From contig DATNEW010000026.1 of NCBI GenBank assembly GCA_035606695.1, forward strand, positions 248,001 through 312,000: a DNA stretch of 64,000 bases. Reading direction: 5' to 3'. How positions within the stretch are numbered: the first letter of the stretch is position 1; the number at the start of each line of letters is the position of its first letter. The notes under the pieces were generated by a model. That model made no database searches. It worked only from the letters and a program-made list of their open reading frames with translations, and was not told the DNA's origin. Made by a program: the position numbers and the translations under genes. This document shows positions 1-64,000 of the stretch, piece after piece. Source of the stretch: Gemmatimonadaceae bacterium. GTDB lineage: Bacteria > Gemmatimonadota > Gemmatimonadetes > Gemmatimonadales > Gemmatimonadaceae.

Positions 1-33
1 TTGGGTCGGCCGACTCCAGTCGCCGTACAACGA

Positions 34-420
34 CTACTTCACGGCGACGTCCAGCGCGGTTCCGCTCGTCCGACGCGCGGCGAGGTTCCATTCCTTCTTG
101 CCATCGACGATGGAGCCCGCGATGCCGGATGGAGTGAACCGAAGGGTGACCTTCGCCATGCCGTTCGACACGCGAAGCACGCCGGTGAGCACGCCGTCGT
201 TCACCGCGAGGTGATCGATGATCGCGGGACCCGCGTCGTCGGTGAGCATCGTCGCCTCGAGACACCCTTCGATGTTCTCGAGCACGATCATGCCGATCTT
301 GGCGTTCGTGCTGTCCTTGGTGAGCGCGGTGAATCGATAGGTGCCGGTTTGTGTCGGCGTCGGACACGCGTTCGACGGAGCGGCGAGCAGCGAAGCGGCG
401 AGCAGCGCGGAGAACAACAT
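34..420 (-). CDS. Small exported protein of unknown function
   Basis: 128 aa. The start was placed at an ATG preceded by a GAGAGG Shine-Dalgarno about 6 nt upstream; the longer reading frame up to 501 adds only an Arg/Cys-rich stretch unlike a protein N-terminus. Residues 1-18 form a short hydrophobic signal sequence (LLAASLLAAPSNA then CPTP), so the protein is probably secreted or a periplasmic protein. The rest is beta-rich in character with two Cys (after the signal peptide and in NIEGCLEA) that could form a disulfide. I do not recognise the family. It faces away from the pseudokinase gene at 925. Confidence 0.65.
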   Translation of the reverse strand: MLFSALLAASLLAAPSNACPTPTQTGTYRFTALTKDSTNAKIGMIVLENIEGCLEATMLTDDAGPAIIDHLAVNDGVLTGVLRVSNGMAKVTLRFTPSGIAGSIVDGKKEWNLAARRTSGTALDVAVK

Positions 421-924
421 GGTGCACCTCTCTCTCTCTCTGAGAATAACGGACGTCCTGCAGTGACCTCTTCTACGTGATGAGACACACGCGAGGTTCA
501 ATGAGGATGTTCAGATGATGTACGTCTTCGGTGGGCGGACCGAGTCTGTTTCGTCACGACTGTGCACGCGCGCGGAGAGGCGTGTTGCGGTATGAAGCCG
601 AGTCGTGGCCGAGCGCTGTCGCGTGGTCCCTCGAGGAGGGCCGCTTGGAACCGTGACAGGCTGGCGGTCGGTGCATGAACGCGAAAAAAACGACAATGAC
701 AGACCAGATCTGACCAGATCTGAGAAAACCACAACAGCACAGCAAGCTGTTTTCAGATCTCGTCAGACGTGGTCCGTGGTTGCTGTTTCCCTGCTGTTCT
801 TCGCCGATGGTATCCCCGCCCGAGTCCGGCAGCGCCGGACCTTGTCCACGGCCCACTTCGCCGCGGCACGGATTCCGCACTTCTCTCCGCGCGGGACCCC
901 CACCGTCTGACTGGAGTGCGCTCG
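421..924. other. Intergenic region between divergent genes
   Basis: About 500 bp without a credible gene. It holds the SD of the leftward gene at its left edge, an AT-richer stretch around 680-770 with an imperfect long hairpin (listed separately), and presumably the promoter of the pseudokinase gene. Open frames here (for example leftward through 498-740 and rightward from 605) lack family signals and SD sequences, and I treat them as spurious. Confidence 0.5.
702..774. repeat. Imperfect long inverted repeat
   Basis: The left arm (702-736) contains two tandem copies of ACCAGATCTG. The right arm (746-774) is largely its reverse complement (GCTGTTTTCAGATCT then TCAGACGTGGTC), closing on a small loop. 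It could fold into a long RNA hairpin whichever strand is transcribed, and the right arm contains a short T run (TGTTTT). Function unknown; possibly a terminator or a relic repeat. Confidence 0.5.
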
Positions 925-2781
925 ATGAGCGAAGGGCAGAACACGGCCGAATTGCGCGGGCTGGATCAACGCTACGAGGTGCTTGGCGAGCTCCGCGGCA
1001 CCGACGCCGTTCGTACATATATCGGCAGGATGAAAGACCCCGCGGCCGAGGTCGCCATCATGGTGGTCCGCGCGCCGGGGCAGAACAACGAGCTGTCACA
1101 CCTCGCGTCCGACGCACGCATGCTCGTGAACATGTCGCACCCCGGCATGATTCGCGTGATCGACGGCTGCTGGCTCGGCACCACCGCGTTCGCCGTCGTC
1201 ACCGATCGGGTGAACGGCGACTCGCTCGGTGAACGGCTCGAGCGCGGCGAGCAATTCAGCAGCCCGCGCATCGCCGCCATTCTCGAGGACGTGAAGGCCG
1301 TGCTCGACTGGGCCCGCGACAAAGGCGTAGTGCATCGCGGCGTCACGCCCGACACATTGATCTTCGAGCAGGGCAGCGATCGTGTCCGTGTGTCACTGGG
1401 GCCGACGCCGATTGCCATGAGTGGAGTGCCCGACGGCGCGGGCGACGCGCGCACGATCGCCATGCTGGCCTGGGCCATGTACGCCGGCAAGCCGTACGGC
1501 GAAAGCGACTCGGTCGAGCCGCTCGCCTCGCTCGCGCCGAACCTCGCGACGCGCGTGACCGACGCCGTGACCAAGATGCTCGCGGCCAAGGACCACGCGG
1601 CTGCCCCCGACGTCGCGACCTTCATCGCGACGATCGCCGCCGCCGACGTGCTCAAGCAAGCCGAAGTCGAGATCGCCGCGATGAAGGAAGAGTACGACGA
1701 ACAGCACGCGCGCGAGCTCCAGAAGTGCGAGGTGCAGCGTCAGGAGACCGAGCAGCACGCGGCCGAGCAGGCATCGATTCTCGCGGGAGAACGCGAGGAA
1801 TTCGATCGCATCATGTCGGACGAGCGCGCCGCCATCGAGGCCGAGCGCACCGCGATGGCATCTGAGCGCGCCGAGTTCGATCGCTTGATGAAGGAGCGCA
1901 AGGACAAGCTCGCGGCGGTGCGCGCCGAGCTCGATCAACAGCGTGCCGATCTCGAGCGCCGCTTGTCGGAGCTCGAAGCGTATCGTCTCGAAGTCGAGCG
2001 CGTCCGCAAGGAAGCGTTGGCCGCGGGCGCGGCTGTCGCCGCCACGGCGGTACCCGCGCCGCCGCCGCATCTCAAGAAGCCACCCAAGACGGATTGGGAG
2101 AAGTTCGAGGCGATCGACCAGGACGAATCGGATCTCGTGGCGGTGGGCGGCGAAGGCGGACGCCCGCGCTGGATGATTCCTGCGGGCATCGCGACAATGC
2201 TCATCATTCTCGTCGCCGGCATATTCAGCTTGACGCATCGCACGAATTCGGCGCCGGCGATCAGACTCGGCAACTCGACGGTCGTGCCGACGGCGCCCGG
2301 AATTCCGCCGGCACCCGCGGTGACTCCACGCGGTGGATTCCTCACTCAAACCGCCGGCGGCGCGCTCGCACCGAACAAGTTCAGCGCGACGCCGTTCACG
2401 CGTCCCGATTCATCGAATCCGGCCGCCGCCGCGGCTCCGATCGACAGCACGTCCGCGCACACGGACAGCACGCATCGCGCGAATGCAACGGCGTCGAATC
2501 CGGCTGCTGATTCCGCTGCCGCGGCACGCCGGGCGGCCGCACGGCGCGAAGCCGCTCGCGAACGCGCGGCGGCCGAGCGCGACTTCACGAATCCGACGCC
2601 GCGTCCGATTCCTGATCCACCGGCGGACAGCGTGGCGAAGCCAGTACTGCCCCCGCCGGCGCCAGTGACACCGCGCCGCGACACGGCGACCGCCCCGCGT
2701 GATACGGCGCGCGCACGTCCGGACACGGGACGTACGCGCCCCGATACGACGCGCGTGCGGCCCGACACGACGAGGAAGTAG
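925..2781 (+). CDS. Membrane-anchored pseudokinase with coiled coil
   Basis: 618 aa; start ATG 925 after GGAG at 913-916. Residues about 12-235 have the layout of a Hanks-type Ser/Thr kinase, but the catalytic residues are missing: the VAIK lysine position reads VAIMVV (43-48), HRD is HRG (138-140) and no DFG follows (VRVSLGPTP). Residues 240-368 are a charged heptad-rich coiled coil, followed by a Pro-rich linker, one transmembrane helix (about 415-436) and an extracytoplasmic tail rich in Pro, Ala, Thr and Arg-Pro-Asp-Thr repeats. Probably a scaffold or signal-sensing pseudokinase at the inner membrane. The gene at 55170 is a clear paralogue over the kinase-like part. No enzymatic activity is expected. 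Confidence 0.85.
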   Translation: MSEGQNTAELRGLDQRYEVLGELRGTDAVRTYIGRMKDPAAEVAIMVVRAPGQNNELSHLASDARMLVNMSHPGMIRVIDGCWLGTTAFAVVTDRVNGDSLGERLERGEQFSSPRIAAILEDVKAVLDWARDKGVVHRGVTPDTLIFEQGSDRVRVSLGPTPIAMSGVPDGAGDARTIAMLAWAMYAGKPYGESDSVEPLASLAPNLATRVTDAVTKMLAAKDHAAAPDVATFIATIAAADVLKQAEVEIAAMKEEYDEQHARELQKCEVQRQETEQHAAEQASILAGEREEFDRIMSDERAAIEAERTAMASERAEFDRLMKERKDKLAAVRAELDQQRADLERRLSELEAYRLEVERVRKEALAAGAAVAATAVPAPPPHLKKPPKTDWEKFEAIDQDESDLVAVGGEGGRPRWMIPAGIATMLIILVAGIFSLTHRTNSAPAIRLGNSTVVPTAPGIPPAPAVTPRGGFLTQTAGGALAPNKFSATPFTRPDSSNPAAAAAPIDSTSAHTDSTHRANATASNPAADSAAAARRAAARREAARERAAAERDFTNPTPRPIPDPPADSVAKPVLPPPAPVTPRRDTATAPRDTARARPDTGRTRPDTTRVRPDTTRK

Positions 2782-2793
2782 CTCTACGTCTTT

Positions 2794-2825
2794 GTCATCC
2801 GCTGCGCGCCTCCGCTCGGGATGAC
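2794..2825. repeat. GTCATCC-type palindromic repeat
   Basis: GTCATCC at 2794-2800 and GGATGAC at 2819-2825 form the ends of a GC-rich hairpin just after the pseudokinase stop. It is the smallest member of a family seen again at 9034, 45852, 50655 and 63975. It may act as a terminator or mRNA 3' stabiliser, though it has no clear T run. Confidence 0.55.
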
Positions 2826-2840
2826 CAACGGCGATGTCAC

Positions 2841-2846
2841 TACTAT
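2841..2846 (+). promoter_or_regulatory. Candidate -10 box for a leaderless transcript
   Basis: TACTAT ends 6 nt before the ATG of the hydroquinone reductase gene, so a start of transcription at the usual +1 distance would coincide with the start codon. There is no Shine-Dalgarno sequence before that ATG, which fits a leaderless mRNA. No good -35 is seen. Confidence 0.45.
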
Positions 2847-2852
2847 TTCGAC

Positions 2853-3806
2853 ATGACCGCTTCAGCACAGTTCCCGGCGGAGATGTCCACCGACGGCGCA
2901 TTCGTGCGACAGAAATATTCGATTCGCGGCCGCATCACCGCCGACGGATCCTCGGGATTTCCCGCCGTGCCCGGGCGCTATCATCTCTACGTGTCCCTCG
3001 CGTGTCCGTGGGCGCACCGCGCCATCATCGTGCGCAAGCTGCTCGGGCTCGAGGACGTCATCTCGATGTCCGTCGTCGATCCCATTCGCGACGAACGTGG
3101 CTGGGCCTTTCGCGAGGGCGACGGTCATACGCACGACCCGGTCTGCGACTTTCAATTTCTCTCCGAGGCATACCTCGCGACCGATCCGTCGTACACCGGA
3201 CGCTACACCGTGCCGTGTCTCTGGGATCGGGAGACGCGTCGCCTGGTCACCAACAACTATCCTGACATCACGATCGACTTCGAGAAGCAATTCAAGAAGT
3301 ATGATGAGCCGGGAGCTCCCGATCTCTATCCCGAACCGCTGCGTGCCGAAATCGACCAGCTGAACGCGCACGTGTATCGCGACGTCAACAACGGCGTGTA
3401 CATGGCGGGCTTTGCGACGACGCAACGTGTCTACGAGCGCGCCGTGGATATGCTCTTCGCTCGGCTCGATGCGCTCGAGGCGCATCTCGACGAGCGCACC
3501 TATCTCGTCGGCGAGCAGCTCACCGAAGCGGACATTCGCCTCTTCACGACGCTCGTCCGCTTCGACGCGGTGTACGTCGGCCACTTCAAGTGCAACATCC
3601 GGCGCTTGATCGACTATCCAAATCTCTGGGACTACGCGCGCTTTCTCTATCAGCAGCCGGGATTCCGTGAGACCGTCAACTTCGATCACATCAAGCGGCA
3701 CTACTACATGACGCACGATCAGATCAATCCGAATCGCATCGTGCCGAAAGGGCCGGTCGTCGATTGGAGCGCATCGACGCGGCGCGGTGCGCAGCCGACT
3801 CGGTGA
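2853..3806 (+). CDS. yqjG: Glutathionyl-hydroquinone reductase (GST, Xi/Omega-like)
   Basis: 317 aa, the usual length for the ECM4/YqjG family. These cytosolic enzymes use glutathione to reduce glutathionyl-hydroquinones by a catalytic cysteine. The N-terminal thioredoxin-like domain carries the family signature CPWAHR with the expected Cys at residue 51, followed by the TVPCLWD and NNYPDI glutathione-site region. The C-terminal helical domain contains LVGEQLTEADIRLF, FDAVYVGHFKCNIRR and the YYMTH segment typical of the family. The stop overlaps the GTG start of the acetyltransferase gene by GTGA, so the two are probably co-translated. Confidence 0.93.
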   Translation: MTASAQFPAEMSTDGAFVRQKYSIRGRITADGSSGFPAVPGRYHLYVSLACPWAHRAIIVRKLLGLEDVISMSVVDPIRDERGWAFREGDGHTHDPVCDFQFLSEAYLATDPSYTGRYTVPCLWDRETRRLVTNNYPDITIDFEKQFKKYDEPGAPDLYPEPLRAEIDQLNAHVYRDVNNGVYMAGFATTQRVYERAVDMLFARLDALEAHLDERTYLVGEQLTEADIRLFTTLVRFDAVYVGHFKCNIRRLIDYPNLWDYARFLYQQPGFRETVNFDHIKRHYYMTHDQINPNRIVPKGPVVDWSASTRRGAQPTR

Positions 3807-4309
3807 TCACCGTTCGTGCCGCTCGCGACGACGAGCTGCCCGTCGTCGCCGATCTCATTCGGCGCGCCTATGCGGAGTACGGCACGATCATGAGCCCGAC
3901 GTCATGGGCCGGACTGTCCGCGGCGATCGAGACCGCGCTCGCATCGAGCGAGCCCGCCGAACGCATCGTCGCGGAGGACGACGGGCGCATCGTCGGCGCC
4001 GCGATGCTCTATCCGCCGGCCGCGAATGCCTATGGCGACGCCGCGCGCCGCGTGCGTTGGCCGGAAGTGCGGCTCGTCTCCGTCGATCCCGCCATGCGCG
4101 GACGCGGCATCGCGCGCGCGCTCATGGCCGAATGCGTACGCCGCGCGCGCGCGGCCGGCGCTACCGAGATCGGTCTGCACACGTCCCACAGCATGCAGGC
4201 CGCCATCCGCATGTATCGCGCAATGGGCTTCGAGCGCGCACCGGAATCCGACTTCCAACCCCCCGGCGCCGAGCGCGTGGAAGGGTATCGGCTCGCACTC
4301 GGCGATTAA
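3803..4309 (+). CDS. GNAT family N-acetyltransferase
   Basis: 168 aa starting at GTG 3803, which overlaps the upstream stop codon (GTGA); a TTG at 3764 is possible but would overlap further. GNAT fold: the acetyl-CoA motif A is seen as LVSVDPAMRGRGIARALM (R-x-x-G-x-G/A form), preceded by the GRIVGAAMLY strand and followed by IGLHTS and AIRMYRAMGFER, the conserved motif B. The acceptor substrate cannot be told from sequence. Translational coupling with the hydroquinone reductase suggests a shared stress or detoxification role, but that is inference. Confidence 0.88.
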   Translation: MITVRAARDDELPVVADLIRRAYAEYGTIMSPTSWAGLSAAIETALASSEPAERIVAEDDGRIVGAAMLYPPAANAYGDAARRVRWPEVRLVSVDPAMRGRGIARALMAECVRRARAAGATEIGLHTSHSMQAAIRMYRAMGFERAPESDFQPPGAERVEGYRLALGD

Positions 4310-4330
4310 CCTCGATTAATCTCGATTAAT
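4301..4330. repeat. Decamer tandem repeat between convergent genes
   Basis: Three near-identical 10-bp units (consensus CTCGATTAAT). The ATTAAT core provides TAA stops on both strands: the acetyltransferase ends at 4307-4309 and the permease ends at 4326-4328 within the same repeat. Confidence 0.6.
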
Positions 4331-6983
4331 CTCCGCGCAACGCTTCCGCTGGATTCACCCGCAGCGCTCGCCGCGCCGGAAGCAGGGACGCGAGCGAAGC
4401 GACGACGATCAACGCCGCCATCGTGACCGCGAGCGACGGCGCATCGACGATCGGAACATCAACCAGCATCGCCCGAATCGCACGACCGGCCGCGATCGAT
4501 GCGGCCAGCCCGATGACCAGTCCGACGCCCGCCAACCGCAATCCATCCGACATCACGAGCATCATCACCGACGGATCGGCGGCGCCGAGCGCGCGACGCA
4601 CGCCGATCTCGAATCGCCGCTGCGACACGCCGTACGAGATCACGCCATACGCACCAATGCCCGCGAGCAGCAGCGCAAGCCCCGCGAACCCCGCGAGCAG
4701 CGCGGTGTTGAATCGGCGCACCGCCACCGACTGGCCCGCGACCGCCTCGAGGGTTCGCACCTCCGAGACCGGCGCATTCGCGTCCAATGAATGCACGACG
4801 CGATTCACCTGCGCCGTGTAGCCGAGTGGATTGCCGTTCACGCGCAGCAACAGCGCCATCGACCGCGGCATGAAGTACGCGCTCTTCGCCGATTGAGCGT
4901 ACGCGAAGTACATCGTCGGTTCCACCACGTCGCCGAAGCCGCGCGCCCGGATGTCGCCGACGACTCCGACGATGCGAAGGTACGGCGCGTCATCGCCCCC
5001 GAGCTGGATACGCTTGCCGATCGCACTCGCTCCCGGCCACGCACTCTCCGCGAGCTTGCGACTCACGACCACGACGAGCTCGCCGTCGGCGCGATCCTGC
5101 GCGGTGAACGATCTCCCTTCGTACAATGGAATGCCCGCCGCCTTGAAGTATCCCGGCGTGACCTGTTGCGGCACCGCGAATGGCCAACGCCCATCGGGAA
5201 AGACGCCGCCTTCCGGACGATAGCCCCACAATCCGCCTGCATCCACGACCGGCAGCCATCCCGACGCTCCGACCTCCCGCACACCGGGCACGGCGCGCAG
5301 TCGACTCACCAATTGATCGAAGAAAACCGCCGCGCGTGCGTCGTTGTACTCTCGCGGCGAGATCGAGACCTTCGCCGTCAACACGTTTGCGGGATTGAAA
5401 CCCACGCCCGCCTTCTCGAGATGCCACAGGCTGCGCAACAACATGCCCGCGCCGGTCAGCATCATCACGGCGAGCGCAACTTCGGCGATCACGAGTCCGC
5501 GCCGCGCGATTCCGCGGCCGCTGTCGATCGCGGTGGTCTTGCCGCCTTCGTTCAACGTGCTCACCGGATCGGACCGCGAGCCACGCCACGCCGGCATCAC
5601 GCCAACGAGCACACCGGTCGCCATTGCTACGACCGCGGTGAACGACAACACGCGCCAGTCGATACCGATCTCGTCGAGGCGCGGGATTGATGGCGGCGCG
5701 AGCGCAATCAACGCGCGATCGCCCGACCACGCGAGCAGCAGGCCCAACGCGCCGCCGATGCACGACAAGGCAACGCTCTCGGTAAGTAGTTGTGTCGCGA
5801 GGCGCCGCGGTGAGGCACCGAGGGCGCTGCGCACCGCCATCTCGCGCCGCCGCGCTTCGCCGCGCACCAGCAGCAGGTTCGCGACGTTCGCGCACGCGAT
5901 GAGCAGCACGAAACCCACGGCACCGAGCAGCGACAGCAAATACGGTCGTGTGCTTCCGACGACGTCGTCGTTCACGCTCGAAAAGTGGGGCGTGAGCGGT
6001 CGCTTTGGGTCGAAGCGGTTTGGCTCCGCCGCCATGATTCGGCCGGCGACCCCTTTCGCTTCGACCAGCGCCCGCTCGAGCGACACGCCCGGTTTGAGAC
6101 GCCCGACCATGAACAGGTAGTTGTTCTGCCGATCGCCGGCGCTGTCGACGCGAAAACGTTGCATCGGCATCCAGAGGTCCGTGCGCGCTTCGGGATACGC
6201 GAAGTTCGGCGGCATCACGCCGACGATCGTTCGCGCGACGCCTTCGATCTGCACGCGCTGCCCGAGCACGCGGCGATCGCCGCCGAAGTCGCGCTGCCAC
6301 AGCCCATAGCTCAACACCACCGACGGCGCGATACGAGGCCCGTACTCCTCACTCACGAACGTCCGCCCGAGCAGTGGCTTCACCTGCAGTACCGGAAAGA
6401 ATTCCTCGGTCGCCCGAATTGCGCGAACACGTTCGGGCGTCGCGGCGGCCGTCAGCGTCGCGTTGCCGCGAGTGTACGCGGCGAGGCCCGACAGCGTTTT
6501 CATCCCACGCTTGTAATCGATGAAATCCGGTTCCGAACTCAGCCACGTCGGCGCCTCGTGGCTGAACGAGAACACCTGCTCGGCATGCGGATAGGGCAGG
6601 GGACGCAAGAGAATGCCGCTGACGACGCTGAAGATCGCCGCGTTGACGCCGACACCGAGTGCGATCGTCGCGATGATGATCGCGGCAAAGGCCGGCCGTC
6701 GCCGAAAGCCGCGCAGGCCGTATTCAATGTCTTGAATCATGGTTTGCATGACGGGCTCGCGGGTGGAGCGAGTGGTGAGTGGCCGCAGGCGTTCGGCCGC
6801 CGCGGTGACGATGACGTCGAGAACGGTGCTCGTCCAAAGCAGGAGCATGGATTCGCCGCGCTGGCGCGCCGCGGCGACACGGTCGCGGTGGAAGTCCAGC
6901 ATGGCGCGCGCGTAGCGTCGCCGAAACTCGGCCGGGTACAACCACAGCAGCCGCGCGTACCACCGTTCGGCGGCGCCGCTCAC
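4326..6983 (-). CDS. ADOP-type ABC transporter permease (MacB_PCD/FtsX duplicated)
   Basis: 885 aa. Start GTG overlaps the TGA of the upstream padR gene (GTGA), which argues for translational coupling. The N-terminal about 80 residues form a cytosolic helical domain (LYPAEFRRRYARAMLDFHRDR), followed by the first TM helix in RRPAFAAIIIATIALGVGVNAAIFSVV, a large periplasmic MacB-like domain, a first FtsX block of TM helices (LLIACANVANLLLVRGEARRREMAVRSALGA), a second periplasmic domain, and a terminal FtsX block ending with LLPARRALRVNPAEALRGD. This matches the duplicated orphan permeases common in Acidobacteriota and Gemmatimonadota. No ABC ATPase gene is nearby; substrate unknown. Confidence 0.92.
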   Translation of the reverse strand: MSGAAERWYARLLWLYPAEFRRRYARAMLDFHRDRVAAARQRGESMLLLWTSTVLDVIVTAAAERLRPLTTRSTREPVMQTMIQDIEYGLRGFRRRPAFAAIIIATIALGVGVNAAIFSVVSGILLRPLPYPHAEQVFSFSHEAPTWLSSEPDFIDYKRGMKTLSGLAAYTRGNATLTAAATPERVRAIRATEEFFPVLQVKPLLGRTFVSEEYGPRIAPSVVLSYGLWQRDFGGDRRVLGQRVQIEGVARTIVGVMPPNFAYPEARTDLWMPMQRFRVDSAGDRQNNYLFMVGRLKPGVSLERALVEAKGVAGRIMAAEPNRFDPKRPLTPHFSSVNDDVVGSTRPYLLSLLGAVGFVLLIACANVANLLLVRGEARRREMAVRSALGASPRRLATQLLTESVALSCIGGALGLLLAWSGDRALIALAPPSIPRLDEIGIDWRVLSFTAVVAMATGVLVGVMPAWRGSRSDPVSTLNEGGKTTAIDSGRGIARRGLVIAEVALAVMMLTGAGMLLRSLWHLEKAGVGFNPANVLTAKVSISPREYNDARAAVFFDQLVSRLRAVPGVREVGASGWLPVVDAGGLWGYRPEGGVFPDGRWPFAVPQQVTPGYFKAAGIPLYEGRSFTAQDRADGELVVVVSRKLAESAWPGASAIGKRIQLGGDDAPYLRIVGVVGDIRARGFGDVVEPTMYFAYAQSAKSAYFMPRSMALLLRVNGNPLGYTAQVNRVVHSLDANAPVSEVRTLEAVAGQSVAVRRFNTALLAGFAGLALLLAGIGAYGVISYGVSQRRFEIGVRRALGAADPSVMMLVMSDGLRLAGVGLVIGLAASIAAGRAIRAMLVDVPIVDAPSLAVTMAALIVVASLASLLPARRALRVNPAEALRGD

Positions 6984-7354
6984 GGCCGCCCCGGCACGAG
7001 TACGCGATTCGCCTCGGCGATGCGCATGAGCGCGCGAAGGCGATACATCTCCGCCGCGAGGACGTGGCGCCCGAATGGCAGCAGGCGGTAATAGATGCGC
7101 CGTTCGTCCGCATCCGCATCGACCAGGCGCGGCTCCGTCTCGTCGACCAGGCCATCCGCCTGCAGCTTCCGAACGTGGCGATAGAGATTCCCCGCCTCGA
7201 GCGCGATGCGCCCTTCGGTTTGGTCGACGATGTCCTGGCGCAGCCCATAGCCGTGCCGGTCGCCCACGCTCAGCATGGTGAGGATCAGCAACTCGATGGG
7301 TTTGAGCGGCAGCAGCGCGTTCGGGTCGCGCTCGCGGCGGCGGCTTGGCGTCAT
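6980..7354 (-). CDS. PadR family transcriptional regulator
   Basis: 124 aa. Winged-helix PadR fold: LKPIELLILTMLSVGDRHGYGLRQDI, then GNLYRHVRKLQADGLVDE as recognition helix and wing, then RRIYYRLLPFGRHVLAAE. ATG 7354 has an AAGGA Shine-Dalgarno about 8 nt upstream. It is the first gene of a two-gene unit with the permease and probably represses its own operon through the dyad at 7378-7416. The ligand is unknown. Confidence 0.93.
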   Translation of the reverse strand: MTPSRRRERDPNALLPLKPIELLILTMLSVGDRHGYGLRQDIVDQTEGRIALEAGNLYRHVRKLQADGLVDETEPRLVDADADERRIYYRLLPFGRHVLAAEMYRLRALMRIAEANRVLVPGRP

Positions 7355-7377
7355 CCGACGGTCCTTTTCAGGAGGTA

Positions 7378-7416
7378 TATGATCAATCCGAGTATACTAT
7401 GCTCAGCTTGATCATA
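7378..7416 (-). promoter_or_regulatory. Inverted-repeat operator candidate for padR/permease operon
   Basis: Perfect 9-bp arms TATGATCAA (7378-7386) and TTGATCATA (7408-7416) flank 21 bp holding the palindrome GTATAC at 7392-7397. On the minus strand, TATACT or TAGTAT inside the spacer is a fair -10 box, so one arm would cover the start of transcription and the other the upstream promoter. This is where an autoregulatory PadR dimer would be expected. Confidence 0.6.
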
Positions 7417-7436
7417 CCGTCAGACAACGCGATTGG

Positions 7437-8612
7437 CTAAAGGGTTGTCCGCCCCCGCCAGTAGACCAGGGCGGCGGCCACGATCGAGGCCAGCGCCGCC
7501 GTGCAAACGCCCGTCCATCGCCACTGGCCCCACGCCCAGACGCCGAGCGCCGAGCCGATCGATCCGCCCGCGAAGTAGGTGACCATGTACACGGTGTTCA
7601 ATCGGCTATGCTGCTCCGCCGGCAGGCGATAGATCCGCGTCTGATTCGACACGCCCACCGCCTGCATGCCCGCATCGAGCAAAATCACGCCGGCGATCAG
7701 CCCGGCGAGCGTTGCGCCGCCAAGCGCAAATATCAAAAATGACGCGGCAATAATGCCGAGTCCGACTCCAACGGTCGCGCGCGGGCTGCGTCGATCGGCG
7801 AGTTTGCCGACGAGCGGCGCCGCCGACGCGCCGACGATCCCGACGAGCCCGAACGCGCCGGCGACCGCGCTGCCGTAGTGCAGCGGCGCCAGCTCGAGCC
7901 GAAACGCGAGCGTCGTCCAGAACGCGCTGAAGCCCAGGAAGCAGAGCGCGCCGATCGCGCCGGCGTCGCGCACCACCGGCTGTTCGCGCGCGACGGTGAC
8001 GAGCGATCGCATGAGTGCGGGATACGGCACGTGCGCGCGCTGTGCCTCGCGGGGCAGCGCACGCGCGAGTGCAAACGCGAGCGCCACCATGAGCCCCGCC
8101 GCGAGCGCGAACATCGTGCGCCAGCCGGCGATTGCGCCGACCGCGCCGGCGACGACCCGCGCCGCCAGAATGCCGATGAGCAGTCCGCCCATCACGCGTC
8201 CGACGACGCGCCCGCGACTCGACGCATCGACGAGTCCCGCGGCGAATGGAATCACCAGCTGCGGGACCACGGTCGTGACGCCGACGGCGAAGCTCGCGGC
8301 GGCGAGAAGCATGACGTTCGGCGCGATCGCCGACGCGGCGAGCGACGCCGCGACACACCACAGCAGCACGACGATCAACTTCCGCCGCTCGATGATGTCG
8401 CCCAGTGGGACGAAGAAGAGCAACCCGACCGCGTAGCCAAGCTGCGATGCCGTCGAGACGAGTCCGACGCGTCCGTTCGTCAGCCCGAACGTGCGGCCGA
8501 TCTCGGGCAGGAGCGGCTGACTATAGTAGAGGTTCGCGACGACGGCGCCCGCGGTGAACGAGAGCAGGCGGATGGGAAGCCGTGGTTCGGCGGGCGACGG
8601 CGGTTCGTCCAT
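7437..8612 (-). CDS. MFS transporter, probable efflux pump
   Basis: 391 aa with about 12 predicted transmembrane segments, the size of a standard drug/sugar-efflux MFS protein. The N-terminus carries ANLYYSQPLLPEIGRTFG, typical of an AraJ/YgaY-like subgroup. The loop after TM2 reads LGDIIERRKLIV, the MFS motif A (G-D-x-x-x-R-R-K), and its C-terminal-half echo is GKLADRRSPR. Substrate not predictable. The gene is upstream of padR on the same strand but separated by the operator region, so it is probably a separate unit. Confidence 0.9.
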   Translation of the reverse strand: MDEPPSPAEPRLPIRLLSFTAGAVVANLYYSQPLLPEIGRTFGLTNGRVGLVSTASQLGYAVGLLFFVPLGDIIERRKLIVVLLWCVAASLAASAIAPNVMLLAAASFAVGVTTVVPQLVIPFAAGLVDASSRGRVVGRVMGGLLIGILAARVVAGAVGAIAGWRTMFALAAGLMVALAFALARALPREAQRAHVPYPALMRSLVTVAREQPVVRDAGAIGALCFLGFSAFWTTLAFRLELAPLHYGSAVAGAFGLVGIVGASAAPLVGKLADRRSPRATVGVGLGIIAASFLIFALGGATLAGLIAGVILLDAGMQAVGVSNQTRIYRLPAEQHSRLNTVYMVTYFAGGSIGSALGVWAWGQWRWTGVCTAALASIVAAALVYWRGRTTL

Positions 8613-8641
8613 CGGCGGAAACCTAGCCCGTTCCCGTGCGG

Positions 8642-8647
8642 TATAGT
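8642..8647 (+). promoter_or_regulatory. Candidate -10 box of the thioesterase gene
   Basis: TATAGT lies 9 nt before ATG 8657 with no Shine-Dalgarno in between, suggesting a leaderless or near-leaderless message. No convincing -35 box is visible. Confidence 0.4.
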
Positions 8648-8656
8648 TTGCACCGA

Positions 8657-9043
8657 ATGCGCACGCATCGCACCGACGTTCAACTGCGCTTCGGCGACAC
8701 CGACGCGCTCGGCCACATCAACAATGCGAGCTTCGCGTCATACGCCGAGCTCGGGCGACTCGACTTCTTGTCGACGCTCGGCGGGTCGGTGCGGTCGCTC
8801 ATCCTCGCGAGCCTGTACATCGACTTTCGCCGTCAGGTCGCGCTCGGCGACCGCGTGCGCGTCGAGTCGTGGGTGGAAAAGCTCGGCCGCACGAGCATGA
8901 CACTCGCGCAAACGATCTACGCGAACGACGCGCGTGCGGCCGATGTCAAGTCTGTTGTGGTGCACTTCGATTACGACACGAATACGGCGAAGGAGTTGAC
9001 GGAGGGAATGCGGGAAGTGCTGGCGCCTTTCGTGTCATCCTGA
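8657..9043 (+). CDS. Acyl-CoA thioesterase, 4HBT/YbgC-like hotdog
   Basis: 128 aa, usual size for this family. The N-terminal signature LRFGDTDALGHINNASFASY contains the catalytic Asp of the D-x-x-G-H-x-N-N motif. The start was taken at ATG 8657 (MRTHRTDV), seven codons inside the longest frame, because a -10-like box sits just upstream. Likely hydrolyses acyl-CoA thioesters in the cytosol; substrate unknown. The last codons and the stop lie inside a GTCATCC repeat, so the C-terminal residues VSS are repeat-derived. Confidence 0.88.
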   Translation: MRTHRTDVQLRFGDTDALGHINNASFASYAELGRLDFLSTLGGSVRSLILASLYIDFRRQVALGDRVRVESWVEKLGRTSMTLAQTIYANDARAADVKSVVVHFDYDTNTAKELTEGMREVLAPFVSS

Positions 9044-9066
9044 GCGAGCGCGCAGCGCGAGTCGGA
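9034..9066. repeat. Partial GTCATCC repeat supplying a gene end
   Basis: GTCATCCTGAGCGAGCG followed by a GCGC dyad overlaps the thioesterase 3' end: TGA of the stop codon is part of the repeat word TCCTGAG. The same wording recurs at the end of metB (63975). Confidence 0.5.
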
Positions 9067-9075
9067 CGAGCCTCT

Positions 9076-12000
9076 TTAGAACACCACCGGCTTCGAGACG
9101 ACGATCGGCTCCAGCCCCAGTCGCTTGGCCTCGACGTTGAACGCCGGCAGGTCCGTTCGCATCACCTGCTGCAGCCGGTCGGTCTGCACCTTCAGCTCCG
9201 CTTTGAGATCGTTAAAGATTGGGTATGCACTCGCGATCGGCTTCGCGTCGGTGTTGCTGACGACGCCAAGCAGCGAGGCGAGACGGTTGTTGACCTTGAT
9301 GGGGAAGTTGAGCGGATCCTGTCCACTCTGATTCCGCACCTGGTAGATATCGCCCTCGACCGCGGTTGCGTCCTTCGTCAGCTTGTCCCCCGCCGACTTG
9401 AGCTTTGCGTCCTGCGATTTCGCGAGTCGGTCGGTGACCTGTCGCTGCACGTCGCGAATCTCGAGGACCGCCTTGTTCGCCTCGCTGACCTTGTCGCGGA
9501 GTTGAATCGCGAGCGCGAACTGCGCTTGCAGATCCGCGTCGGTCGCTTCGTGCATCGGATTGCGCTTCACGACGAGCGGCTGCGTGATCGTCTTGTTGTC
9601 GGCGGTCAGGCGCACCGTGTATTTCCCGGGCGGCGCGAATGGTCCGTTCGTCGATCCGCCCCACAGGATCATGTTCGGGAACGTCGTCGCGGGCGCGTAG
9701 CGCAGATCCCACGCGAACGAGTTCAACCCGGCATTGCGTCCGGGATTCACGTTGCCGAACCCACCGCGACCACCCCGTCCTCCGCGTCCCGCAGGTGCTT
9801 CGGAGTCCGCCGGCGCCGCGCCGCGTCCGCCGCGGCCGGCGGCGTTCGCCGCGTTCGCCGCGTTCGCCGTGTCGGGGTACGAGCGAATGACCTGGCCCTT
9901 GCTATCAAGGATCTCTAATCGAACGGCCTGGGCTTGCTGCTTGAGCACATACTGAATCGTCGCCGGCTGCGAGCGGATGGCATCGGCCGGCTTGAACAGC
10001 ACCGGATCGGCGCTCGCCATTGCCGCGGCGTTGTACTGCCGCAGCGGCTGGATGTTGTCCAGGATGTAGAATCCACGCCCGTGCGTGGCGATCGCCAGGT
10101 CGTGATCCACGACGATGAGGTCCCACACGGGAATGTCGGCGAGGTTCAAGTTGAGCGACTCCCAGTGATCGCCGTCGTCGTACGAGACGTAGATGCCGTG
10201 CTGCGTGCCCGCGTACAACAGGCCCTTGCGCGTCGGATCCTCACGGACCGCGTGAACGAAATCGTCGCCGCGAATGCCGGTGACGATCTTCGTCCACGTC
10301 CTGCCCATGTCGTGCGTGCGATAGACGTACGGCGCCTTGTCGTCGAGCAGGAAGCGTTTGACCGCTACGTACGCCGTCGCCGAGTCGAAGGCGGATGCGT
10401 CGATCTGACTCACGCGCCCGAAGTCGGGCATGTCTTTCGGCGTGACGTTGCTCCAGCTCTTCCCGCCGTCCTTCGTGACGCTGATGATGCCGTCGTCCGA
10501 GCCCGCCCAGATGACGTTGGTCGTGCGCTTCGACGGCGCGATCGAGAACACGACGGCGTACACTTCGGGGCCGTTCATGTCGCGCGTGATCGGACCACCC
10601 GACGGTCCCATCGTCTTCGGATCGTGGCGCGTGAGGTCGGGGCTGATGCGCTCCCAGCTGTCGCCGCCGTTCGTCGTCTTCCACACGTGCTGCGAGCCGG
10701 CGTAGAGAGTTTTCTTATCGACGGGCGAGAAGACGATCGGATAGGTCCACTGCCAGCGCTCCTTGATCACCGCCGACTCTTCGCCGGAGAACATGCGCGG
10801 ATAGGGACTGACCTCACGCACTTCGCCGGTGCGGCGATTGAGCTTGGTGAGAAAGCCGCCACCGTTCGCGTTCGTTCCGGAATAGAAAATGTCCGGGTCG
10901 CGCGGATCGGGCGCGATGTATCCGTCCTCGGAGCCGCCCGGACTGAACGTCTCCGGCGCCGCATTGCCTCGGCCGCCGCCAAACCCGCGGCCGCCGCCCG
11001 GTTGCGCGCTCGAGACGCAGGTCTCGCTCGCGTCCTGCTGCGAGCCGCAGACGAAATACGGCAAGTGCGCGGTCGCCACGACATGATAGAACTGTCCCGT
11101 GCGATACGTCTTGGCGCTCCACGTTGGATTGTCGGCCAGCGCGTCGAACGTCACGTCGCCGCCGGGATCCGCCGCATGCAGCACGTGGTTATCGTCATCC
11201 GGATCGATCCACAAATCGTGTGAATCGCCGCCGGCGAAGTTCTGTTGCGCGAAGGTCTTTCCACCGTCGCGCGAGCGATACGTGCCGACGTTCTCGACGT
11301 ACACGAGATCCTTGTTCTTCGTGTCGGCGAAGACGTGCGTGTAGTAGAACGCGCGCTGCCGGAAGCGGCGTTCGTTGTTCACGAGCGTCCACGTCGCGCC
11401 GGCGTCGTCGGAGCGGAACAACCCGCCGTTCTCGTTCTCGACGAGCGCGAACACGCGATTCGGATCGACGGGCGACACCGAGATGCCGATCTTCCCATCG
11501 ACGCCCGCGGGCAAGCCTTGATTGCGCGTGATGTCCGTCCACGTCTCGCCGCCGTCAGTCGACTTGTACATGCCCGATCCCGGACCGCCGCTCGACATCT
11601 GCCATTCCTTGCGATACGCCTCCCACAGCGCGGCGTACATCACGTTCGGATTCTGCCGATCGATCTCGACGTCGATGCCGCCAGACTCCGGTCCCTTGTA
11701 CAGCACGCGCCGCCACGTCTTGCCGCCGTCGGTCGATTTGTAAATCCCGCGCTCGTCGGAGTTCGCGCCGTATTTTCCGAAGTCGGAGACGAACACGATG
11801 TTGGGATTCGTCGGATGAATGCGAATGTGCGAGATCGCGTCGGAATTCGAGAAGCCGATATGCGACCACGTCTTGCCGGCATCGGTCGACTTGTACACGC
11901 CGTCGCCCGGCTGGATGTCGCCGCGAATCTCGGCTTCGCCCATGCCGATGAATACGATGTTCGGATCGGTCTCGGAGACCGCGACCGCGCCGACCGACGA

Positions 12001-12300
12001 GCTGTGAATCTGCCCGTCGGTAATGTTCGTCCACGACGCGCCGCCGTCGGTCGTCTTCCACAAACCACCGCCGGTTGCGCCGGCGTAGCCGAGCTTCGGT
12101 TGTCCCTTCACGCCGCTGATGGCGATCGAACGCCCGGCGTGGTCGGGCCCAATGCTTCGCCAACGAAGCCCTTTCGCCAGCACGGTGTCTGTCGCCGCGG
12201 ACGCCGGGCGATGAACGAACGTCGACACGCGCGGGGCGATCGGTGCGACGGTGGCAAATGCCGCTGCTGCTATACCAGCTCCAAACATCATTCGTGACAT
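9076..12300 (-). CDS. Exported sortilin/VPS10-like beta-propeller protein ('glycosyl hydrolase')
   Basis: 1074 aa from ATG 12300, chosen because it leads directly into a signal peptide (MFGAGIAAAAFATVAPIAP) and has GGAG 10 nt upstream; an ATG at 12336 is possible. The body consists of BNR/Asp-box repeats (KTTDGGASWTNI, KSTDAGKTWSHI, KSTDGGKTWRRV and others) forming one or two multi-bladed propellers, as in the VPS10/sortilin group often annotated as glycosyl hydrolase. Gly/Arg-rich low-complexity inserts occur in mid-protein and before the C-terminal domain. No catalytic residues can be assigned. Paralogous to the gene at 18861. Confidence 0.85.
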   Translation of the reverse strand: MSRMMFGAGIAAAAFATVAPIAPRVSTFVHRPASAATDTVLAKGLRWRSIGPDHAGRSIAISGVKGQPKLGYAGATGGGLWKTTDGGASWTNITDGQIHSSSVGAVAVSETDPNIVFIGMGEAEIRGDIQPGDGVYKSTDAGKTWSHIGFSNSDAISHIRIHPTNPNIVFVSDFGKYGANSDERGIYKSTDGGKTWRRVLYKGPESGGIDVEIDRQNPNVMYAALWEAYRKEWQMSSGGPGSGMYKSTDGGETWTDITRNQGLPAGVDGKIGISVSPVDPNRVFALVENENGGLFRSDDAGATWTLVNNERRFRQRAFYYTHVFADTKNKDLVYVENVGTYRSRDGGKTFAQQNFAGGDSHDLWIDPDDDNHVLHAADPGGDVTFDALADNPTWSAKTYRTGQFYHVVATAHLPYFVCGSQQDASETCVSSAQPGGGRGFGGGRGNAAPETFSPGGSEDGYIAPDPRDPDIFYSGTNANGGGFLTKLNRRTGEVREVSPYPRMFSGEESAVIKERWQWTYPIVFSPVDKKTLYAGSQHVWKTTNGGDSWERISPDLTRHDPKTMGPSGGPITRDMNGPEVYAVVFSIAPSKRTTNVIWAGSDDGIISVTKDGGKSWSNVTPKDMPDFGRVSQIDASAFDSATAYVAVKRFLLDDKAPYVYRTHDMGRTWTKIVTGIRGDDFVHAVREDPTRKGLLYAGTQHGIYVSYDDGDHWESLNLNLADIPVWDLIVVDHDLAIATHGRGFYILDNIQPLRQYNAAAMASADPVLFKPADAIRSQPATIQYVLKQQAQAVRLEILDSKGQVIRSYPDTANAANAANAAGRGGRGAAPADSEAPAGRGGRGGRGGFGNVNPGRNAGLNSFAWDLRYAPATTFPNMILWGGSTNGPFAPPGKYTVRLTADNKTITQPLVVKRNPMHEATDADLQAQFALAIQLRDKVSEANKAVLEIRDVQRQVTDRLAKSQDAKLKSAGDKLTKDATAVEGDIYQVRNQSGQDPLNFPIKVNNRLASLLGVVSNTDAKPIASAYPIFNDLKAELKVQTDRLQQVMRTDLPAFNVEAKRLGLEPIVVSKPVVF

Positions 12301-12457
12301 GAGTGTCGCGCTCCGGGGGTAGGGAGTATGGGACACCTAATCTTGCGCGAATGCGGCAGTGCGCGCCATGCTGTTGCCGTTCTTCCCGCCTCGCGTCGCA
12401 CCGAACGCAGTGGTACGCCCATCGCCCGCTGTCATCCCTTCCTCCGGAGCGCCGCCG

Positions 12458-12874
12458 ATGCCATCGCATGTCAACTACGTCGCCGTCCTCGTTACCGCCG
12501 TCGTCATCTTCATGCTCGGCGGCCTGTGGTACTCGAAAGCGTTGTTCGCGAAGCAGTGGGTCGCGCTGCAGGGCAAGACGATGGAAGACTTCGAAACGGA
12601 AGGAAAAAAGGGCGCGACGCCCGTCATGCTCCTGCAGGTCTTCATCTGCGGGCTGGTGGTGGCGTACGTCGTCGCGGTGATCGAAAACCATTTCATCAAT
12701 CTCACGATCGCGCGCGGACTGATGGTCGGGGTGCTGCTCTGGCTCGTCGCCGGCGTTACGAGCTACGGCACGGGACTTTTCTCGTTTCAGCGCCGCGGAC
12801 TGTGGATGATCAACTCCGGGTACAATCTGGTGTCGATGGTCGTGGCGGGAATCATTTTGGCGGCGTGGCGGTGA
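12458..12874 (+). CDS. DUF1761 family membrane protein
   Basis: 138 aa from ATG 12458, preceded by GGAG with 8-nt spacing. Four hydrophobic segments: residues about 8-25 (VAVLVTAVVIFMLGGLWYS), 55-75, 85-105 and 118-136. The WYSKALFAKQW segment after the first helix is characteristic of DUF1761. Function unknown. It is followed by a strong terminator hairpin. Confidence 0.82.
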   Translation: MPSHVNYVAVLVTAVVIFMLGGLWYSKALFAKQWVALQGKTMEDFETEGKKGATPVMLLQVFICGLVVAYVVAVIENHFINLTIARGLMVGVLLWLVAGVTSYGTGLFSFQRRGLWMINSGYNLVSMVVAGIILAAWR

Positions 12875-12887
12875 ACGACAACAGCTC

Positions 12888-13090
12888 GCACGCGGACTAA
12901 CGCTGTCACGGCACAGACTAACGCGGACAAAACCAGGGGCCCGTGGCCGAGTCGAGAATCGGTCGCCGAGGCCCTGGTTTTTTCTTGCTTTTTCTGGTGT
13001 GCTGTCGTTCTGGTGTGCTGTCGTTCTGGTGTTCTGGTGTTCTGGTGTCGTCCGCGTGAGCCCGCGAAGTGCCCGCGTTAGTCCGCGTGC
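12888..13090. repeat. Composite inverted-repeat element (CGGAC family, copy A)
   Basis: A perfect 16-bp inverted repeat GCACGCGGACTAACGC (12888-12903) and its complement (13075-13090) bounds about 170 bp. The arms extend inwards imperfectly with further ACGCGGAC words, giving arms of about 50 bp. Inside are a terminator hairpin (12929-12984) and a tandem array: TTCTGGTGTGCTGTCG twice at 12992-13023, then TTCTGGTG three times to 13047. The architecture matches elements at 34469 and 41653. Confidence 0.65.
12929..12984 (+). terminator. Intrinsic terminator after the DUF1761 gene
   Basis: AAAACCAGGGGCC at 12929-12941 pairs with GGCCCTGGTTTT at 12970-12981 (one bulge), followed by a T run broken by one C. 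The A and T tracts on both sides make it potentially bidirectional. It is nested in the inverted-repeat element. Confidence 0.75.
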
Positions 13091-13105
13091 GCCAGCAGTC
13101 GCTCT

Positions 13106-13330
13106 TCACGCATTTGGTTTTCTGCCCTTGTCCGGCCCCGTCGACGACGATCCCTCGCTGCCTTCGGACGCACTGATCGCGCGCTCGGGACGCACGTTGT
13201 CATCCTCGACGACCTTCTCCGGCTCCTGCGTCTCGCCCTCGGCGGTCGACCTCGTGCCCGCACGGCTCTGATCGGCTCGCCCGACGTTCCTTTCAGTCTC
13301 GCGCATGTTCGCTCCGTATGGGTCGGTCAT
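13106..13330 (-). CDS. Small acidic disordered protein (hypothetical)
   Basis: 74 aa from ATG 13330 (MTDPYGANMRETERNV). The composition is highly hydrophilic, with Glu, Asp, Ser, Gly and Arg and almost no large hydrophobics, predicting an intrinsically disordered protein. It begins 28 nt after the permease stop on the same strand and could be the last gene of that operon. No SD is evident and no family is recognised, so this could be spurious. Confidence 0.4.
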   Translation of the reverse strand: MTDPYGANMRETERNVGRADQSRAGTRSTAEGETQEPEKVVEDDNVRPERAISASEGSEGSSSTGPDKGRKPNA

Positions 13331-13358
13331 ACCGAGGGCAATCGACGTACCGAGCGAT

Positions 13359-15809
13359 TCAATCCGCCCGCAGCGCCTGCACGGGGTCAATTCGCGTCGC
13401 ACGCCGCGCCGGGAGATACGCCGCGAGTGCGCCGACTCCGAGCAACACCAGGCACGCGGCGCCGAGCGATACGGGATCCGTCGGGCTCGTCTGGAAGAGC
13501 AGCGAAGTCACCAGGCGCGACGACACCAGCGCGAGCACGAGGCCGGCCACAACCCCGACGCCTGTCACGATCGCCGCCCGTCCGAGCACCGCGCGTCGCA
13601 CGACCGACGCCGGCGCGCCAAGAGCGAGACGAATTCCGATCTCGCGCGTTTGATCGCGCACGAGCGACGCCATCACGCCGTATAACCCGATCGCCGCGAG
13701 CAGCAATGCCACCAGCCCGAAGCTCGACATCAACAACGCGCCCAACCTCGGCTGCGCCAGCGGCTGGGCGAGCACGTCATCCATCGTGCGAGGATTCCAC
13801 AATTGTAAATCGGGATCGACGTCCTTGCCGGCGGTGCGCAGCGCGGGAACGAGCGCGGCGAGATCGACGCTGCTCCGCAAGATGAGAACGCCCTGCCAAT
13901 ACCCCTGCATCGACGGCATGTAGACCGTGGGCGACGCCTTCCGCACCGTTCGGAGATGTGTGTCATGGGCGACGCCGACGACGGTGCGCCACGCCGCGCC
14001 ACCGATGTAACCCGCCTGATCTCCACCAGGCATCTTGATGCGTTTGCCGATCGGATTCTGCCCGGGCCAGAGCTGGTTGGCGACCGATTCACTCACGATG
14101 GCGACGAGCTCCGAGCCCGGACCGTCCGCATCGGTGAACGCCCGTCCACGCTCGATATGGATGCCGAGCACTTTAAAGAAGTCTGAACCCGCGCACTCGA
14201 GCACGAACGACGGACTCCGCGCGACGTCCGCATCGGCCTGGCCTTCCACCTGGAACTTCGCGAACCACACCCCGTCGCCGAGCAGCGGCGGTGCCACCAT
14301 CTGCGCGACCGCAGTGACCCCCGGTATCTCGCGCAGCCGATGCACGAGACGATCGCCCAGCTGAACCATCTTGATGACGGAATCCTGGCGCTTCGCGTTC
14401 CATGAATACCCCATGCTCGACACGTGGTCGGTCGTGTACCCCGCGTCCTGACCTTCGAGGCGCGCGAGACTCCGCGCCAAGAGCGCCGCGCCGCCGAGCA
14501 TCAGCATCGCGAGCCCGACCTGCGCGGTCACGAGCGACTGTCGAATCGCGCGCCGGCGGCGCGTCTCGCCGCCGGAACGTCCGTCCATCCGCAACGGCGA
14601 CGCGAGACTCCCGCGCGCCGCGATCAGCGCCGGCGCCAATCCGAAGATCAACACCGCCGCGGCCGACACGCCGACCGCGAGCACCAGCGGCGTTCCCGAC
14701 AGCTGGATGTCGTCGACGCGCGGAAGATTCGATGGCGCGAATCGCACGAGCGCGTCGAGCAGCGCGATGGCGACGAGAAGCCCCAGCGCGCCGCCGGCGA
14801 TCGCGATGACCGACGCCTCGACGAGCAGCTGCACGACGATGTCGCCGAGCGAGGCTCCCAACGCGCGCCGCACGGCGATTTCCCGCATGCGCGAGGACGC
14901 ACGCAACAACAACAAATTGCCGACGTTGAGACACGCGATGAGCAGCAACAATCCCACCGCGGCGCTCAGCAGTGCGATCACCGGTCGTACGTTGCCGACG
15001 ACGGTCTCGGTGAACGTCGCCGCGTGGGCGCCCTTGAAGTCGGCGTCGGGTGCGAGACGCTGCTCCATCGACAGATATTCGTTGCGCGCGCTCGCGAGCG
15101 TTGCTCCCGGTTGGAGCCGCGCGACCGCGAACGCCGATACACCCGACTGCCATCCCGCCCACATCGGCTGCCAATAATCCGCGTTGGCCGGATAGTCGAA
15201 TCCCGCCGGTGCGACGCCGACGATCTCGAACACGGAATGCAGGTACGGTTCGACCAACCGTCGTCCGATAACCCCGGGGTCTCCGCCGAACTGCTCCTTC
15301 CACGCCCGATAGCTCAACACCATCGCCGACGGTGCTTGATTCGATCGCTGCAACGACCCATCGGGATAATCATCGCTCGGCTTCATCAATCGTCCGAGCG
15401 CGGGGCGCACCCCGAGGACGTCGAAGAAGTTGCCCGTCACCATGCCGCGATTGAGCGTGACCGACCGATTCCCGTCGATGAACGGATACGGAGTCGCCGG
15501 CCAGTGCGCCACCGCGGCGATGTCGCGCATGGTGTGTGATTGCTTCCGCACCACCGACAGCTCTTTCGTGCCCACCGCATAGTCGGCGCTCGGATCGTTG
15601 CGATAGGTCCACATCACCACGACATGATCCTGATCCGTCACGGGCAGCCGGCGCACGAGCACCGTGCGGAACACCGTGAACATCGCCACCGACATGCCGA
15701 TGCCCAGCCCCAGAATGAGCACCGCGGTCACAAAGAAGCCCGGCGTGCGCCGAAATCCGCGCAGCGCAAAGCGCCCGTCGCTGACCAGCCGATCGAGGAC
15801 CGCCGTCAT
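13359..15809 (-). CDS. ADOP-type ABC transporter permease without PadR partner
   Basis: 816 aa. It lacks the long cytosolic N-terminal helical domain of the other copies and begins directly with FALRGFRRTPGFFVTAVLILGLGIGMSVAMFTV. Two MacB-type periplasmic domains alternate with FtsX blocks (LLLIACLNVGNLLLLRASSR; LLAAIGLYGVMASLVRDQTREIGIRLALGA) and it ends with AYLPARRATRIDPVQALRAD. It lies 26 nt downstream of the amidohydrolase gene on the same strand, so it is probably co-transcribed with it rather than with a PadR gene. No ATPase nearby. Confidence 0.9.
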   Translation of the reverse strand: MTAVLDRLVSDGRFALRGFRRTPGFFVTAVLILGLGIGMSVAMFTVFRTVLVRRLPVTDQDHVVVMWTYRNDPSADYAVGTKELSVVRKQSHTMRDIAAVAHWPATPYPFIDGNRSVTLNRGMVTGNFFDVLGVRPALGRLMKPSDDYPDGSLQRSNQAPSAMVLSYRAWKEQFGGDPGVIGRRLVEPYLHSVFEIVGVAPAGFDYPANADYWQPMWAGWQSGVSAFAVARLQPGATLASARNEYLSMEQRLAPDADFKGAHAATFTETVVGNVRPVIALLSAAVGLLLLIACLNVGNLLLLRASSRMREIAVRRALGASLGDIVVQLLVEASVIAIAGGALGLLVAIALLDALVRFAPSNLPRVDDIQLSGTPLVLAVGVSAAAVLIFGLAPALIAARGSLASPLRMDGRSGGETRRRRAIRQSLVTAQVGLAMLMLGGAALLARSLARLEGQDAGYTTDHVSSMGYSWNAKRQDSVIKMVQLGDRLVHRLREIPGVTAVAQMVAPPLLGDGVWFAKFQVEGQADADVARSPSFVLECAGSDFFKVLGIHIERGRAFTDADGPGSELVAIVSESVANQLWPGQNPIGKRIKMPGGDQAGYIGGAAWRTVVGVAHDTHLRTVRKASPTVYMPSMQGYWQGVLILRSSVDLAALVPALRTAGKDVDPDLQLWNPRTMDDVLAQPLAQPRLGALLMSSFGLVALLLAAIGLYGVMASLVRDQTREIGIRLALGAPASVVRRAVLGRAAIVTGVGVVAGLVLALVSSRLVTSLLFQTSPTDPVSLGAACLVLLGVGALAAYLPARRATRIDPVQALRAD

Positions 15810-15835
15810 CCCGACACCCGCCGCTATTTAGAGTT

Positions 15836-17281
15836 CTAGAACAGCCCGACCCGGCCCTTCACCGACGCGATGAGCCTCGTGGGATCGTAGCCGATGCCGT
15901 CCTTGAATACGACACTCACCTTGCGCACATCCTCTATGCGCGCCGACGGATCGCCGTCGATGAGCACCAGATCGGCCTGCTTGCCGACGGCGACCGATCC
16001 GATCGTGTTCGCGCGCCCCAGGTAGGTGGCGCCGTTCAGCGTGCAGACCTTGATCGCCTCGAGCGGCGTGAGCCCGCCTTCGACGAGCAGCTCCAGCTGG
16101 CGTTGATCCGAATAGCCGGGAATCACGCCGCCGCCGCCGGTCGGGTCCGTGCCCGCGAGCAGCAGGCCGCCGGCATGGAAGAAGTCGACCTCCCACTGCC
16201 GCATCTTGGGAAAGAGCTTGCCGTAGAGCGATGCCGGATTGTGGTCGATGAACGTCTTGAGCTGCAGGAACTGGTCGCGGAGGAGCGGATCGAGCACGTC
16301 GATGCCCGGCGGCACGGGTCGGCCCGGCGTATAGGTCTCGAACACCGTCAGCGTCGAGGTGAGCGCCACGTGATGTTGTATGAGATCTCGAATCAGTGAC
16401 TTGATCGAATCGGAGGCGGGGTCCATCGCGGCCATCACAGCCTGTGTCGCGGCCTGCCCGGGACACACGTCGGGCTTCTTGTTCGGCGCGAAGTCGGTCG
16501 ACGCAAAGAATCCGTGCTCGAGATCGTCGATGCCGAGCGCCGCGGCCTCGCGATAGGTCACCGAGCAGAGATGTCCCGTGATCTTCATGCCCAGCTTGTG
16601 CCCCTCGGCCACCGACGCCTTGAGCTCGTCGCGCGTGATGTGCATGTACGCCTTGAGCGACGTCGCGCCGATCCCGTGCCAGTAGTCGATCAGCGCGCGC
16701 GCGTCGGCCGCATCCTTCAGCTCGTGAACCTGCATGAAGTTGAGGCCGGGGCCTTCGAGGTACGGCGCCGTCGCATCGATCCACGGTCCCGCGCGATCGC
16801 CACGGTCGATCGCCTGCTTGATCTCGATCTCGGCGAACCCATTCATGTTGCCGCCGGTGCGCATCGACGTGACGCCGCCGGCGAGATAGAGCCTCACGAA
16901 CGATTCGGTGAGATTTGCATAGACGGGCGGCGCGCCCATGAGCACCGGCGACGTCGGGTAAAACAGATGCTCGTGCATCATCACGAGACCGGGGATCACC
17001 GACTTGCCGGTGCCGTCGACGACGCGCGCGCCCGCAGGGACGGCGACTTGCGCGGCGTCGCCCAGCGAGGCGATGCGCCCGTCACGAATGATGAGCGTTT
17101 GATCGGCGCGCGCCGGAGCACCCGTGCCGTCGATCACACGCACGTGAGTGATCGCCACGACGTCGGTGTCGATCGCGACGAACTGTCGAACCGCGGGAGC
17201 CAGCTTGGGGCGCTGCGCCGACGCCGGCATTGCGATGAACGAGCCGACCGCAGCCGTGGAGAAGAGCAGGGATTTGAGCAT
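15836..17281 (-). CDS. Exported metal-dependent amidohydrolase
   Basis: 481 aa from ATG 17281, chosen because it opens a signal peptide (MLKSLLFSTAAVGSFIAMPASAQ). Amidohydrolase superfamily, imidazolonepropionase/prolidase-like branch: HEH metal motif in VIPGLVMMHEHLF, Lys in SLKAYMH, His in MKITGHLCS and DDLEHGFF, and the terminal Asp in LLAGTDPTGGGG, followed by ADLVLIDGDPS of the small beta domain. Probably periplasmic hydrolysis of a C-N bond; substrate unknown. First gene of a likely unit with the permease downstream. Confidence 0.87.
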   Translation of the reverse strand: MLKSLLFSTAAVGSFIAMPASAQRPKLAPAVRQFVAIDTDVVAITHVRVIDGTGAPARADQTLIIRDGRIASLGDAAQVAVPAGARVVDGTGKSVIPGLVMMHEHLFYPTSPVLMGAPPVYANLTESFVRLYLAGGVTSMRTGGNMNGFAEIEIKQAIDRGDRAGPWIDATAPYLEGPGLNFMQVHELKDAADARALIDYWHGIGATSLKAYMHITRDELKASVAEGHKLGMKITGHLCSVTYREAAALGIDDLEHGFFASTDFAPNKKPDVCPGQAATQAVMAAMDPASDSIKSLIRDLIQHHVALTSTLTVFETYTPGRPVPPGIDVLDPLLRDQFLQLKTFIDHNPASLYGKLFPKMRQWEVDFFHAGGLLLAGTDPTGGGGVIPGYSDQRQLELLVEGGLTPLEAIKVCTLNGATYLGRANTIGSVAVGKQADLVLIDGDPSARIEDVRKVSVVFKDGIGYDPTRLIASVKGRVGLF

Positions 17282-17347
17282 TCCCGAACTTGCCTGAGCG
17301 GGGCCACCGATGCCAGCGCCCCCCTGGACACCGGCATATCCATGGAG

Positions 17348-17356
17348 TAATATATA
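17348..17356 (+). promoter_or_regulatory. Candidate -10 region of the vapBC-like pair
   Basis: TAATATATA lies 4-12 nt before ATG 17361. Read as TAATAT it ends 7 nt before the start codon, compatible with a leaderless antitoxin mRNA. GGAG at 17344 lies too far upstream to be a good SD. Confidence 0.4.
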
Positions 17357-17360
17357 TGTC

Positions 17361-17591
17361 ATGAAGCGCACGAGCCTGTTCATCGACGATCAGCTGATCA
17401 AACGGCTGCAGAAGCTCGCCCGCACGCGCGGCGTGAGCTTCGCTACCGTCGTGCGCGAAGCGTTGGCCCAGTATCTCACCGCGCCCGGAGCGAACACCGG
17501 CGTGCCGTCCATCGCCGGACGATTTCGGAGCGGACATGCCGACACGTCGGAACGCGTGGACGAGCTGTTGTGGACCGACCCGCACGCATGA
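17361..17591 (+). CDS. Ribbon-helix-helix antitoxin, VapB-like
   Basis: 76 aa. The N-terminus MKRTSLFIDDQLIKRLQKLARTRG is a ribbon-helix-helix DNA-binding module (beta strand, then two helices with SFATVVREALAQYL). The C-terminal 30 residues are probably the toxin-neutralising tail. It is 43 nt upstream of the PIN-domain gene, the standard order for an autoregulated type II toxin-antitoxin operon. Confidence 0.85.
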   Translation: MKRTSLFIDDQLIKRLQKLARTRGVSFATVVREALAQYLTAPGANTGVPSIAGRFRSGHADTSERVDELLWTDPHA

Positions 17592-17634
17592 GCCGTCCGT
17601 GCCACGACGGCCAGCACGAAAGCCGTATTGAGCG

Positions 17635-18048
17635 ATGACGGTCGTCGCCGACACCGGGGCGATCTACGCGTTGATCGATGCCAGCGACGCATGGCATGAC
17701 GACGTCACCGCGTGGTGGGCGGCAGCCGTTGACGACATCGTCCTGCCGGTGACGATCGTTCCCGAAGTCGCCTACCTGCTACAGCGGCGCATCGGCGCGG
17801 TGGCCGAAGAGGCGTTCGTGCGCTCGATCGCGGACGCCGAGCTCGTGGTCGAGCCACTGCTCGACGAGGACATGCCGCGCATTGCCGACATCATGCGCGG
17901 GTACCGCGACCTTCCGCTCGGCTTCGTCGACGCGTCGGTGATCGCCGTGGCCGAGCGGTTGGGGACGCGCGACGTGCTGACGACGGATCGCCGGCACTTC
18001 GCCGTCGTACGTCCGGGGCACGCGCGCAGCCTGGCGCTGCTGCCCTGA
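17635..18048 (+). CDS. PIN-domain ribonuclease toxin, VapC-like
   Basis: 137 aa, typical for VapC. The acidic metal-binding residues are visible: Asp in VVADTGAIYAL (residue 6), Glu in VPEVAYLL, Asp in GFVDASVIAVAERLG and Asp in DVLTTDRRHFAVV. Predicted Mg-dependent endoribonuclease whose target cannot be inferred. Partner of the upstream RHH antitoxin. Confidence 0.88.
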   Translation: MTVVADTGAIYALIDASDAWHDDVTAWWAAAVDDIVLPVTIVPEVAYLLQRRIGAVAEEAFVRSIADAELVVEPLLDEDMPRIADIMRGYRDLPLGFVDASVIAVAERLGTRDVLTTDRRHFAVVRPGHARSLALLP

Positions 18049-18069
18049 ACGAGCCCCGAGAACGAGTCG

Positions 18070-18744
18070 TCAGCTGCCCATCATGTACTTGCAGCCTTCG
18101 TCCTGCGCCTTGAGCACGGCGAAGAATCCGGACGGCTGAATGATCACGCCCGGAATGAGGTGTTCCCTGGCGCGCTTGGCGGCGTCGTCGTGCGAGAGCT
18201 TGTCCTTCGCGGCGTACTGCGACACGACGTACTGGTACGCGAGTCCGCAGGCGAGCACGATGCCACCGCTCTGGATGAACGCGGGGATGTTGTAGTCCTT
18301 CATCGCCGCGGGGCCGTCGGTTGGAATCTTCGAGAGCGGATTGTACCTGATCCACTTTCCAGTTTTCTCATCTTTCCACTTGACGTCCTTGCCGATGCCC
18401 AGGTGATCCCAGAACTGGTCATCCATCACCATGGGGATTGCGTCGTGCCGAAAGACGACGACCGGCGTGACCTCTTCCTTCGGCGTGCCGAAGACCTTGT
18501 TGATTTGCGAGCGCCACATCACGGCGCGAAATAGCGCCCCGCCTTCGTCGACCTGCGGCGAGTCGAACACGGCGCGTGACTTGCCGCGCAGGCGGTTGAC
18601 CCAGGTCAAATCCGTGTCGTCCACCGCGGTGTTCGCGCCGAGCGCGCGCTCATCGCCGTGCAGGGCGAGCGCGCGATCGATCGGCATCGCCGCAAGAAGA
18701 CCGGTGGACGCTGCTTTGGTGAAGAACTCGCGGCGAGAGGGCAT
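18070..18744 (-). CDS. Tat-exported DsrE/F-like protein
   Basis: 224 aa from ATG 18744. The N-terminus MPSRREFFTKAASTGLLAAMP is a twin-arginine signal (SRREFF), supporting this start over the longer frame. The mature part resembles DsrE/DsrF-type sulfur-carrier folds (COG1416-like): VVVFRHDAIPMVMD near the N-terminus, SGGIVLACGLAYQY with the Cys where DsrE-like proteins keep one, and a C-terminal GVIIQPSGFFAVLKAQDEGCKYM. The role is unproven. It is divergent from the propeller gene at 18861 with a 116-bp gap. Confidence 0.7.
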   Translation of the reverse strand: MPSRREFFTKAASTGLLAAMPIDRALALHGDERALGANTAVDDTDLTWVNRLRGKSRAVFDSPQVDEGGALFRAVMWRSQINKVFGTPKEEVTPVVVFRHDAIPMVMDDQFWDHLGIGKDVKWKDEKTGKWIRYNPLSKIPTDGPAAMKDYNIPAFIQSGGIVLACGLAYQYVVSQYAAKDKLSHDDAAKRAREHLIPGVIIQPSGFFAVLKAQDEGCKYMMGS

Positions 18745-18860
18745 GGAGGGGGAAGCTGAAGGTCCGTCGTCGAGACGCGCGTGCGTCGCCGAGTTGACGC
18801 CCCAATCTGGCGAGTGGCGCGAGGACGCGCCATAATCGGCGATCCTCCCTTCTGCCCCCA

Positions 18861-21800
18861 ATGAAAAAACTTCTTGCGCTCGTGTTCGCCGCGGCGACTT
18901 CGGCCGCTGCTCAAACGCCTGATTCCGCCACGCTCGCATCGATGAAATGGCGGTCGATCGGCCCGGTGAACATGGCCGGCCGCATCACCGACGTCGAAGC
19001 GGACCCGCACAATCCCAAGACGTTCTACGTGACCGGCGCCACGGGCGGCGTTTGGAAAACGATCAACGCCGGCACCACGTTCATTCCCTTGTGGGATCAC
19101 GGGCCGATCGCGTCGGTCGGCGACATCGCGATTGCGCCGAGCGATCCGAAAACGCTGTATCTCGGGACGGGCGAAGACAACGCGCGCAACTCGGTCGCGC
19201 CGGGATGGGGCGTCTACAAGTCGACCGACGGCGGCGTCACCTGGCAGTCGGTCGGGCTCGAGAAGACGCAGCACATCGGGCGCATCGTCGTGCATCCGAC
19301 GAACCCGAACATCGTGTACGTCGCCGCGGTCGGCGCGACGTGGGCGTCGAATCCCGAACGCGGGTTGTACAAGACGACCGACGGCGGCAAGACGTGGAAG
19401 CTGTCGAAGTTCGTGAGCGACAAGGCCGGCTTCATCGACGTCGCGATGGACCCGCGCGATCCGAACACGCTCTATGGGGCCTCGTGGGAGCGCTCGCGCG
19501 GTCCCTACTATCTCAAGAGCGGCGGACCGGGGTCGGCGCTGTGGAAGACGACCGACGGTGGTGCGACCTGGCACGAGATCAAAGGCGGCGGATTTCCCGA
19601 GACGCAGAAAGGCCGCATGAACATTCAGATCGCGCCGAGCAATCCGAACATCGTGTACGTGATGGTCGAGGCGGATTCGGTGCGCGGCGCGAAGCCGCAG
19701 CGGCTCTTGAGCGGCTTGTACAAGTCGACCGACGCGGGTCGCACCTGGAAATGGCAGAGCACCATCGATAACCGGCCGTTCTACTTCTCGCAGATTCGCG
19801 TCGATCCGAAGAATCCGAACCGCATCTATCGCATGGCGGTGGATTTCCAGTTCTCTGATGACGGCGGCTACTCGTGGCGCACCGGCATGTTCGGCAATCA
19901 CGAGGACTATCACGCGATGTGGATCGACCCGAACGATCCCGAGCATTTCATCATCGGCGGCGACGCGGGGATTTTCCAGACGTGGGACCGCGGCGGCACG
20001 TACGACTCGATGAACAACATGGCGATGGGCCAGTTCTACGTCGTGAGCTACGACTATCAGGTGCCGTATCGCGTGTGCGGCGGGTTGCAGGACAACGGCT
20101 CGTCGTGCGGCTGGAGCCGGCGGTTGAACGGCCAGCTGCAAATGACCGACTGGTTCGCGCTCTTCGCGGCGGATGGTCTCTACACGGCGCAGGATCCGCT
20201 CGATCCCAACATCGTGTACTTCGAGTCACAGGGCGGCAACATGCAGCGCCGCAACCTGGCCACGGGCGAGGTGGTGAACATCAAGCCGCGCACGATCAAC
20301 GAGAACACGTACGGCGCGCAGATCGCGAACATCAAGGCGCAGGGCGGGCCGAACATGGAGAGCCAGCTCGCCGACGTGCGCACTCGCATGAAGCGCGACA
20401 TGGCCGATCCCAACGCCGCGCTCCGCTGGAACTGGAACACGCCCTTCTTCGTCTCGGCGCACGACCCGAACGTGTTCTACAGCGGCGCCGACAAGGTGTT
20501 CAAATCGGTGAAGAAGGGAAGAGATCCGATCGCGATCTCGCCCGATCTCACGGCGCACGACCCGACGTGGCTGCGCGTGTCCAGCGGGTACGATGCCGAC
20601 GGGAACCTCGCGGCCGATGGATCGGGCGGCATCACGCGCGACGCGACGGGCGCCGAGGAGAACGCGACGATCGTCGTGATGAATGAATCGCCGCTCAAGG
20701 CCGGCATGTTGTTCGTCGGCACGGACGACGGAAAGGTGTGGATCTCGCCGAACGACGGCGGGCGGTGGATCGATATCAGCGATCGTTTCGCCGGGGTGCC
20801 CGCGATGACGCACGTGACGGCCGTCGAGCCGTCGCATGCGGATACAAACACCATATACGTCACGCTCGACAATCACCGGCGCGGCGATTTCAAGCCGTAC
20901 GTGTTCGTGTCGAATGATTTCGGGAAGACGTTCCGTTCGATTACGGCGAATCTCCCCGCGGGCACGGACCGCCCGGGCAGCGTCTATGTGATTCGCGAGG
21001 ATCCGGTGAATCACAGTTTGCTCTACGTCGGCACCGAGACGGGCGTGTTCGCCTCGTTGAACAAGGGACAGAACTGGTTCCCGCTGCAGAGCAATCTGCC
21101 GACGGTGCCGGTGTATGACCTCGAGATTCATCCACGCGATCACGAGTTGATCGCGGCGACGCACGGCCGCGCGGTGCAGATTCTCGACGTGGCGCCGCTG
21201 CAGCAGATGAGTGCGAGCGTGCTCTCGGCCTCCGCGCACTTGTTCGCGCCATCGCCGGCGTTCGAGTATGGCCAGATGCTGCCCGCGTCCGAGACGCGCG
21301 CGCAGCGGCCGTGGAAGGCGGACGGTGGGCCGAACGGCGCGGAAATCGAGTATCGGTTGTCGTCGCCGTTGCCGAGCGCACCGCGCGTGTCGATCGTGGA
21401 CGCCGCGGGCGACACGATCGCGCGCATCACGGGGACGAACAGCGCGGGCATCAATCACGTGTCGTGGAGTTTGCTGCCGACCGGCGAGCAGGTCATTCCC
21501 GCCGGTGGCATCGCCGGATTCTTCGGCGGCGGTCGCGGTGGACGCGCTGCCGAGCCGCCGGCGAACGTCGCGGGATTCCCGCCGGGGTTCAATCCGCGTC
21601 CGGCCGAGCAGAACAACCCGCCGGATACGACGGGGAGTCCGACGGCGCAGGCGCGCGACATCGAGGGGCGCGGCGCGGGTGGTGGACGTGGTGGACGCGG
21701 CGGCGGCGGTGGACGCGGCGCTGGTGGTGGCCGCAATCTCGAGCCCGTGGCGACTGGCGACTATCGCGTCGTGCTCGACATGGGCGGGCAGAAACAAGCG

Positions 21801-21869
21801 CAGGTGCTTCGTGTAATACGTGTCGAACCGGGCGATGTGTCCGTCATGGCACCCATGCGCGAGCGGTAA
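18861..21869 (+). CDS. Exported sortilin/VPS10-like beta-propeller protein
   Basis: 1002 aa with signal peptide MKKLLALVFAAATSAAAQ. BNR/Asp-box repeats (KSTDGGVTWQSV, KTTDGGKTWKLS, KTTDGGATWHEI, KSTDAGRTWKW) and a second propeller with NDGGRWIDISDR and NDFGKTFRSI. The C-terminus carries two Gly/Arg-rich tracts (about nt 21520-21560 and 21660-21740) before a short conserved domain ending DYRVVLDMGGQKQAQVLRV. Paralogue of the gene at 9076. Likely periplasmic or surface; no enzymatic residues assigned. The membrane protein gene 3 nt downstream is probably co-transcribed. Confidence 0.85.
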   Translation: MKKLLALVFAAATSAAAQTPDSATLASMKWRSIGPVNMAGRITDVEADPHNPKTFYVTGATGGVWKTINAGTTFIPLWDHGPIASVGDIAIAPSDPKTLYLGTGEDNARNSVAPGWGVYKSTDGGVTWQSVGLEKTQHIGRIVVHPTNPNIVYVAAVGATWASNPERGLYKTTDGGKTWKLSKFVSDKAGFIDVAMDPRDPNTLYGASWERSRGPYYLKSGGPGSALWKTTDGGATWHEIKGGGFPETQKGRMNIQIAPSNPNIVYVMVEADSVRGAKPQRLLSGLYKSTDAGRTWKWQSTIDNRPFYFSQIRVDPKNPNRIYRMAVDFQFSDDGGYSWRTGMFGNHEDYHAMWIDPNDPEHFIIGGDAGIFQTWDRGGTYDSMNNMAMGQFYVVSYDYQVPYRVCGGLQDNGSSCGWSRRLNGQLQMTDWFALFAADGLYTAQDPLDPNIVYFESQGGNMQRRNLATGEVVNIKPRTINENTYGAQIANIKAQGGPNMESQLADVRTRMKRDMADPNAALRWNWNTPFFVSAHDPNVFYSGADKVFKSVKKGRDPIAISPDLTAHDPTWLRVSSGYDADGNLAADGSGGITRDATGAEENATIVVMNESPLKAGMLFVGTDDGKVWISPNDGGRWIDISDRFAGVPAMTHVTAVEPSHADTNTIYVTLDNHRRGDFKPYVFVSNDFGKTFRSITANLPAGTDRPGSVYVIREDPVNHSLLYVGTETGVFASLNKGQNWFPLQSNLPTVPVYDLEIHPRDHELIAATHGRAVQILDVAPLQQMSASVLSASAHLFAPSPAFEYGQMLPASETRAQRPWKADGGPNGAEIEYRLSSPLPSAPRVSIVDAAGDTIARITGTNSAGINHVSWSLLPTGEQVIPAGGIAGFFGGGRGGRAAEPPANVAGFPPGFNPRPAEQNNPPDTTGSPTAQARDIEGRGAGGGRGGRGGGGGRGAGGGRNLEPVATGDYRVVLDMGGQKQAQVLRVIRVEPGDVSVMAPMRER

Positions 21870-21872
21870 TTC

Positions 21873-22190
21873 ATGTTTCGTTTTCTTGGGCGGTGGCGGC
21901 CCGCGACGCTCCTTGCGTCGTGGGTCGGCTACTGGGTCGTACTGGCGGCGATCACGATGGGACCGGGCATCGTCGCGATCTGGAAGGCGACGCAGTCCGG
22001 TCCGGGACAGGGAAATGTGTCGCTGAATTTCAGCAACGGCCTGTTTTCATTGGTCGTGCAGGCGAATGGGCACACGACGTATACCGGTTCGGCGCATCTG
22101 CTGGCGATCGCGCTGCTCGTCGGCGTGCCGCCGCTCGTGCTGTTCGGGCTGTGGCTTCGCGAGCGTCGGTCGGCCGTCGAGATGGTTTAG
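21873..22190 (+). CDS. Small membrane protein of unknown function
   Basis: 105 aa, two transmembrane helices: residues about 12-35 (LLASWVGYWVVLAAITMGPGIVAIW) and 76-95 (LLAIALLVGVPPLVLFGLWL), with a short extracytoplasmic loop. It starts 3 nt after the propeller stop, implying translational coupling. No family recognised. Confidence 0.7.
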   Translation: MFRFLGRWRPATLLASWVGYWVVLAAITMGPGIVAIWKATQSGPGQGNVSLNFSNGLFSLVVQANGHTTYTGSAHLLAIALLVGVPPLVLFGLWLRERRSAVEMV

Positions 22191-22257
22191 CGGCGCACCG
22201 CGCTCGGCGGCCACCCAACGCTTTTCCGGCGATCCCTGTCACAGGTTGTACGGATTC

Positions 22258-22318
22258 TTCCCTGAACCTTTCATGGGAAGCCCGGATTTTGTAGCTTCCC
22301 ATCAACGTTTCAGGGGAA
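22258..22318 (+). promoter_or_regulatory. Nested dyad that can sequester the permease SD
   Basis: Inner stem ATGGGAAGC (22273-22281) with GCTTCCCAT (22294-22302), 9 bp perfect with a 12-nt loop. Outer arms TTCCCTGAA (22258-22266) and TTTCAGGGGAA (22308-22318) are complementary. The right outer arm contains AGGGGA, the Shine-Dalgarno for ATG 22326, so folding would hide it. The DNA dyad could equally be an operator. Confidence 0.55.
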
Positions 22319-22325
22319 CAGCGTC

Positions 22326-25043
22326 ATGCACCGCTTTCCAGGCCTCCGGCGCTTCATGCACCTCGACCGCGGCGGACGCAGTATCGAGCGGGGCGTCGCT
22401 GACGAACTGCGCTTTCACTTCGAGATGACCATGCGAGACCTCATGAATGACGGCATGTCTCCGGACGACGCGCGGCGCGAAGCCGAGCGCCGCTTCGGGA
22501 ACGTCGAGCGCACCCGCGAGCGGCTCGAGGCAATCGACCGCGCGCGGGTCGAACGCGAGCGCCGCGCGGAATGGTGGGGCGCATTCAGTCAGGATCTGCG
22601 CTACGCGCTCCGTGGCCTGCGCTTCGCGCCCGTGTTCGCCGGATTCGTCGTCCTGACGCTGGGCTTGGGCATCGGCGCCAACGCCGCGATGTTCGGCATC
22701 GTCGATCGCCTGCTGTTCCGGCCGCCGGCCTTTCTCGTCGCGCCGGAGCGGACGCACAAGGTCTACTTCGCGCGGATGGTCGACGGCAAGGAATTCGTCG
22801 GACCGAGCTCGCAGTACCAGCGCTACCTGGATCTCGCGCAGTCGTCGCGGACGATCGAGCGCTTCGCGGCATATTCGCGCCGCCGTCTGGCCGTCGGCAG
22901 CGGCGATGCCGCGCGTGAGCTGCAGATCGGCGCCGCGAGCGCGAGTCTCTGGCAAATGTTCGACGCACGCCCGGCGCTCGGCCGTTTCTTCACCGCCGAG
23001 GAGGACAAGGATCCGGGCGCCGCGCGCGTCGTCGTGCTGTCGTATCCCTACTGGCAATCCGAGTACGCCGGCGCGTCGGACGTCATCGGCAAGACCATGA
23101 CGCTCGGCTCATCGATCTACACGATCATCGGTGTCGCGCCGCGGCACTTCTCGGCATTCGAGCTCACGACGCCGTCCGCGTTCATTCCCATCACGGCCGC
23201 GGCTGTCGACGGATTCTCGACGATGTGGACGAAGTACCGCAAGAGCTACAACATCTCGTGGCTCGAGGTGTACGCGCGCCGCAAGCCCGGCGTGTCCGCG
23301 GACGCGGCGACGGCGGACCTCACGCAGGCGTACCGTCAAAGCTGGGCCGCGAACTTCGCGATGAGCCCGGGGATCGGATCGCTCGCGAAGGTGAAGCCGC
23401 GCGCAATTGCCGGGTCGGTTCTTCAGCAGCGCGCGCCGACGCTCTCCGCTGATACGAAAGTCGCGGCGTGGCTGCTGGGCGTCGCGTCGATCGTGCTGCT
23501 CATCGCGTGCGCGAACGTCGGCAATCTGTTGCTTGCTCGCGCGTTCGCGCGGCGGCGCGAGATCGCGGTACGGATCGCGCTTGGTGTGAGTCGTGCCCGT
23601 TTGGTGAGTCAGCTTCTCGTCGAGAGCATGCTGCTCGCCGTGCTTGGGGCAACGGCGGGCCTCGTGATCGCGCAGTGGGGCGGGCGATTGCTGCGCAGCA
23701 CGTTGGTGCCGGATGTCGAATGGGACAACACGCTCGGCGACACACGAGTGCTTCTCTTCGCCGGTGCGTGCGCGCTCGGCGCAGGGTTGCTTGCCGGGCT
23801 CGCACCCATCGTTCAGGCGGGGCGATCGGACGTTGCCGCTGCTCTCAAGGCGGGCGCTCGTGAAGGCTACGGGCGACGCTCGCGCGTCCGGACCGCGCTG
23901 TTGATCGTCCAGGCGGCCATGTCCGTCGTGTTACTTGTCGGGGCCGGTCTCTTCGTGCGCAGCGTACGCACGGTAAACACGCTGCACCTTGGGTACGACG
24001 CGGACCGTCTGATCTGGCTCTCGCCGCGTCTGCGCGGCGTGAAGCTGGATTCGGCGCAGCAGCAGGCATTGTACGACGCGCTGATGGACCGCGCACGGGC
24101 AAATCGGTCGGTGGCCGGTGTCACGCGCGTCGTCACTGTCCCATTCTCGATGACGTTCAGCGACGACTTCTTCGCGTCGGGCACCGACTCGGTGCGCCAG
24201 ATCAAGAGCGGCATCATGGAGACCGGGTCGCCAGGCTACTTCGCGACCGTCGGCACGCGCATCATTCGTGGTCGCGACATCAGCGCACAGGATCGCGAGG
24301 GAAGCGCGCGCGTTGCCGTCATCAGCGCCGAGATGGCGCGCGCGGGTTGGCCGAATCAGGATCCCATCGGCAAGTGCTTGCGGATGAGCGACGACACCAT
24401 GCCATGTCGCACGGTCGTCGGCGTTGCCGAAAACATCAAGCTCGGCGATCTGGGTGGACCGCCGGATGCGATTGCGTATCTGCCGGTTGCGCAGGTCAAC
24501 GCTGGATTCGGATCGCTGTACGTCCGAACTCGCGGCGACGCTTCGTCGCAGACGGATGCAATTCGCCGCGACCTGCAGACCGTCTTGCCGAGCGGGGGAT
24601 ACATCATCGCGACGCCGCTGTCCGACGTGCTCGCGCCGGCGACGCGGTCGTATCGTCTTGGCGCCACGATGTTCGTGGTGTTCGGCATGCTCGCGCTCGC
24701 GCTTGCCGCCATCGGGTTGTACAGCGTCGTCGCGTACGGCGTCACACAACGCACGCATGAAATGGGCGTGCGCATCGCGCTCGGCGCGCGGGTTGTCGAC
24801 GTCGTGGCGCTCATCGTTCGCGACGGCGTGCGGGTGGTCATCGTCGGTGTGGCGATCGGGTTGGCGGTGTCGGCCGCCGCCGGGCACTGGCTCGCCCCGT
24901 TGTTGTTCGAGACGTCGCCGCGCGATCCGCTCGTGTTCGCGGGCGTCGGTGTCACGCTGCTCGGGGTCGCGCTCGCGGCGTCATGGCTGCCGGCGCGTCG
25001 TGCCGCCCACGTCGATCCGGCGACGGCACTTCGGGTGGACTGA
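22326..25043 (+). CDS. ADOP-type ABC transporter permease
   Basis: 905 aa. The N-terminal cytosolic domain includes DELRFHFEMTMRDLMNDGMSPDDARREAERRFGN, the helical module typical of ADOP permeases, then YALRGLRFAPVFAGFVVLTLGLGIGANAAMFG as first TM helix, MacB-like periplasmic domain, FtsX block (LLIACANVGNLLLARAFARRREIAVRIALG), second periplasmic domain and terminal FtsX block ending LPARRAAHVDPATALRVD. No PadR gene adjoins it; the 5' leader hairpin is a candidate control element. The kinase gene follows after 238 bp. Confidence 0.92.
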   Translation: MHRFPGLRRFMHLDRGGRSIERGVADELRFHFEMTMRDLMNDGMSPDDARREAERRFGNVERTRERLEAIDRARVERERRAEWWGAFSQDLRYALRGLRFAPVFAGFVVLTLGLGIGANAAMFGIVDRLLFRPPAFLVAPERTHKVYFARMVDGKEFVGPSSQYQRYLDLAQSSRTIERFAAYSRRRLAVGSGDAARELQIGAASASLWQMFDARPALGRFFTAEEDKDPGAARVVVLSYPYWQSEYAGASDVIGKTMTLGSSIYTIIGVAPRHFSAFELTTPSAFIPITAAAVDGFSTMWTKYRKSYNISWLEVYARRKPGVSADAATADLTQAYRQSWAANFAMSPGIGSLAKVKPRAIAGSVLQQRAPTLSADTKVAAWLLGVASIVLLIACANVGNLLLARAFARRREIAVRIALGVSRARLVSQLLVESMLLAVLGATAGLVIAQWGGRLLRSTLVPDVEWDNTLGDTRVLLFAGACALGAGLLAGLAPIVQAGRSDVAAALKAGAREGYGRRSRVRTALLIVQAAMSVVLLVGAGLFVRSVRTVNTLHLGYDADRLIWLSPRLRGVKLDSAQQQALYDALMDRARANRSVAGVTRVVTVPFSMTFSDDFFASGTDSVRQIKSGIMETGSPGYFATVGTRIIRGRDISAQDREGSARVAVISAEMARAGWPNQDPIGKCLRMSDDTMPCRTVVGVAENIKLGDLGGPPDAIAYLPVAQVNAGFGSLYVRTRGDASSQTDAIRRDLQTVLPSGGYIIATPLSDVLAPATRSYRLGATMFVVFGMLALALAAIGLYSVVAYGVTQRTHEMGVRIALGARVVDVVALIVRDGVRVVIVGVAIGLAVSAAAGHWLAPLLFETSPRDPLVFAGVGVTLLGVALAASWLPARRAAHVDPATALRVD

Positions 25044-25281
25044 ACGCCAGCCGGAAAAAGAACGCCAAAGGAACGCTGAACGGACGTTTGTCGAACGGGC
25101 CGTCAGTACGTTCCCGCCTGTGATCTCACCAGGCAGGAAGTTCCGCCCATTGATCCGTACGATCGGTCCCCACCGGTCGGTATTGGCGTTCGAGGCCACA
25201 CAGATGCGCGCCCTAGCGAGCAACCCGGGTAAACAACAATTTATCGCCGACCAACTTCCCTCGACGCAGACTGATGGTGGG

Positions 25282-27804
25282 ATGACGCACTTGCTCGAGG
25301 AACTTCAACACGCGCTAAGCAACACCTATCACGTCGAGTCCGAAATCGGACGCGGCGGGATGGCGACGGTCTTTCTCGCGGAAGACCTCAAGCATGGGCG
25401 CCGCGTTGCATTGAAGGTCTTGTCACCCGAGCTGTCGTCGTCGATCGACGGCGATCGCTTCAAGCGCGAAATCCAGATCGCGGCGCGACTGAGCCATCCG
25501 CACATTTTGCCCGTATTCGACTCGGGCGAAGCGAACGGGCTCCTCTTCTATACGATGCCGTTCGTCGAGGGAGAGTCGCTGCGGGCGCGCCTCGAGCGCG
25601 AAAAGCAGCTCGGCATCGACGACGCGCTGCTCATCACCGGCGAGGTCGCCGACGCGCTGGCGTACGCACACGGGCTCGGCGTCATCCATCGCGACATCAA
25701 ACCTGAGAACATTCTCATCCACGGCGGACACGCCGTCGTCGCCGACTTCGGCATCGCCCGCGTCATTCAGGAATCGGGCAATGAGAAGCTGACGCAGACC
25801 GGGATGTCGGTGGGCACCGCGGCGTACATGAGTCCCGAGCAGTTCAGCGGCGAGACCGTCGATGGTCGCAGCGACATGTACAGCCTGGCGTGCGTGCTGT
25901 ACGAGCTGCTCGTCGGCGAAGTGCCGTTCACGGGCCCGAACGCAATGGCGATCATGGCACGGCATACCATGGAGATGGTGCCGTCCATCCGCATCGTGCG
26001 GCAGACCGTGCCGGATGAGATCGAAGGCGCGATCATGCGCGCGCTCGAGAAGATCCCGGCCGATCGCTTCGCGTCGGTCGCGGACTTCAAGGCCGCACTG
26101 TTTGCCGGGCCTACGGGTACGAGCTCCAATCCGTACATGCGGCGCACCACGCGCTACGCGGCGGTCAGCGCGCCGGTGCCGCGGACGAATTCGCGCCGGC
26201 GAGCGATGCTCATTGCCGCGGGAGTCGTCGCCGTCGCCGCGCTCACCGCGGGCGGATTGTACGCGCGCAATCGCACGGCGAAGCGTGCGTCCGTGACTGG
26301 CGGCGCCGATCTGCGCCGACTCGCGGTGCTGTATCTCGACGACCAGAGCCGCGACTCGTCGTTGCGTCACGTCGCGGACGGTCTCACGGAATCGCTCATC
26401 GCGCAACTCGGCGACGTCGACGGGCTCCAGGTGGCGCCGGCGAGTGCTGTGGCGGCGTATCGCGGCCGGGATCTCTCACCGGACAGCATTGCTCGAGTGT
26501 TGAACGTCGGCACGCTGGTGCGAGGAAACATCGAGCGGAACGGAAAGGAGCTGCACGTGGCCGTCGAGCTGGTCGACGGCTCGACCGGCTCCGACATTCA
26601 GCGCGCCGGCTTCAACGTCGCGGAAGGCCAGTTCCTGCACGCACGCGACTCGCTCGCGGCGGCGGTGGCCGAGCTGCTCCGCTCGCGTCTCGGAGACGAG
26701 GTGCATCTCCGCGAGCTGCAGGGGGGCACGACGAGTCCGGAGGCGTGGGCGCTGGTGCAGCGTACCGAACGTGACATGAAGAGCGCGGATGAGTCGGTGG
26801 CGGCGAGCAAACCCGACGACGCGCAGCATCAGCTCACGTCGGCGGACTCGCTGGCGGCGTTGGCGGCGCAGGCAGACGCCAAGTGGGCGCAGCCGGTGGT
26901 GGAGACCGGACGCGTGGCGCAGCGCCGCGCGAAGTTGGCGACCGACACGAAGCAGGTCGAGGCATTCATCGCGGCGGGGCTGGATGCGGCGAAGCGCGCG
27001 CTGGCGCTCGATCCGAGAAACGCGGACGCGTTAGAACTTGCTGGAACGCTCACGTACTATCGCGTGCAGCGCGGACTGATCACTGACAACGCCGCGATCA
27101 AGCTCGCCGTGGATACGGCCGAGAAGCAGTTGAATGACGCGGTGGCGGTGAATCCGCGGCTGGCGACGGCGTGGAACGCGCTGAGCGTCGTCGAATACGG
27201 AAAGAACGATGTGCCGCAGGCGTATCTCGCGGCGAACAAGGCGTACGAGGCCGATTCATATCTCCGTGCCGCGCCGGAGATTCTGTGGCGTCTGTACGCG
27301 ACGTCGTACGATCTCGAGCAGTTCCCGAACGCAGAGAAGTGGTGCGACGAAGGCGGCCGCCGTTTTCCGCAGGATCCGCACTTCGTGCAGTGCCGGCTGT
27401 ATCTGATGCTGTCGCGCGCGGTGGATCCGAATCCGGGCGAGGCGTGGCGGCTGGTCGCGGAGCTCGACACGCTCGTGCCGAAGTCGGATCGGGCGCTGGA
27501 GCATCGCACGTCCGAGATGCTCGCGGCCGTCGTGCTGGGGCGCGCGAACCTCGCCGACAGCGCGCACAAGGTCATCGCGTCGGCGCGGGCGGGCGCCGAC
27601 GTCGATCCGACGGGCGAATTGATCGGCACCGAGGCGCTGGCGCGAACGCTTTTGGGCGAGCGCGACCAGGCGTTGCAACTGCTCGCCCGCTATTTGACGA
27701 ACCACCCCGATCACCGCGCGGGCTTCGCGAAGGTGAACTCCTGGTGGTGGCGCGATCTCCAATCCGATCCGCGTTTTCTGAGGCTGGTCGGCACCGGCCG
27801 CTAG
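25282..27804 (+). CDS. Ser/Thr protein kinase with TolB-like and TPR regions
   Basis: 840 aa from ATG 25282 (MTHLLEELQHALSNTYHVES), which matches the usual start of this kinase group; an in-frame ATG at 25204 is less likely. Active Hanks-type kinase: glycine loop GRGGMATV (23-30), Lys 45 in VALKVL, HRDIKPEN with Asp 138, DFG at 155-157, then SVGTAAYMSPEQ. A single TM helix follows (about 310-330, MLIAAGVVAVAALTAGGLYA), then an extracytoplasmic TolB/FlgO-like domain (LAVLYLDDQS, GLTESLIAQL, VLNVGTLVRGNIER) and TPR-like helices to the end. Likely membrane signalling kinase; targets unknown. Confidence 0.92.
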   Translation: MTHLLEELQHALSNTYHVESEIGRGGMATVFLAEDLKHGRRVALKVLSPELSSSIDGDRFKREIQIAARLSHPHILPVFDSGEANGLLFYTMPFVEGESLRARLEREKQLGIDDALLITGEVADALAYAHGLGVIHRDIKPENILIHGGHAVVADFGIARVIQESGNEKLTQTGMSVGTAAYMSPEQFSGETVDGRSDMYSLACVLYELLVGEVPFTGPNAMAIMARHTMEMVPSIRIVRQTVPDEIEGAIMRALEKIPADRFASVADFKAALFAGPTGTSSNPYMRRTTRYAAVSAPVPRTNSRRRAMLIAAGVVAVAALTAGGLYARNRTAKRASVTGGADLRRLAVLYLDDQSRDSSLRHVADGLTESLIAQLGDVDGLQVAPASAVAAYRGRDLSPDSIARVLNVGTLVRGNIERNGKELHVAVELVDGSTGSDIQRAGFNVAEGQFLHARDSLAAAVAELLRSRLGDEVHLRELQGGTTSPEAWALVQRTERDMKSADESVAASKPDDAQHQLTSADSLAALAAQADAKWAQPVVETGRVAQRRAKLATDTKQVEAFIAAGLDAAKRALALDPRNADALELAGTLTYYRVQRGLITDNAAIKLAVDTAEKQLNDAVAVNPRLATAWNALSVVEYGKNDVPQAYLAANKAYEADSYLRAAPEILWRLYATSYDLEQFPNAEKWCDEGGRRFPQDPHFVQCRLYLMLSRAVDPNPGEAWRLVAELDTLVPKSDRALEHRTSEMLAAVVLGRANLADSAHKVIASARAGADVDPTGELIGTEALARTLLGERDQALQLLARYLTNHPDHRAGFAKVNSWWWRDLQSDPRFLRLVGTGR

Positions 27805-27841
27805 CCGCTTTATAGTTCTCTCATAATCCGAGGATGTACCA

Positions 27842-30535
27842 ATGCGGGTTCGTCCCTCTCTCGCTCGTGCCGTGCTGTTCAGTGTCGCCGCGTTCGTTCT
27901 GGCGGCGTGCCGGGATTCGAGCGCGCCGACCGAGCGGCGTACCATCGTACCCGGCGATCGCAGCTCGACGATCTCCGACGGTGCGCACACCAACGGCAAC
28001 GACGATGTGTGGTTCCTGCCGCCGATGGTGTCGAACCCGCAGGGCTCGCCGGGCTACGGCGATCCGTTTCAGCCGGGGCTGCCGGTGGTGTACGTCATTC
28101 GCGACATGACCGCGAACGGCAACGTCGTTCGCACGCTCGCCGCGCAGGCGGATGGTGAGATGTATCAGGCGAACTGGGACACGAAGAGCGACAATCTCAT
28201 TTCGTCGCACACGTATCGCATCGAAGTGACGATCGCACAGAAGGTGCTGGCGTTCGCCGACGTGTCGAAGGACGGTGACGGCATGAAGAACAACGGCACG
28301 CAGCAGGCCGTCCAGCTGAACGGCAATCGTACGCTGCCGATCAAGGTGCGCATCGAGAAGGGCTGGAACTGCGTCAACAACAACAGCTGCGTCTCGCAGG
28401 TGGTGCCACCGGTGATTCCGCCGGGGCAGAAGATCGTCGTAACGTCGCCCGACGGAAACAACATGGCGGCGTTCAGCGGCGACTGGTTCGACCCCAATCA
28501 GGCGGGCACGTCGAACGTGGTGGTGACGATCGAGGACGTGTCGAGCCAATACACGGCGCAGCCGAACGGCTGCAGCCTCGGATTGACGAAGGAGAACGCG
28601 CAGGGTGTGTTTGGACTGTCGACGCAGTTCTGCGTCCGCATCTCGATCGAGCCGCACGTCGTGCTGACGCAGCCGGTCGTCATCGGTCTGTGCCGGGAGC
28701 ATCCGGGCGACGAGCGTCAGATGGTGCTCAAGTACGACGTCGGCGAAACGCCGAAATTCCTGCGGGAATCCGCGCCGCCCTCGCCGTGTCCCGTGAGCGT
28801 TGGCGCCGTGACGCACGAGCGGAATCCGCTCAAGCGGTTGGCGGCGGCCGTGTTCTCCGGCGCCGGCACCGCGGTGAACTGGGCGCTCGGCGTGAAGCCG
28901 GCGTACGCGATTCATCTTGGCGTCGGTGGACTCGTCGAGATCGGCGACGACTTCAGCGTGTTCACGCTCGGTCTTCCGGCGACGATGGTGCCGGTGACTG
29001 GCGACAATCAGTTCGGGCTTGCCGGCGCCGCGTTGCCGGTGAGACCGACGGTGCGCGTGCTCGCCGTGCACGATACGGGCGGGCCGACGCATCCGGCGGG
29101 TGTTACGGGCGCCGGCGTCACTTGTCAGGTCACGAGCGGGACCGGTGGGGGCCTGTTCGTTGGCAATGCCGTACTGGCAAGTGCGCCGGCGACCGAGTTG
29201 CCGAGCAATGATGGGACGTACGAGTGTCCGTCGTGGGTGCTGTCGCAGGCGGCCGGCGCGAACACGCTCAAGGTGACGTCGGCGCGTCTCGACGCGACCA
29301 TCCAGGCGAATCTCGACGGCACGGTCGTGACACTGCCGGGCGAAGTGACGTTCAACGCGAGCGGCGCCGCGATCACGAGCGTCGGTGTGACGCCGGCGAC
29401 TCCGTCGCTACTCGTGGGACAGACGCAGCAGCTCACCGCGAACGTCGTGCAGAGCGGCGGCGCGCCGACGACCGTGAATTGGTCATCGAGCAATCCCAGC
29501 GTGGCGACGGTTAGCGGTGCGGGTCTCGTGACAGCCGTTGCTGCCGGGACAGCGTCGATCTCGGCGACGTCCGCCTTCGATGCCACGAAATCCGGGTCGG
29601 CTGCGATCACGGTGAACGTGGCCCCGGCGGTGCAGTCGGTTACAACAAATACGCCGAGCGCGCAGCTGCCGCCCAATGCGCAGGTGTCGCTGACGGCGAG
29701 CGTGCAGGTCGTGGGCGGCGCGCCCGAGACGGTGACATGGTTCTCGTCGAACAATTTCGTGGCGACGGTGAATGGCGCCACAGGCGTCGTCACCGCCGGC
29801 TCGCCGGGCACCGCGATCATCACGGCGCGGTCGACGTTCGATCAATCGAAGACAGGCACGACGACGATCAACGTCCTGAGCCCGCCGGTCATCAGCCTTC
29901 ATTCAACGGTCCAGGACGTGAACCAAGCCGGGCAGAAAGTCGATCGCTATCAGATCAACACGATCAATGCCGGCTCCTTCCCGTCGGTCATGTTCGCGGC
30001 GGCAGCGAACCTGCCGCCGTGCGGGCAGGTCACGTCGGCGTCGCGATCGTGGGTGACGTTCTTCGACGGCGGCAACAATCCGCTACAGACATTCTGCGTG
30101 CTGCCGGCGGCGCTGAGCGATCCGACCGGGCTGTTCGTCGGCGTGCCGCGTTGGTCGCAGCCGCCCGCGGCGGTGCACTACGATCTCGTGGATCGTCTCG
30201 CCGGCTTCACGTACAGCTCGAATTCGATCGCGCTGTTCGGGCCCGTGTTCGACGTGTTCCCGCGGTCGTTCAGCACGGACTGGCCGGCCGTGCCGAACGC
30301 GGCGACGTACACGGTGACCGTGCAGTTCTGCGACAGCTGGCCGCAAACCGGCGATTGGCGCAATTGCAATAATCCCTGGCACGCGTGGACGACAAACACG
30401 ATTGCCGCGCCAACGACGAGTTTTCAGAGCGGGTTCGTCGGCGCGCAGCCCGGCCGCTGGCAGGTGACCGCCGTCGATGCGAACGGCCAGCCGATCGTGA
30501 CCTCGCAATGGTTCTACTTCAAGTACATCGTGTGA
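27842..30535 (+). CDS. Big2 domain surface lipoprotein
   Basis: 897 aa. Lipoprotein signal peptide with lipobox LAAC (FVLAACRDSSAPT). A unique N-terminal half of about 480 residues with several Cys is followed by two bacterial Ig-like group 2 domains (SVGVTPATPSLLVGQTQQLTANV to SISATS, and a second to IITARS), each with the typical V-x-W-S-S-x-N-x-x-V-A-T-V core, then a C-terminal about 220-residue domain. Probably outer-membrane anchored. GAGGATG upstream of ATG 27842 supplies the SD. A strong terminator follows. Confidence 0.82.
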   Translation: MRVRPSLARAVLFSVAAFVLAACRDSSAPTERRTIVPGDRSSTISDGAHTNGNDDVWFLPPMVSNPQGSPGYGDPFQPGLPVVYVIRDMTANGNVVRTLAAQADGEMYQANWDTKSDNLISSHTYRIEVTIAQKVLAFADVSKDGDGMKNNGTQQAVQLNGNRTLPIKVRIEKGWNCVNNNSCVSQVVPPVIPPGQKIVVTSPDGNNMAAFSGDWFDPNQAGTSNVVVTIEDVSSQYTAQPNGCSLGLTKENAQGVFGLSTQFCVRISIEPHVVLTQPVVIGLCREHPGDERQMVLKYDVGETPKFLRESAPPSPCPVSVGAVTHERNPLKRLAAAVFSGAGTAVNWALGVKPAYAIHLGVGGLVEIGDDFSVFTLGLPATMVPVTGDNQFGLAGAALPVRPTVRVLAVHDTGGPTHPAGVTGAGVTCQVTSGTGGGLFVGNAVLASAPATELPSNDGTYECPSWVLSQAAGANTLKVTSARLDATIQANLDGTVVTLPGEVTFNASGAAITSVGVTPATPSLLVGQTQQLTANVVQSGGAPTTVNWSSSNPSVATVSGAGLVTAVAAGTASISATSAFDATKSGSAAITVNVAPAVQSVTTNTPSAQLPPNAQVSLTASVQVVGGAPETVTWFSSNNFVATVNGATGVVTAGSPGTAIITARSTFDQSKTGTTTINVLSPPVISLHSTVQDVNQAGQKVDRYQINTINAGSFPSVMFAAAANLPPCGQVTSASRSWVTFFDGGNNPLQTFCVLPAALSDPTGLFVGVPRWSQPPAAVHYDLVDRLAGFTYSSNSIALFGPVFDVFPRSFSTDWPAVPNAATYTVTVQFCDSWPQTGDWRNCNNPWHAWTTNTIAAPTTSFQSGFVGAQPGRWQVTAVDANGQPIVTSQWFYFKYIV

Positions 30536-30546
30536 TCGGTTGAAGA

Positions 30547-30578
30547 AGGGCGGCCCGCTTGTCGCGGGCCGCCCTTTG
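30547..30578. terminator. Bidirectional hairpin terminator between convergent genes
   Basis: Perfect 12-bp stem AGGGCGGCCCGC (30547-30558) with its complement (30564-30575), 5-nt loop, followed by TTT. It lies between the lipoprotein and amidohydrolase stop codons. Confidence 0.85.
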
Positions 30579-30592
30579 TAGTTCCCGGACGA

Positions 30593-32113
30593 TTATTTCG
30601 TGCCGCGATCGGCGCGTGCCTTGGCCACCATCTGCTTCACCTCGCGCATCAGTGTGGGCCCGTGATAGGGAATGCCGTCCTTGATCGTCCATTCGACGCC
30701 GCCGGTGTGCACCGGCTTGCCGTCTTTGATGTCGTCGACGCCCGTCGGATACAGCACTTTCAAATTCTCTAATGGGTTGCCGTTCACGACGATCAGGTCC
30801 GCGCGAAATCCCTGGCGTACGCGTCCGAGCTCCGTTTCCTTGCCGAGGATGCGTGCGTTGTTCCCGGTGGCGTGCTGAATGACCTTGATCGTCGGGAAGC
30901 CAGCTTCCTGATGGAGCTCGAGCTCGCGCAGCAGGCCGAAGCCGTACATCTGATAGATGAAGCCCGCGTCGTCGCCGGCGCCGACCAGGCCGCCCTTTCG
31001 CTCGAAGTCGCGCACGGCGTTCATCCAGATGCGATAGTTCTCTTTCCAGAACGTCTCGTCGGTCGACGTCCAACCGAAGAAGTACGAACCGTGATTCGCG
31101 GGATCGGGGCGGAAATAGTCCTCGAGCGTCGGATGCAGATAGTCCGCGAACCAGGGCTGCGTGCGCGCGCGCTGTAAGTCCCGGGACGCCTCATAAATGT
31201 CGAGGGTCGGCACCCATGCGACGTGATGCGAGACCATCGAGTCGAGGACCATCTGCAACCGCGCCGGATCGGCTTCGCGCCAGAGATGCCCCGCCCACCG
31301 GAAGCGATCCGTCTCGTTGTTATAGTTGTAGTATGACGGAAAATCCTGGACGCCGTTGAGGATCGCGGCATCCGGAATGCCGTACCAGTGCTCGATGCTC
31401 GTCGTGCCGAAGTGGATGTCGTCCCACGCGTTCGTCTCTTCGACGCCGACGTGATGCGCGATGCGCATGCCTTCCTTGTGCGCCTCGTCCTCCATCACCT
31501 GCATGATGTCGCGGTCGATGCCCAAGAGCTTGATGCCGTCCGCGCCCATCGCCTTGATCGCCCGCACGCGCGCGCGCGCGGAATCGGCGTTGGTCGGCCG
31601 GCCGAACTGCGGGTAGACGAAGATGCGCGGCGCTGCGATCGTGCCCTTGCTGCTCGCCTCACGCCACGCGAGCGCCTTCTTCGTATCGCTGCCGACGTCG
31701 CGGATGGCCGTGATGCCGCACGCGAGCCAGATCTTGAACTCGTATTCGATCGGTTGCGCGACGCCCGCGCGCTCATCCTGCATGTGCGCGTGCACGTTGA
31801 TCAACCCGGGCAGCACATACTTTCCCGTCGCATCGATCTCCGCCGTGTTCGCGTCGGCGCGAGGGCGACGACTCCTGCCGGCGCGGCTGAGCGCGACCGG
31901 ATCGAGTGGCACGACCTGGGTGATCATGCCGTTCTCGACGACGATGTCGAACGGTCCGCGGGCCGGCGTGCCGTTGCCGTCTTCGACGATGGCGTTGCGG
32001 ATGATCAGTCGCGCGGGCCGCGTGCCGCTGACCGCCGTCGTTTGCGCCGAAAGCACGGCGGTGCACAGCGCGGTGATCGCACAGGCAAAGCGGAAGGGCG
32101 TCGCGAGACTCAT
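30593..32113 (-). CDS. Exported metal-dependent amidohydrolase
   Basis: 506 aa from ATG 32113, opening a signal peptide (FACAITALCTAVLSAQ). Amidohydrolase superfamily: HAH metal motif in LPGLINVHAHM, Lys in ADGIKLLG, His in MRIAHHVG and TSIEHWYG, terminal Asp in LVGAGDDAGF, and the C-terminal RQGFRADLIVVNGNPL strand. Similar to the protein at 15836 but clearly diverged. Substrate unknown, periplasmic by signal peptide. Divergent from the lipoprotein gene at 32219. Confidence 0.87.
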   Translation of the reverse strand: MSLATPFRFACAITALCTAVLSAQTTAVSGTRPARLIIRNAIVEDGNGTPARGPFDIVVENGMITQVVPLDPVALSRAGRSRRPRADANTAEIDATGKYVLPGLINVHAHMQDERAGVAQPIEYEFKIWLACGITAIRDVGSDTKKALAWREASSKGTIAAPRIFVYPQFGRPTNADSARARVRAIKAMGADGIKLLGIDRDIMQVMEDEAHKEGMRIAHHVGVEETNAWDDIHFGTTSIEHWYGIPDAAILNGVQDFPSYYNYNNETDRFRWAGHLWREADPARLQMVLDSMVSHHVAWVPTLDIYEASRDLQRARTQPWFADYLHPTLEDYFRPDPANHGSYFFGWTSTDETFWKENYRIWMNAVRDFERKGGLVGAGDDAGFIYQMYGFGLLRELELHQEAGFPTIKVIQHATGNNARILGKETELGRVRQGFRADLIVVNGNPLENLKVLYPTGVDDIKDGKPVHTGGVEWTIKDGIPYHGPTLMREVKQMVAKARADRGTK

Positions 32114-32206
32114 GTTATGCTCGATAGAAGGATGTGCCGCGAGTCGCGAAACTGCGCCGTGCGGGACGATCTCGTCAATAGGTGGCCGGTCCGCCGACAC
32201 AGGCGG

Positions 32207-32212
32207 TAACTT
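32207..32212 (+). promoter_or_regulatory. Candidate -10 box, leaderless lipoprotein gene
   Basis: TAACTT ends exactly 6 nt before ATG 32219, with no SD between them, matching the spacing of other candidates in this window (2841, 37334). Confidence 0.4.
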
Positions 32213-32218
32213 GTGTCC

Positions 32219-32689
32219 ATGCGAACGTTTCTGATGCTCTCGATGACGTGCGTCATTGCGGCATGCCAGCCGCACGCGTCTCCGGCGACGACCGTCGTGC
32301 CGTCATCCGGCACCTACACGTTCGACGAGCGAGTCACCGCGGCGGCCGGCGCGCCGGTGACGACGATACAGGGTACGGTACACTTCACGGGCGACACGAT
32401 CCTCGTCGAGGCGCAGCCGGGCCCATGCCACTACGACGCTGCCGCTTCGACGCCGACCGAGGCCCTGGTGTATGCGTGCGCCGACGTGCACCTCAACTTC
32501 GATCGACGGGATCCGGTGGGGCGCGCAACCTACGTCCTGCAAACGACCGTCACCGAGAACAAGACGACGTGCATTCGCTATACGACGAACTCGGCGGGTG
32601 TCCAGGTCTGTGCGCAAACCGCGGTCGAGCCGGTGGATCGGAAGGTGACGGTCAGCGCGAAGCTTCGACTCATTCCCGCGACACCGTAG
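32219..32689 (+). CDS. Lipoprotein of unknown function
   Basis: 156 aa from ATG 32219. N-terminal MRTFLMLSMTCVIAACQPHAS is a lipoprotein signal with lipobox IAAC. The mature part is beta-rich with Cys pairs (PCHYD, YACADV, TTCIRY, QVCAQT) that could form disulfides. No family recognised. The next gene starts 2 nt after its stop, implying a shared transcript. Confidence 0.7.
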   Translation: MRTFLMLSMTCVIAACQPHASPATTVVPSSGTYTFDERVTAAAGAPVTTIQGTVHFTGDTILVEAQPGPCHYDAAASTPTEALVYACADVHLNFDRRDPVGRATYVLQTTVTENKTTCIRYTTNSAGVQVCAQTAVEPVDRKVTVSAKLRLIPATP

Positions 32690-32691
32690 GC

Positions 32692-33630
32692 GTGTTGGCC
32701 GACGAGAAGCAGAACTGGGAACGCGACGAACCGGCCGCCCGCTTGAGCATCGCGGAGATCACGCGGCTGCTCGATCCGTGGCTCGCCGGACGCGACGTGC
32801 TCGACGCGGAGCTTCTGTCGGGCGGCTTGATGAATCGAAATGTTCTGCTGCGCCTCAGCGGAAGGCCAGCTGAGTGTGTGCTGCGCGTCTACGATCGCGA
32901 TCCGTCGTCGTGCGCGCGCGAGGTGGCCGTGCTCGGCATGATCGGCCGCGACGTGCCGGTGCCGCGCGTGTTCTACGCCGATGAAGCGGGCGAGCACGGT
33001 CCTCCGCTCGCCGTGTTGTCGGCGGTCGACGGCATCTCGCTCTTCACGCTGCGGTCGATGGGTGACGACGAGGCGCTGGCCGCGGCCTCGTATGCCGCGG
33101 GACGTGTGCTGCCGTCGATCGGAAAATTTCCCGGACCGCCGACGCCGGCGGAGACGGTCGGCTCGCTCGTCGAGCGGTTTGGTGGCACGGCAGTCTACCA
33201 GCAGCGCGTTCCGGCGGCGTTACATGAACGACTGCTCGCCGTCGTCAATGCGTGGCAACCGCGGCTCGAGGAAGTTTCGCTCGTGCATGGTCTCGTGCAC
33301 TGCGATTTCAATTCTCGAAACGTGTTCGTTGCGCGCGACGGGGATGGCTGGCGTGTCTCGGCGGTGCTGGACTGGGAATTCGCGATCGATGCGTCGCCGT
33401 TCGTCGACGTCGGCAACTTCCTTCGGTACCACCGGCCGGAGCGTCCGTGCTACGAGCCGCAGTTCTCACGCGGCCTGCGCGACGGCGGGATGTTGCTTCC
33501 TGACGATTGGCTGATGATCGCGCGCCTGATGGACGCGCCGGCGCTCTGCGAGCTGCTGACGAGACCGCGCGTTCCGGCGAGCGTGGTTGGCGAGTTGATC
33601 GATCTCCTGGAGCGGATGACTGATGGCTGA
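32692..33630 (+). CDS. Aminoglycoside phosphotransferase (APH) family kinase
   Basis: 312 aa from GTG 32692. The phosphotransferase catalytic loop is VHGLVHCDFNSRNVFV (H-x-D-x-x-x-x-N) and the metal-binding motif is VLDWEFAI, with the N-lobe Lys/Arg region in ECVLRVYDRD. The family includes aminoglycoside, choline and homoserine kinases as well as many orphan small-molecule kinases, so antibiotic resistance should not be assumed. It overlaps the methyltransferase gene by 8 nt (ATGGCTGA). Confidence 0.85.
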   Translation: MLADEKQNWERDEPAARLSIAEITRLLDPWLAGRDVLDAELLSGGLMNRNVLLRLSGRPAECVLRVYDRDPSSCAREVAVLGMIGRDVPVPRVFYADEAGEHGPPLAVLSAVDGISLFTLRSMGDDEALAAASYAAGRVLPSIGKFPGPPTPAETVGSLVERFGGTAVYQQRVPAALHERLLAVVNAWQPRLEEVSLVHGLVHCDFNSRNVFVARDGDGWRVSAVLDWEFAIDASPFVDVGNFLRYHRPERPCYEPQFSRGLRDGGMLLPDDWLMIARLMDAPALCELLTRPRVPASVVGELIDLLERMTDG

Positions 33631-34462
33631 GCGTTCGGCGAGCCTCACGGCGCGTGGTGTCGCGGTGCTTCGCGCAGCGCATTCGATCGTCGACGGCAAG
33701 CCGCCGATTCTCGACGATCACGTGATCGGGCGACTGCTCGGTCCCGATTTCGAGCGGCAGGTTCACGAGCGCATCGATGAACTGCAGAATCCCACGGCGC
33801 GCGGACTCAGGTCACATGTGCTGCTTCGGTCGCGATACGCCGAGGATTGTTTGGCTGACGCGGTGGGGCGCGGGGTATCCCGGTATGTGTTGCTCGGGGC
33901 CGGTCTGGATACGTTCGCATATCGCCAGCCGGCATGGGCGCGCGACATCGAGATCATCGAGGTGGATCAGCCCGCGAGCCAGGCGATGAAGCGAGCGATG
34001 CTCGATGCGGCTGGCGTCGTGGTTCCTGGAAACGTTCGGTATGCCGACGTGGACTTCGAGCGCGAGTCGCTCGCCGCGGCGTTCGCGCGCCACGGCATCG
34101 ACACCGGGACGCCGACCTTTTTCTCGTGGCTCGGCGTCACGATGTATCTGGAGCGCCAGGCGATCGATGCGGTGCTCGCGACGGTGGCGTCGTTTCCGCG
34201 CGGCTCGGAGATCGTGTTGACGTTTGCGCAGCCCCGCGGCGCGGACGATCCCGGCGCGCGGTTCGCCGAGCAAGCGGCGGCGGTGGGAGAGCCATGGGTG
34301 AGCTATTTCACGCCCGAGGAGATGCGCACGTTGCTCGAGGGCCACGGATTCTCGAGTGTGGCGTTGCTCGAGAGAGATGAAGCCGAGCGACGGTATTTTG
34401 CGGGGCGGAGCGACGGGCTGCTGGTGCCGCGTCGAACGGCGATCGTGCGGGCGACGGTGTAG
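33623..34462 (+). CDS. SAM-dependent methyltransferase, LCMT/TIGR00027-like
   Basis: 279 aa. It matches the leucine-carboxyl-methyltransferase-like class: LRSHVLLRSRYAEDCL, the SAM motif YVLLGAGLDTFAYR, EVDQPASQAMK (acidic residue binding the ribose), FFSWLGVTMYLERQAI and WVSYFTPEEM near the C-terminus. Probably O-methylates a small carboxylate. Its start lies inside the upstream kinase gene, so the two products are probably made together and may act on the same metabolite. Confidence 0.87.
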   Translation: MAERSASLTARGVAVLRAAHSIVDGKPPILDDHVIGRLLGPDFERQVHERIDELQNPTARGLRSHVLLRSRYAEDCLADAVGRGVSRYVLLGAGLDTFAYRQPAWARDIEIIEVDQPASQAMKRAMLDAAGVVVPGNVRYADVDFERESLAAAFARHGIDTGTPTFFSWLGVTMYLERQAIDAVLATVASFPRGSEIVLTFAQPRGADDPGARFAEQAAAVGEPWVSYFTPEEMRTLLEGHGFSSVALLERDEAERRYFAGRSDGLLVPRRTAIVRATV

Positions 34463-34468
34463 TCAATG

Positions 34469-34711
34469 ACCACGGACGGACGGCGGACAACGGCGGACCG
34501 GCACGGAGACGGCGTTCACCGTTTGTAACTGCGTTTGACGTGAGCTCTTTTAGAAAACCCCCAGGATGCTTCGAGGTTCGGAGCGTCCTGAGGGTTTTGT
34601 TAAAAAGTCATGAAACTGCAGTCAACGGCAGTTCACGCCGTCTCCGTGCCTTTCCGTGATCGTCCGACGTCCGTCCGTGGTAAAGCAGTCGTCCGACGTT
34701 CGTCCGTGGTC
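34469..34711. repeat. Composite inverted-repeat element (CGGAC family, copy B)
   Basis: Left arm from ACCACGGACGGACGGCGGAC through GGCACGGAGACGGCG to about 34514; right arm (34635-34680) is its near-perfect complement (CGCCGTCTCCGTGCC to GTCCGTCCGTGGT). A second copy of the outer unit follows to 34710. In the centre, AAAACCCCCAGGATGCT (34554-34570) pairs with AGCGTCCTGAGGGTTTT (34582-34598), a bidirectional terminator for the convergent genes. It fills the whole intergenic gap and touches the stop codon of the NHL gene. Confidence 0.7.
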
Positions 34712-35924
34712 AGGGTTTGGGCCACACGACACCCTGATTCGGCTCGACCATCGCCATCCCCTTGTACACGAACTTCTGAATCCGCTTGCCCTCGTACGTC
34801 TCAGTCGTGTAGATGTTGCCCTTCGAGTCCGTGGCGATCGAGTGGACCGCGAAGAATTCGCCCGGCTGCCGGCCGCCGTCGCCGAACTGCGTGATGATCT
34901 CGAGGGACTGGCGGTCCATCACGTAGATCCGCTCGTTCTTGCCGTCGGCCAGGAAGATGTACTTCTGCGCCGGATCCTTCGAGAACGCGATGTCCCAGAC
35001 CGATCCGTCGCCCCGCGTCTCGGGCTTTATGATTTTCTCTTTAACGAACTCTCCATTCTTCTTGAAGACCTGAATGCGGTCGTTCGGACGGTCGCACACG
35101 TAGACCAGGCCGTCGTTCGTCGGTTCCGCGCAGTGGACCGGGTTGCGAAACTGCGGATCGAGCGGCGCGGTCGGATTGTACGGGCCCGGGTTCGAATCGC
35201 TCGGCACGTGGCCATACGCGCCCCAGATGCGCTTGATCTTGCCATCTCCGATGTTCAGCACGGCCACGCGCTTGTTGCCGTATCCGTCGGCCACGAAGGC
35301 TTCCTGGGCTTTCGTGTCGAACGAGATCTTCGCGACCCGCCCGAAGTGCGTCAGGCTTCGGCTGTCGACTTTCTGTCCGGGCTCGCCGATCTCCGCCAGG
35401 AACTTGCCGTCGTGCGTGAACTTGAGAATGAACGAATCGCCGGCGCCGGGCGGGCAATTCTTGTCGCCGCCGGCGGGGCAGGTGCCATTGCCGCCAATCC
35501 ACACGTTGTTCTTGTCGTCGATCGAGATGCCGTGGTTCGACTGCGGCCAATCATGATCGGGCGCGGGGCCGCCCCACGCATTCACGAGATTGCCCGCGGG
35601 ATCGAACTCCAGCACCGGCGGAGCAGGGACGCAGCACGTGGACAACGGCGTCGGCTGCGCGACGGCGCCGATCTCGTGTTGCGCGTCGAACGTGTCGTTG
35701 CGGTGCACGATGAACACGTGATCCTGCGCGTCGACACCGACGCCGATCACGTTGCCAAGCACCCAGTGATTCGGCAGCGGCTTGGGCCACATCGGATCGA
35801 CCTCGAAGCGCGGCGCGCGAACCGTCTCGACTCGTGCCTTGCCGTCGAGCACGCGCTGCGCGAAGAAGAGGGCGACCATCGTGACGACGATGACGAGCGC
35901 GCGAATTCGCATCAGGCGGCTCAT
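34710..35924 (-). CDS. NHL-repeat beta-propeller protein, exported
   Basis: 404 aa from ATG 35924, which overlaps the TGA of the upstream paralogue (ATGA) and has GGGAGG as SD. An N-terminal hydrophobic helix (RALVIVVTMVALFFAQ) is a signal peptide or anchor. Six-bladed NHL propeller: VGVDAQDHVFIVHR, ISIDDKNNVWIGG, AEAFVADGYGNKRVAVL-type blades, PNDRIQVFKKNG and SIATDSKGNIYTTETYEGKRIQKF. Resembles the lyase part of peptidyl-amidating enzymes in fold only. Role unknown, possibly a sensor or structural partner in the adjoining oxidation genes. Confidence 0.85.
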   Translation of the reverse strand: MSRLMRIRALVIVVTMVALFFAQRVLDGKARVETVRAPRFEVDPMWPKPLPNHWVLGNVIGVGVDAQDHVFIVHRNDTFDAQHEIGAVAQPTPLSTCCVPAPPVLEFDPAGNLVNAWGGPAPDHDWPQSNHGISIDDKNNVWIGGNGTCPAGGDKNCPPGAGDSFILKFTHDGKFLAEIGEPGQKVDSRSLTHFGRVAKISFDTKAQEAFVADGYGNKRVAVLNIGDGKIKRIWGAYGHVPSDSNPGPYNPTAPLDPQFRNPVHCAEPTNDGLVYVCDRPNDRIQVFKKNGEFVKEKIIKPETRGDGSVWDIAFSKDPAQKYIFLADGKNERIYVMDRQSLEIITQFGDGGRQPGEFFAVHSIATDSKGNIYTTETYEGKRIQKFVYKGMAMVEPNQGVVWPKP

Positions 35925-37234
35925 CGCTTGCCTCCCGACGCCTTCGAGGGCCACACCACCGCGGGATCCTTCGCCGTCACCGGCGCAACGCCCTTGTAGT
36001 CGAACTTCTGCACCCGCTTGCCCTCGTACGTCTCGGTCGTGTAGAGGTTGCCCTTGGAATCCGTCGCGAGGCTGTGCGGCGCGTAGAACTGGCCCGGCTG
36101 CCGGCCGCCGTCGCCGAAGCTTCGCAACACGGCGAGCGTTTTCCGGTCGAGCACGTGGATCTGCATGTTCTGCCCGTCGGCGACGTAGAGGTACGCCTGC
36201 TGCGGATCGCGCGACAGGGCGATGTCCCACACGGCGCCCAGGCCAAGCGTGTTCGGCATGATCGTTTTTTCGGTGACGAACGAGCCGTCTTTCTTGAAGA
36301 CTTGAATGCGGTCGTTCTGTGGATCGCACACGTAGAGCAGGCCATCCTTCGCGAGCTCCACGCAGCGCACGGGACCAAACTGTTTCGCCGCCGCATTACT
36401 CGGCGAATACCGCGCGCTGTCGGCGTCGACCGGCGGCTTGCCATAGGCGCCCCAGAAGCGCTTGATCGCGCCCGTCTGCATGTCGATCACCGCGACGCGA
36501 TGATTCCGATATCCGTCGGCGACGAACACTTCGCCGGCCTTGGTGTCGAACGCGAAGCCCGCCGGGCCGCCGAACGACTCCATGCTCGTGCTGTTCGGCG
36601 GGAGCGACGGTTTCACCACCCGCGCACCGCGACCGCGTCCGCCCCGCCCGGGTGAAACGCCCTGATACGCCGTATCCGCGCCACGTCCCGGTGCGGCCGC
36701 GAGCGTCGGTGCGGGCGGCTGCTTGCCGAACTCCGCGACGAACTTGCCGTCGCGCGTGAACTTTAGAATTCTCGAATCCTGACCGCCGGCCCCGCCGATC
36801 CACACGTAGCCGCTGTCGTCTACGGCAATGCCGGCGTTCTGCTCCGGCCAATCGTAGCCCGCGCCCGGCCCACCCCAATGATTCACGAGCGTGCCGCCGG
36901 CGTCGAACTCCAGGACGTTGGGCGCGGGCGTGCAACACTCGCCGGTCGGCGGAGTGGTGGCCGAGCCCATTTCGGTGCGCTGGTTGAAGCTGTCGGTCAA
37001 GTGGACGACGAAGATGTGATCGCGCGCGTCCACGGCGACGCCCGTCGACGAGCCCAGAATCCAGCGATTAGGCATGGGTTTGGGCCACATCATCTCGACC
37101 TCGAAGCGTGGCGCGCGGGCCACGGCGGCGGGGACGTCGCGCGCGGGACCGGCGGGCGCGGCCCGCTGAGCGGCCGCCCAGGACACCGGACAGGCCGCAA
37201 GGCTCAAGGGCAGCACGAGACTACGTCGAAGCAT
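35921..37234 (-). CDS. NHL-repeat beta-propeller protein, exported (paralogue)
   Basis: 437 aa, signal peptide VLPLSLAACPVSWAAAQ. GGAG lies 5 nt before ATG 37234. The blades align with the downstream gene along the whole length (VAVDARDHIFVVHL, IAVDDSGYVWIGG, VFVADGYRNHRVAV, SLATDSKGNLYTTETYEGKRVQKF), pointing to a tandem duplication. It differs by a Gly/Arg-rich insert (about nt 36615-36690) between blades. Translationally coupled with 34710-35924. Confidence 0.86.
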   Translation of the reverse strand: MLRRSLVLPLSLAACPVSWAAAQRAAPAGPARDVPAAVARAPRFEVEMMWPKPMPNRWILGSSTGVAVDARDHIFVVHLTDSFNQRTEMGSATTPPTGECCTPAPNVLEFDAGGTLVNHWGGPGAGYDWPEQNAGIAVDDSGYVWIGGAGGQDSRILKFTRDGKFVAEFGKQPPAPTLAAAPGRGADTAYQGVSPGRGGRGRGARVVKPSLPPNSTSMESFGGPAGFAFDTKAGEVFVADGYRNHRVAVIDMQTGAIKRFWGAYGKPPVDADSARYSPSNAAAKQFGPVRCVELAKDGLLYVCDPQNDRIQVFKKDGSFVTEKTIMPNTLGLGAVWDIALSRDPQQAYLYVADGQNMQIHVLDRKTLAVLRSFGDGGRQPGQFYAPHSLATDSKGNLYTTETYEGKRVQKFDYKGVAPVTAKDPAVVWPSKASGGKR

Positions 37235-37260
37235 TAGGTCTCCGTTGGGTCTTCGAGGTC

Positions 37261-37290
37261 TTCGTCAGGCTTTGTCAGGCTTCGTCAGTC
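37261..37290. repeat. Decamer tandem repeat
   Basis: Three consecutive 10-bp units with consensus TTCGTCAGGC in the 111-bp divergent gap. Period and placement recall the arrays at 4301 and 47611. Confidence 0.5.
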
Positions 37291-37333
37291 AAAATCGAGC
37301 GAGCGTCCCGTTCCGTCCCGTGGGACCGAGCGG

Positions 37334-37339
37334 TATTAT
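37334..37339 (+). promoter_or_regulatory. Candidate -10 box for the HupE-like gene
   Basis: TATTAT ends 6 nt before GTG 37346, with no SD. Consistent with leaderless transcription. Confidence 0.45.
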
Positions 37340-37345
37340 CGTGCG

Positions 37346-38746
37346 GTGATTCTACCCCGCGTCAGGCTGGTCCGTCCAGATGTGCATCGCGTCGCCTTCG
37401 CGCCACTCGCGCTGGCGCTCGCGATCGCGTTGACGCTCCTGCTGCCCGGCACGCAGTACGCGCACGATATCCCGAGTCGTGTGACGGTGCTGGCTTTCAT
37501 CAAGCCCCAAGCGCAGCGGCTGCGGATGGTCGTTCGCGTGCCGCTTGCCTCGATGCGCGACGTCAACTTTCCGGAGACGGGTCCGGGCTACCTCGACATC
37601 GCGCGCGCGCAGCCGTTGCTGCACGATGCGGCCGCGCTGTGGCTGGCGAACGACGTCGAGCTCTATGAGAACGACGCGCCGTTGCCCGTGCCGACCGTCG
37701 TCGCGACCAGGATCTCGCTCCCGTCGGATCGCTCGTTTACGACGTACGATGCCGCACTTGCGCATACGCTGTCTTCCGACGCGCTGCCGAACGACGTCGA
37801 ATTGGTCTGGACGCAGGCGATGCTCGACGTCGTGCTCGAGTATCCGATCGCATCCGCGCAATCACGCTTTTCCATTCGGCCCACCCTCGCTCGGCTCGGC
37901 GTTCGGACGACGACCGTGCTGCGGTTTCTGCCGGAGAACGGCAGCGAGCGCGCGTTCGAGTACGCCGGCGATCCGGGTCTCGTACGGCTCGACCCGCGCT
38001 GGTATCAAGCCGCGCGCAGCTTCGTATCGCTCGGCTTCGAGCACATTCTGAGCGGCATCGATCATCTGCTGTTCATCCTGTGCCTCGTGATTCCGTTCCG
38101 CCGCATTCGACCGCTGATCACGATCATCACCGCGTTCACGGTGGCGCACTCGATCACGCTGATCGCGAGCGCGGCGGGAATGGCGCCCGACGCGCTGTGG
38201 TTCCCGCCGTTGATCGAGGTGCTGATCGCCGCGTCGATCGTGTACATGGCGCTCGAGAACATCGTCGGCGCGAAGCTCGAGCGCCGGTGGCTCGTGGCGT
38301 TCGGCTTTGGGCTCGTGCACGGCTTCGGATTCTCGTTCGCGCTGCGCGAGTCACTGCAGTTCGCGGGGACGCATCTCGCGACATCGTTGGTGTCGTTCAA
38401 CGTCGGCGTGGAGTTGGGGCAGATGTTCGTGCTGGCGCTCGCCGTCCCCGCGATCAACTGGGCGTTCACGCACGTGGTGACGGAGCGCATGGGCACGATC
38501 ATCCTGTCGGCGTTCGTCGCGCACACGGCGTGGCACTGGATGCTCGACCGGGGATCCACGCTGTTGGCGTATCACGTCGAGATGCCCGCGCTCAGCGCCG
38601 CGTTTGGCGCGAGCGTAGTTCGAGGAGCGATGGCGCTCATCGCGATCGGCGCGGTGGGCTGGGCTGTGTACACATTCGCGCGGCGCGTGAGCCGCACCAC
38701 ACCGGCGGCGGCGCCCCAATTGGCGCCGGGAGGCGAAGGCGAGTGA
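37346..38746 (+). CDS. HupE/UreJ family membrane protein
   Basis: 466 aa from GTG. Signal-like first helix (ALALAIALTLLLPGTQYAHDIP), an extracytoplasmic N-terminal domain of about 200 residues, then a C-terminal HupE/UreJ_2-type membrane domain: FVSLGFEHILSGIDHLLFILCLVIPFR, FTVAHSITLI, FGFGLVHGFGFSFAL and FNVGVELGQMFVLAL, with conserved His residues that may bind a metal such as nickel. About seven transmembrane helices. Its stop overlaps the GTG start of the cytochrome gene (GTGA). Confidence 0.85.
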   Translation: MILPRVRLVRPDVHRVAFAPLALALAIALTLLLPGTQYAHDIPSRVTVLAFIKPQAQRLRMVVRVPLASMRDVNFPETGPGYLDIARAQPLLHDAAALWLANDVELYENDAPLPVPTVVATRISLPSDRSFTTYDAALAHTLSSDALPNDVELVWTQAMLDVVLEYPIASAQSRFSIRPTLARLGVRTTTVLRFLPENGSERAFEYAGDPGLVRLDPRWYQAARSFVSLGFEHILSGIDHLLFILCLVIPFRRIRPLITIITAFTVAHSITLIASAAGMAPDALWFPPLIEVLIAASIVYMALENIVGAKLERRWLVAFGFGLVHGFGFSFALRESLQFAGTHLATSLVSFNVGVELGQMFVLALAVPAINWAFTHVVTERMGTIILSAFVAHTAWHWMLDRGSTLLAYHVEMPALSAAFGASVVRGAMALIAIGAVGWAVYTFARRVSRTTPAAAPQLAPGGEGE

Positions 38747-39246
38747 ACGGAGCAGCACGATTTGCGATCACCGGCGTCTTGGGCGCCTGCACCTTTGGTT
38801 TGGGTTGCGGCGGTTCCGCGGCGAAGCCGGCGGTTCCGGCACCTGCTGCAAGCGCGGCGGCAACAGCGGCAAGCGCGGCGACATCGAGCACGGCGACCGC
38901 GGTAGTCGCGACGGGCCCCTCGACGCTCGATAGCGTGTACTCGGCGGATCAAGCGAGTCGAGGCAAGGACGTGTACATGGGCACCTGTCGCTCGTGTCAC
39001 ACGGCGGCGTTCTTTACCGGCGTCAACTTCGAGACGCACTGGAAAGGCAAGCACCTGTCGGAGCTCTACACGTACGTGTTGACGAAGATGCCCGGCAACG
39101 ACCCGGGCAGCCTGTCGCCCGACGCGACCGCGGACGTGCTTGCGTACGTGCTGCAGCTCAACCGCATGCCCCCGGGCACGAACGAGCTGTGGCCCGAGGC
39201 GGATTCGCTCAAGAAGTTTCGGATTGATGTCAGTGCGAAAAAGTAA
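38743..39246 (+). CDS. c-type cytochrome, monohaem lipoprotein-like
   Basis: 167 aa from GTG 38743, preceded by GGGAGG and GAAGG. The N-terminal segment VLGACTFGLGCGGSAAK suggests a lipoprotein signal. After an Ala/Thr-rich linker comes a single cytochrome c domain: TLDSVYSADQASRGKDVYMGTCRSCHTAAFF (CRSCH haem motif) with distal Met in YVLTKMPGNDPG. It lies between HupE and PQQ dehydrogenase genes, so it is a plausible electron acceptor for the latter. Related to the cytochromes at 43093 and 45377. Confidence 0.87.
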   Translation: MNGAARFAITGVLGACTFGLGCGGSAAKPAVPAPAASAAATAASAATSSTATAVVATGPSTLDSVYSADQASRGKDVYMGTCRSCHTAAFFTGVNFETHWKGKHLSELYTYVLTKMPGNDPGSLSPDATADVLAYVLQLNRMPPGTNELWPEADSLKKFRIDVSAKK

Positions 39247-39304
39247 GATCTCTAATACCACCCACCGGCGGGATACCCTTTCGTCAGGGAACGAGGAGAA
39301 GGCC

Positions 39305-41647
39305 ATGATGCGATCGGCGGTGACGCGGGCGATGCGGGCGATGCGAGCGAAGCGAATGATGCACCTTCGCGCTGGAGCAACGACGTGGGCGCTCGCGGGA
39401 GGCGTGGCGGCGGTGGTCGCCTTGGGACTGGCGGCGCGCGCCACGCTTTCGAGCGCGACGCAGTCGCCGGCGCTCGAGCGCGGCAACAAGCCCGGCGAGT
39501 GGCGATACTGGGCGGCCGACGCGTGGAGCACACGGTACTCCGACGCCGATCAGATCAACGCCCGCAACTTCGATTCGCTCCAGGTCGCGTGGCGCTGGGA
39601 TGCCGGCAAATACGGCGAAGACGAGTACTATCGCACGACACCGCTCTATGCGAACGGCCGACTGTTCACCGTCGCGACGACACGGCGCAAGGCGTTCGCG
39701 ATCGATCCTTCGACCGGCCAGACGCTGTGGGACTGGGGCATGGATGAAGGTCTGCGGTGGCAGAAGGCGCCGCGGCAGTTCGCGGGCCGAGGCCTCGCGT
39801 ATTGGACGGACGGGACGAGCGAGCGTGTCATCGTCATTACGCCCGGGTATCATCTCGCGTCGATCGACGCGAAGACCGGCAAGCCCGATCCGAGATTCGG
39901 CAAGGACGGCATCGTCGATCTCGAGGAAGGACTCGGTTTCCCGCTCGTGCCGCTGGCGGTGGACGACTCGGGTTCCATGCAGATCAGCGAAGCCGCGCCG
40001 CTGCGCCGAGCAAAGCCGGGCGAGAAGTGGGACCCGGTCACGAAGACCGGCGCCGATGGGACGATGGGCATCGATCCCGCGCACGGGCAGATCGCGAACA
40101 GCTCGCCGGCGATCGTCGTCAACGACGTGATCATCGTCGGGAACTCGTCGATGCACGGCTACTATCCGCTGCGTCTGCACAACATCGAGAGCCACATCCG
40201 CGGCTTCGACATCCACACCGGCAAGCAGCTCTGGAACTTCAACCTCATTCCGCAGCCCGGCGAATTTGGCGCCGAGACGTGGAAGAACGGGTCGAAGCAG
40301 GATACGCCGGGAACGGGCAAGGCTGACGCGTGGGCGCCGTACACGGCCGATCCCGCGCTGGGTCTCGTCTACATCCCGGTCGGCGAAGGCCTGAGCGACG
40401 AGTACGGCGGCCATCGCCCGGGCGACAATCTCTTTGCGAACAGCATTGTGGCGCTCGACGTGAAGACGGGCGCGCGGAAGTGGCACTATCAGGCCGTGCA
40501 CCACGACGTGTGGGACTACGACTTCCCGATGGCGCCGAACCTGCTCGACGTGACGGTGAACGGGCAGCCGCGGAAGATCATCGCCGCGACGTCGAAGCAG
40601 GGCTGGATCTACGTGCTCGATCGCGTGACGGGCAAGCCGATCTGGCCGATCCCGGAGACGCCGGTGCTGCAGAGCGACGTCCCGAACGAGCTGACGTCGC
40701 CGACGCAGCCCGTGCCGTCGCGGCCGGCGCCGTATTCGCACCAGGGGCTCACGGCCGCGGATCTCATCGATTATACTCCTGCAATTAAGGATTCAGCATT
40801 AAAGCTCGCGCAACACTGCCGGATGGGCCCGTACTTCATTCCGCCGTCGCCGGCCGACGGCAAGGGGAAGAGCGGCCCCTCGCAGTACAAGTGCTCGTGG
40901 TACGCTCCGGGCGCGAGCGGCGGCGTGAACATCGACGGCGGCGCGGCGGTCGATCCGGCGACGGGCTGGATCTACGTCGGTGGACAGTCGGGGCTCGGGA
41001 CCATCGAGGTCGAACACGATCCGTGCTCCGAGCACGCCTACAGCCAGCCGCACAACAGCTGCGGCCTGATCGGCGCGCTGCCGGCCCCGGCCGGCGTGCA
41101 GATGGCCGGCGAGAACGTGGGTACCGGCTTCGAGCCTCGCGCGGCCACGACGATCGCCGGCGTCTCGATTCTCAAGCCGAAAGAGCTGGGCGGCATCACC
41201 GCGTACGACCTCAACTCGGGCGACAAGAAGTGGTGGGTGCCGAACGGCAATCGCTGGCGCGACCAGACGTCGAATGATCCCCTGTTCGCCGGCGTGCAGC
41301 TGCCGAAGGTTCCGGCGCTGAACGGGCAGGCCGAGGTGATCACGACGAAGACGCTCGTGATTCACGGAACGGGTCGTTCCGGTGGCCCGGGCGGTCGTGG
41401 TGGCCGCGGAGGGCGCGGCGGCGGGGGCGGGGCTGGGGGCGGTGGCGCGAACGCGGCGGCGCCGGCCGGCGCGCAGCTCTACGCGTTCGACAAGCAGACC
41501 GGGAAGCAGGTGGGCGCGGTGAGCATTCCGTCGGTGAATACCGCGGTGCCCATGACGTTCATGCACAATGGGAAGCAGTACATCGTGTTTGCGTACGGGC
41601 AGGGGAGCAATATCGGGCTCACGGCGTTGGCGTTGCCGAATCGATAA
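39305..41647 (+). CDS. PQQ-dependent dehydrogenase (quinoprotein)
   Basis: 780 aa from ATG 39305 with AGGAG upstream. An N-terminal hydrophobic segment (LAGGVAAVVALGLAA) serves as signal or anchor, then the eight-bladed PQQ propeller: GEWRYWAADAWSTRYSDADQ, TTPLYANGRLFTVATTRRKAFAIDPSTG, the glucose-dehydrogenase-like HHDVWDYDFPMAPNLLDV, KQGWIYVLDRVTGKPIWPI and the terminal FMHNGKQYIVFAYGQG. A Gly-rich insert (about nt 41376-41455) interrupts the last blades. Oxidises a sugar or alcohol in the periplasm, probably passing electrons to the upstream cytochrome. Substrate not assignable. Confidence 0.9.
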   Translation: MMRSAVTRAMRAMRAKRMMHLRAGATTWALAGGVAAVVALGLAARATLSSATQSPALERGNKPGEWRYWAADAWSTRYSDADQINARNFDSLQVAWRWDAGKYGEDEYYRTTPLYANGRLFTVATTRRKAFAIDPSTGQTLWDWGMDEGLRWQKAPRQFAGRGLAYWTDGTSERVIVITPGYHLASIDAKTGKPDPRFGKDGIVDLEEGLGFPLVPLAVDDSGSMQISEAAPLRRAKPGEKWDPVTKTGADGTMGIDPAHGQIANSSPAIVVNDVIIVGNSSMHGYYPLRLHNIESHIRGFDIHTGKQLWNFNLIPQPGEFGAETWKNGSKQDTPGTGKADAWAPYTADPALGLVYIPVGEGLSDEYGGHRPGDNLFANSIVALDVKTGARKWHYQAVHHDVWDYDFPMAPNLLDVTVNGQPRKIIAATSKQGWIYVLDRVTGKPIWPIPETPVLQSDVPNELTSPTQPVPSRPAPYSHQGLTAADLIDYTPAIKDSALKLAQHCRMGPYFIPPSPADGKGKSGPSQYKCSWYAPGASGGVNIDGGAAVDPATGWIYVGGQSGLGTIEVEHDPCSEHAYSQPHNSCGLIGALPAPAGVQMAGENVGTGFEPRAATTIAGVSILKPKELGGITAYDLNSGDKKWWVPNGNRWRDQTSNDPLFAGVQLPKVPALNGQAEVITTKTLVIHGTGRSGGPGGRGGRGGRGGGGGAGGGGANAAAPAGAQLYAFDKQTGKQVGAVSIPSVNTAVPMTFMHNGKQYIVFAYGQGSNIGLTALALPNR

Positions 41648-41652
41648 AGCCG

Positions 41653-41933
41653 ACCACGGACAACAGCGGACGTCCACGGATCGGCACGGAGACGGCGGGT
41701 GTAACGGCGTTTCCGGGTCGGCAGCGTACAATCGACCAGAGGGTTTCGGCTGTTGTAGTATTTTTTAATTAGAATATAAAAACAACCCAAGGCGACTGAA
41801 TGAGAAAGAACACCCTCGGGACGCTGGTTCGAAGCGTCCCGAGGGCGTTCTTCCAATACACATAACACTGTCTTTGACTGCCTTTCCCGCCGTCTCCGTG
41901 CCGGTCCGCGGACGTCCGGCTGTTGTCCGTGGT
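41653..41933. repeat. Composite inverted-repeat element (CGGAC family, copy C)
   Basis: Left arm 41653-41699 (ACCACGGACAACAGCGGAC through GGCACGGAGACGGCGGG) and right arm 41886-41933, nearly perfect complements over about 47 bp. The centre has an unusually AT-rich tract (about 41755-41788) and a 20-bp hairpin at 41806-41852 (AAGAACACCCTCGGGACGCT with its complement). The arm wording GGCACGGAGACGGCG is identical to copy B. It separates convergent genes. Confidence 0.72.
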
Positions 41934-41961
41934 AAAGGCTCTTGTCTTGGTGTTGTCGACC

Positions 41962-43092
41962 CTACGGCTTCACATACTTCTGCAACCGCATCGGCCCGAC
42001 CTCGGCGCCATAAATGACGCCGTTCCTGTCCACGGCCACCCCCTCCGCCGCGCTCGTGCTCCGCGAACAGGGCTCGGCGGCCGACGACTGCTGGCCCTGC
42101 GCGCACGTCGGCCAGGGATCCGGAATGAAGTACTTCACCGAGCCGTCCTTCGCGCTCCCAATACGAATCCCGCGCTTCCACGCGCCGTGCGCCGGATTGA
42201 CCGACCCCGACTCCGAGTCCGCGACATAGATGTTGTCATTCGGATCGATCCAGATCCCGCTCGGCCGGCTGAACTGATACCACGTGTCGAGCAGCGTGCC
42301 GTCCTGATCGAAGATCTTGATCCGGTTGTTGCCGCGGTCGCCCACGAACAACCGGCCGCGTGAATCCATCGCGAGGGCGTGCGGCTGGTCGAAGTCGTCC
42401 GGACCGGCGCCCCACTGGCCCCACGTCTTGATGAGAGTTCCGTCTTTCGAAAACTTATACACACGAGCCGTGGCGTTCGCGTTCGACGCATGGCCCTCGG
42501 AGACGAAGATGTCGCCGTTGGGCGCCACGAGCACCGCGTTCGGCTGAAAGAAAAACGCCGCGCCGCGTCCGCCGCCCGGTGTGCCGAGTGCCTTGAGCAG
42601 TTTCCCGTCGCGGCTGAACTCGAAGATCTGATGGCCCGAAGGAGCCGCCGGCGGTGGAGGCGGCGCCGCGGCCGGCCTCGCCGTGTCAGTGCCGCGTCCG
42701 CGCCCACCACGTCCACCGCCCGTGCACGAGCAGTCGACGACCCAGACGTTGCCGTTGCGATCGAGCGTAATACCGTGCGGCGCCTGAAAGAGTCCCGCGC
42801 CGAAGTGGCGCACGAGGTTGCCGCCGGCGTCGAACAAGAGCACCGGATCGAGCGATGATCCGGTGCAACTATTCGCCCCGCAGCGTTCCGCCACCCAGAC
42901 ACTCGAACCATCGCGGTCGATCGTCACCGCGCTCGTCGAGCCCCACGTGCGCCCCTCGGGCAGCTTCGCCCAACCCGAGATCGTTTGATAGGGATTGGGC
43001 AAGTCGTTGACGGGCGCCATCGACGGGCCACCGGCCTGCGCGCCCGCGGTCGACGCCGCGACGACTGAGAGCAGCGCGACGAGGCGTTTCAT
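41962..43092 (-). CDS. NHL-repeat beta-propeller protein, exported
   Basis: 376 aa, signal peptide MKRLVALLSVVAASTAGAQA. NHL blades: ITLDRNGNVWVVDC, VLVAPNGDIFVSEGH, LAMDSRGRLFVGDRGNNRIKIFD, IWIDPNDNIYVADSE and VAVDRNGVIYGAEVGPMRLQKYVKP. A Gly/Arg then Pro-rich insert lies at about nt 42645-42720. The start codon immediately follows the stop of the cytochrome gene (no gap), so the two are coupled, suggesting that the propeller works with the cytochrome. Confidence 0.86.
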   Translation of the reverse strand: MKRLVALLSVVAASTAGAQAGGPSMAPVNDLPNPYQTISGWAKLPEGRTWGSTSAVTIDRDGSSVWVAERCGANSCTGSSLDPVLLFDAGGNLVRHFGAGLFQAPHGITLDRNGNVWVVDCSCTGGGRGGRGRGTDTARPAAAPPPPPAAPSGHQIFEFSRDGKLLKALGTPGGGRGAAFFFQPNAVLVAPNGDIFVSEGHASNANATARVYKFSKDGTLIKTWGQWGAGPDDFDQPHALAMDSRGRLFVGDRGNNRIKIFDQDGTLLDTWYQFSRPSGIWIDPNDNIYVADSESGSVNPAHGAWKRGIRIGSAKDGSVKYFIPDPWPTCAQGQQSSAAEPCSRSTSAAEGVAVDRNGVIYGAEVGPMRLQKYVKP

Positions 43093-43593
43093 CTAGGGCC
43101 GCACCGCGATCTTGTGCTGCCGCATGAAGGTCGTGTCCGCGCTGACCGAATCGGCGCCGGCCGGCGCGTGATTCGCCTTGAGCAGATACGCGACGATGTC
43201 GAGGTATTCCTGATCCTTGAGGCCACCGGGATTGTCCACGGGCATCGAGCTGCGAATGAGCTGATAGAAATCTCCAACGCGTCGATCGTTCCAGTCGGCG
43301 GCGAACTGTGGACCGATGAACTTTTCCGATTGGTGGCATGTCGCGCAGGTCGCGTCGTACACCCGCTCGCCGCGCGCGGCCTGAGCGTCGCTATAGGGCG
43401 CCGGCGGGAGATTCGGCACCGTCGCGATGACGACTTTCGCGTTCGGGTCGATGCGCAGCGGAATCGGCGCGCCCGTCTTCGCGCCGGGCGACAGCTTGGC
43501 CTCGAGCGGCGGGCGAAAATTCGTCGCGACGGCGCTCGTACAGCCCACGATCGCCGTGGCGGTGAGGATCACACTCAGGCGGTTCACCCGCAT
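43093..43593 (-). CDS. c-type cytochrome, monohaem lipoprotein
   Basis: 166 aa from ATG 43593 with GGAGG 8 nt upstream. Lipobox IVGC in VILTATAIVGCTSAVA. Haem motif CATCH in ARGERVYDATCATCHQSEKF, distal Met in LIRSSMPVDNPGGL. Related to 38743 and 45377 (shared S-x-A-Q-A-x-x-G before the haem site). Likely periplasmic electron carrier for a neighbouring dehydrogenase. Confidence 0.88.
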   Translation of the reverse strand: MRVNRLSVILTATAIVGCTSAVATNFRPPLEAKLSPGAKTGAPIPLRIDPNAKVVIATVPNLPPAPYSDAQAARGERVYDATCATCHQSEKFIGPQFAADWNDRRVGDFYQLIRSSMPVDNPGGLKDQEYLDIVAYLLKANHAPAGADSVSADTTFMRQHKIAVRP

Positions 43594-43773
43594 CGACAGC
43601 CTCCATACGCTGGTTCGCGGCCGCGGCCGGCCGCGGCGTTCGATCGTGCACGCACTCAAACATTCAACCAGGCAGCAATTATACGCGGCGGACGGCGTTT
43701 GGCGAGTCTGCTCGTGCCGGGATTTACCTCCAGCGGCGGTTTGATTTCACGCGCGACGCGCCACATCTTCTCC

Positions 43774-45369
43774 ATGACTTCCACCGCTGAATCCCTCATG
43801 ACGAATCATTCGAACGACGACGATACGAAGGCGCTGCCGCGTCGCGACTTCATCAAGGTTGCCGGTGCCGGCGCAGGTTCGCTGATATTGGGCGGCGCGA
43901 CCGTCGCCAACGCGGCGATCCCCGGCCCGAAAGCGACACGATCCGTGCGCTCGGCGAGCGCGTCACCGGACGTCGTCGTCGTCGGCGCGGGTCTCTGGGG
44001 CAGCTTCACCGCGATGAACCTGCGCGCGATGGGCGCCAACGTGACGATGGTCGACATCTATGGCCCCGGCAACGCGCGCGCGACGTCGGGCGACGAGACG
44101 CGCGGCGTGCGCTCCTCCTACGGCGACAAGGCCGGTGCACTCGGCGAGCTCTGGATGTTGTGGGCGCGCGAAGCGATGACCAAGTGGATCGCGTTCGATG
44201 ACGAATGGGGAAAGTATCTCCGGCTCAATCTGTTTCACGTCACGGGCGATCTGATCATGCGCAGCGAATGGGACAACTTTCAGCTGCGCTGCAAGGTGTG
44301 GTGGGACAAGAACAAGATTCCGTACAAGGTTCTGAATCCGGACGACGTCCGGAAGTCGTTCCCCGTGATCGGGATGGATGACATCACCGCGGTTCTCTAC
44401 GAGCCGGACGCCGGCGTACTGCGCGCGCGCCGTGCCGCGCAGGCCGCCGCCGCCGTCTTCGAGAAGCTGGGCGGCAAGATCGTGATCGGCCGAGTGACGC
44501 CATCAAAGACCTCTAATGGCAAACTCGACGAGGTGTCGCTGGACACCGGCGCCACGCTGCGCGCCGACACGTTCGTGTACTGCGTCGGTCCGTGGCTCGG
44601 GAAAACCTTCCCGGACATCCTCGCGAAGAAGACGCGCACGCCCATGGGCTATGTGGTGTACTATGGAACGCCGATCGGCGATTACCGCTTCACCTATCCC
44701 AACCTGCCAAGCTACAACTTTCCCGGCGTGACGGGTTGGGCCGCGCTGCCGGTGGACAATCGCGGCTTTCGTGTGCGCGGCGCCGAGCGTGCGCCGACGC
44801 CGCCCAATGGCGCGGTGGCAAGCGGCAACACGAATGGAGCGGCGACGGATACCGGGTCGAATCTCGCGAACGCAGGGGGCGCCACGCAGTCGGGTCAGGC
44901 ATCGACTGGCGGTGGGCGCGGGAGTGGCGGCGGTGGCCGAGGCGGCAGAGGGGCCGCCGCGGGCGGCGGTGGCGGTGAGTTCAATCAGCAGAACGTGCCA
45001 CCGGAGCAGCAGGATCCCGATACGAGCGATCGTTGGGCGGATCAGTCGCGGCTCGACGGCTCACGCCGATTCATCGCGCACCGCTTCCCATTGATGGCCA
45101 ACGCGCCGGTCGCGCAGACCCACGCCTGCCACTACGAGACGACGTCGAGCAGCAACTTCATCATCGATAAGCATCCGCAATGGTCGAACGTGTGGATTGC
45201 GGCGGGTGGCAACGCCGAGGGTGCCAAGTTCTCGCCCAAGATCGGCGATTACGTGGCGCATCGGGTGATGGGAACGGTGCTGCCGGCGATCGACCCGATA
45301 TTCAAGATTCCTGAAAAGGAATACGAGCCGCCGAAGCCGGCGCCCGCGGACAGCACCAGGAAGCCCTAG
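43774..45369 (+). CDS. Tat-exported FAD-dependent oxidoreductase (DAO family)
   Basis: 531 aa from ATG 43774; ATG 43798 is an equally possible start and neither has an SD. Twin-arginine signal ALPRRDFIKVAGAGAGSLILGG. Rossmann FAD motif VVVVGAGLWGSFTAMNLRAMGANVTMVD, with RATSGDETRGVRSSYGD as in sarcosine-oxidase-like DAO proteins. A low-complexity Asn/Gly/Arg-rich insert (about nt 44800-44990) splits the C-terminal catalytic domain, which resumes with HACHYETTSSSNFIIDKHPQ and WIAAGGNAEGAKFSPKIG. Oxidises an amine or similar substrate; natural substrate unknown. Confidence 0.85.
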   Translation: MTSTAESLMTNHSNDDDTKALPRRDFIKVAGAGAGSLILGGATVANAAIPGPKATRSVRSASASPDVVVVGAGLWGSFTAMNLRAMGANVTMVDIYGPGNARATSGDETRGVRSSYGDKAGALGELWMLWAREAMTKWIAFDDEWGKYLRLNLFHVTGDLIMRSEWDNFQLRCKVWWDKNKIPYKVLNPDDVRKSFPVIGMDDITAVLYEPDAGVLRARRAAQAAAAVFEKLGGKIVIGRVTPSKTSNGKLDEVSLDTGATLRADTFVYCVGPWLGKTFPDILAKKTRTPMGYVVYYGTPIGDYRFTYPNLPSYNFPGVTGWAALPVDNRGFRVRGAERAPTPPNGAVASGNTNGAATDTGSNLANAGGATQSGQASTGGGRGSGGGGRGGRGAAAGGGGGEFNQQNVPPEQQDPDTSDRWADQSRLDGSRRFIAHRFPLMANAPVAQTHACHYETTSSSNFIIDKHPQWSNVWIAAGGNAEGAKFSPKIGDYVAHRVMGTVLPAIDPIFKIPEKEYEPPKPAPADSTRKP

Positions 45370-45376
45370 CCGTTCG

Positions 45377-45811
45377 TTATCGGCTCGTCGCGATCTTGAT
45401 GTCGCGCAGCAGCTCCATGCTGTCGGGGAGCGCGGCACTTCCCGCCGGGAACTGATTCCTCGAGAGGACGTACGCCAGCACGTCGGCGACCTCCTTGCGC
45501 GGCAGCGACTGTGGCTTGTCCGACGGCATCGTGGTGAAGACCTTGTCGAACAGCTGATCCATGGCGAGCCCGTTCCAGTTGTCGAGGAAAGGCTTTCCCG
45601 TGAGTGGCCCACCATCGGTGGCCGTGCCCTCGAGTGCCGCGCCATGGCACTTCACGCACGTCGCCTTGTAGATGGTGTCTCCATGCGACGCCTGCGCCGC
45701 GGAGTACACGCTGTCCAACGTCGTACGCTCGACCGCCGTCCGCTTGGCGGCCGCGTCCCGCATGAAGGCGGTGGCGGACGCCATCGCGACGATGAGAATG
45801 AGCACTCTCAT
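45377..45811 (-). CDS. c-type cytochrome, monohaem
   Basis: 144 aa, short signal peptide VLILIVAMASATAFM. TTLDSVYSAAQASHGDTIYKATCVKCHGAALEG shows the CVKCH haem motif and the same pre-haem wording as the cytochrome at 38743. Distal Met in FTTMPSDKPQSL. Convergent with the FAD oxidoreductase, 7 bp apart. Confidence 0.88.
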   Translation of the reverse strand: MRVLILIVAMASATAFMRDAAAKRTAVERTTLDSVYSAAQASHGDTIYKATCVKCHGAALEGTATDGGPLTGKPFLDNWNGLAMDQLFDKVFTTMPSDKPQSLPRKEVADVLAYVLSRNQFPAGSAALPDSMELLRDIKIATSR

Positions 45812-45851
45812 ATGACGACGTGTGAATGATTAAAGAGTGAAGTGTGTCTTT

Positions 45852-45942
45852 GTCATCCCGAGCGACGCGAGGGATCTAGCGTCAGGGTAGAGGGATGTCA
45901 CTCTATCGTGATGTTAGATCCCTCGCTGACGCTCGGCATGAC
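45852..45942. repeat. GTCATCC-type long palindromic repeat
   Basis: Left arm 45852-45878 (GTCATCCCGAGCG, then GCGAGGGATCTA) and right arm 45915-45942 are complementary over about 27 bp with one or two mismatches, with a small inner stem (TAGAG/CTCTA). Fills the gap between the cytochrome and the Gly-rich protein gene, both leftward. Confidence 0.65.
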
Positions 45943-45956
45943 GATGTCTGGCGCGC

Positions 45957-47042
45957 TTACTGCGCCCCGGAGTTCGCCGGCACCGTGACGAGATTGGGAT
46001 CGACATCCGCCGGCGTGACGCTCCGAATCTCCGTCTGCTGCACCACCGTGAGCTTGTCGACGGTCGGATCGTTCCCGACGAACGACTGGAAGCCGATGAT
46101 GTCGTGAATGCCCGAGAGCGTCGTCGTCGTGACGACCTTGATCGGCGTGCCTTCGACCTGCGCGCGCGCATAGCGCAGCTTGAGCGCATACTCGATGAGC
46201 GGGCCGTCCGTCGACTGATCGGCGACGATGAGCGGCTCGAACGGATTTGGAATGTCCGTCGGCAGCGGCGTCGTCCACAGCTCGGTCACGGCGTGCGCCG
46301 GGATGCTCTGGTCTCCCCAGAGAATGCGATAGTCCGTCGTGATCCGATAATGCTGCGTCGGGCGCCCATCGATCGCTTCGGCTGCGCCGAGCTTGTCGAT
46401 CTTGAACGTGACGTCGAGCAGCTGAATCTGGTTGAGGAACCCGCCGAGCCCACCACGGCCGCCGCGACCGCCACGCCCACCGCGCGCGCCGCCGCCCGGA
46501 AAACCTCCATTACCACCGCCCCGATTAGGACGGCCCCCGCCACCGGCACCTCGGCCCGCGCCGCCGCCACCGCCAGCTGCGTTCGGATCACCGCCCGCGC
46601 CGGGGAATCCGCGTCCGCCACCGCCGAGCACGCGATTCAACGTCACCACCGCGGGTCCACCGAACACATCGTCAGACGGCGTGTAGCGCTGGTTGTTCGA
46701 GTGCAGAACGAAGACGTGACCGGAGTCAGTGGCGATCAGGAAGTCGTCGGTCGTCACGCCCTGCGGAGCGGGAGTAAATGCCAGGAATTCGATCCGCGCA
46801 TGGCCGCCCACCGCGACACCGCGCCCACGCATGATCTCGGCATCCTGACCGCGCGGCGTGTCGCCCGGATACACGCGAGTCGTCGACGTGATGCGGAAGG
46901 TCACGCCCGGCGCGAGCCGATCGGCGAGCCGGTGCACGGGCCGTGCGGCGATGAGCGTTCCCAGGACGCCGGCGACGGCGAGCGACGGCAGTACACGCGA
47001 CGCGAACCCTCCGCGACGCCGCGACAAAAATTCGACGGACAC
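45957..47042 (-). CDS. Exported Gly/Arg-rich-insert protein of unknown function
   Basis: 361 aa from GTG 47042, chosen because GGAG stands 5-6 nt upstream and a signal peptide follows (VLPSLAVAGVLGTLIAA). The N-terminal domain (VTFRITSTTRVYPGD, FVLHSNNQRYTPSDDV) and C-terminal domain (HYRITTDYRILWGDQSIPAHAVTELWTT, VTTTTLSGI) are beta-rich. They are separated by about 70 residues almost entirely Gly, Arg, Pro, Asn and Phe (about nt 46430-46640), the longest such tract here. The overall arrangement recalls DUF4412-type exported proteins, but I cannot assign it. Confidence 0.75.
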   Translation of the reverse strand: MSVEFLSRRRGGFASRVLPSLAVAGVLGTLIAARPVHRLADRLAPGVTFRITSTTRVYPGDTPRGQDAEIMRGRGVAVGGHARIEFLAFTPAPQGVTTDDFLIATDSGHVFVLHSNNQRYTPSDDVFGGPAVVTLNRVLGGGGRGFPGAGGDPNAAGGGGGAGRGAGGGGRPNRGGGNGGFPGGGARGGRGGRGGRGGLGGFLNQIQLLDVTFKIDKLGAAEAIDGRPTQHYRITTDYRILWGDQSIPAHAVTELWTTPLPTDIPNPFEPLIVADQSTDGPLIEYALKLRYARAQVEGTPIKVVTTTTLSGIHDIIGFQSFVGNDPTVDKLTVVQQTEIRSVTPADVDPNLVTVPANSGAQ

Positions 47043-47195
47043 TTTCGCTCCAATGGTGCGGTGATGTATACAGAAAATTACGCGCGAGTAGGCAAAGTTG
47101 TTGACCATCGTGTAATGTGTTGTCGCGCGGACGTCGATACTCCCCCACGAAGGACTGCGCGAAGCCGCGCGTCGTAGTCCTCAATCCGATCCGGT

Positions 47196-47597
47196 TTGTC
47201 TTCCTCCGCATCGCAGCGAGTGCTGGTCGTCGACGACGATCCGCTCATTTGCCAGTCGTACGACGAGATTCTCCGCGCGCACGGCTACGACGTCGCGCTG
47301 GCGGGGAGTCGTCGTGCCGCGCTGCAGGAAATCGAACGGCTCGCCGGCGCGATCGACGTGCTCGTGCTCGACATCGCGCTGCCTGATGCGGACGGCGCCG
47401 ATTTGGCGCACGAGATCACCGACATGGTCGGGCTGCGTCCGACGCTGTATGTGAGCGGATGGACCGACGAGTTCTGGAATCTGTCGGCGGCGCCGGGCAA
47501 ATGGCTCGTGATGCAGAAGCCGATTCCCGTGCCCCGCTTCCTGGCGGCGGTGGATTATCTGTCGGGACGGCGCGCGACGCGTCCTGAAAACGAATAG
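47196..47597 (+). CDS. Stand-alone response regulator receiver domain
   Basis: 133 aa from TTG 47196 (GTG 47220 is an alternative). CheY-like fold: acidic pocket VLVVDDDP (Asp 13-15), phosphoacceptor Asp 59 in VLVLDIALPDADG, Ser in LYVSGW and Lys in VMQKPIP. There is no output domain and no histidine kinase nearby, so it probably works in a phosphorelay or by protein contact. Confidence 0.85.
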   Translation: MSSSASQRVLVVDDDPLICQSYDEILRAHGYDVALAGSRRAALQEIERLAGAIDVLVLDIALPDADGADLAHEITDMVGLRPTLYVSGWTDEFWNLSAAPGKWLVMQKPIPVPRFLAAVDYLSGRRATRPENE

Positions 47598-47610
47598 GAG
47601 CGAGTCGCCG

Positions 47611-47670
47611 AGCGCGCGAACAGCTGCGAAGGCCGGCGAAGACCGGCGAAGGCCGGCGAAGAGCCGCGAA
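47611..47670. repeat. Decamer tandem array, six units
   Basis: Six consecutive 10-bp units ending in GCGAA with consensus GGCCGGCGAA, in exact register, between the receiver gene and the peptidase gene. One unit per helical turn. Confidence 0.65.
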
Positions 47671-47759
47671 GAGCAGCACAGACTAGCTGACAACGCGTGT
47701 AACGTCCCGCATATTGTCCGCGACGTCGCCTCTTCCCAAGCCTTCCCAGGAGTTCCACC

Positions 47760-50654
47760 ATGCGCGTCGTTTTCGCGCTGTCCGCTGCCGCACTCGCGAT
47801 CGAGATCGGAACCGTTCCCGTTCACGCGCAACAGAACACGGGCGCGCGCCAGCAAGGGTCGGCCGTCACACCGAAGCGCGATCCCGATACGAAGAAGGCG
47901 CTGCCCGTCGCCGACTACGCGCGCTGGCGTACGATCGCGACGCCGGTGATCTCATCCGACGGCAACTGGGTGGCGTGGTCGTACGCGCAGGTGCGGCGCG
48001 ACGATCAACTGCACGTCAAGCAGGTGGATGGCAATCGCGAGATCGTCGTCGAGGGCGGAACGCGTCCGATGTTCTCGGACGACGCGCGGTGGGTGGCGTA
48101 CTATGTCTCACCGCCGGCCGCGCCCGCGGGCCGCGGCGGACGAGGCGGCCGCGGCGGTGTCGCCGGTGGGCCGGGCGCGACGACGCCTGCCGCGCCGGCG
48201 CGCAAAGCGGAGCTCGTGAATCTCGCGACGGGCGACAAGACGACCTGGGACGACGTTGCGACATTCGAGTTCAATAAAGGGTCGACCGTGTTCGCGGTGC
48301 ATCGCGCGCGTGCTGTTCCGGCGCCACAGTACGAGGGCGCGGATCTCATCGTGCGCGATCTCGAGGCGGGCACCGACCGATTGATCGGTTCGGTGAATGA
48401 GTTCGCGTTCAACAAGAGCGGTGCGCTGTTGGCGTTCACGGTCGATGCGGCGAACGAAACCGGCAACGGCCTCTATGTCTCCAGTCTCGCCGACGGTCAG
48501 GACCGGGTGCTCGAGAACGCGCGCGAACATTACGCGCGGCTTGCGTGGTCGGACGACGGCAGCGCGCTCGCCGCGATCCATGGCACGGATACGGATACGC
48601 TCGCGCAGCGCGAGAACGCGATCATCGCCGTAACGGGGCTGGCGGGCAAGACGGTGCACCGCGTCGCCATCGCGGCCGGAACGCACGGCATGCCGGCCAA
48701 TTTCGTCGCCAGCGAGAAGGGCACGCTCACGTGGAGCGAACACGACGATCGGCTGTTCTTCGGCCTCAAGTCGCAGGATCGCAAGCCGAAGCCGGTGACG
48801 GGCGATACGCTCGTCGCGCCGTCGGACGTCGACATCTACCACGCGAACGACGATCGCATTCAGAGCGTGCAGCGCTCGCAGGCGACGGCGGATCGGAATC
48901 GCACCGATCGCGCGGCGCTCGATCTCGCGTCGGAAAAGATTCTGCGTGTTGCTGACTCGACCACGCGCATCGTCCAGGTGACGAAGGACGGGAAGTGGGC
49001 CGTCGTCGGCGATGATCGCAAATACGTCTCCGACTATCAACAGGCGCGCGCCGACTACTATCGCGTGAACGTCGCGACCGGCGAGCGGACACCGATGCTC
49101 ACGGCGCAGATCCGCACGCTCGGACTCACGCCGGACTCCAAATACTTCCTCTACTGGAAGAACAAGCAGGTGTGGTCGTACGAGCTCGCGACGAACACGC
49201 ATCGCGACATCACCGACAAAGTGCCGGTCTCGTTCGTGAACGCGGAAGAGGATCACGTCGTCGAGAAGCCGCCCTACGGCGTCGCGGGCTACAGCACGGA
49301 CGGCAAGTCGGTGATTCTCGAACACCGCTTCGACCTGTGGCAGGTGTCGCTCGACGGCAGCGCGCCCGCGGTGAACCTGACGAAGGGCGCCGGCACCAGG
49401 GGCGACATGCGCCTGCGCTGGGTGAATCTCGATCCCGAGGCACCCGCTCCGACCGGGCGCGGCGGCGGAGGCCGCGGCGGCTTCGGCTCGAACGACAACA
49501 AGATCGATCTCTCGAAGCCGCTCTTCCTGTCGGCGTACGGCGAATACACGAAGAAGTCCGGATTTTTCGAGCTGGCCAATGGCCGGCTCGAGCAACTCGT
49601 CTATGACGACAAGAACTTCGGCCGCCCGGAGAAAGCCGCGAACGCCGACCGGTTCCTGTTCACGCGAGAAGACTGGACCGAGTTTCCGGACCTGCGCGTA
49701 TCAAATCACTCATTCAATAATTCTATAAAGATCAGCGACGCCAATCCGCAGCAGGCCGAGTATCGGTGGGGACATCGCGTTCTGTTCGACTTCACCGACA
49801 AGGACGGCCACAAGCTCCAGGGAACGCTCGCGATTCCCGACGGGTATGAACCCGGCACGCGCCTGCCGATGCTCGTCAACTTCTACGAGAAGAACTCGCA
49901 GAACCTGCACATCTACCAGGTGCCGAAGTACGCGACGGGCCCGCAGTTCGCCGGCTTCGTGAGCAACGGCTACCTCGTGATGCAGCCGGACATCTACTTC
50001 CACACGCGCACGTCACACTCCGACATGCTCGAGTCGGTCGAGAACGCGGTGAAGAAGGTCGTCGAGATGGGTTACGCCGATCCCAAGCACGTCGGCCTGC
50101 AAGGCCACAGCTACTCCGGCGGAGGCTCGGCATACATCGCCGGTCATTCGACGATGTTCGCGGCCGTCGTCTCCGGCGCCGCGCCGATCGACCTCACGAC
50201 CGAGTTCAACACGCTCTTCCGCGGCAGCGGCCAGAACAACCAGGGCTATGACATGACAGGCCAGGGCCGCTACGGCACCGACCCGTACACCGATCCCAAA
50301 TTGTATTACGATCAGTCGCCGATCTCGGGCGTGAAGACGATGAACACGCCGCTGCTCCAGATGCAAGGCGACAACGACCAGACGGTCGAGTGGCTGCAGG
50401 ACGTCGAGTGGTACAACGCCCTGCGCTTCAACAAGAAGCCCGTCATCTTCCTGTCCTACCCAGGAGAGGATCACGGGCTCCGCAAGCTCGAGAATCAGGT
50501 CGATTATGAAACGCGTATTTCAGAGTTCTTCGATCATTACCTGAAGGGCGCGCCGGCGCCGAAGTGGATGATCGACGGCGAGCGGTACATTGACAAAGAC
50601 AAGCGGCCGGCGTTGCCGATTTCGGTGGAGAAGAAAACGGGTGGCCGGCGCTAG
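47760..50654 (+). CDS. S9 family prolyl oligopeptidase, exported
   Basis: 964 aa, signal peptide (FALSAAALAIEIGTVPVHAQ), AGGAG before ATG 47760. An N-terminal beta-propeller of about 650 residues with two Gly/Arg-rich inserts (about nt 48118-48185 and 49450-49490) is followed by an alpha/beta-hydrolase domain. The nucleophile is Ser 784 in LQGHSYSGGG, the acid is in MQGDNDQTVEW, and the His is in YPGEDHGLRK. Probably cleaves peptides in the periplasm (dipeptidyl- or acylaminoacyl-peptidase type). The length is above the usual S9 size, partly because of the inserts. Confidence 0.9.
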   Translation: MRVVFALSAAALAIEIGTVPVHAQQNTGARQQGSAVTPKRDPDTKKALPVADYARWRTIATPVISSDGNWVAWSYAQVRRDDQLHVKQVDGNREIVVEGGTRPMFSDDARWVAYYVSPPAAPAGRGGRGGRGGVAGGPGATTPAAPARKAELVNLATGDKTTWDDVATFEFNKGSTVFAVHRARAVPAPQYEGADLIVRDLEAGTDRLIGSVNEFAFNKSGALLAFTVDAANETGNGLYVSSLADGQDRVLENAREHYARLAWSDDGSALAAIHGTDTDTLAQRENAIIAVTGLAGKTVHRVAIAAGTHGMPANFVASEKGTLTWSEHDDRLFFGLKSQDRKPKPVTGDTLVAPSDVDIYHANDDRIQSVQRSQATADRNRTDRAALDLASEKILRVADSTTRIVQVTKDGKWAVVGDDRKYVSDYQQARADYYRVNVATGERTPMLTAQIRTLGLTPDSKYFLYWKNKQVWSYELATNTHRDITDKVPVSFVNAEEDHVVEKPPYGVAGYSTDGKSVILEHRFDLWQVSLDGSAPAVNLTKGAGTRGDMRLRWVNLDPEAPAPTGRGGGGRGGFGSNDNKIDLSKPLFLSAYGEYTKKSGFFELANGRLEQLVYDDKNFGRPEKAANADRFLFTREDWTEFPDLRVSNHSFNNSIKISDANPQQAEYRWGHRVLFDFTDKDGHKLQGTLAIPDGYEPGTRLPMLVNFYEKNSQNLHIYQVPKYATGPQFAGFVSNGYLVMQPDIYFHTRTSHSDMLESVENAVKKVVEMGYADPKHVGLQGHSYSGGGSAYIAGHSTMFAAVVSGAAPIDLTTEFNTLFRGSGQNNQGYDMTGQGRYGTDPYTDPKLYYDQSPISGVKTMNTPLLQMQGDNDQTVEWLQDVEWYNALRFNKKPVIFLSYPGEDHGLRKLENQVDYETRISEFFDHYLKGAPAPKWMIDGERYIDKDKRPALPISVEKKTGGRR

Positions 50655-50842
50655 CGCGCTCGTCATCCCGAGCGAAGGCGCGAAGCGCCGAAGTCGAGGG
50701 ACTCCTCTCTTCGATGCCAGGTTGTCATGCTGACCCTGAGCGGAGCGAAGGGGAATGACCCCTTGGTCGCCGAGGAGGACCCCTCCGTCGGGACGGGGGT
50801 CCCTCGACTCGCTGACGCTCGCTCGGGATGACACGGCGAGCG
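50655..50842. repeat. GTCATCC-type long palindromic repeat, compound
   Basis: The outer arms run from GCTCGTCATCCCGAGCGA to GTCGAGGGACTCC on the left and from GGGTCCCTCGACTCGC to GCTCGGGATGAC on the right. A second GTCATGCTGACC...GGGAATGACC unit is nested in the middle. It fills the gap between the convergent peptidase and permease genes. Confidence 0.68.
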
Positions 50843-53587
50843 CTAATCCGCCCGCAGCGCCTCCAACGGATCGACCCGCGACGCACGGCGCGCGGGAAGC
50901 CAGCTCGCCGCCGCCGCGGTCACCGACAACAACACCACGATCGCCACGTATGTCGGTGGATCCGTCGGCGCCATGTCGAACAACAGTGACCGCAGCAGCC
51001 GCGTGCACAACAGCGCGCCCGCAAGCCCGATCGCGCCGCCGATGGCAACCAATGCCATACCCTCGCTCACGACCAACCGTTGCACGCGCCGGGAATCGGC
51101 GCCGAGTGCGATGCGAATGCCGATCTCGCGCGTGCGGGCGCTGACCATCAGCGACATCACGCCGTAGATGCCGACGACGGCCAGCGCCAACGCGGTGAGC
51201 GCGAAGAGCGCCAGCAGCGTCGCACTGAATCGCGGCCGGGCGGTCGCGCCGGCCGAGCGCGCCGTCATCGTCTGCATGTCGTACACCGGGAATCCGGGCG
51301 CGAAATCCTTGATCGCGCGACGCACATCGATGCCCAGCGACGCAACGTCGCGCGTCGATCGCACGAACACGAAGAGCCCGGTGCGTGGCGACTGCGCGTA
51401 CGACACGTAGAAGTCGGCTGCCGGCAGTGAATCGACCCACTGACGCGTGTCGCCGACGACGCCCACCACCTCGGCGCCGAGGATGTCGCTGAAATCACCC
51501 TGGCCCAGGCGAATGCGCTTCCCAATGGGGTTCTCGTTTGGCCAGACGCGGCGGGCCGCCGCTTCGCTCACGAGGAGGACTCGCTGCGTGCCGACGCGGT
51601 CGGCGCTCGTGAAGTTGCGACCATACTTGAGTGGAATTCCGAGCGTCTTGAGATAGTCAGGCGATGCCCAGTTCACGCCGACCAGCGGATCGTGCGCCGG
51701 ATCGGGCTCACGATTGCCGTTCCATGCGACCGTGATGTTGCAGCCGCCGCTGAGCGGCGGACAGCTGCCGATGGCCGCGTGCGACACGCCCGGCACCGCG
51801 GCGAGACGCGAAAGAAGCTGCGTGTAGAAGCCCGGCAAGGAATCATGCGCGATGGTGCCGGCCGGAACGGTCAGGCGCAGCGAGAGCACGTTGCGCGGGT
51901 CGAACCCTTCGTCGATCGCCAACAGCTTGACGAGACTGCGAAGCATGAGGCCCGATCCCACGAGCAGCACCAGCGCGAGCGCGACTTCGACGACGACGAG
52001 AACTCGCCGGCCGGTGAACGCGCTCGTGACACCGTGCTCGCCGGCGAGATCGCCGTCCTTCATGGCGTTCGACAGCGTCGAGCGCGTCGCGCGCAACGCC
52101 GGCGCCAATCCGAAGATCACACCGACCACCAGCGTCAGGGCGAGGGTGAATGCCAAGGCAGCCCAGTCGAGGTGCACCTGCGCGAGATTCACCGACCCGA
52201 TCATCGACCGCGCGGCGAAATCGATGACCTCCGATCGTACCGTGCTCAGGGCGCGCGTTCCGATCCATGCGACCAGCAGCGCGAACGCACCGCCAGTCAG
52301 CGCAATGAGTAAACTCTCAACGAGCAGCAGCCGTACGACGCGGCGGCGTCCCGCGCCCACCGCCATGCGCACCGCGATCTCACGACTGCGGCCGCGCGCG
52401 CGGCCCAGCTGCAAATTCGCCACGTTCACGCAGGCGATGAGCAGCACGAACCCAACGGCGCCGAGCAGCACGAAGAGCGACTGCCGCACGAGTGGCGACA
52501 CTCGGCCTTCATTGAGCGGATCGGCCCGTGCGCCCCATGGGCTGCCGCCGCCGTAGGGATCGGGATACTGGTTGGACACCTGCGCGCCGAGCATCTTCGC
52601 CGACGCGTTCGCCTGCGCGGCGGTCAGCCCCGGCTTGCGCCGCCCAACCACGCGCAAGTAATGCGACATCGGCTGATTCAGGTCCCGTGCCGACCCGGTC
52701 GTGATCGGGGCGAAGAATTCGGCGTTGCCCGTCAGGCCTTTGAAGCCGCGCGGCGCGACACCGATGATGGTGAAGGGCAGGTGATCGAAGTCGATCGTCT
52801 GGCCGACGGCGTGTGGGTCAGCGTTGAACCGGCGCTCCCAAAGCGCCGTGCCGATGATGACCTGCTTCGGCGCGCCGGGCGCCGCATCGATCGAGGGATC
52901 GAAGTCGCGCCCGACGATCGGACGCAAGCCCAGTGTGCGGAGATAGCTCGCGCTGACGCTTTCGCCGGAGAGGCGTTCGGCGTCGCCCGAGGTGATCACG
53001 GCCGACTGTCCCGAGAACGCCGCGAGCTCGCTGAACGTTTGTTGATGATCTCGAAAGTAGACGAACTTGGGATACGACCACGGCATCTGCGAAACGGCGG
53101 GCAGTCCGCCGCGCGCCGGCACCGTGAGTGACGCCGACATCAACTCGTCCGGCCGGGCGTAGGGCAGCGCGCGGAGCATCATGACGTTCACGGCGCTGAA
53201 AATCGCCGTCGTCGCGCCAATGCCGATGGCGAGCGTGAGCACGGCGACCAAGGTGAACGCCGGGCGGCGCACCAGGCCGCGGGCGGCGTATCGAACGTCT
53301 TGCCACAAGCTCTCGATGAAATCGCTGAGCTGCATACGTCGCTCCTGATGTTCGGCGGAGTGGTGGAGTTGTCGGCGCGCCTCATCGAGCGAGACGCCCA
53401 AACGCCGCAGCGCTTCTGCCTGCGCGACGTCCGGCGATACACCGCGCGCGACGAGGGCGTCGACGCGGTTGGCGATGAGCGACGCCAGCTCTTCGTCGAC
53501 GTCGGCATGCGTCGTGGCCGTGTTGCGCGGCGCGATGCGGAAGAGCCGCCGCACGCCGGGCCGGATGTGGAAGCGGTTGAAGCGCAC
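50843..53587 (-). CDS. ADOP-type ABC transporter permease
   Basis: 914 aa from GTG, 1 nt after the stop of the padR gene. N-terminal helical domain (DVDEELASLIANRVDALVARGVSPDVAQAEALRRLG), then VRYAARGLVRRPAFTLVAVLTLAIGIGATTAIFS as first TM segment, MacB periplasmic domain, FtsX block (LLIACVNVANLQLGRARGRSREIAVRMAVGA), second periplasmic domain, terminal FtsX block ending WLPARRASRVDPLEALRAD. Forms a two-gene cassette with the PadR regulator at 53589. No ATPase nearby. Confidence 0.92.
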   Translation of the reverse strand: MRFNRFHIRPGVRRLFRIAPRNTATTHADVDEELASLIANRVDALVARGVSPDVAQAEALRRLGVSLDEARRQLHHSAEHQERRMQLSDFIESLWQDVRYAARGLVRRPAFTLVAVLTLAIGIGATTAIFSAVNVMMLRALPYARPDELMSASLTVPARGGLPAVSQMPWSYPKFVYFRDHQQTFSELAAFSGQSAVITSGDAERLSGESVSASYLRTLGLRPIVGRDFDPSIDAAPGAPKQVIIGTALWERRFNADPHAVGQTIDFDHLPFTIIGVAPRGFKGLTGNAEFFAPITTGSARDLNQPMSHYLRVVGRRKPGLTAAQANASAKMLGAQVSNQYPDPYGGGSPWGARADPLNEGRVSPLVRQSLFVLLGAVGFVLLIACVNVANLQLGRARGRSREIAVRMAVGAGRRRVVRLLLVESLLIALTGGAFALLVAWIGTRALSTVRSEVIDFAARSMIGSVNLAQVHLDWAALAFTLALTLVVGVIFGLAPALRATRSTLSNAMKDGDLAGEHGVTSAFTGRRVLVVVEVALALVLLVGSGLMLRSLVKLLAIDEGFDPRNVLSLRLTVPAGTIAHDSLPGFYTQLLSRLAAVPGVSHAAIGSCPPLSGGCNITVAWNGNREPDPAHDPLVGVNWASPDYLKTLGIPLKYGRNFTSADRVGTQRVLLVSEAAARRVWPNENPIGKRIRLGQGDFSDILGAEVVGVVGDTRQWVDSLPAADFYVSYAQSPRTGLFVFVRSTRDVASLGIDVRRAIKDFAPGFPVYDMQTMTARSAGATARPRFSATLLALFALTALALAVVGIYGVMSLMVSARTREIGIRIALGADSRRVQRLVVSEGMALVAIGGAIGLAGALLCTRLLRSLLFDMAPTDPPTYVAIVVLLSVTAAAASWLPARRASRVDPLEALRAD

Positions 53588-53588
53588 T

Positions 53589-53912
53589 TTACGTGTTCCT
53601 CGCGGCGAGGATCGTCACGAGCGCATCGAAGTGATCGACGAGGCGCTCGGATTCGGCGCGAAGGTGCGCGCGTCCGGCGGGCGTCATGCGATAGTAGCGC
53701 GCCCGCCGCCCATTCTTCGTCACGCCCCACTCGGCGGCCAGGAGCTTGCGCGCTTCCATACGGCGGAGCGCCTGGAGCAGGGCGGCGTCGTCGACTTCGA
53801 CGCGGCCATGCGAGCGTTCCTCGATCCAGCTGGTGATCTCGAACGCGTGCATCGGCGCCCAGGACAGCGTCTTGAGCACGAGGACGTCGAGTGTGCCTTT
53901 GAGCAGGGCCAT
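53589..53912 (-). CDS. PadR family transcriptional regulator
   Basis: 107 aa. PadR winged helix: MALLKGTLDVLVLKTLSWAPMHAFEITSWIEE, DDAALLQALRRMEARKLLAAEWGVTKNGRRARYYRMTPAGRAHL. GAGGAAG is the SD, 4 nt before ATG. Likely represses its own cassette through the palindrome at 53922-53947. Confidence 0.93.
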   Translation of the reverse strand: MALLKGTLDVLVLKTLSWAPMHAFEITSWIEERSHGRVEVDDAALLQALRRMEARKLLAAEWGVTKNGRRARYYRMTPAGRAHLRAESERLVDHFDALVTILAARNT

Positions 53913-53921
53913 GGTCTTCCT

Positions 53922-53947
53922 CTTAGTCTCTAGGGGTAGACACTAAG
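53922..53947 (-). promoter_or_regulatory. Palindromic operator candidate for the padR/permease cassette
   Basis: CTTAGTCTCTA (53922-53932), GGGG spacer, TAGACACTAAG (53937-53947): 11-bp arms with one mismatch, just upstream of the SD of padR. The position over the transcription start favours repression. The sequence is unrelated to the dyads at 7378 and 61519. Confidence 0.6.
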
Positions 53948-54082
53948 ATGAAGAAAAGGGTTGCCGCAAGGTGGCGCCCGTTTTTTGCCACCCTGCCGCC
54001 GCCCGGCGATATTTCCGGAGTCGCGCAGGACCCGCGGTACCCGGCGACCTATCTGCTCCCTCGAGGACCTTAGAGGACCTTC

Positions 54083-55030
54083 ATGGCCAAACTCAACGAG
54101 ACCGACTGGATCTGGCGCGACGGCGAATTCGTCCGCTGGCAGGATGCCACGGTCCACGTGCTCGCGCATTCGATGCAATTCGGCTCCTCGATCTTCGAGG
54201 GCATTCGATGCTATAAGACCCCGCACGGCCCGGCGATCTTCCGTCTCGAAGATCATTTGCAGCGTCTGCTCGACTCGGCGAAGATCTATCGTATGGAAGT
54301 GAAGTATTCGATCGACGAGCTCGTGGCCGCCTCGTGCGAGCTGGTCGAGCGCAACAATGTCGAGTCGTGTTACCTGCGGCCAATGATCCTGCGCGGCTAC
54401 GGCGCGAGCGGGATGGTGCCGTTCGACAGTCCCGTCGAGACGTATCTGCCGTGCTGGCCGTGGGGCGCGTACCTGGGTGAAGGCGCGCTGGAGAACGGGG
54501 TCGACGCGTGCGTCTCGAGCTGGGCGCGTGTGGCGCCGAATACCATTCCGTCGATGGCGAAGGTCGCCGGCAATTATCTGAGCGGCCAGCTCGTCAAGAT
54601 GGAAGCGTTGCGCAACGGGTTCGCCGAAGGCATCGCGCTCACGACGGACGGGATGTTGAGCGAAGGCTCCGGCCAGAATCTGTTCGTCGTTTCGCGCGGA
54701 GTCGTGTATACGCCGCCCGTCAACGGGACGCTGCTGCACGGCATTACGCGCCGGAGCATCATCAGGCTCGTGCGCGATCTCGGGTTGACCGTGGTCGAGC
54801 AGGACATGCCGCGCGAAATGCTCTACACGTGCGACGAAGTCTTCCTGGTCGGCACGGCGTCCGAAGTCACGCCGGTGCGGAGCGTCGATCGCCTGCAAGT
54901 TGGCACCGGCAAGCGCGGACCGATCACGACGCAGATCCAGCAGCGCTTCCTCGACATCGTGCACGGCAACGTCGAAGATCCGTACGGATGGCTGACGTTC
55001 GTGCGGGCGGAGCGGAGTGCGGTGCGGTAG
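54083..55030 (+). CDS. ilvE: Branched-chain amino acid aminotransferase
   Basis: 315 aa, a standard length for class IV aminotransferases of the IlvE group; transfers the amino group between Leu/Ile/Val and 2-oxoglutarate with PLP. The PLP Lys is residue 160 (SMAKVAGNYLSGQLVKMEA). Other family hallmarks are FGSSIFEGIRCY, YLRPMILRGYG, SEGSGQNLFVV and EVFLVGTASEVTPV. GAGGACC precedes ATG. Acts in the cytosol. Downstream is a long hairpin with an internal terminator, so it is probably monocistronic. Confidence 0.95.
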   Translation: MAKLNETDWIWRDGEFVRWQDATVHVLAHSMQFGSSIFEGIRCYKTPHGPAIFRLEDHLQRLLDSAKIYRMEVKYSIDELVAASCELVERNNVESCYLRPMILRGYGASGMVPFDSPVETYLPCWPWGAYLGEGALENGVDACVSSWARVAPNTIPSMAKVAGNYLSGQLVKMEALRNGFAEGIALTTDGMLSEGSGQNLFVVSRGVVYTPPVNGTLLHGITRRSIIRLVRDLGLTVVEQDMPREMLYTCDEVFLVGTASEVTPVRSVDRLQVGTGKRGPITTQIQQRFLDIVHGNVEDPYGWLTFVRAERSAVR

Positions 55031-55031
55031 C

Positions 55032-55138
55032 GCTGGGCGTTGGGTGGTGGGCGTTGGGCGAAACGGCAAGAGGCGACGAAGACACTCCCGTCGCCTTTTG
55101 ATTTTCACGCCCACCGCCCACCGCCCAACGCCCATCGC
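55032..55138. repeat. Long hairpin with inner terminator after ilvE
   Basis: The outer left arm is G-rich (TGGGCGTTGGGTGGTGGGCG, 55034-55060) and the right arm C-rich (about 55108-55138), complementary with few mismatches. The inner stem AGGCGACG (55071-55078) with CGTCGCCT (55089-55096) ends in TTTT, a good intrinsic terminator for ilvE. The stem continues through both parts to roughly 45 bp. Confidence 0.72.
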
Positions 55139-55169
55139 AGGCACGCTTCACGCAGAGCTTGCCGGGCAT

Positions 55170-56591
55170 ATGCCGACCGATTTTTCCGACTCGCCCGTCG
55201 ACTTCAGCAAGCTGGACGGCGACTATCAGATCCTCACCGAGCTCCACCGCGACGGTGAGACGCCGACGTATCTGGCGCGCCACATCGGACTCAACCGCGA
55301 TGTCACCATCAGCGTGGTGCGCGCGGCGGGCGATCGCAGTTATCTCGAGGCCTTCGCCGCCGACGCGAAGATTCTCGCCGAGCGGCGCAACCCGGCCATC
55401 GTTCCCGTCATCGAAGGCCGGTGGCTCGACGAGCACACGTTCGCAATCGTACGTGCGCGCGTGCGCGGTTCGACGCTCGATCAGCTGCTCAGTGCCATCG
55501 GCAGCATGCCCGAGCCGCGCGTGTCCTCCACGCTCCGGCAAGTCGCCGCCGCGCTTGGTTGGGCCCGTGTGAACGGTGTGAAGCATCGGCGTGTCTCGCC
55601 GCAGTCGATCGTGTTTCAGCAGGGAAGTGGACGCGTCCTGCTCGCGCTCGAGCCGTGGCCGAATCCATCCGACGACGCCGCGACACTGCGCAATCTCGCC
55701 GCGCGCATGACCGGCGGCGCGCCGGTCGACATCACCGAATATCTCGGCTTGCTCGCCGGCGGCGTGATCGCCGACGAGGAAGTTCCGGTTGCAACCGTTG
55801 TCGAGCCGCGCAACGCGACGTATCCGCCGGTCGCACCGGTGGCCGCGAATGACGAACAGACCGTCATCGTACAGGAGCGGAGCGGGATGGGCTTCAACGG
55901 CCGGCTGATGTCGGCGATCGTGGTGCTCGCGGCGGTGATCGTGCTCGCCGCGGCACTCATTCACCGTCGCGACGGCGATCAGAGCACGGTGACGAAGACG
56001 TCGAACGGCGTGCTCGATTCAGGCAACGGTGAGGCGGCCGGAGAGAGCGCGCTGCACTCGAATCGTACCGACACGGCGGTGACGCAGCCGCCGGTCAATC
56101 CGGTGATCATCGAGCCGGCGACGCCGACGCAACAAGCCCCGCAGCCGATGATGCAGCCGGTGCCGGCGCAAGTCGCTCCGCCTCCGGTGGCCGCACGACC
56201 GGCACCGCCGCCGCGTCCGGCGGCGCCCGTCGACACCGCGGCGCAGCCAACGAACGGCGATGCATGCTCGTCGCCCACGTCGAGCGACCAACATCGCTGT
56301 TTGATGAACTCCATCGCGGAGAACGACGCACCGCTCAACAGCGTGTATCAGAAGCTTATCGCCGCGCTCCGCCGTCAAGCGAACGTCGCGGATGATGATC
56401 CGGATCCGGCGACGGTGGCCGACCTTCGCAGCGAACAGCGACGCTGGCTCGAGGACCGCGACGACGCGTGCCACACCGCCGGCGACGGCCCGCTCTACGC
56501 GCGCGATCGCGCGGCCTGCTACGCGGACCGCTCGTCGCAGCGAACCAAGGATTTACAGGCGCGCCTCGACAACATGTCCTTGCGGCCCTAG
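55170..56591 (+). CDS. Membrane pseudokinase fused to an LprI-like domain
   Basis: 473 aa from ATG 55170. Residues about 14-200 align with the kinase-like part of the protein at 925, but the catalytic residues are lost: RDVTISVVRA lacks the VAIK Lys, HRR (139-141) replaces HRD, and the DFG position reads LALEPWP. One TM helix (about 247-264), a Pro/Ala-rich periplasmic linker, then residues 364-470 resemble the LprI/DUF1311 domain: four Cys (366, 377, 434, 450), DAPLNSVYQKLIAAL, LRSEQRRWLEDRDDAC. LprI-type domains are known from a lysozyme inhibitor lipoprotein. Probably signals across the inner membrane without phosphotransfer. Confidence 0.85.
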   Translation: MPTDFSDSPVDFSKLDGDYQILTELHRDGETPTYLARHIGLNRDVTISVVRAAGDRSYLEAFAADAKILAERRNPAIVPVIEGRWLDEHTFAIVRARVRGSTLDQLLSAIGSMPEPRVSSTLRQVAAALGWARVNGVKHRRVSPQSIVFQQGSGRVLLALEPWPNPSDDAATLRNLAARMTGGAPVDITEYLGLLAGGVIADEEVPVATVVEPRNATYPPVAPVAANDEQTVIVQERSGMGFNGRLMSAIVVLAAVIVLAAALIHRRDGDQSTVTKTSNGVLDSGNGEAAGESALHSNRTDTAVTQPPVNPVIIEPATPTQQAPQPMMQPVPAQVAPPPVAARPAPPPRPAAPVDTAAQPTNGDACSSPTSSDQHRCLMNSIAENDAPLNSVYQKLIAALRRQANVADDDPDPATVADLRSEQRRWLEDRDDACHTAGDGPLYARDRAACYADRSSQRTKDLQARLDNMSLRP

Positions 56592-56598
56592 GCAGCGG

Positions 56599-56607
56599 TA
56601 TTACACT
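56599..56607 (+). promoter_or_regulatory. Candidate -10 box for the Cys-rich leader ORF
   Basis: TATTACACT: TATTAC ends 7 nt and TACACT 4 nt before ATG 56612. No Shine-Dalgarno lies between, so the leader ORF is probably translated from a leaderless mRNA. It starts only 8 nt after the pseudokinase stop, so read-through from that gene is also possible. Confidence 0.5.
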
Positions 56608-56611
56608 TTCG

Positions 56612-56794
56612 ATGACCATGCATTCCTCCGCGACCTCGATCCGCCGCCTCGGCACCCTCCGCACGCTGTGCGGCGCGGCGCGTTGTCGCGCATGCTGCTG
56701 CGTGTGTGGTTGCGCCTGTCGGTTCGAGCGCTGCGCGTGTTGTTGTGCGCGCCTGCGTCGTTCAATGCGGCCGGAGTCGAAGCTCGCGCCCTAA
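56612..56794 (+). CDS. Cys-rich leader peptide upstream of sulfurtransferase gene
   Basis: 60 codons, too short for most gene finders. Twelve Cys codons fall within codons 20-45 (20, 25, 28-30, 32, 34, 36, 41, 43-45), including two CCC triplets, with both TGC and TGT used. Nothing resembles a structural or metal-binding family. It is followed 36 nt later by an intrinsic terminator and then by a CysA2/SseA-type sulfurtransferase gene. Cys-codon-rich, leaderless upstream ORFs before this same gene type are established in mycobacteria, where translation of the Cys run senses cysteine supply. I infer the same role here, acting through transcription attenuation. Confidence 0.75.
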
Positions 56795-56837
56795 GCGGCA
56801 AACGCTTCCATCTCTTCGGGATTCTTCATCCGGCCGC
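56767..56837 (+). promoter_or_regulatory. Candidate anti-terminator pairing of the Cys attenuator
   Basis: GCGGCCGGA (56767-56775), 19 nt after the last Cys codon and inside the leader ORF, is perfectly complementary to TCCGGCCGC (56829-56837), which contains the 5' arm of the terminator. AGCGGC at 56794-56799, overlapping the leader stop, can also pair with GCCGCT at 56833-56838. A ribosome stalled in the Cys run would leave these free; one that finishes would cover the second. Confidence 0.55.
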
Positions 56838-56862
56838 TCCCTCGAGCGGCCGTTTTGTTTTT
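56831..56862 (+). terminator. Intrinsic terminator before the sulfurtransferase gene
   Basis: Perfect 8-bp stem CGGCCGCT (56831-56838) with AGCGGCCG (56845-56852), 6-nt loop, then TTTTGTTTTT. It lies in the 5' leader, 41 nt before the start codon, not at a gene end, which is the hallmark of an attenuator. Confidence 0.82.
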
Positions 56863-56903
56863 CCGCACCCGCTGCACCCACCGACCCTCTTACCCGCCGA
56901 ATC

Positions 56904-57797
56904 ATGTCCATCGAATCGAAAGGCTACGCGCACGCCGACGCGCTCGTGAGCACCGAGTGGCTCGCGAGGCACCTCGACGACCACGACATTCGCATCATCG
57001 AAAGCGACGAAGACGTGCTGCTCTACGACACGGGCCACATTCGCAACGCGCAAAAAGTGGATTGGCACATCGATCTCAACGACGCGGTGACGCGCGACTA
57101 CATCGATCGGCCGGCATTTCAAGCGCTCGTGCGGCGCTTGGGCGTCGACGCCTCGACGACGGTCGTGTTCTACGGCGACAAGAACAACTGGTGGGCGACG
57201 TACGCTTTCTGGGTGTTTCAATTATTTGGATTCCAGAACGCGAAAATCCTCGATGGCGGACGGCTCAAATGGGAACAGGAAGCCCGCGAGCTCGTCGCCG
57301 ACGTGCCGTCGTTCGCTCCGACCAGCTACGTCGCCCGCGAGCGCAACGACGCGCGCATTCGCGCGTTTCGCGACGAGGTGCTCCAGCACGCGCTCGCCGG
57401 CGGCAGGCTGATCGACGTGCGTTCGCCGGATGAATTCAGCGGAAAGAAGACACACATGGCCGAGTATCCGCAGGAGGGTGTGTTGCGCGGCGGACACATT
57501 CCCGGGGCACGCAATGTCCCGTGGGCCAAGGCGGCGAACTCCGACGGCACGTTCAAGAATGCCGCCGAGCTTCGACAGCTGTACGAGGCCGAGCAGGGAC
57601 TCGCGTCCGGCGACGACGTCGTGGCGTACTGCCGCATCGGCGAACGGTCGAGCCACACCTGGTTCGTGCTCACCTATCTCCTGGGCTACGACAAGGTCCG
57701 CAATTACGACGGCAGCTGGACCGAATGGGGCAACTCCGTGCGGCTTCCGATCGAGCGGGAGATCGCCGCGTCCGCGGCGGCGGTGGCGTGTGATTGA
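56904..57797 (+). CDS. sseA: Thiosulfate/3-mercaptopyruvate sulfurtransferase, CysA2/SseA-like
   Basis: 297 aa, two tandem rhodanese domains. The first (about 10-130) is catalytically inactive; the second (about 160-290) has Cys 243 in [22 protein letters not shown], the active-site loop shared with mycobacterial CysA2. Other hallmarks are [57 protein letters not shown] and YDGSWTEWG. Transfers sulfane sulfur from thiosulfate or mercaptopyruvate to an acceptor in the cytosol. Start ATG 56904 has no SD. Regulation by the Cys-rich leader is inferred from context. Confidence 0.93.
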
Positions 57798-57822
57798 GGC
57801 GACAGACGGTGAGAGCGACGAA

Positions 57823-57863
57823 CGCCGGGAGCCGGGTGGCGTGGATCTCACCCGACTCCGGCG
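57823..57863. terminator. Hairpin between convergent sulfurtransferase and DinB genes
   Basis: CGCCGGGAGCCGGGT (57823-57837) pairs with ACCCGACTCCGGCG (57850-57863) with two irregularities. No T run on either side, so it may be a factor-independent pause or a 3' stabiliser rather than a true intrinsic terminator. Confidence 0.45.
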
Positions 57864-57875
57864 CGCGCTGTCTCT

Positions 57876-58433
57876 CTACGGCGCTTTTCGCGGAAGCGAC
57901 GACGGCGGCGTCATGCCATTGAGCCGCATGTAATTCGCCATCTGGCTGTAGTGATCGACGAGGTCCGTCACGTAGATGAGGGCGTACCGTGCCTTCGGAA
58001 TCGTGCGCCGGTTGTTCGGCGGTCCGACCTCCATCGATTCGGCGAGCTTGGCGTCGTTCATCGAGGCGAACGCCTGATTACAGAAGTCGAATGACGCCCG
58101 CAGCCGGGTCATCAGCGTGTCCTTCGGCCACGTCGCGCGCGTTGCCTCGGGCAGCGAGTCCTTCGCGCCGGGCTTCCACGGCATGCCGCTGAAGCCCGAG
58201 CAGATGATATAGTTCGCGTTCTCGAGATGCGTCGCGACCATGCCGATGGTCAATTGCTTTTCAGTGGGCTTGAATGAGTACTTGCTCTCGGGAACCGAGT
58301 CGAACGCGGCGGTGAGCCAGCCGGCGTATTGCCCGCCCGCCTGCTTGAGCGAGGTCGTGATCGGGTCGGCCTGCTGCGCGCTCAACGCAGCCGGCAGCAA
58401 CAACGTGAGGGTCGCAAATCCAAGGCGCTTCAT
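57876..58433 (-). CDS. Exported DinB-like protein
   Basis: 185 aa from ATG 58433, which opens a signal peptide (MKRLGFATLTLLLPAALSAQ). The mature part fits the DinB four-helix bundle: PITTSLKQAGGQYAGWLTAAFDSVP, MVATHLENANYIIC, RLRASFDFCNQAFASM and YVTDLVDHYSQMANYMRLNGMTPP, with His residues (in THLEN and DHYSQ) as likely metal ligands. DinB-like proteins include thiol-dependent transferases, but an exported version has no assigned role. It lies 20 nt after the permease stop and is probably the last gene of the PadR/permease operon. Confidence 0.82.
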   Translation of the reverse strand: MKRLGFATLTLLLPAALSAQQADPITTSLKQAGGQYAGWLTAAFDSVPESKYSFKPTEKQLTIGMVATHLENANYIICSGFSGMPWKPGAKDSLPEATRATWPKDTLMTRLRASFDFCNQAFASMNDAKLAESMEVGPPNNRRTIPKARYALIYVTDLVDHYSQMANYMRLNGMTPPSSLPRKAP

Positions 58434-58453
58434 GGTGGTCTCCACGGGAGAGG

Positions 58454-61129
58454 TTACTCGGCGCGCAGCGTGATGGCCGGATCGACGCGTGCCGCGCGTT
58501 TCGCCGGACCCCAACACGCTAATACCGCCACGCCGGCAACCAAGCCGACGACGCCGACGTACGTACTCGGGTCCCCACGTGTTACACCGAACAGCAGCGT
58601 CTCGAGCATGCGGCTCGCGACGAATGCGCCGCTAATTCCGAACAGGACACCGACAGTTGTAAGCAAGAGTCCATTGCCGACGACGCCGGCGACGATGTTT
58701 CCACTCGTGGCGCCGAGCGCGGTGCGAATGCCGATCTCGCGCGTGCGTTCCGTGACGCTGCCCGCGATGACGCCATACAATCCGATCGCCGCCAGCAGGA
58801 GCGCGGTGAACGCGAACGCCTGAAACACGATGGCCGCGAACCGCCGTTGCGACGCCGTGGCCGCAATGACCTGGTCCATCGTCGCGATGCGCAGGATCGG
58901 TTGCGTCGGATCCACCGACCAGATCGCGCGCTTGATGGCGGCGGTGAGCGGCGCCGGATCGCCGGACGTGCGCACGACGAGCGTCGCGTCATTGTCCACC
59001 CACCACCACTGGCCCATCGGCACGTAGAAGCCGTCTCCGGTTTCGCCGCCGAGTGATTCCTGTTTCACGTCGCCGACGACGCCGACGACGGTTCCCCACG
59101 GGTGATCGCCGTTGACTTCGGGACCGAAGTGTGTTCGTTGGCCAATCGGATTCATGTGTCCGAACTTTCGATTGGCGAACGATTGGCTGATGATGATCGA
59201 TTCCGGCGCGCCGACGCGATCGGTCGCGTCGAACAATCGCCCCCGGCGCAGCGGAATGCCCATCGTCCGGAAATAATCAGGCGTGACCTGGTAGCGAAAC
59301 GCTCCGGTAGATCCGTCATCGCCCGGCTTGGCGGCGGGGTACGCCGCCAGCTCGTATCCATAGCTATCCAGGCTTCCGCTCAGCGGAAGCTGGCTCGTGA
59401 ATGCGGCGTCGACGACACCGGGCACGCGACGCACGGCGTCGAGCGCCTCGGTGTACGCGCGCGCTCGCGCGGTGTCGGTGTGATATGCGTGGCCGGATTC
59501 GACGACTTGCATCGAGAGCACGTGCGACGGATTGAAGCCTGGGGCGACGCCGAACAGGCGATTGAGACTCCGCGCGAGCAATCCCGCGCCCACCAGCAGC
59601 ACGATCGCGAGGGCCACCTCCGCGACGACGAGCACGTTTCGCGCGGCGGCCCGTCCGCCCACCGTCCGGCGCGAGAGGCCCTGCGCACCGTGATTCAATC
59701 CCGCGCGCGACGCGACGACCGCGGGCATGAGCCCGATGACGAGACCGACGAGTGTCGTCAGCGCGACGGCGAACGCAAATACGCCCACATCGAATCGCAC
59801 CGCCTCGATGCGCGGCAGCCCCGGCGGGCTCAGAATCACGAGGGCGCGAACCCCCGCTGCCGCAACGATGAGGCCGACGACGCCGCCGATCATCGCCAGG
59901 ATCACGCTTTCGGTGAGCAGCTGGCGCAGCACCCGGCCGCGACCGGCGCCGAGCGCCGATCGCATGGCGAACTCGCCGCGCCGCTGGGCGCCTCGGGCAA
60001 GCAGCAGGTTGGTGACGTTGACGCACGCGATCGCGAGCAACACGAACACGGCGCCGACGATCGCGAGCAACGCCGGCCGCGCGTTGGCGGTGATATCATT
60101 CTGTAATGAGCGAATGACCATACCACTACTCATATTGCTCCAGCTCGGGCGCGGAAACTCGCTGATCGCGCCGGCGCCGATCGCGGCGACCTCGCGCGCT
60201 GCCTGCGCGACGTCCACGTTCGGCGCGATCCGTCCGAGGATGCGGTAGTGATGTCCCCACTCGCGCGAATTGAACGGCGCGTGGGCGCGCACCTGAAGCG
60301 GCGCCCAGATGTCCGTCGCCGATGCGACGGGGTCGACGAAGTCGCTCGGCATCACGCCGATCACGGTGTACACGTCGCCGTCGAGCGTGATCGTCCGGCC
60401 GACGGCGGCGTCGCCGGCGAATCGGCGGCGGACCAGGCGATCGCTGACGATCGCGACGTTCGGTCCACCCGGTTGATCCTCCGAGGCATCGAAGCCGCGA
60501 CCCGCGAGCGGTGCGACGCCGAGCGTGTGAAGGAACGTCGCGCTCACCCGGCGGCCAGCCAGGCGCTCCGGCTCCGTGGTCGTGCCGGAAATCGACGGCG
60601 TCCAGCCGTCCGACGCCGCGAGCATCGCGAACGAGCGCGCGCGCGCCGCGAGCTCGACGTAAGTGCCGTAGGTGGGATCGAACGGAGAGCCGTCGTCGCG
60701 GCGATCGGCGATCGTGACGAGGCGGTCCGCGCCAGGGTAGGGAAGCGGCCGCAGGAGAATGGGATTCACCGCGCTGAAGATCGCGGTGGTCGCGCCGATG
60801 CTGATCGCGAGCGTCAGCGTCGCGACGATGGTGAAGCCCGGGTTGTGGCGCAGGCGTCTGAGCGCGTACCGAACGTCGGCGAGCGTTGTTTCGACGACGT
60901 GCTCCCAACCGGACGAACGCACGTGTTCGCGCACGGCAGGCGGCTTGCCGGTTTGTGCGATTGCCGCGCGCCGCGCATCGGTCGGCGCCATGCCGTTCGC
61001 GGTGAGCTCGGCGGTGAGCCGATCGACGTAGTCGCGCACTTCGTCATCCACATCGGCGTCGGCGCGGGCAGGGTTGACGATCGCGGCGAGGCCGCGGGTG
61101 AGTTGGCGCCAGAATGACCGCGCTGACAT
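58454..61129 (-). CDS. ADOP-type ABC transporter permease
   Basis: 891 aa from ATG 61129, 2 nt after the padR stop and preceded by GAGG; the longer frame to 61183 overlaps padR. N-terminal helical domain (DVDDEVRDYVDRLTAELTANGMAPTDARRAAIAQTG), YALRRLRHNPGFTIVATLTLAISIGATTAIFS, MacB periplasmic domain, FtsX block (LLAIACVNVTNLLLARGAQRRGEFAMRSALGA), second periplasmic domain and terminal FtsX block ending RAARVDPAITLRAE. Middle gene of the padR/permease/dinB operon. Confidence 0.92.
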   Translation of the reverse strand: MSARSFWRQLTRGLAAIVNPARADADVDDEVRDYVDRLTAELTANGMAPTDARRAAIAQTGKPPAVREHVRSSGWEHVVETTLADVRYALRRLRHNPGFTIVATLTLAISIGATTAIFSAVNPILLRPLPYPGADRLVTIADRRDDGSPFDPTYGTYVELAARARSFAMLAASDGWTPSISGTTTEPERLAGRRVSATFLHTLGVAPLAGRGFDASEDQPGGPNVAIVSDRLVRRRFAGDAAVGRTITLDGDVYTVIGVMPSDFVDPVASATDIWAPLQVRAHAPFNSREWGHHYRILGRIAPNVDVAQAAREVAAIGAGAISEFPRPSWSNMSSGMVIRSLQNDITANARPALLAIVGAVFVLLAIACVNVTNLLLARGAQRRGEFAMRSALGAGRGRVLRQLLTESVILAMIGGVVGLIVAAAGVRALVILSPPGLPRIEAVRFDVGVFAFAVALTTLVGLVIGLMPAVVASRAGLNHGAQGLSRRTVGGRAAARNVLVVAEVALAIVLLVGAGLLARSLNRLFGVAPGFNPSHVLSMQVVESGHAYHTDTARARAYTEALDAVRRVPGVVDAAFTSQLPLSGSLDSYGYELAAYPAAKPGDDGSTGAFRYQVTPDYFRTMGIPLRRGRLFDATDRVGAPESIIISQSFANRKFGHMNPIGQRTHFGPEVNGDHPWGTVVGVVGDVKQESLGGETGDGFYVPMGQWWWVDNDATLVVRTSGDPAPLTAAIKRAIWSVDPTQPILRIATMDQVIAATASQRRFAAIVFQAFAFTALLLAAIGLYGVIAGSVTERTREIGIRTALGATSGNIVAGVVGNGLLLTTVGVLFGISGAFVASRMLETLLFGVTRGDPSTYVGVVGLVAGVAVLACWGPAKRAARVDPAITLRAE

Positions 61130-61131
61130 GA

Positions 61132-61467
61132 TCAGGCCTCCGTCTTGAGGAGTCGGGCGATCGCGGTGACGCGCCGCGACCAATCGGCTGTCTCGACTTC
61201 GAGTTGCTTACGGCCGGCGCGCGTCAGCGAGTAGAACTTCGCCCGGCGCGCGTTTTCGGTCTCACGCCACTCGGCGTCGAGCAGCCCGGCGCGCTCGAGG
61301 CGTTGCAGGGCGACCAGGAGCGAGCCTGGATTCACCTTGAACACGCCGCGCGAGATCTGCTCGACGCGCCGCGCGATGCCAAAGCCGTGCAACGGCGCGA
61401 GGCTCAACGTTTTGAGGATGAGCATGTCGAGCGTGCCGGGGATGACGTCGGTGTTCGGCTCGTCCAT
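61132..61467 (-). CDS. PadR family transcriptional regulator
   Basis: 111 aa from ATG 61467 (MDEPNTDVIPGTLDMLILKTLSLAPLHGFGIARRVEQ); the upstream extension to 61539 would run through the promoter. Wing and recognition region NPGSLLVALQRLERAGLLDAEWRETENARRAKFYSLTRAGRKQLEVE. Divergent from the met operon; the 20-bp palindrome between them is its likely operator. Confidence 0.93.
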   Translation of the reverse strand: MDEPNTDVIPGTLDMLILKTLSLAPLHGFGIARRVEQISRGVFKVNPGSLLVALQRLERAGLLDAEWRETENARRAKFYSLTRAGRKQLEVETADWSRRVTAIARLLKTEA

Positions 61468-61479
61468 CGTTCCTTCCAG

Positions 61480-61493
61480 TTGATCGTCAAGAG
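61480..61493 (-). promoter_or_regulatory. Second copy of the palindrome half-site near the padR start
   Basis: TTGATCGTCAAGAG repeats TTGATTGTCAAGAG at 61514-61527 with one mismatch, 34 bp apart. It overlaps the predicted transcription start of padR and could bind the same dimeric regulator. Confidence 0.45.
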
Positions 61494-61494
61494 G

Positions 61495-61524
61495 AGAGTA
61501 TGACCCGCTCCTGTTGATTGTCAA
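61495..61524 (-). promoter_or_regulatory. padR operon promoter
   Basis: Minus strand: -35 TTGACA (61524-61519), 18-bp spacer, -10 TACTCT (61500-61495). The -35 is the left half of the 20-bp palindrome. Confidence 0.6.
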
Positions 61525-61538
61525 GAGTACTCTTGACA
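61519..61538. promoter_or_regulatory. 20-bp perfect palindrome holding two back-to-back -35 boxes
   Basis: TGTCAAGAGTACTCTTGACA is its own reverse complement. Its right end TTGACA is the -35 of the met operon and its left end, read on the minus strand, is the -35 of the padR operon. A protein bound here would block both promoters. Confidence 0.7.
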
Positions 61539-61561
61539 CGGGTCCGGTCGCGGCGTATCAT
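61533..61561 (+). promoter_or_regulatory. met operon promoter
   Basis: -35 TTGACA (61533-61538), 17-bp spacer, -10 TATCAT (61556-61561): near-consensus housekeeping promoter. Predicted transcription start about 61568, some 12 nt before the riboswitch. Confidence 0.78.
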
Positions 61562-61579
61562 GATCTCACAATCGAAGTC

Positions 61580-61632
61580 TCGTGGTCATTTGCCGCCTCT
61601 TGCCGCCACGTAAAACAATGTGCTAAAAAGCG
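61580..61632 (+). ncRNA. SAM-II riboswitch (SAM_alpha type) of the met operon
   Basis: P1 is CGTGGT (61581-61586) with GCCACG (61605-61610). The loop has CATTTGCCG and CTTGC as in the SAM-II consensus, and the 3' side is ACAATGTGCTAAAAAGC (61615-61631), including the diagnostic GCTAAAAAG. The pseudoknot CC:GG of the known structure is replaced here by GC in the loop (61592-61593) and GC at 61630-61631, a compensatory change. SAM-II aptamers are known upstream of metA/metX genes; SAM binding stabilises the pseudoknot. Located just after the predicted transcription start and before a terminator. Confidence 0.88.
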
Positions 61633-61636
61633 ATCG

Positions 61637-61668
61637 AGCCCGGCGGCCACCATCGCCCGGGCTTTTTT
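61637..61668 (+). terminator. Terminator T1, probable riboswitch expression platform
   Basis: AGCCCGG (61637-61643) pairs with CCGGGCT (61657-61663), followed by six Ts (61663-61668). It begins 5 nt after the aptamer. GCGAT (61630-61634) could instead pair with ATCGC (61652-61656); this would use the pseudoknot nucleotides 61630-61631, giving a simple SAM-off switch. Confidence 0.8.
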
Positions 61669-61678
61669 GTTGTCCCTC

Positions 61679-61819
61679 ATGCGAACGATCATGTCGATGA
61701 CCATGCGAATGATGCGAATGATGCGAATGACCATGCGAATGACCATGCGAATGACCATGCGAATGACGACCGCTTCTCTCTCGAGAGAGTCGCACGGAGG
61801 ACGACGCATGCGCGGATGA
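61679..61819 (+). CDS. Met-rich leader peptide upstream of metX
   Basis: 46 codons. Met occupies positions 1, 5, 7, 9, 11, 12, 14, 15, 17, 19, 21, 23, 25, 27, 29 and 44: 16 of 46, and 15 of the first 29. The DNA repeats ATGACCATGCGA and ATGATGCGA, so the run may have grown by tandem duplication, yet only this frame is open and Met-rich. It lies between terminator T1 and terminator T2 in the metX-metB leader. No SD precedes ATG 61679. By analogy with classical amino-acid attenuators (for example trp, his, leu), stalling for lack of charged Met-tRNA would control T2. Probably has no function as a protein. Confidence 0.78.
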   Translation: MRTIMSMTMRMMRMMRMTMRMTMRMTMRMTTASLSRESHGGRRMRG

Positions 61820-61871
61820 GCGCGCCATCGCCGCGAGCAACCCGCTCACCCCTCCCCGGTCTCTTCTCGAG
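61776..61871 (+). promoter_or_regulatory. Candidate alternative pairings controlling T2
   Basis: CTCTCTCGAGAGAG (61776-61789), within the leader ORF just after the Met run, is self-complementary. Its part CTCGAGAGAG (61780-61789) can also pair with CTCTTCTCGAG (61861-61871), which forms most of the T2 loop, with one bulged T. The two alternatives are mutually exclusive and lie where a stalled ribosome would influence the choice. The assignment is tentative. Confidence 0.4.
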
Positions 61872-61887
61872 CCCGGGGATTTTTTTT
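61853..61887 (+). terminator. Terminator T2, attenuator before metX
   Basis: TCCCCGG (61853-61859) pairs with CCGGGGA (61873-61879), 13-nt loop, then eight Ts (61880-61887). It sits 33 nt after the leader stop and 14 nt before the metX start codon, inside the operon's leader. Confidence 0.85.
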
Positions 61888-61901
61888 CGCCGCCGATCGC
61901 C

Positions 61902-62807
61902 ATGACGACAACCATCGCGCAATCCACAACCACCTATGAGCTCGCCGGTCAAGCCGGCGCGCCGCTCATCGTCGTCCTCGGCGGTATCTCCGCGACGCGT
62001 CACGCGACGGCGTGGTGGAGCGACATCGTCGGCGACGCAAAGCCCATCGATACGACGCGCTACCGCGTGCTTGGCGTCGATTTCATCGACGGCGGCCGGC
62101 GTGCGGACGGCCAGCCGCGACGCGTCGTGACCACGCACGATCAGGCCGATGCGATCGCCGCGGTGCTCGACGAGATCGGCGTCGCGCGCGTTCACGCGTT
62201 CGTCGGCGCGTCGTACGGTGGAATGGTCGGACTGGCGTTCGCCGAGCGGTATCAGGAACGCATCGAGCGGCTGGTGGCGATCAGTGCGCCGCACGAACCG
62301 CATCCGATGAGCACGGCGCTGCGTGCGCTGCAGCGGCGCATCGTCAAGCTCGGCCTCGAGACGGGCCGCACGCGCTCCGCGCTCGCGATCGCGCGCGGAG
62401 TCGCGATGACGACGTACCGCAGCCGCGAAGAATTCGGCGAGCGTTTCGATCCGCGGCCCGACTCGCTGTACGATAACGACGCGACCTTTCCGGTCGAGTC
62501 GTATCTCGCGCATCACGGTGAGCAATTCGCCGACCGGTGGTCGGCCGAACGGTTCTTAGCACTCTCGCTGTCGGGGGACCTGCATCGCGTCGATCCGGCG
62601 CGCATCACGACGCCCACCGTCATCGTCGCCGCCGAGGGGGACGCGATCGTTCCGGGCGCGCAGCTCGAGGCGTTGGCGGCGACGATCGCCGCGCCGACTC
62701 GCCTGATTCATCTCGCGTCCACGTGCGGTCACGACGCCTTTCTCACGGAACCTGATGCGCTCGGGACCATTCTCGAGATCGCCATCGCCACGACTATCAT
62801 CCAATGA
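61902..62807 (+). CDS. metX: Homoserine O-acyltransferase, MetX family
   Basis: 301 aa, shorter than typical MetX (about 350-380) because the lid region is reduced. Alpha/beta-hydrolase that acylates homoserine from acyl-CoA, the first committed step of Met synthesis. Catalytic triad Ser 104 (VGASYGGMVGLAF), Asp 247 (VAAEGDAIVP) and His 277 (STCGHDAFLTEP). Family hallmarks: GGISATRHA...WW, TTYRSREEFGERF, VESYLAHHGEQFADRW. Whether it uses acetyl- or succinyl-CoA is not clear; the N-terminal LGGISATRHA resembles the MetXS succinyltransferase subgroup. No SD; coupled to metB by ATGA overlap. Confidence 0.87.
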   Translation: MTTTIAQSTTTYELAGQAGAPLIVVLGGISATRHATAWWSDIVGDAKPIDTTRYRVLGVDFIDGGRRADGQPRRVVTTHDQADAIAAVLDEIGVARVHAFVGASYGGMVGLAFAERYQERIERLVAISAPHEPHPMSTALRALQRRIVKLGLETGRTRSALAIARGVAMTTYRSREEFGERFDPRPDSLYDNDATFPVESYLAHHGEQFADRWSAERFLALSLSGDLHRVDPARITTPTVIVAAEGDAIVPGAQLEALAATIAAPTRLIHLASTCGHDAFLTEPDALGTILEIAIATTIIQ

Positions 62808-64000
62808 GCAAACTCGAATACACCCCGACCACGCGTGCCGTGCGCGCCGCGATCGCCACCGACAAGGAACATGGGGCCGTGGTCCCGCCGCTGCACCTCT
62901 CGTCCACGTTCTCGTTCGAGGGCTTCGCCAGGCCGCGGCGCTACGACTACACGCGCAGCGGAAATCCGACACGCACGAACCTGGCCGACGCTATCGCTGA
63001 TCTGGAGGGCGGGGCGGCGGGCGTGGTGACGAGCACCGGCATGTCGGCGGTGACGCTGGTGCTGCAGCTCCTGCGGCCCGGCGACACCATCGTCGCGGCG
63101 CACGATTGCTACGGTGGAACGCAGCGGCTGCTGCGCGCGCTCGCGGCGAAAGCGCACTTCACCCTGGTGTTCGCCGACTTGACGAGCGTCGAGGCGCCGT
63201 TGGAGATCGCGCGTCATGCGCCGCGGCTCGTCTGGATCGAGACGCCGAGCAATCCGTTGCTGCGCATCACGGACCTCCGTACCGTGATTCAGGCCGCACA
63301 CGCGGCCGGGGCGTTGGCCGTCGTGGACAACACCTTCTTGTCGCCGGCGCTGCAGCAGCCCGTTCGATTCGATGCCGACGTCGTCGTGCACTCGACGACG
63401 AAGTATCTGAACGGACACAGCGACGTCGTCGGCGGCGCGGTCGTGACGCGCGACAAGTCGCTCGGGCAGGAGCTCGCGTGGTGGGCCAATTGTCTCGGGA
63501 TTACCGGCGCGCCGTTCGACAGCTACCTGACGTTGCGGGGCATCCGAACGCTCCACGCGCGGCTCACGCAGCATTTGGCGTCGACGCGTGAGGTCGTTGC
63601 CGCGCTCGAGGGGCATGAGGCGGTATCACGAATTTATTATCCCGGTTTACTCACGCATCCCGGGCACGCGATCGCGGCATCGCAACAAGCCGGGTTCGGC
63701 GCGATGGTGAGCTTCGAGATCCGCGGCGGTACGGCGGCGGTCGAGACGCTTGCGGCCAATCTCGAGCTGTTCACGCTCGCCGAGTCGCTGGGTGGCGTCG
63801 AGAGTTTGATCGCGCATCCCGCGACGATGACGCATGCGTCGATGGACGCCGCGGCGCGTGCCAGCGCGGGGATTAGTGACTCGCTGGTGCGAGTGTCGGT
63901 GGGGATCGAGTCGGGAGAAGATCTGGCGCGCGATCTGGTACGGGCGCTGGATGTGGTGGCGATTGAGCACTCTTGTCATCCTGAGGGAGCGCAGCGACCG
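62804..64000 (+). CDS. metB: Cystathionine gamma-synthase / O-acylhomoserine sulfhydrylase (cut by window end)
   Basis: At least 399 codons with no stop before the window ends. PLP-dependent Cys/Met metabolism enzyme: YTRSGNPTRTNLADAIADLEGG, STGMSAVTLVLQLL, HDCYGGTQRL, IETPSNPLLRITDL, DNTFLSPALQQP, and Lys 200 in HSTTKYLNGHSDVVGG (position equivalent to the E. coli MetB lysine). Replaces the acyl group of O-acylhomoserine with cysteine or sulfide. MetB and MetZ activities are not separable by sequence alone. The start overlaps the metX stop (ATGA). The normal family end falls near 63955; the last codons are read from a GTCATCC repeat. Confidence 0.92.
   Translation, partial: MSKLEYTPTTRAVRAAIATDKEHGAVVPPLHLSSTFSFEGFARPRRYDYTRSGNPTRTNLADAIADLEGGAAGVVTSTGMSAVTLVLQLLRPGDTIVAAHDCYGGTQRLLRALAAKAHFTLVFADLTSVEAPLEIARHAPRLVWIETPSNPLLRITDLRTVIQAAHAAGALAVVDNTFLSPALQQPVRFDADVVVHSTTKYLNGHSDVVGGAVVTRDKSLGQELAWWANCLGITGAPFDSYLTLRGIRTLHARLTQHLASTREVVAALEGHEAVSRIYYPGLLTHPGHAIAASQQAGFGAMVSFEIRGGTAAVETLAANLELFTLAESLGGVESLIAHPATMTHASMDAAARASAGISDSLVRVSVGIESGEDLARDLVRALDVVAIEHSCHPEGAQRP
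63975..64000. repeat. GTCATCC repeat at the metB 3' end (truncated)
   Basis: GTCATCCTGAGGGAGCGCAG matches the word found at the end of the thioesterase gene (9034). It runs off the window. In the metB frame it is read through as HPEGAQR. Confidence 0.5.

Follow-up and report, generated by a model that had tools for sequence, protein, structure and literature searches.

A SAM-II aptamer and a putative methionine leader-peptide attenuator arranged in series before metX-metB in Gemmatimonadetes

Organization of the metX-metB leader

The analysed stretch of DNA, 64,000 nucleotides from a Gemmatimonadaceae bacterium (hereafter, the window), ends in a metX-metB operon, in which metB overlaps metX by 4 bases, continues beyond the window end and is followed by a convergent gene. 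The leader of this operon contains, in order, a promoter, a SAM-II aptamer, an intrinsic terminator (T1), a Met-rich open reading frame, a second terminator (T2) and metX. The positions of these features, together with those of the alternative pairings discussed below, are listed in Table 1. An earlier note on this DNA had described two regulatory modules in this order behind one promoter; each component was found where it had been placed, and the order is repeated in relatives. The layout is thereby confirmed in the sequence and strengthened by comparison, and the comparative evidence supports the view that both modules are functional elements that have been kept together.

Table 1. Features of the metX-metB leader and operon (window coordinates)
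Feature	Position	Strand	Description
Sigma-70-type promoter TTGACA-17-TATCAT	61533..61561	+	11/12 matches; 5' of both modules
SAM-II (SAM_alpha, RF00521) aptamer	61572..61647	+	Rfam 37.3 bits, gathering cut-off 36
Aptamer P1	61581-61585 with 61606-61610	+	100% paired in 29 leaders
Aptamer pseudoknot P2	loop CGC with GCG 61630-61632	+	93% paired in 29 leaders
Proposed antiterminator AT1	61592..61647	+	loop GCCGCC (61592-61597) with GGCGGC (61642-61647), the T1 5' arm
Intrinsic terminator T1	61637..61668	+	hairpin and U tract; -15.6 kcal/mol; retained in relatives
12-base tandem repeat CATGCGAATGAC	61678..61767	+	inside the ORF; highest-scoring array of the window
Met-rich leader peptide ORF	61679..61819	+	46 codons, 17 Met; homologous peptides in other genera; frame test
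Hairpin H1 (CCGC..CTCTC TCGA GAGAG..CACGG)	61770..61797	+	immediately 3' of the final Met codon in the run
Proposed antiterminator AT2	61783..61868	+	61783-61800 with 61851-61868
Intrinsic terminator T2	61853..61887	+	-17.8 kcal/mol, 8 U; covarying stem
metX (homoserine O-succinyltransferase)	61902..62807	+	NF006449, 344.5 bits, cut-off 296
metB (cystathionine gamma-synthase / O-succinylhomoserine thiol-lyase)	62804..64000	+	above NCBIfam cut-off

A pattern scan of the plus strand detected no promoter-like site before position 62773 other than that in Table 1, and none between T1 and the Met ORF, such that a single predicted promoter precedes both modules. A TTGAC-type -35 element is located just 5' of the aptamer in relatives as well. 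A divergent promoter-like site on the minus strand (61524-61497) lies in back-to-back orientation with the metX promoter and precedes the genes for a regulator of the PadR family (61132-61539) and for an ADOP permease; each of the two sites has a TTGACA hexamer, and these lie within about 10 bases of each other.

The SAM-II aptamer and the first terminator

The aptamer is the sole Rfam match in the window (E 8.5e-5, the whole 64 kb being searched), and its assignment to SAM-II in the earlier note was borne out by the covariance model, with a margin of 1.3 bits over the cut-off; relatives reach 61 bits. No second riboswitch or other Rfam RNA scored above cut-off in the leader. Terminator-like patterns are no more common than in shuffles (2 found versus 1.4 expected). 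Since such patterns alone match shuffle frequency and the aptamer is near the threshold, the case for the leader rests on conservation.

Examination of 29 aligned SAM-II leaders provides that conservation. The short P2 pseudoknot occupies its canonical place, immediately after GCUAAA, and shows two compensatory cells. The aptamer loop is also complementary over six pairs to the 5' arm of T1 (AT1 in Table 1), wherein 96% of the cells are paired and five are compensatory, a result as high as this being obtained in none of 500 shuffles. P2 and AT1 use the same loop bases and are mutually exclusive, so that the binding of SAM would free T1. The conserved, covarying pairing between loop and terminator thus offers SAM a plausible route to T1.

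The direction of this switch would be OFF, on account of the exclusivity of P2 and AT1 and because SAM-II elements linked to terminators have been taken as OFF switches (PMC1273637). The opposite direction, wherein a long pseudoknot stabilised by SAM prevents T1, draws on the six-pair contact between loop and T1, the conservation of which slightly exceeds that of the short P2. We consider an ON switch highly unlikely, as the short P2 is found at its canonical place and covaries, the published SAM-II elements with terminators point the other way, and such a switch would make no sense for metX.

The putative Met-rich leader peptide

The leader ORF, which encodes MRTIMSMTMRMMRMMRMTMRMTMRMTMRMTTASLSRESHGGRRMRG, contains 15 ATG triplets within 30 codons, compared to 6 in the next-best stretch of the 64 kb. 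No Shine-Dalgarno sequence precedes it, although this is also true of most long ORFs in the window, such a sequence being present in only 6 of 29. The 12-base tandem repeat inside the ORF is expanded in the window genome only, among the genomes compared. Its relatives retain homologous peptides that are free of this repeat, which indicates that the repeat arose by local expansion within a Met ORF that is older; chance or a microsatellite origin was accordingly rejected as the whole explanation of the Met run. At about 30 codons, the run is much longer here than in the relatives, whose peptides share the pattern ..MRMxM..GETDGRxRxRA followed by a stop codon.

In order to compare such leaders across the class, a covariance model of the second module (R1) was built from nine aligned second modules. 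The reading frame was then assessed over 20 codons around the R1 model start. Among 27 loci (the window excluded, and two matches with another frame left out), ATG occurs 115 times in the leader frame versus once in the other two frames, and for the 19 loci outside the model the values are 82 and 1. Since the columns used to build R1 themselves carry Met codons and the loci are not independent by descent, the p-value of this contrast serves as a guide only. The first stop in frame 0 falls 60-90 bases past the R1 model start in 28 of 28 loci. Enrichment of Cys codons by frame was not significant in these loci, where ATGC itself creates TGC in frame 1.

The GETDGRxRxRA terminus, conserved after the Met codons, could also be the mark of an arrest peptide, i.e., one that senses Met or SAM through its sequence rather than through codon supply. 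The same bases, however, form the 3' arm of H1 and part of AT2, which can explain their conservation, and the Met codons themselves are what stays in frame. An arrest peptide therefore appears very improbable.

H1, T2 and a proposed second antiterminator

The Met codons, H1 and the stop codon are placed as in attenuators of the trp type: the Met codons lie just 5' of the first hairpin, and an intrinsic terminator stands ahead of the first gene. H1 and T2 covary (19 compensatory cells in alignment A2, with none of 500 shuffles as high). When T2 was delimited automatically over 30 loci, the stem was wrongly placed in many of them, and the pooled z-score is therefore not used as main evidence.

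In the proposed antiterminator AT2, the 3' arm of H1 and the bases following it pair with the 5' arm of T2. For the conditional folds, the 5' arm of H1 was made unavailable, to mimic a stalled ribosome, and the 3' arm of T2 was treated as still to be transcribed. AT2 appeared in all nine minimum-energy folds of relatives obtained in this manner, in one of them in another register that uses bases just past the H1 3' arm. Its cells are 84.8% paired, above slid registers, with zero compensatory changes, perhaps because both arms are also held by other pairings. A conserved antiterminator of the trp type is therefore likely but not proven.

Counted from the first base of its A-site codon, a ribosome covers about 12-14 bases in the 3' direction. 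By this geometry H1 would be blocked only by ribosomes stalled at the final one or two Met codons. With the long Met run of the window, starved ribosomes may halt too early, leading to termination or to a blunted response. Starvation for Met also lowers translation initiation, and this loss may explain why Met attenuators are seldom reported.

Distribution among the Gemmatimonadetes

The order SAM-II, T1, Met ORF, T2, metX is common to two congeners that have a metX homologue, with the leader peptides MIISMRRMQMRMSMAAASLARGSDGRHRLRA and MHSMISTTAQSMRMTMTTASPTGATDGRSRMRA. In another genus the same order precedes hom-metX, with peptides such as MRATRMHMSMSTTTATPTGETDGRRRVRA. None of these peptides contains the 12-base repeat. 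A search of the family with a single peptide yielded mostly noise, yet it led to the leaders of this other genus.

R1 finds the second module across the class. A SAM-II core lies 110-200 bases 5' of the R1 match at 19 loci, distributed among 18 genomes, 14 genera and 4 families, and 6 of the 13 best R1 matches outside the model-building set have a SAM-II element. The comparative search that the earlier note had proposed recovered leaders carrying both modules; the note's description of the arrangement as rare does not stand, the arrangement recurring in at least four families of the class Gemmatimonadetes. The SAM-II element itself occurs in 165 of the 179 genomes of the window genome's family and in 225 of the 394 searched genomes of the class. 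In genome G006 (locus L164), a T2-like terminator directly precedes metX, but the contig ends there and the remainder of the leader is not assembled.

Each module also occurs alone. The window genome has a second SAM-II element, before metH, with no Met ORF. Two genomes (G041 and G042) carry SAM-II and T1 before metX, again with no Met ORF, and in a third (G073) SAM-II, T1 and a T2-like hairpin precede metX with no ATG between them. Conversely, in G009 hom is preceded by a Met ORF and T2; a promoter stands directly 5' of this ORF, and there is no aptamer.

These observations bear on a rival account, in which only the riboswitch works, the 12-base repeat that makes up the Met ORF is neutral and the hairpin of T2 is incidental. 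The aptamer belongs to a known family, the Met run of the window is a clear tandem repeat, and SAM-II stands alone before metX in some relatives, all of which would suit this account. It is difficult to reconcile with the repeat-free homologous Met peptides of other genera, which share their C-terminus and conserve their frame, with the covariation of T2 and H1, or with the existence of the second module in the absence of SAM-II; we give it very little weight.

The genes 3' of R1 matches belong to Met and Cys metabolism (hom, metX, Cys/Met PLP enzymes and metN). R1 also matches leaders with Met and Cys codons, which often occur together in R1 relatives, before genes for Cys/Met PLP enzymes, a RimK-like ATP-grasp gene and metN. 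The window genome has a second, weak R1 match (C27:287796-287914), in which the leader MTRAQTMCCCCMCLMCQPTPEGLGVHDM, rich in Cys and Met, precedes a RimK-like ATP-grasp gene; this pairing is repeated in several relatives (L181, L194, L219, L221 and L222). Cys-rich leader peptides, e.g., MCCMCSTCCCPLC, are found at three loci (L229, L230 and L231), of which L231 precedes a cysG-type tetrapyrrole methylase gene. At L233 a Met/Cys leader peptide, MNPMQSKSFATSMCCKCMCARPRG.., is followed by a metN-type ABC ATPase gene with a NIL domain. Two loose matches resemble a Leu-rich leader peptide before an HMGL-like (leuA-type) gene (L223) and a His-rich one before hisG (L227). From these Leu-, His- and Met/Cys-type matches, peptide attenuators seem to be common in the class, the window holding a Met version behind SAM-II.

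It could also be that both modules once worked and that the second, inherited from a class-wide family of Met/Cys attenuators, has been weakened or retuned here by the expanded Met run. The run is far longer than in the relatives, the stall geometry lets only its last codons act, and Met and Cys codons are frequent companions in the R1 relatives. T2, H1 and the peptide C-terminus are nonetheless still intact in the window, and we regard such a loss or shift of function as rather unlikely.

A proposed two-input gate

The reading that we consider probable is that the leader comprises two conditional terminators which together form a gate, open only when neither SAM nor charged Met-tRNA is abundant. 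From sequence and comparison we infer that the ligand binds, that transcription terminates, that the ORF is translated and ribosomes stall on it, and which way each switch acts, with SAM and Met-tRNA charging as the presumed drivers of T1 and T2, respectively. A single transcript would start just after position 61561 and meet both terminators before metX-metB. With SAM bound, the loop would be held in P2, T1 would fold and transcription would stop; when SAM is scarce, the loop would instead pair with the T1 5' arm and the polymerase would read through. The Met ORF on the read-through RNA would then be translated. Where Met-tRNA is ample, the ribosome would move on, H1 would form and T2 would terminate transcription. 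Where it is scarce, a ribosome halted at the last Met codons would cover the 5' arm of H1, and the freed 3' arm would pair with the T2 5' arm, blocking T2 and allowing metX-metB to be transcribed.

Were this reading true, bacteria would have wired a sensor that reads a metabolite directly in series with one that reads an amino acid through translation, the Met genes opening only when end product and precursor are both short, and this two-input logic would be present in many genomes. It also raises the question of how attenuation by Met can operate if translation of the leader must itself begin with Met-tRNA.

Comparison with known systems

The leader is best read as two known parts in a combination for which we found no match in the literature searched. 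In the open-access literature searched, we encountered no case in which a riboswitch and, after it, an amino-acid leader peptide serve the same pathway; within that scope, the suggestion that the arrangement is possibly undescribed holds. We lean towards the broader view that the Gemmatimonadetes harbor a class-wide family of hybrid two-input RNA gates, each combining a metabolite riboswitch with a Met (or Met/Cys) leader peptide read by the ribosome, for the same pathway. A pair of this kind would be without precedent, and its second part would be the first Met attenuator with good support, working although initiation on the leader needs Met-tRNA.

Like the attenuators of the trp/his type, the second module has an ORF rich in the amino acid of the pathway, overlapping hairpins and a terminator before the first gene; it differs in being directed to Met and in lying behind a metabolite riboswitch. 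To our knowledge, attenuation of this type is not usual for Met. A comparable peptide is the metL leader peptide (..CMCRRMCAF) proposed before metNIQ in Streptomyces lividans (PMC8079986), a short Met/Cys-codon peptide before Met transport genes which the leader at L233, a Gemmatimonadetes R1 match before metN, resembles. Unlike the present leader, metL has no riboswitch, and no typical terminator was found. The B12 riboswitches and uORFs of metE and ppe2 in Mycobacterium tuberculosis (PMC11260477) likewise join a riboswitch and a translated short ORF in one leader, but there the uORF is located inside the aptamer or 3' of it and does not serve as an attenuator for an amino acid.

Among serial elements, the SAM-II/SAM-V tandems (PMC9481103, PMC11508383) also begin with SAM-II and a terminator. 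Their second element responds to the same ligand and acts on translation, whereas here Met-tRNA charging and transcription are proposed. Leader peptides go unmentioned in the review of tandem riboswitches (PMC9481103). The nearest published logic is that of the SAM-I/T-box(Met) tandems, which precede metX and metY in Firmicutes (PMC9481103). As in the present case, these have two expression platforms per leader, SAM and Met-tRNA charging as inputs, genes of the same pathway and the same predicted logic. They differ in the class of the SAM aptamer and in their second sensor, a T box that binds uncharged tRNA and involves no translated peptide, and few examples of them are listed.
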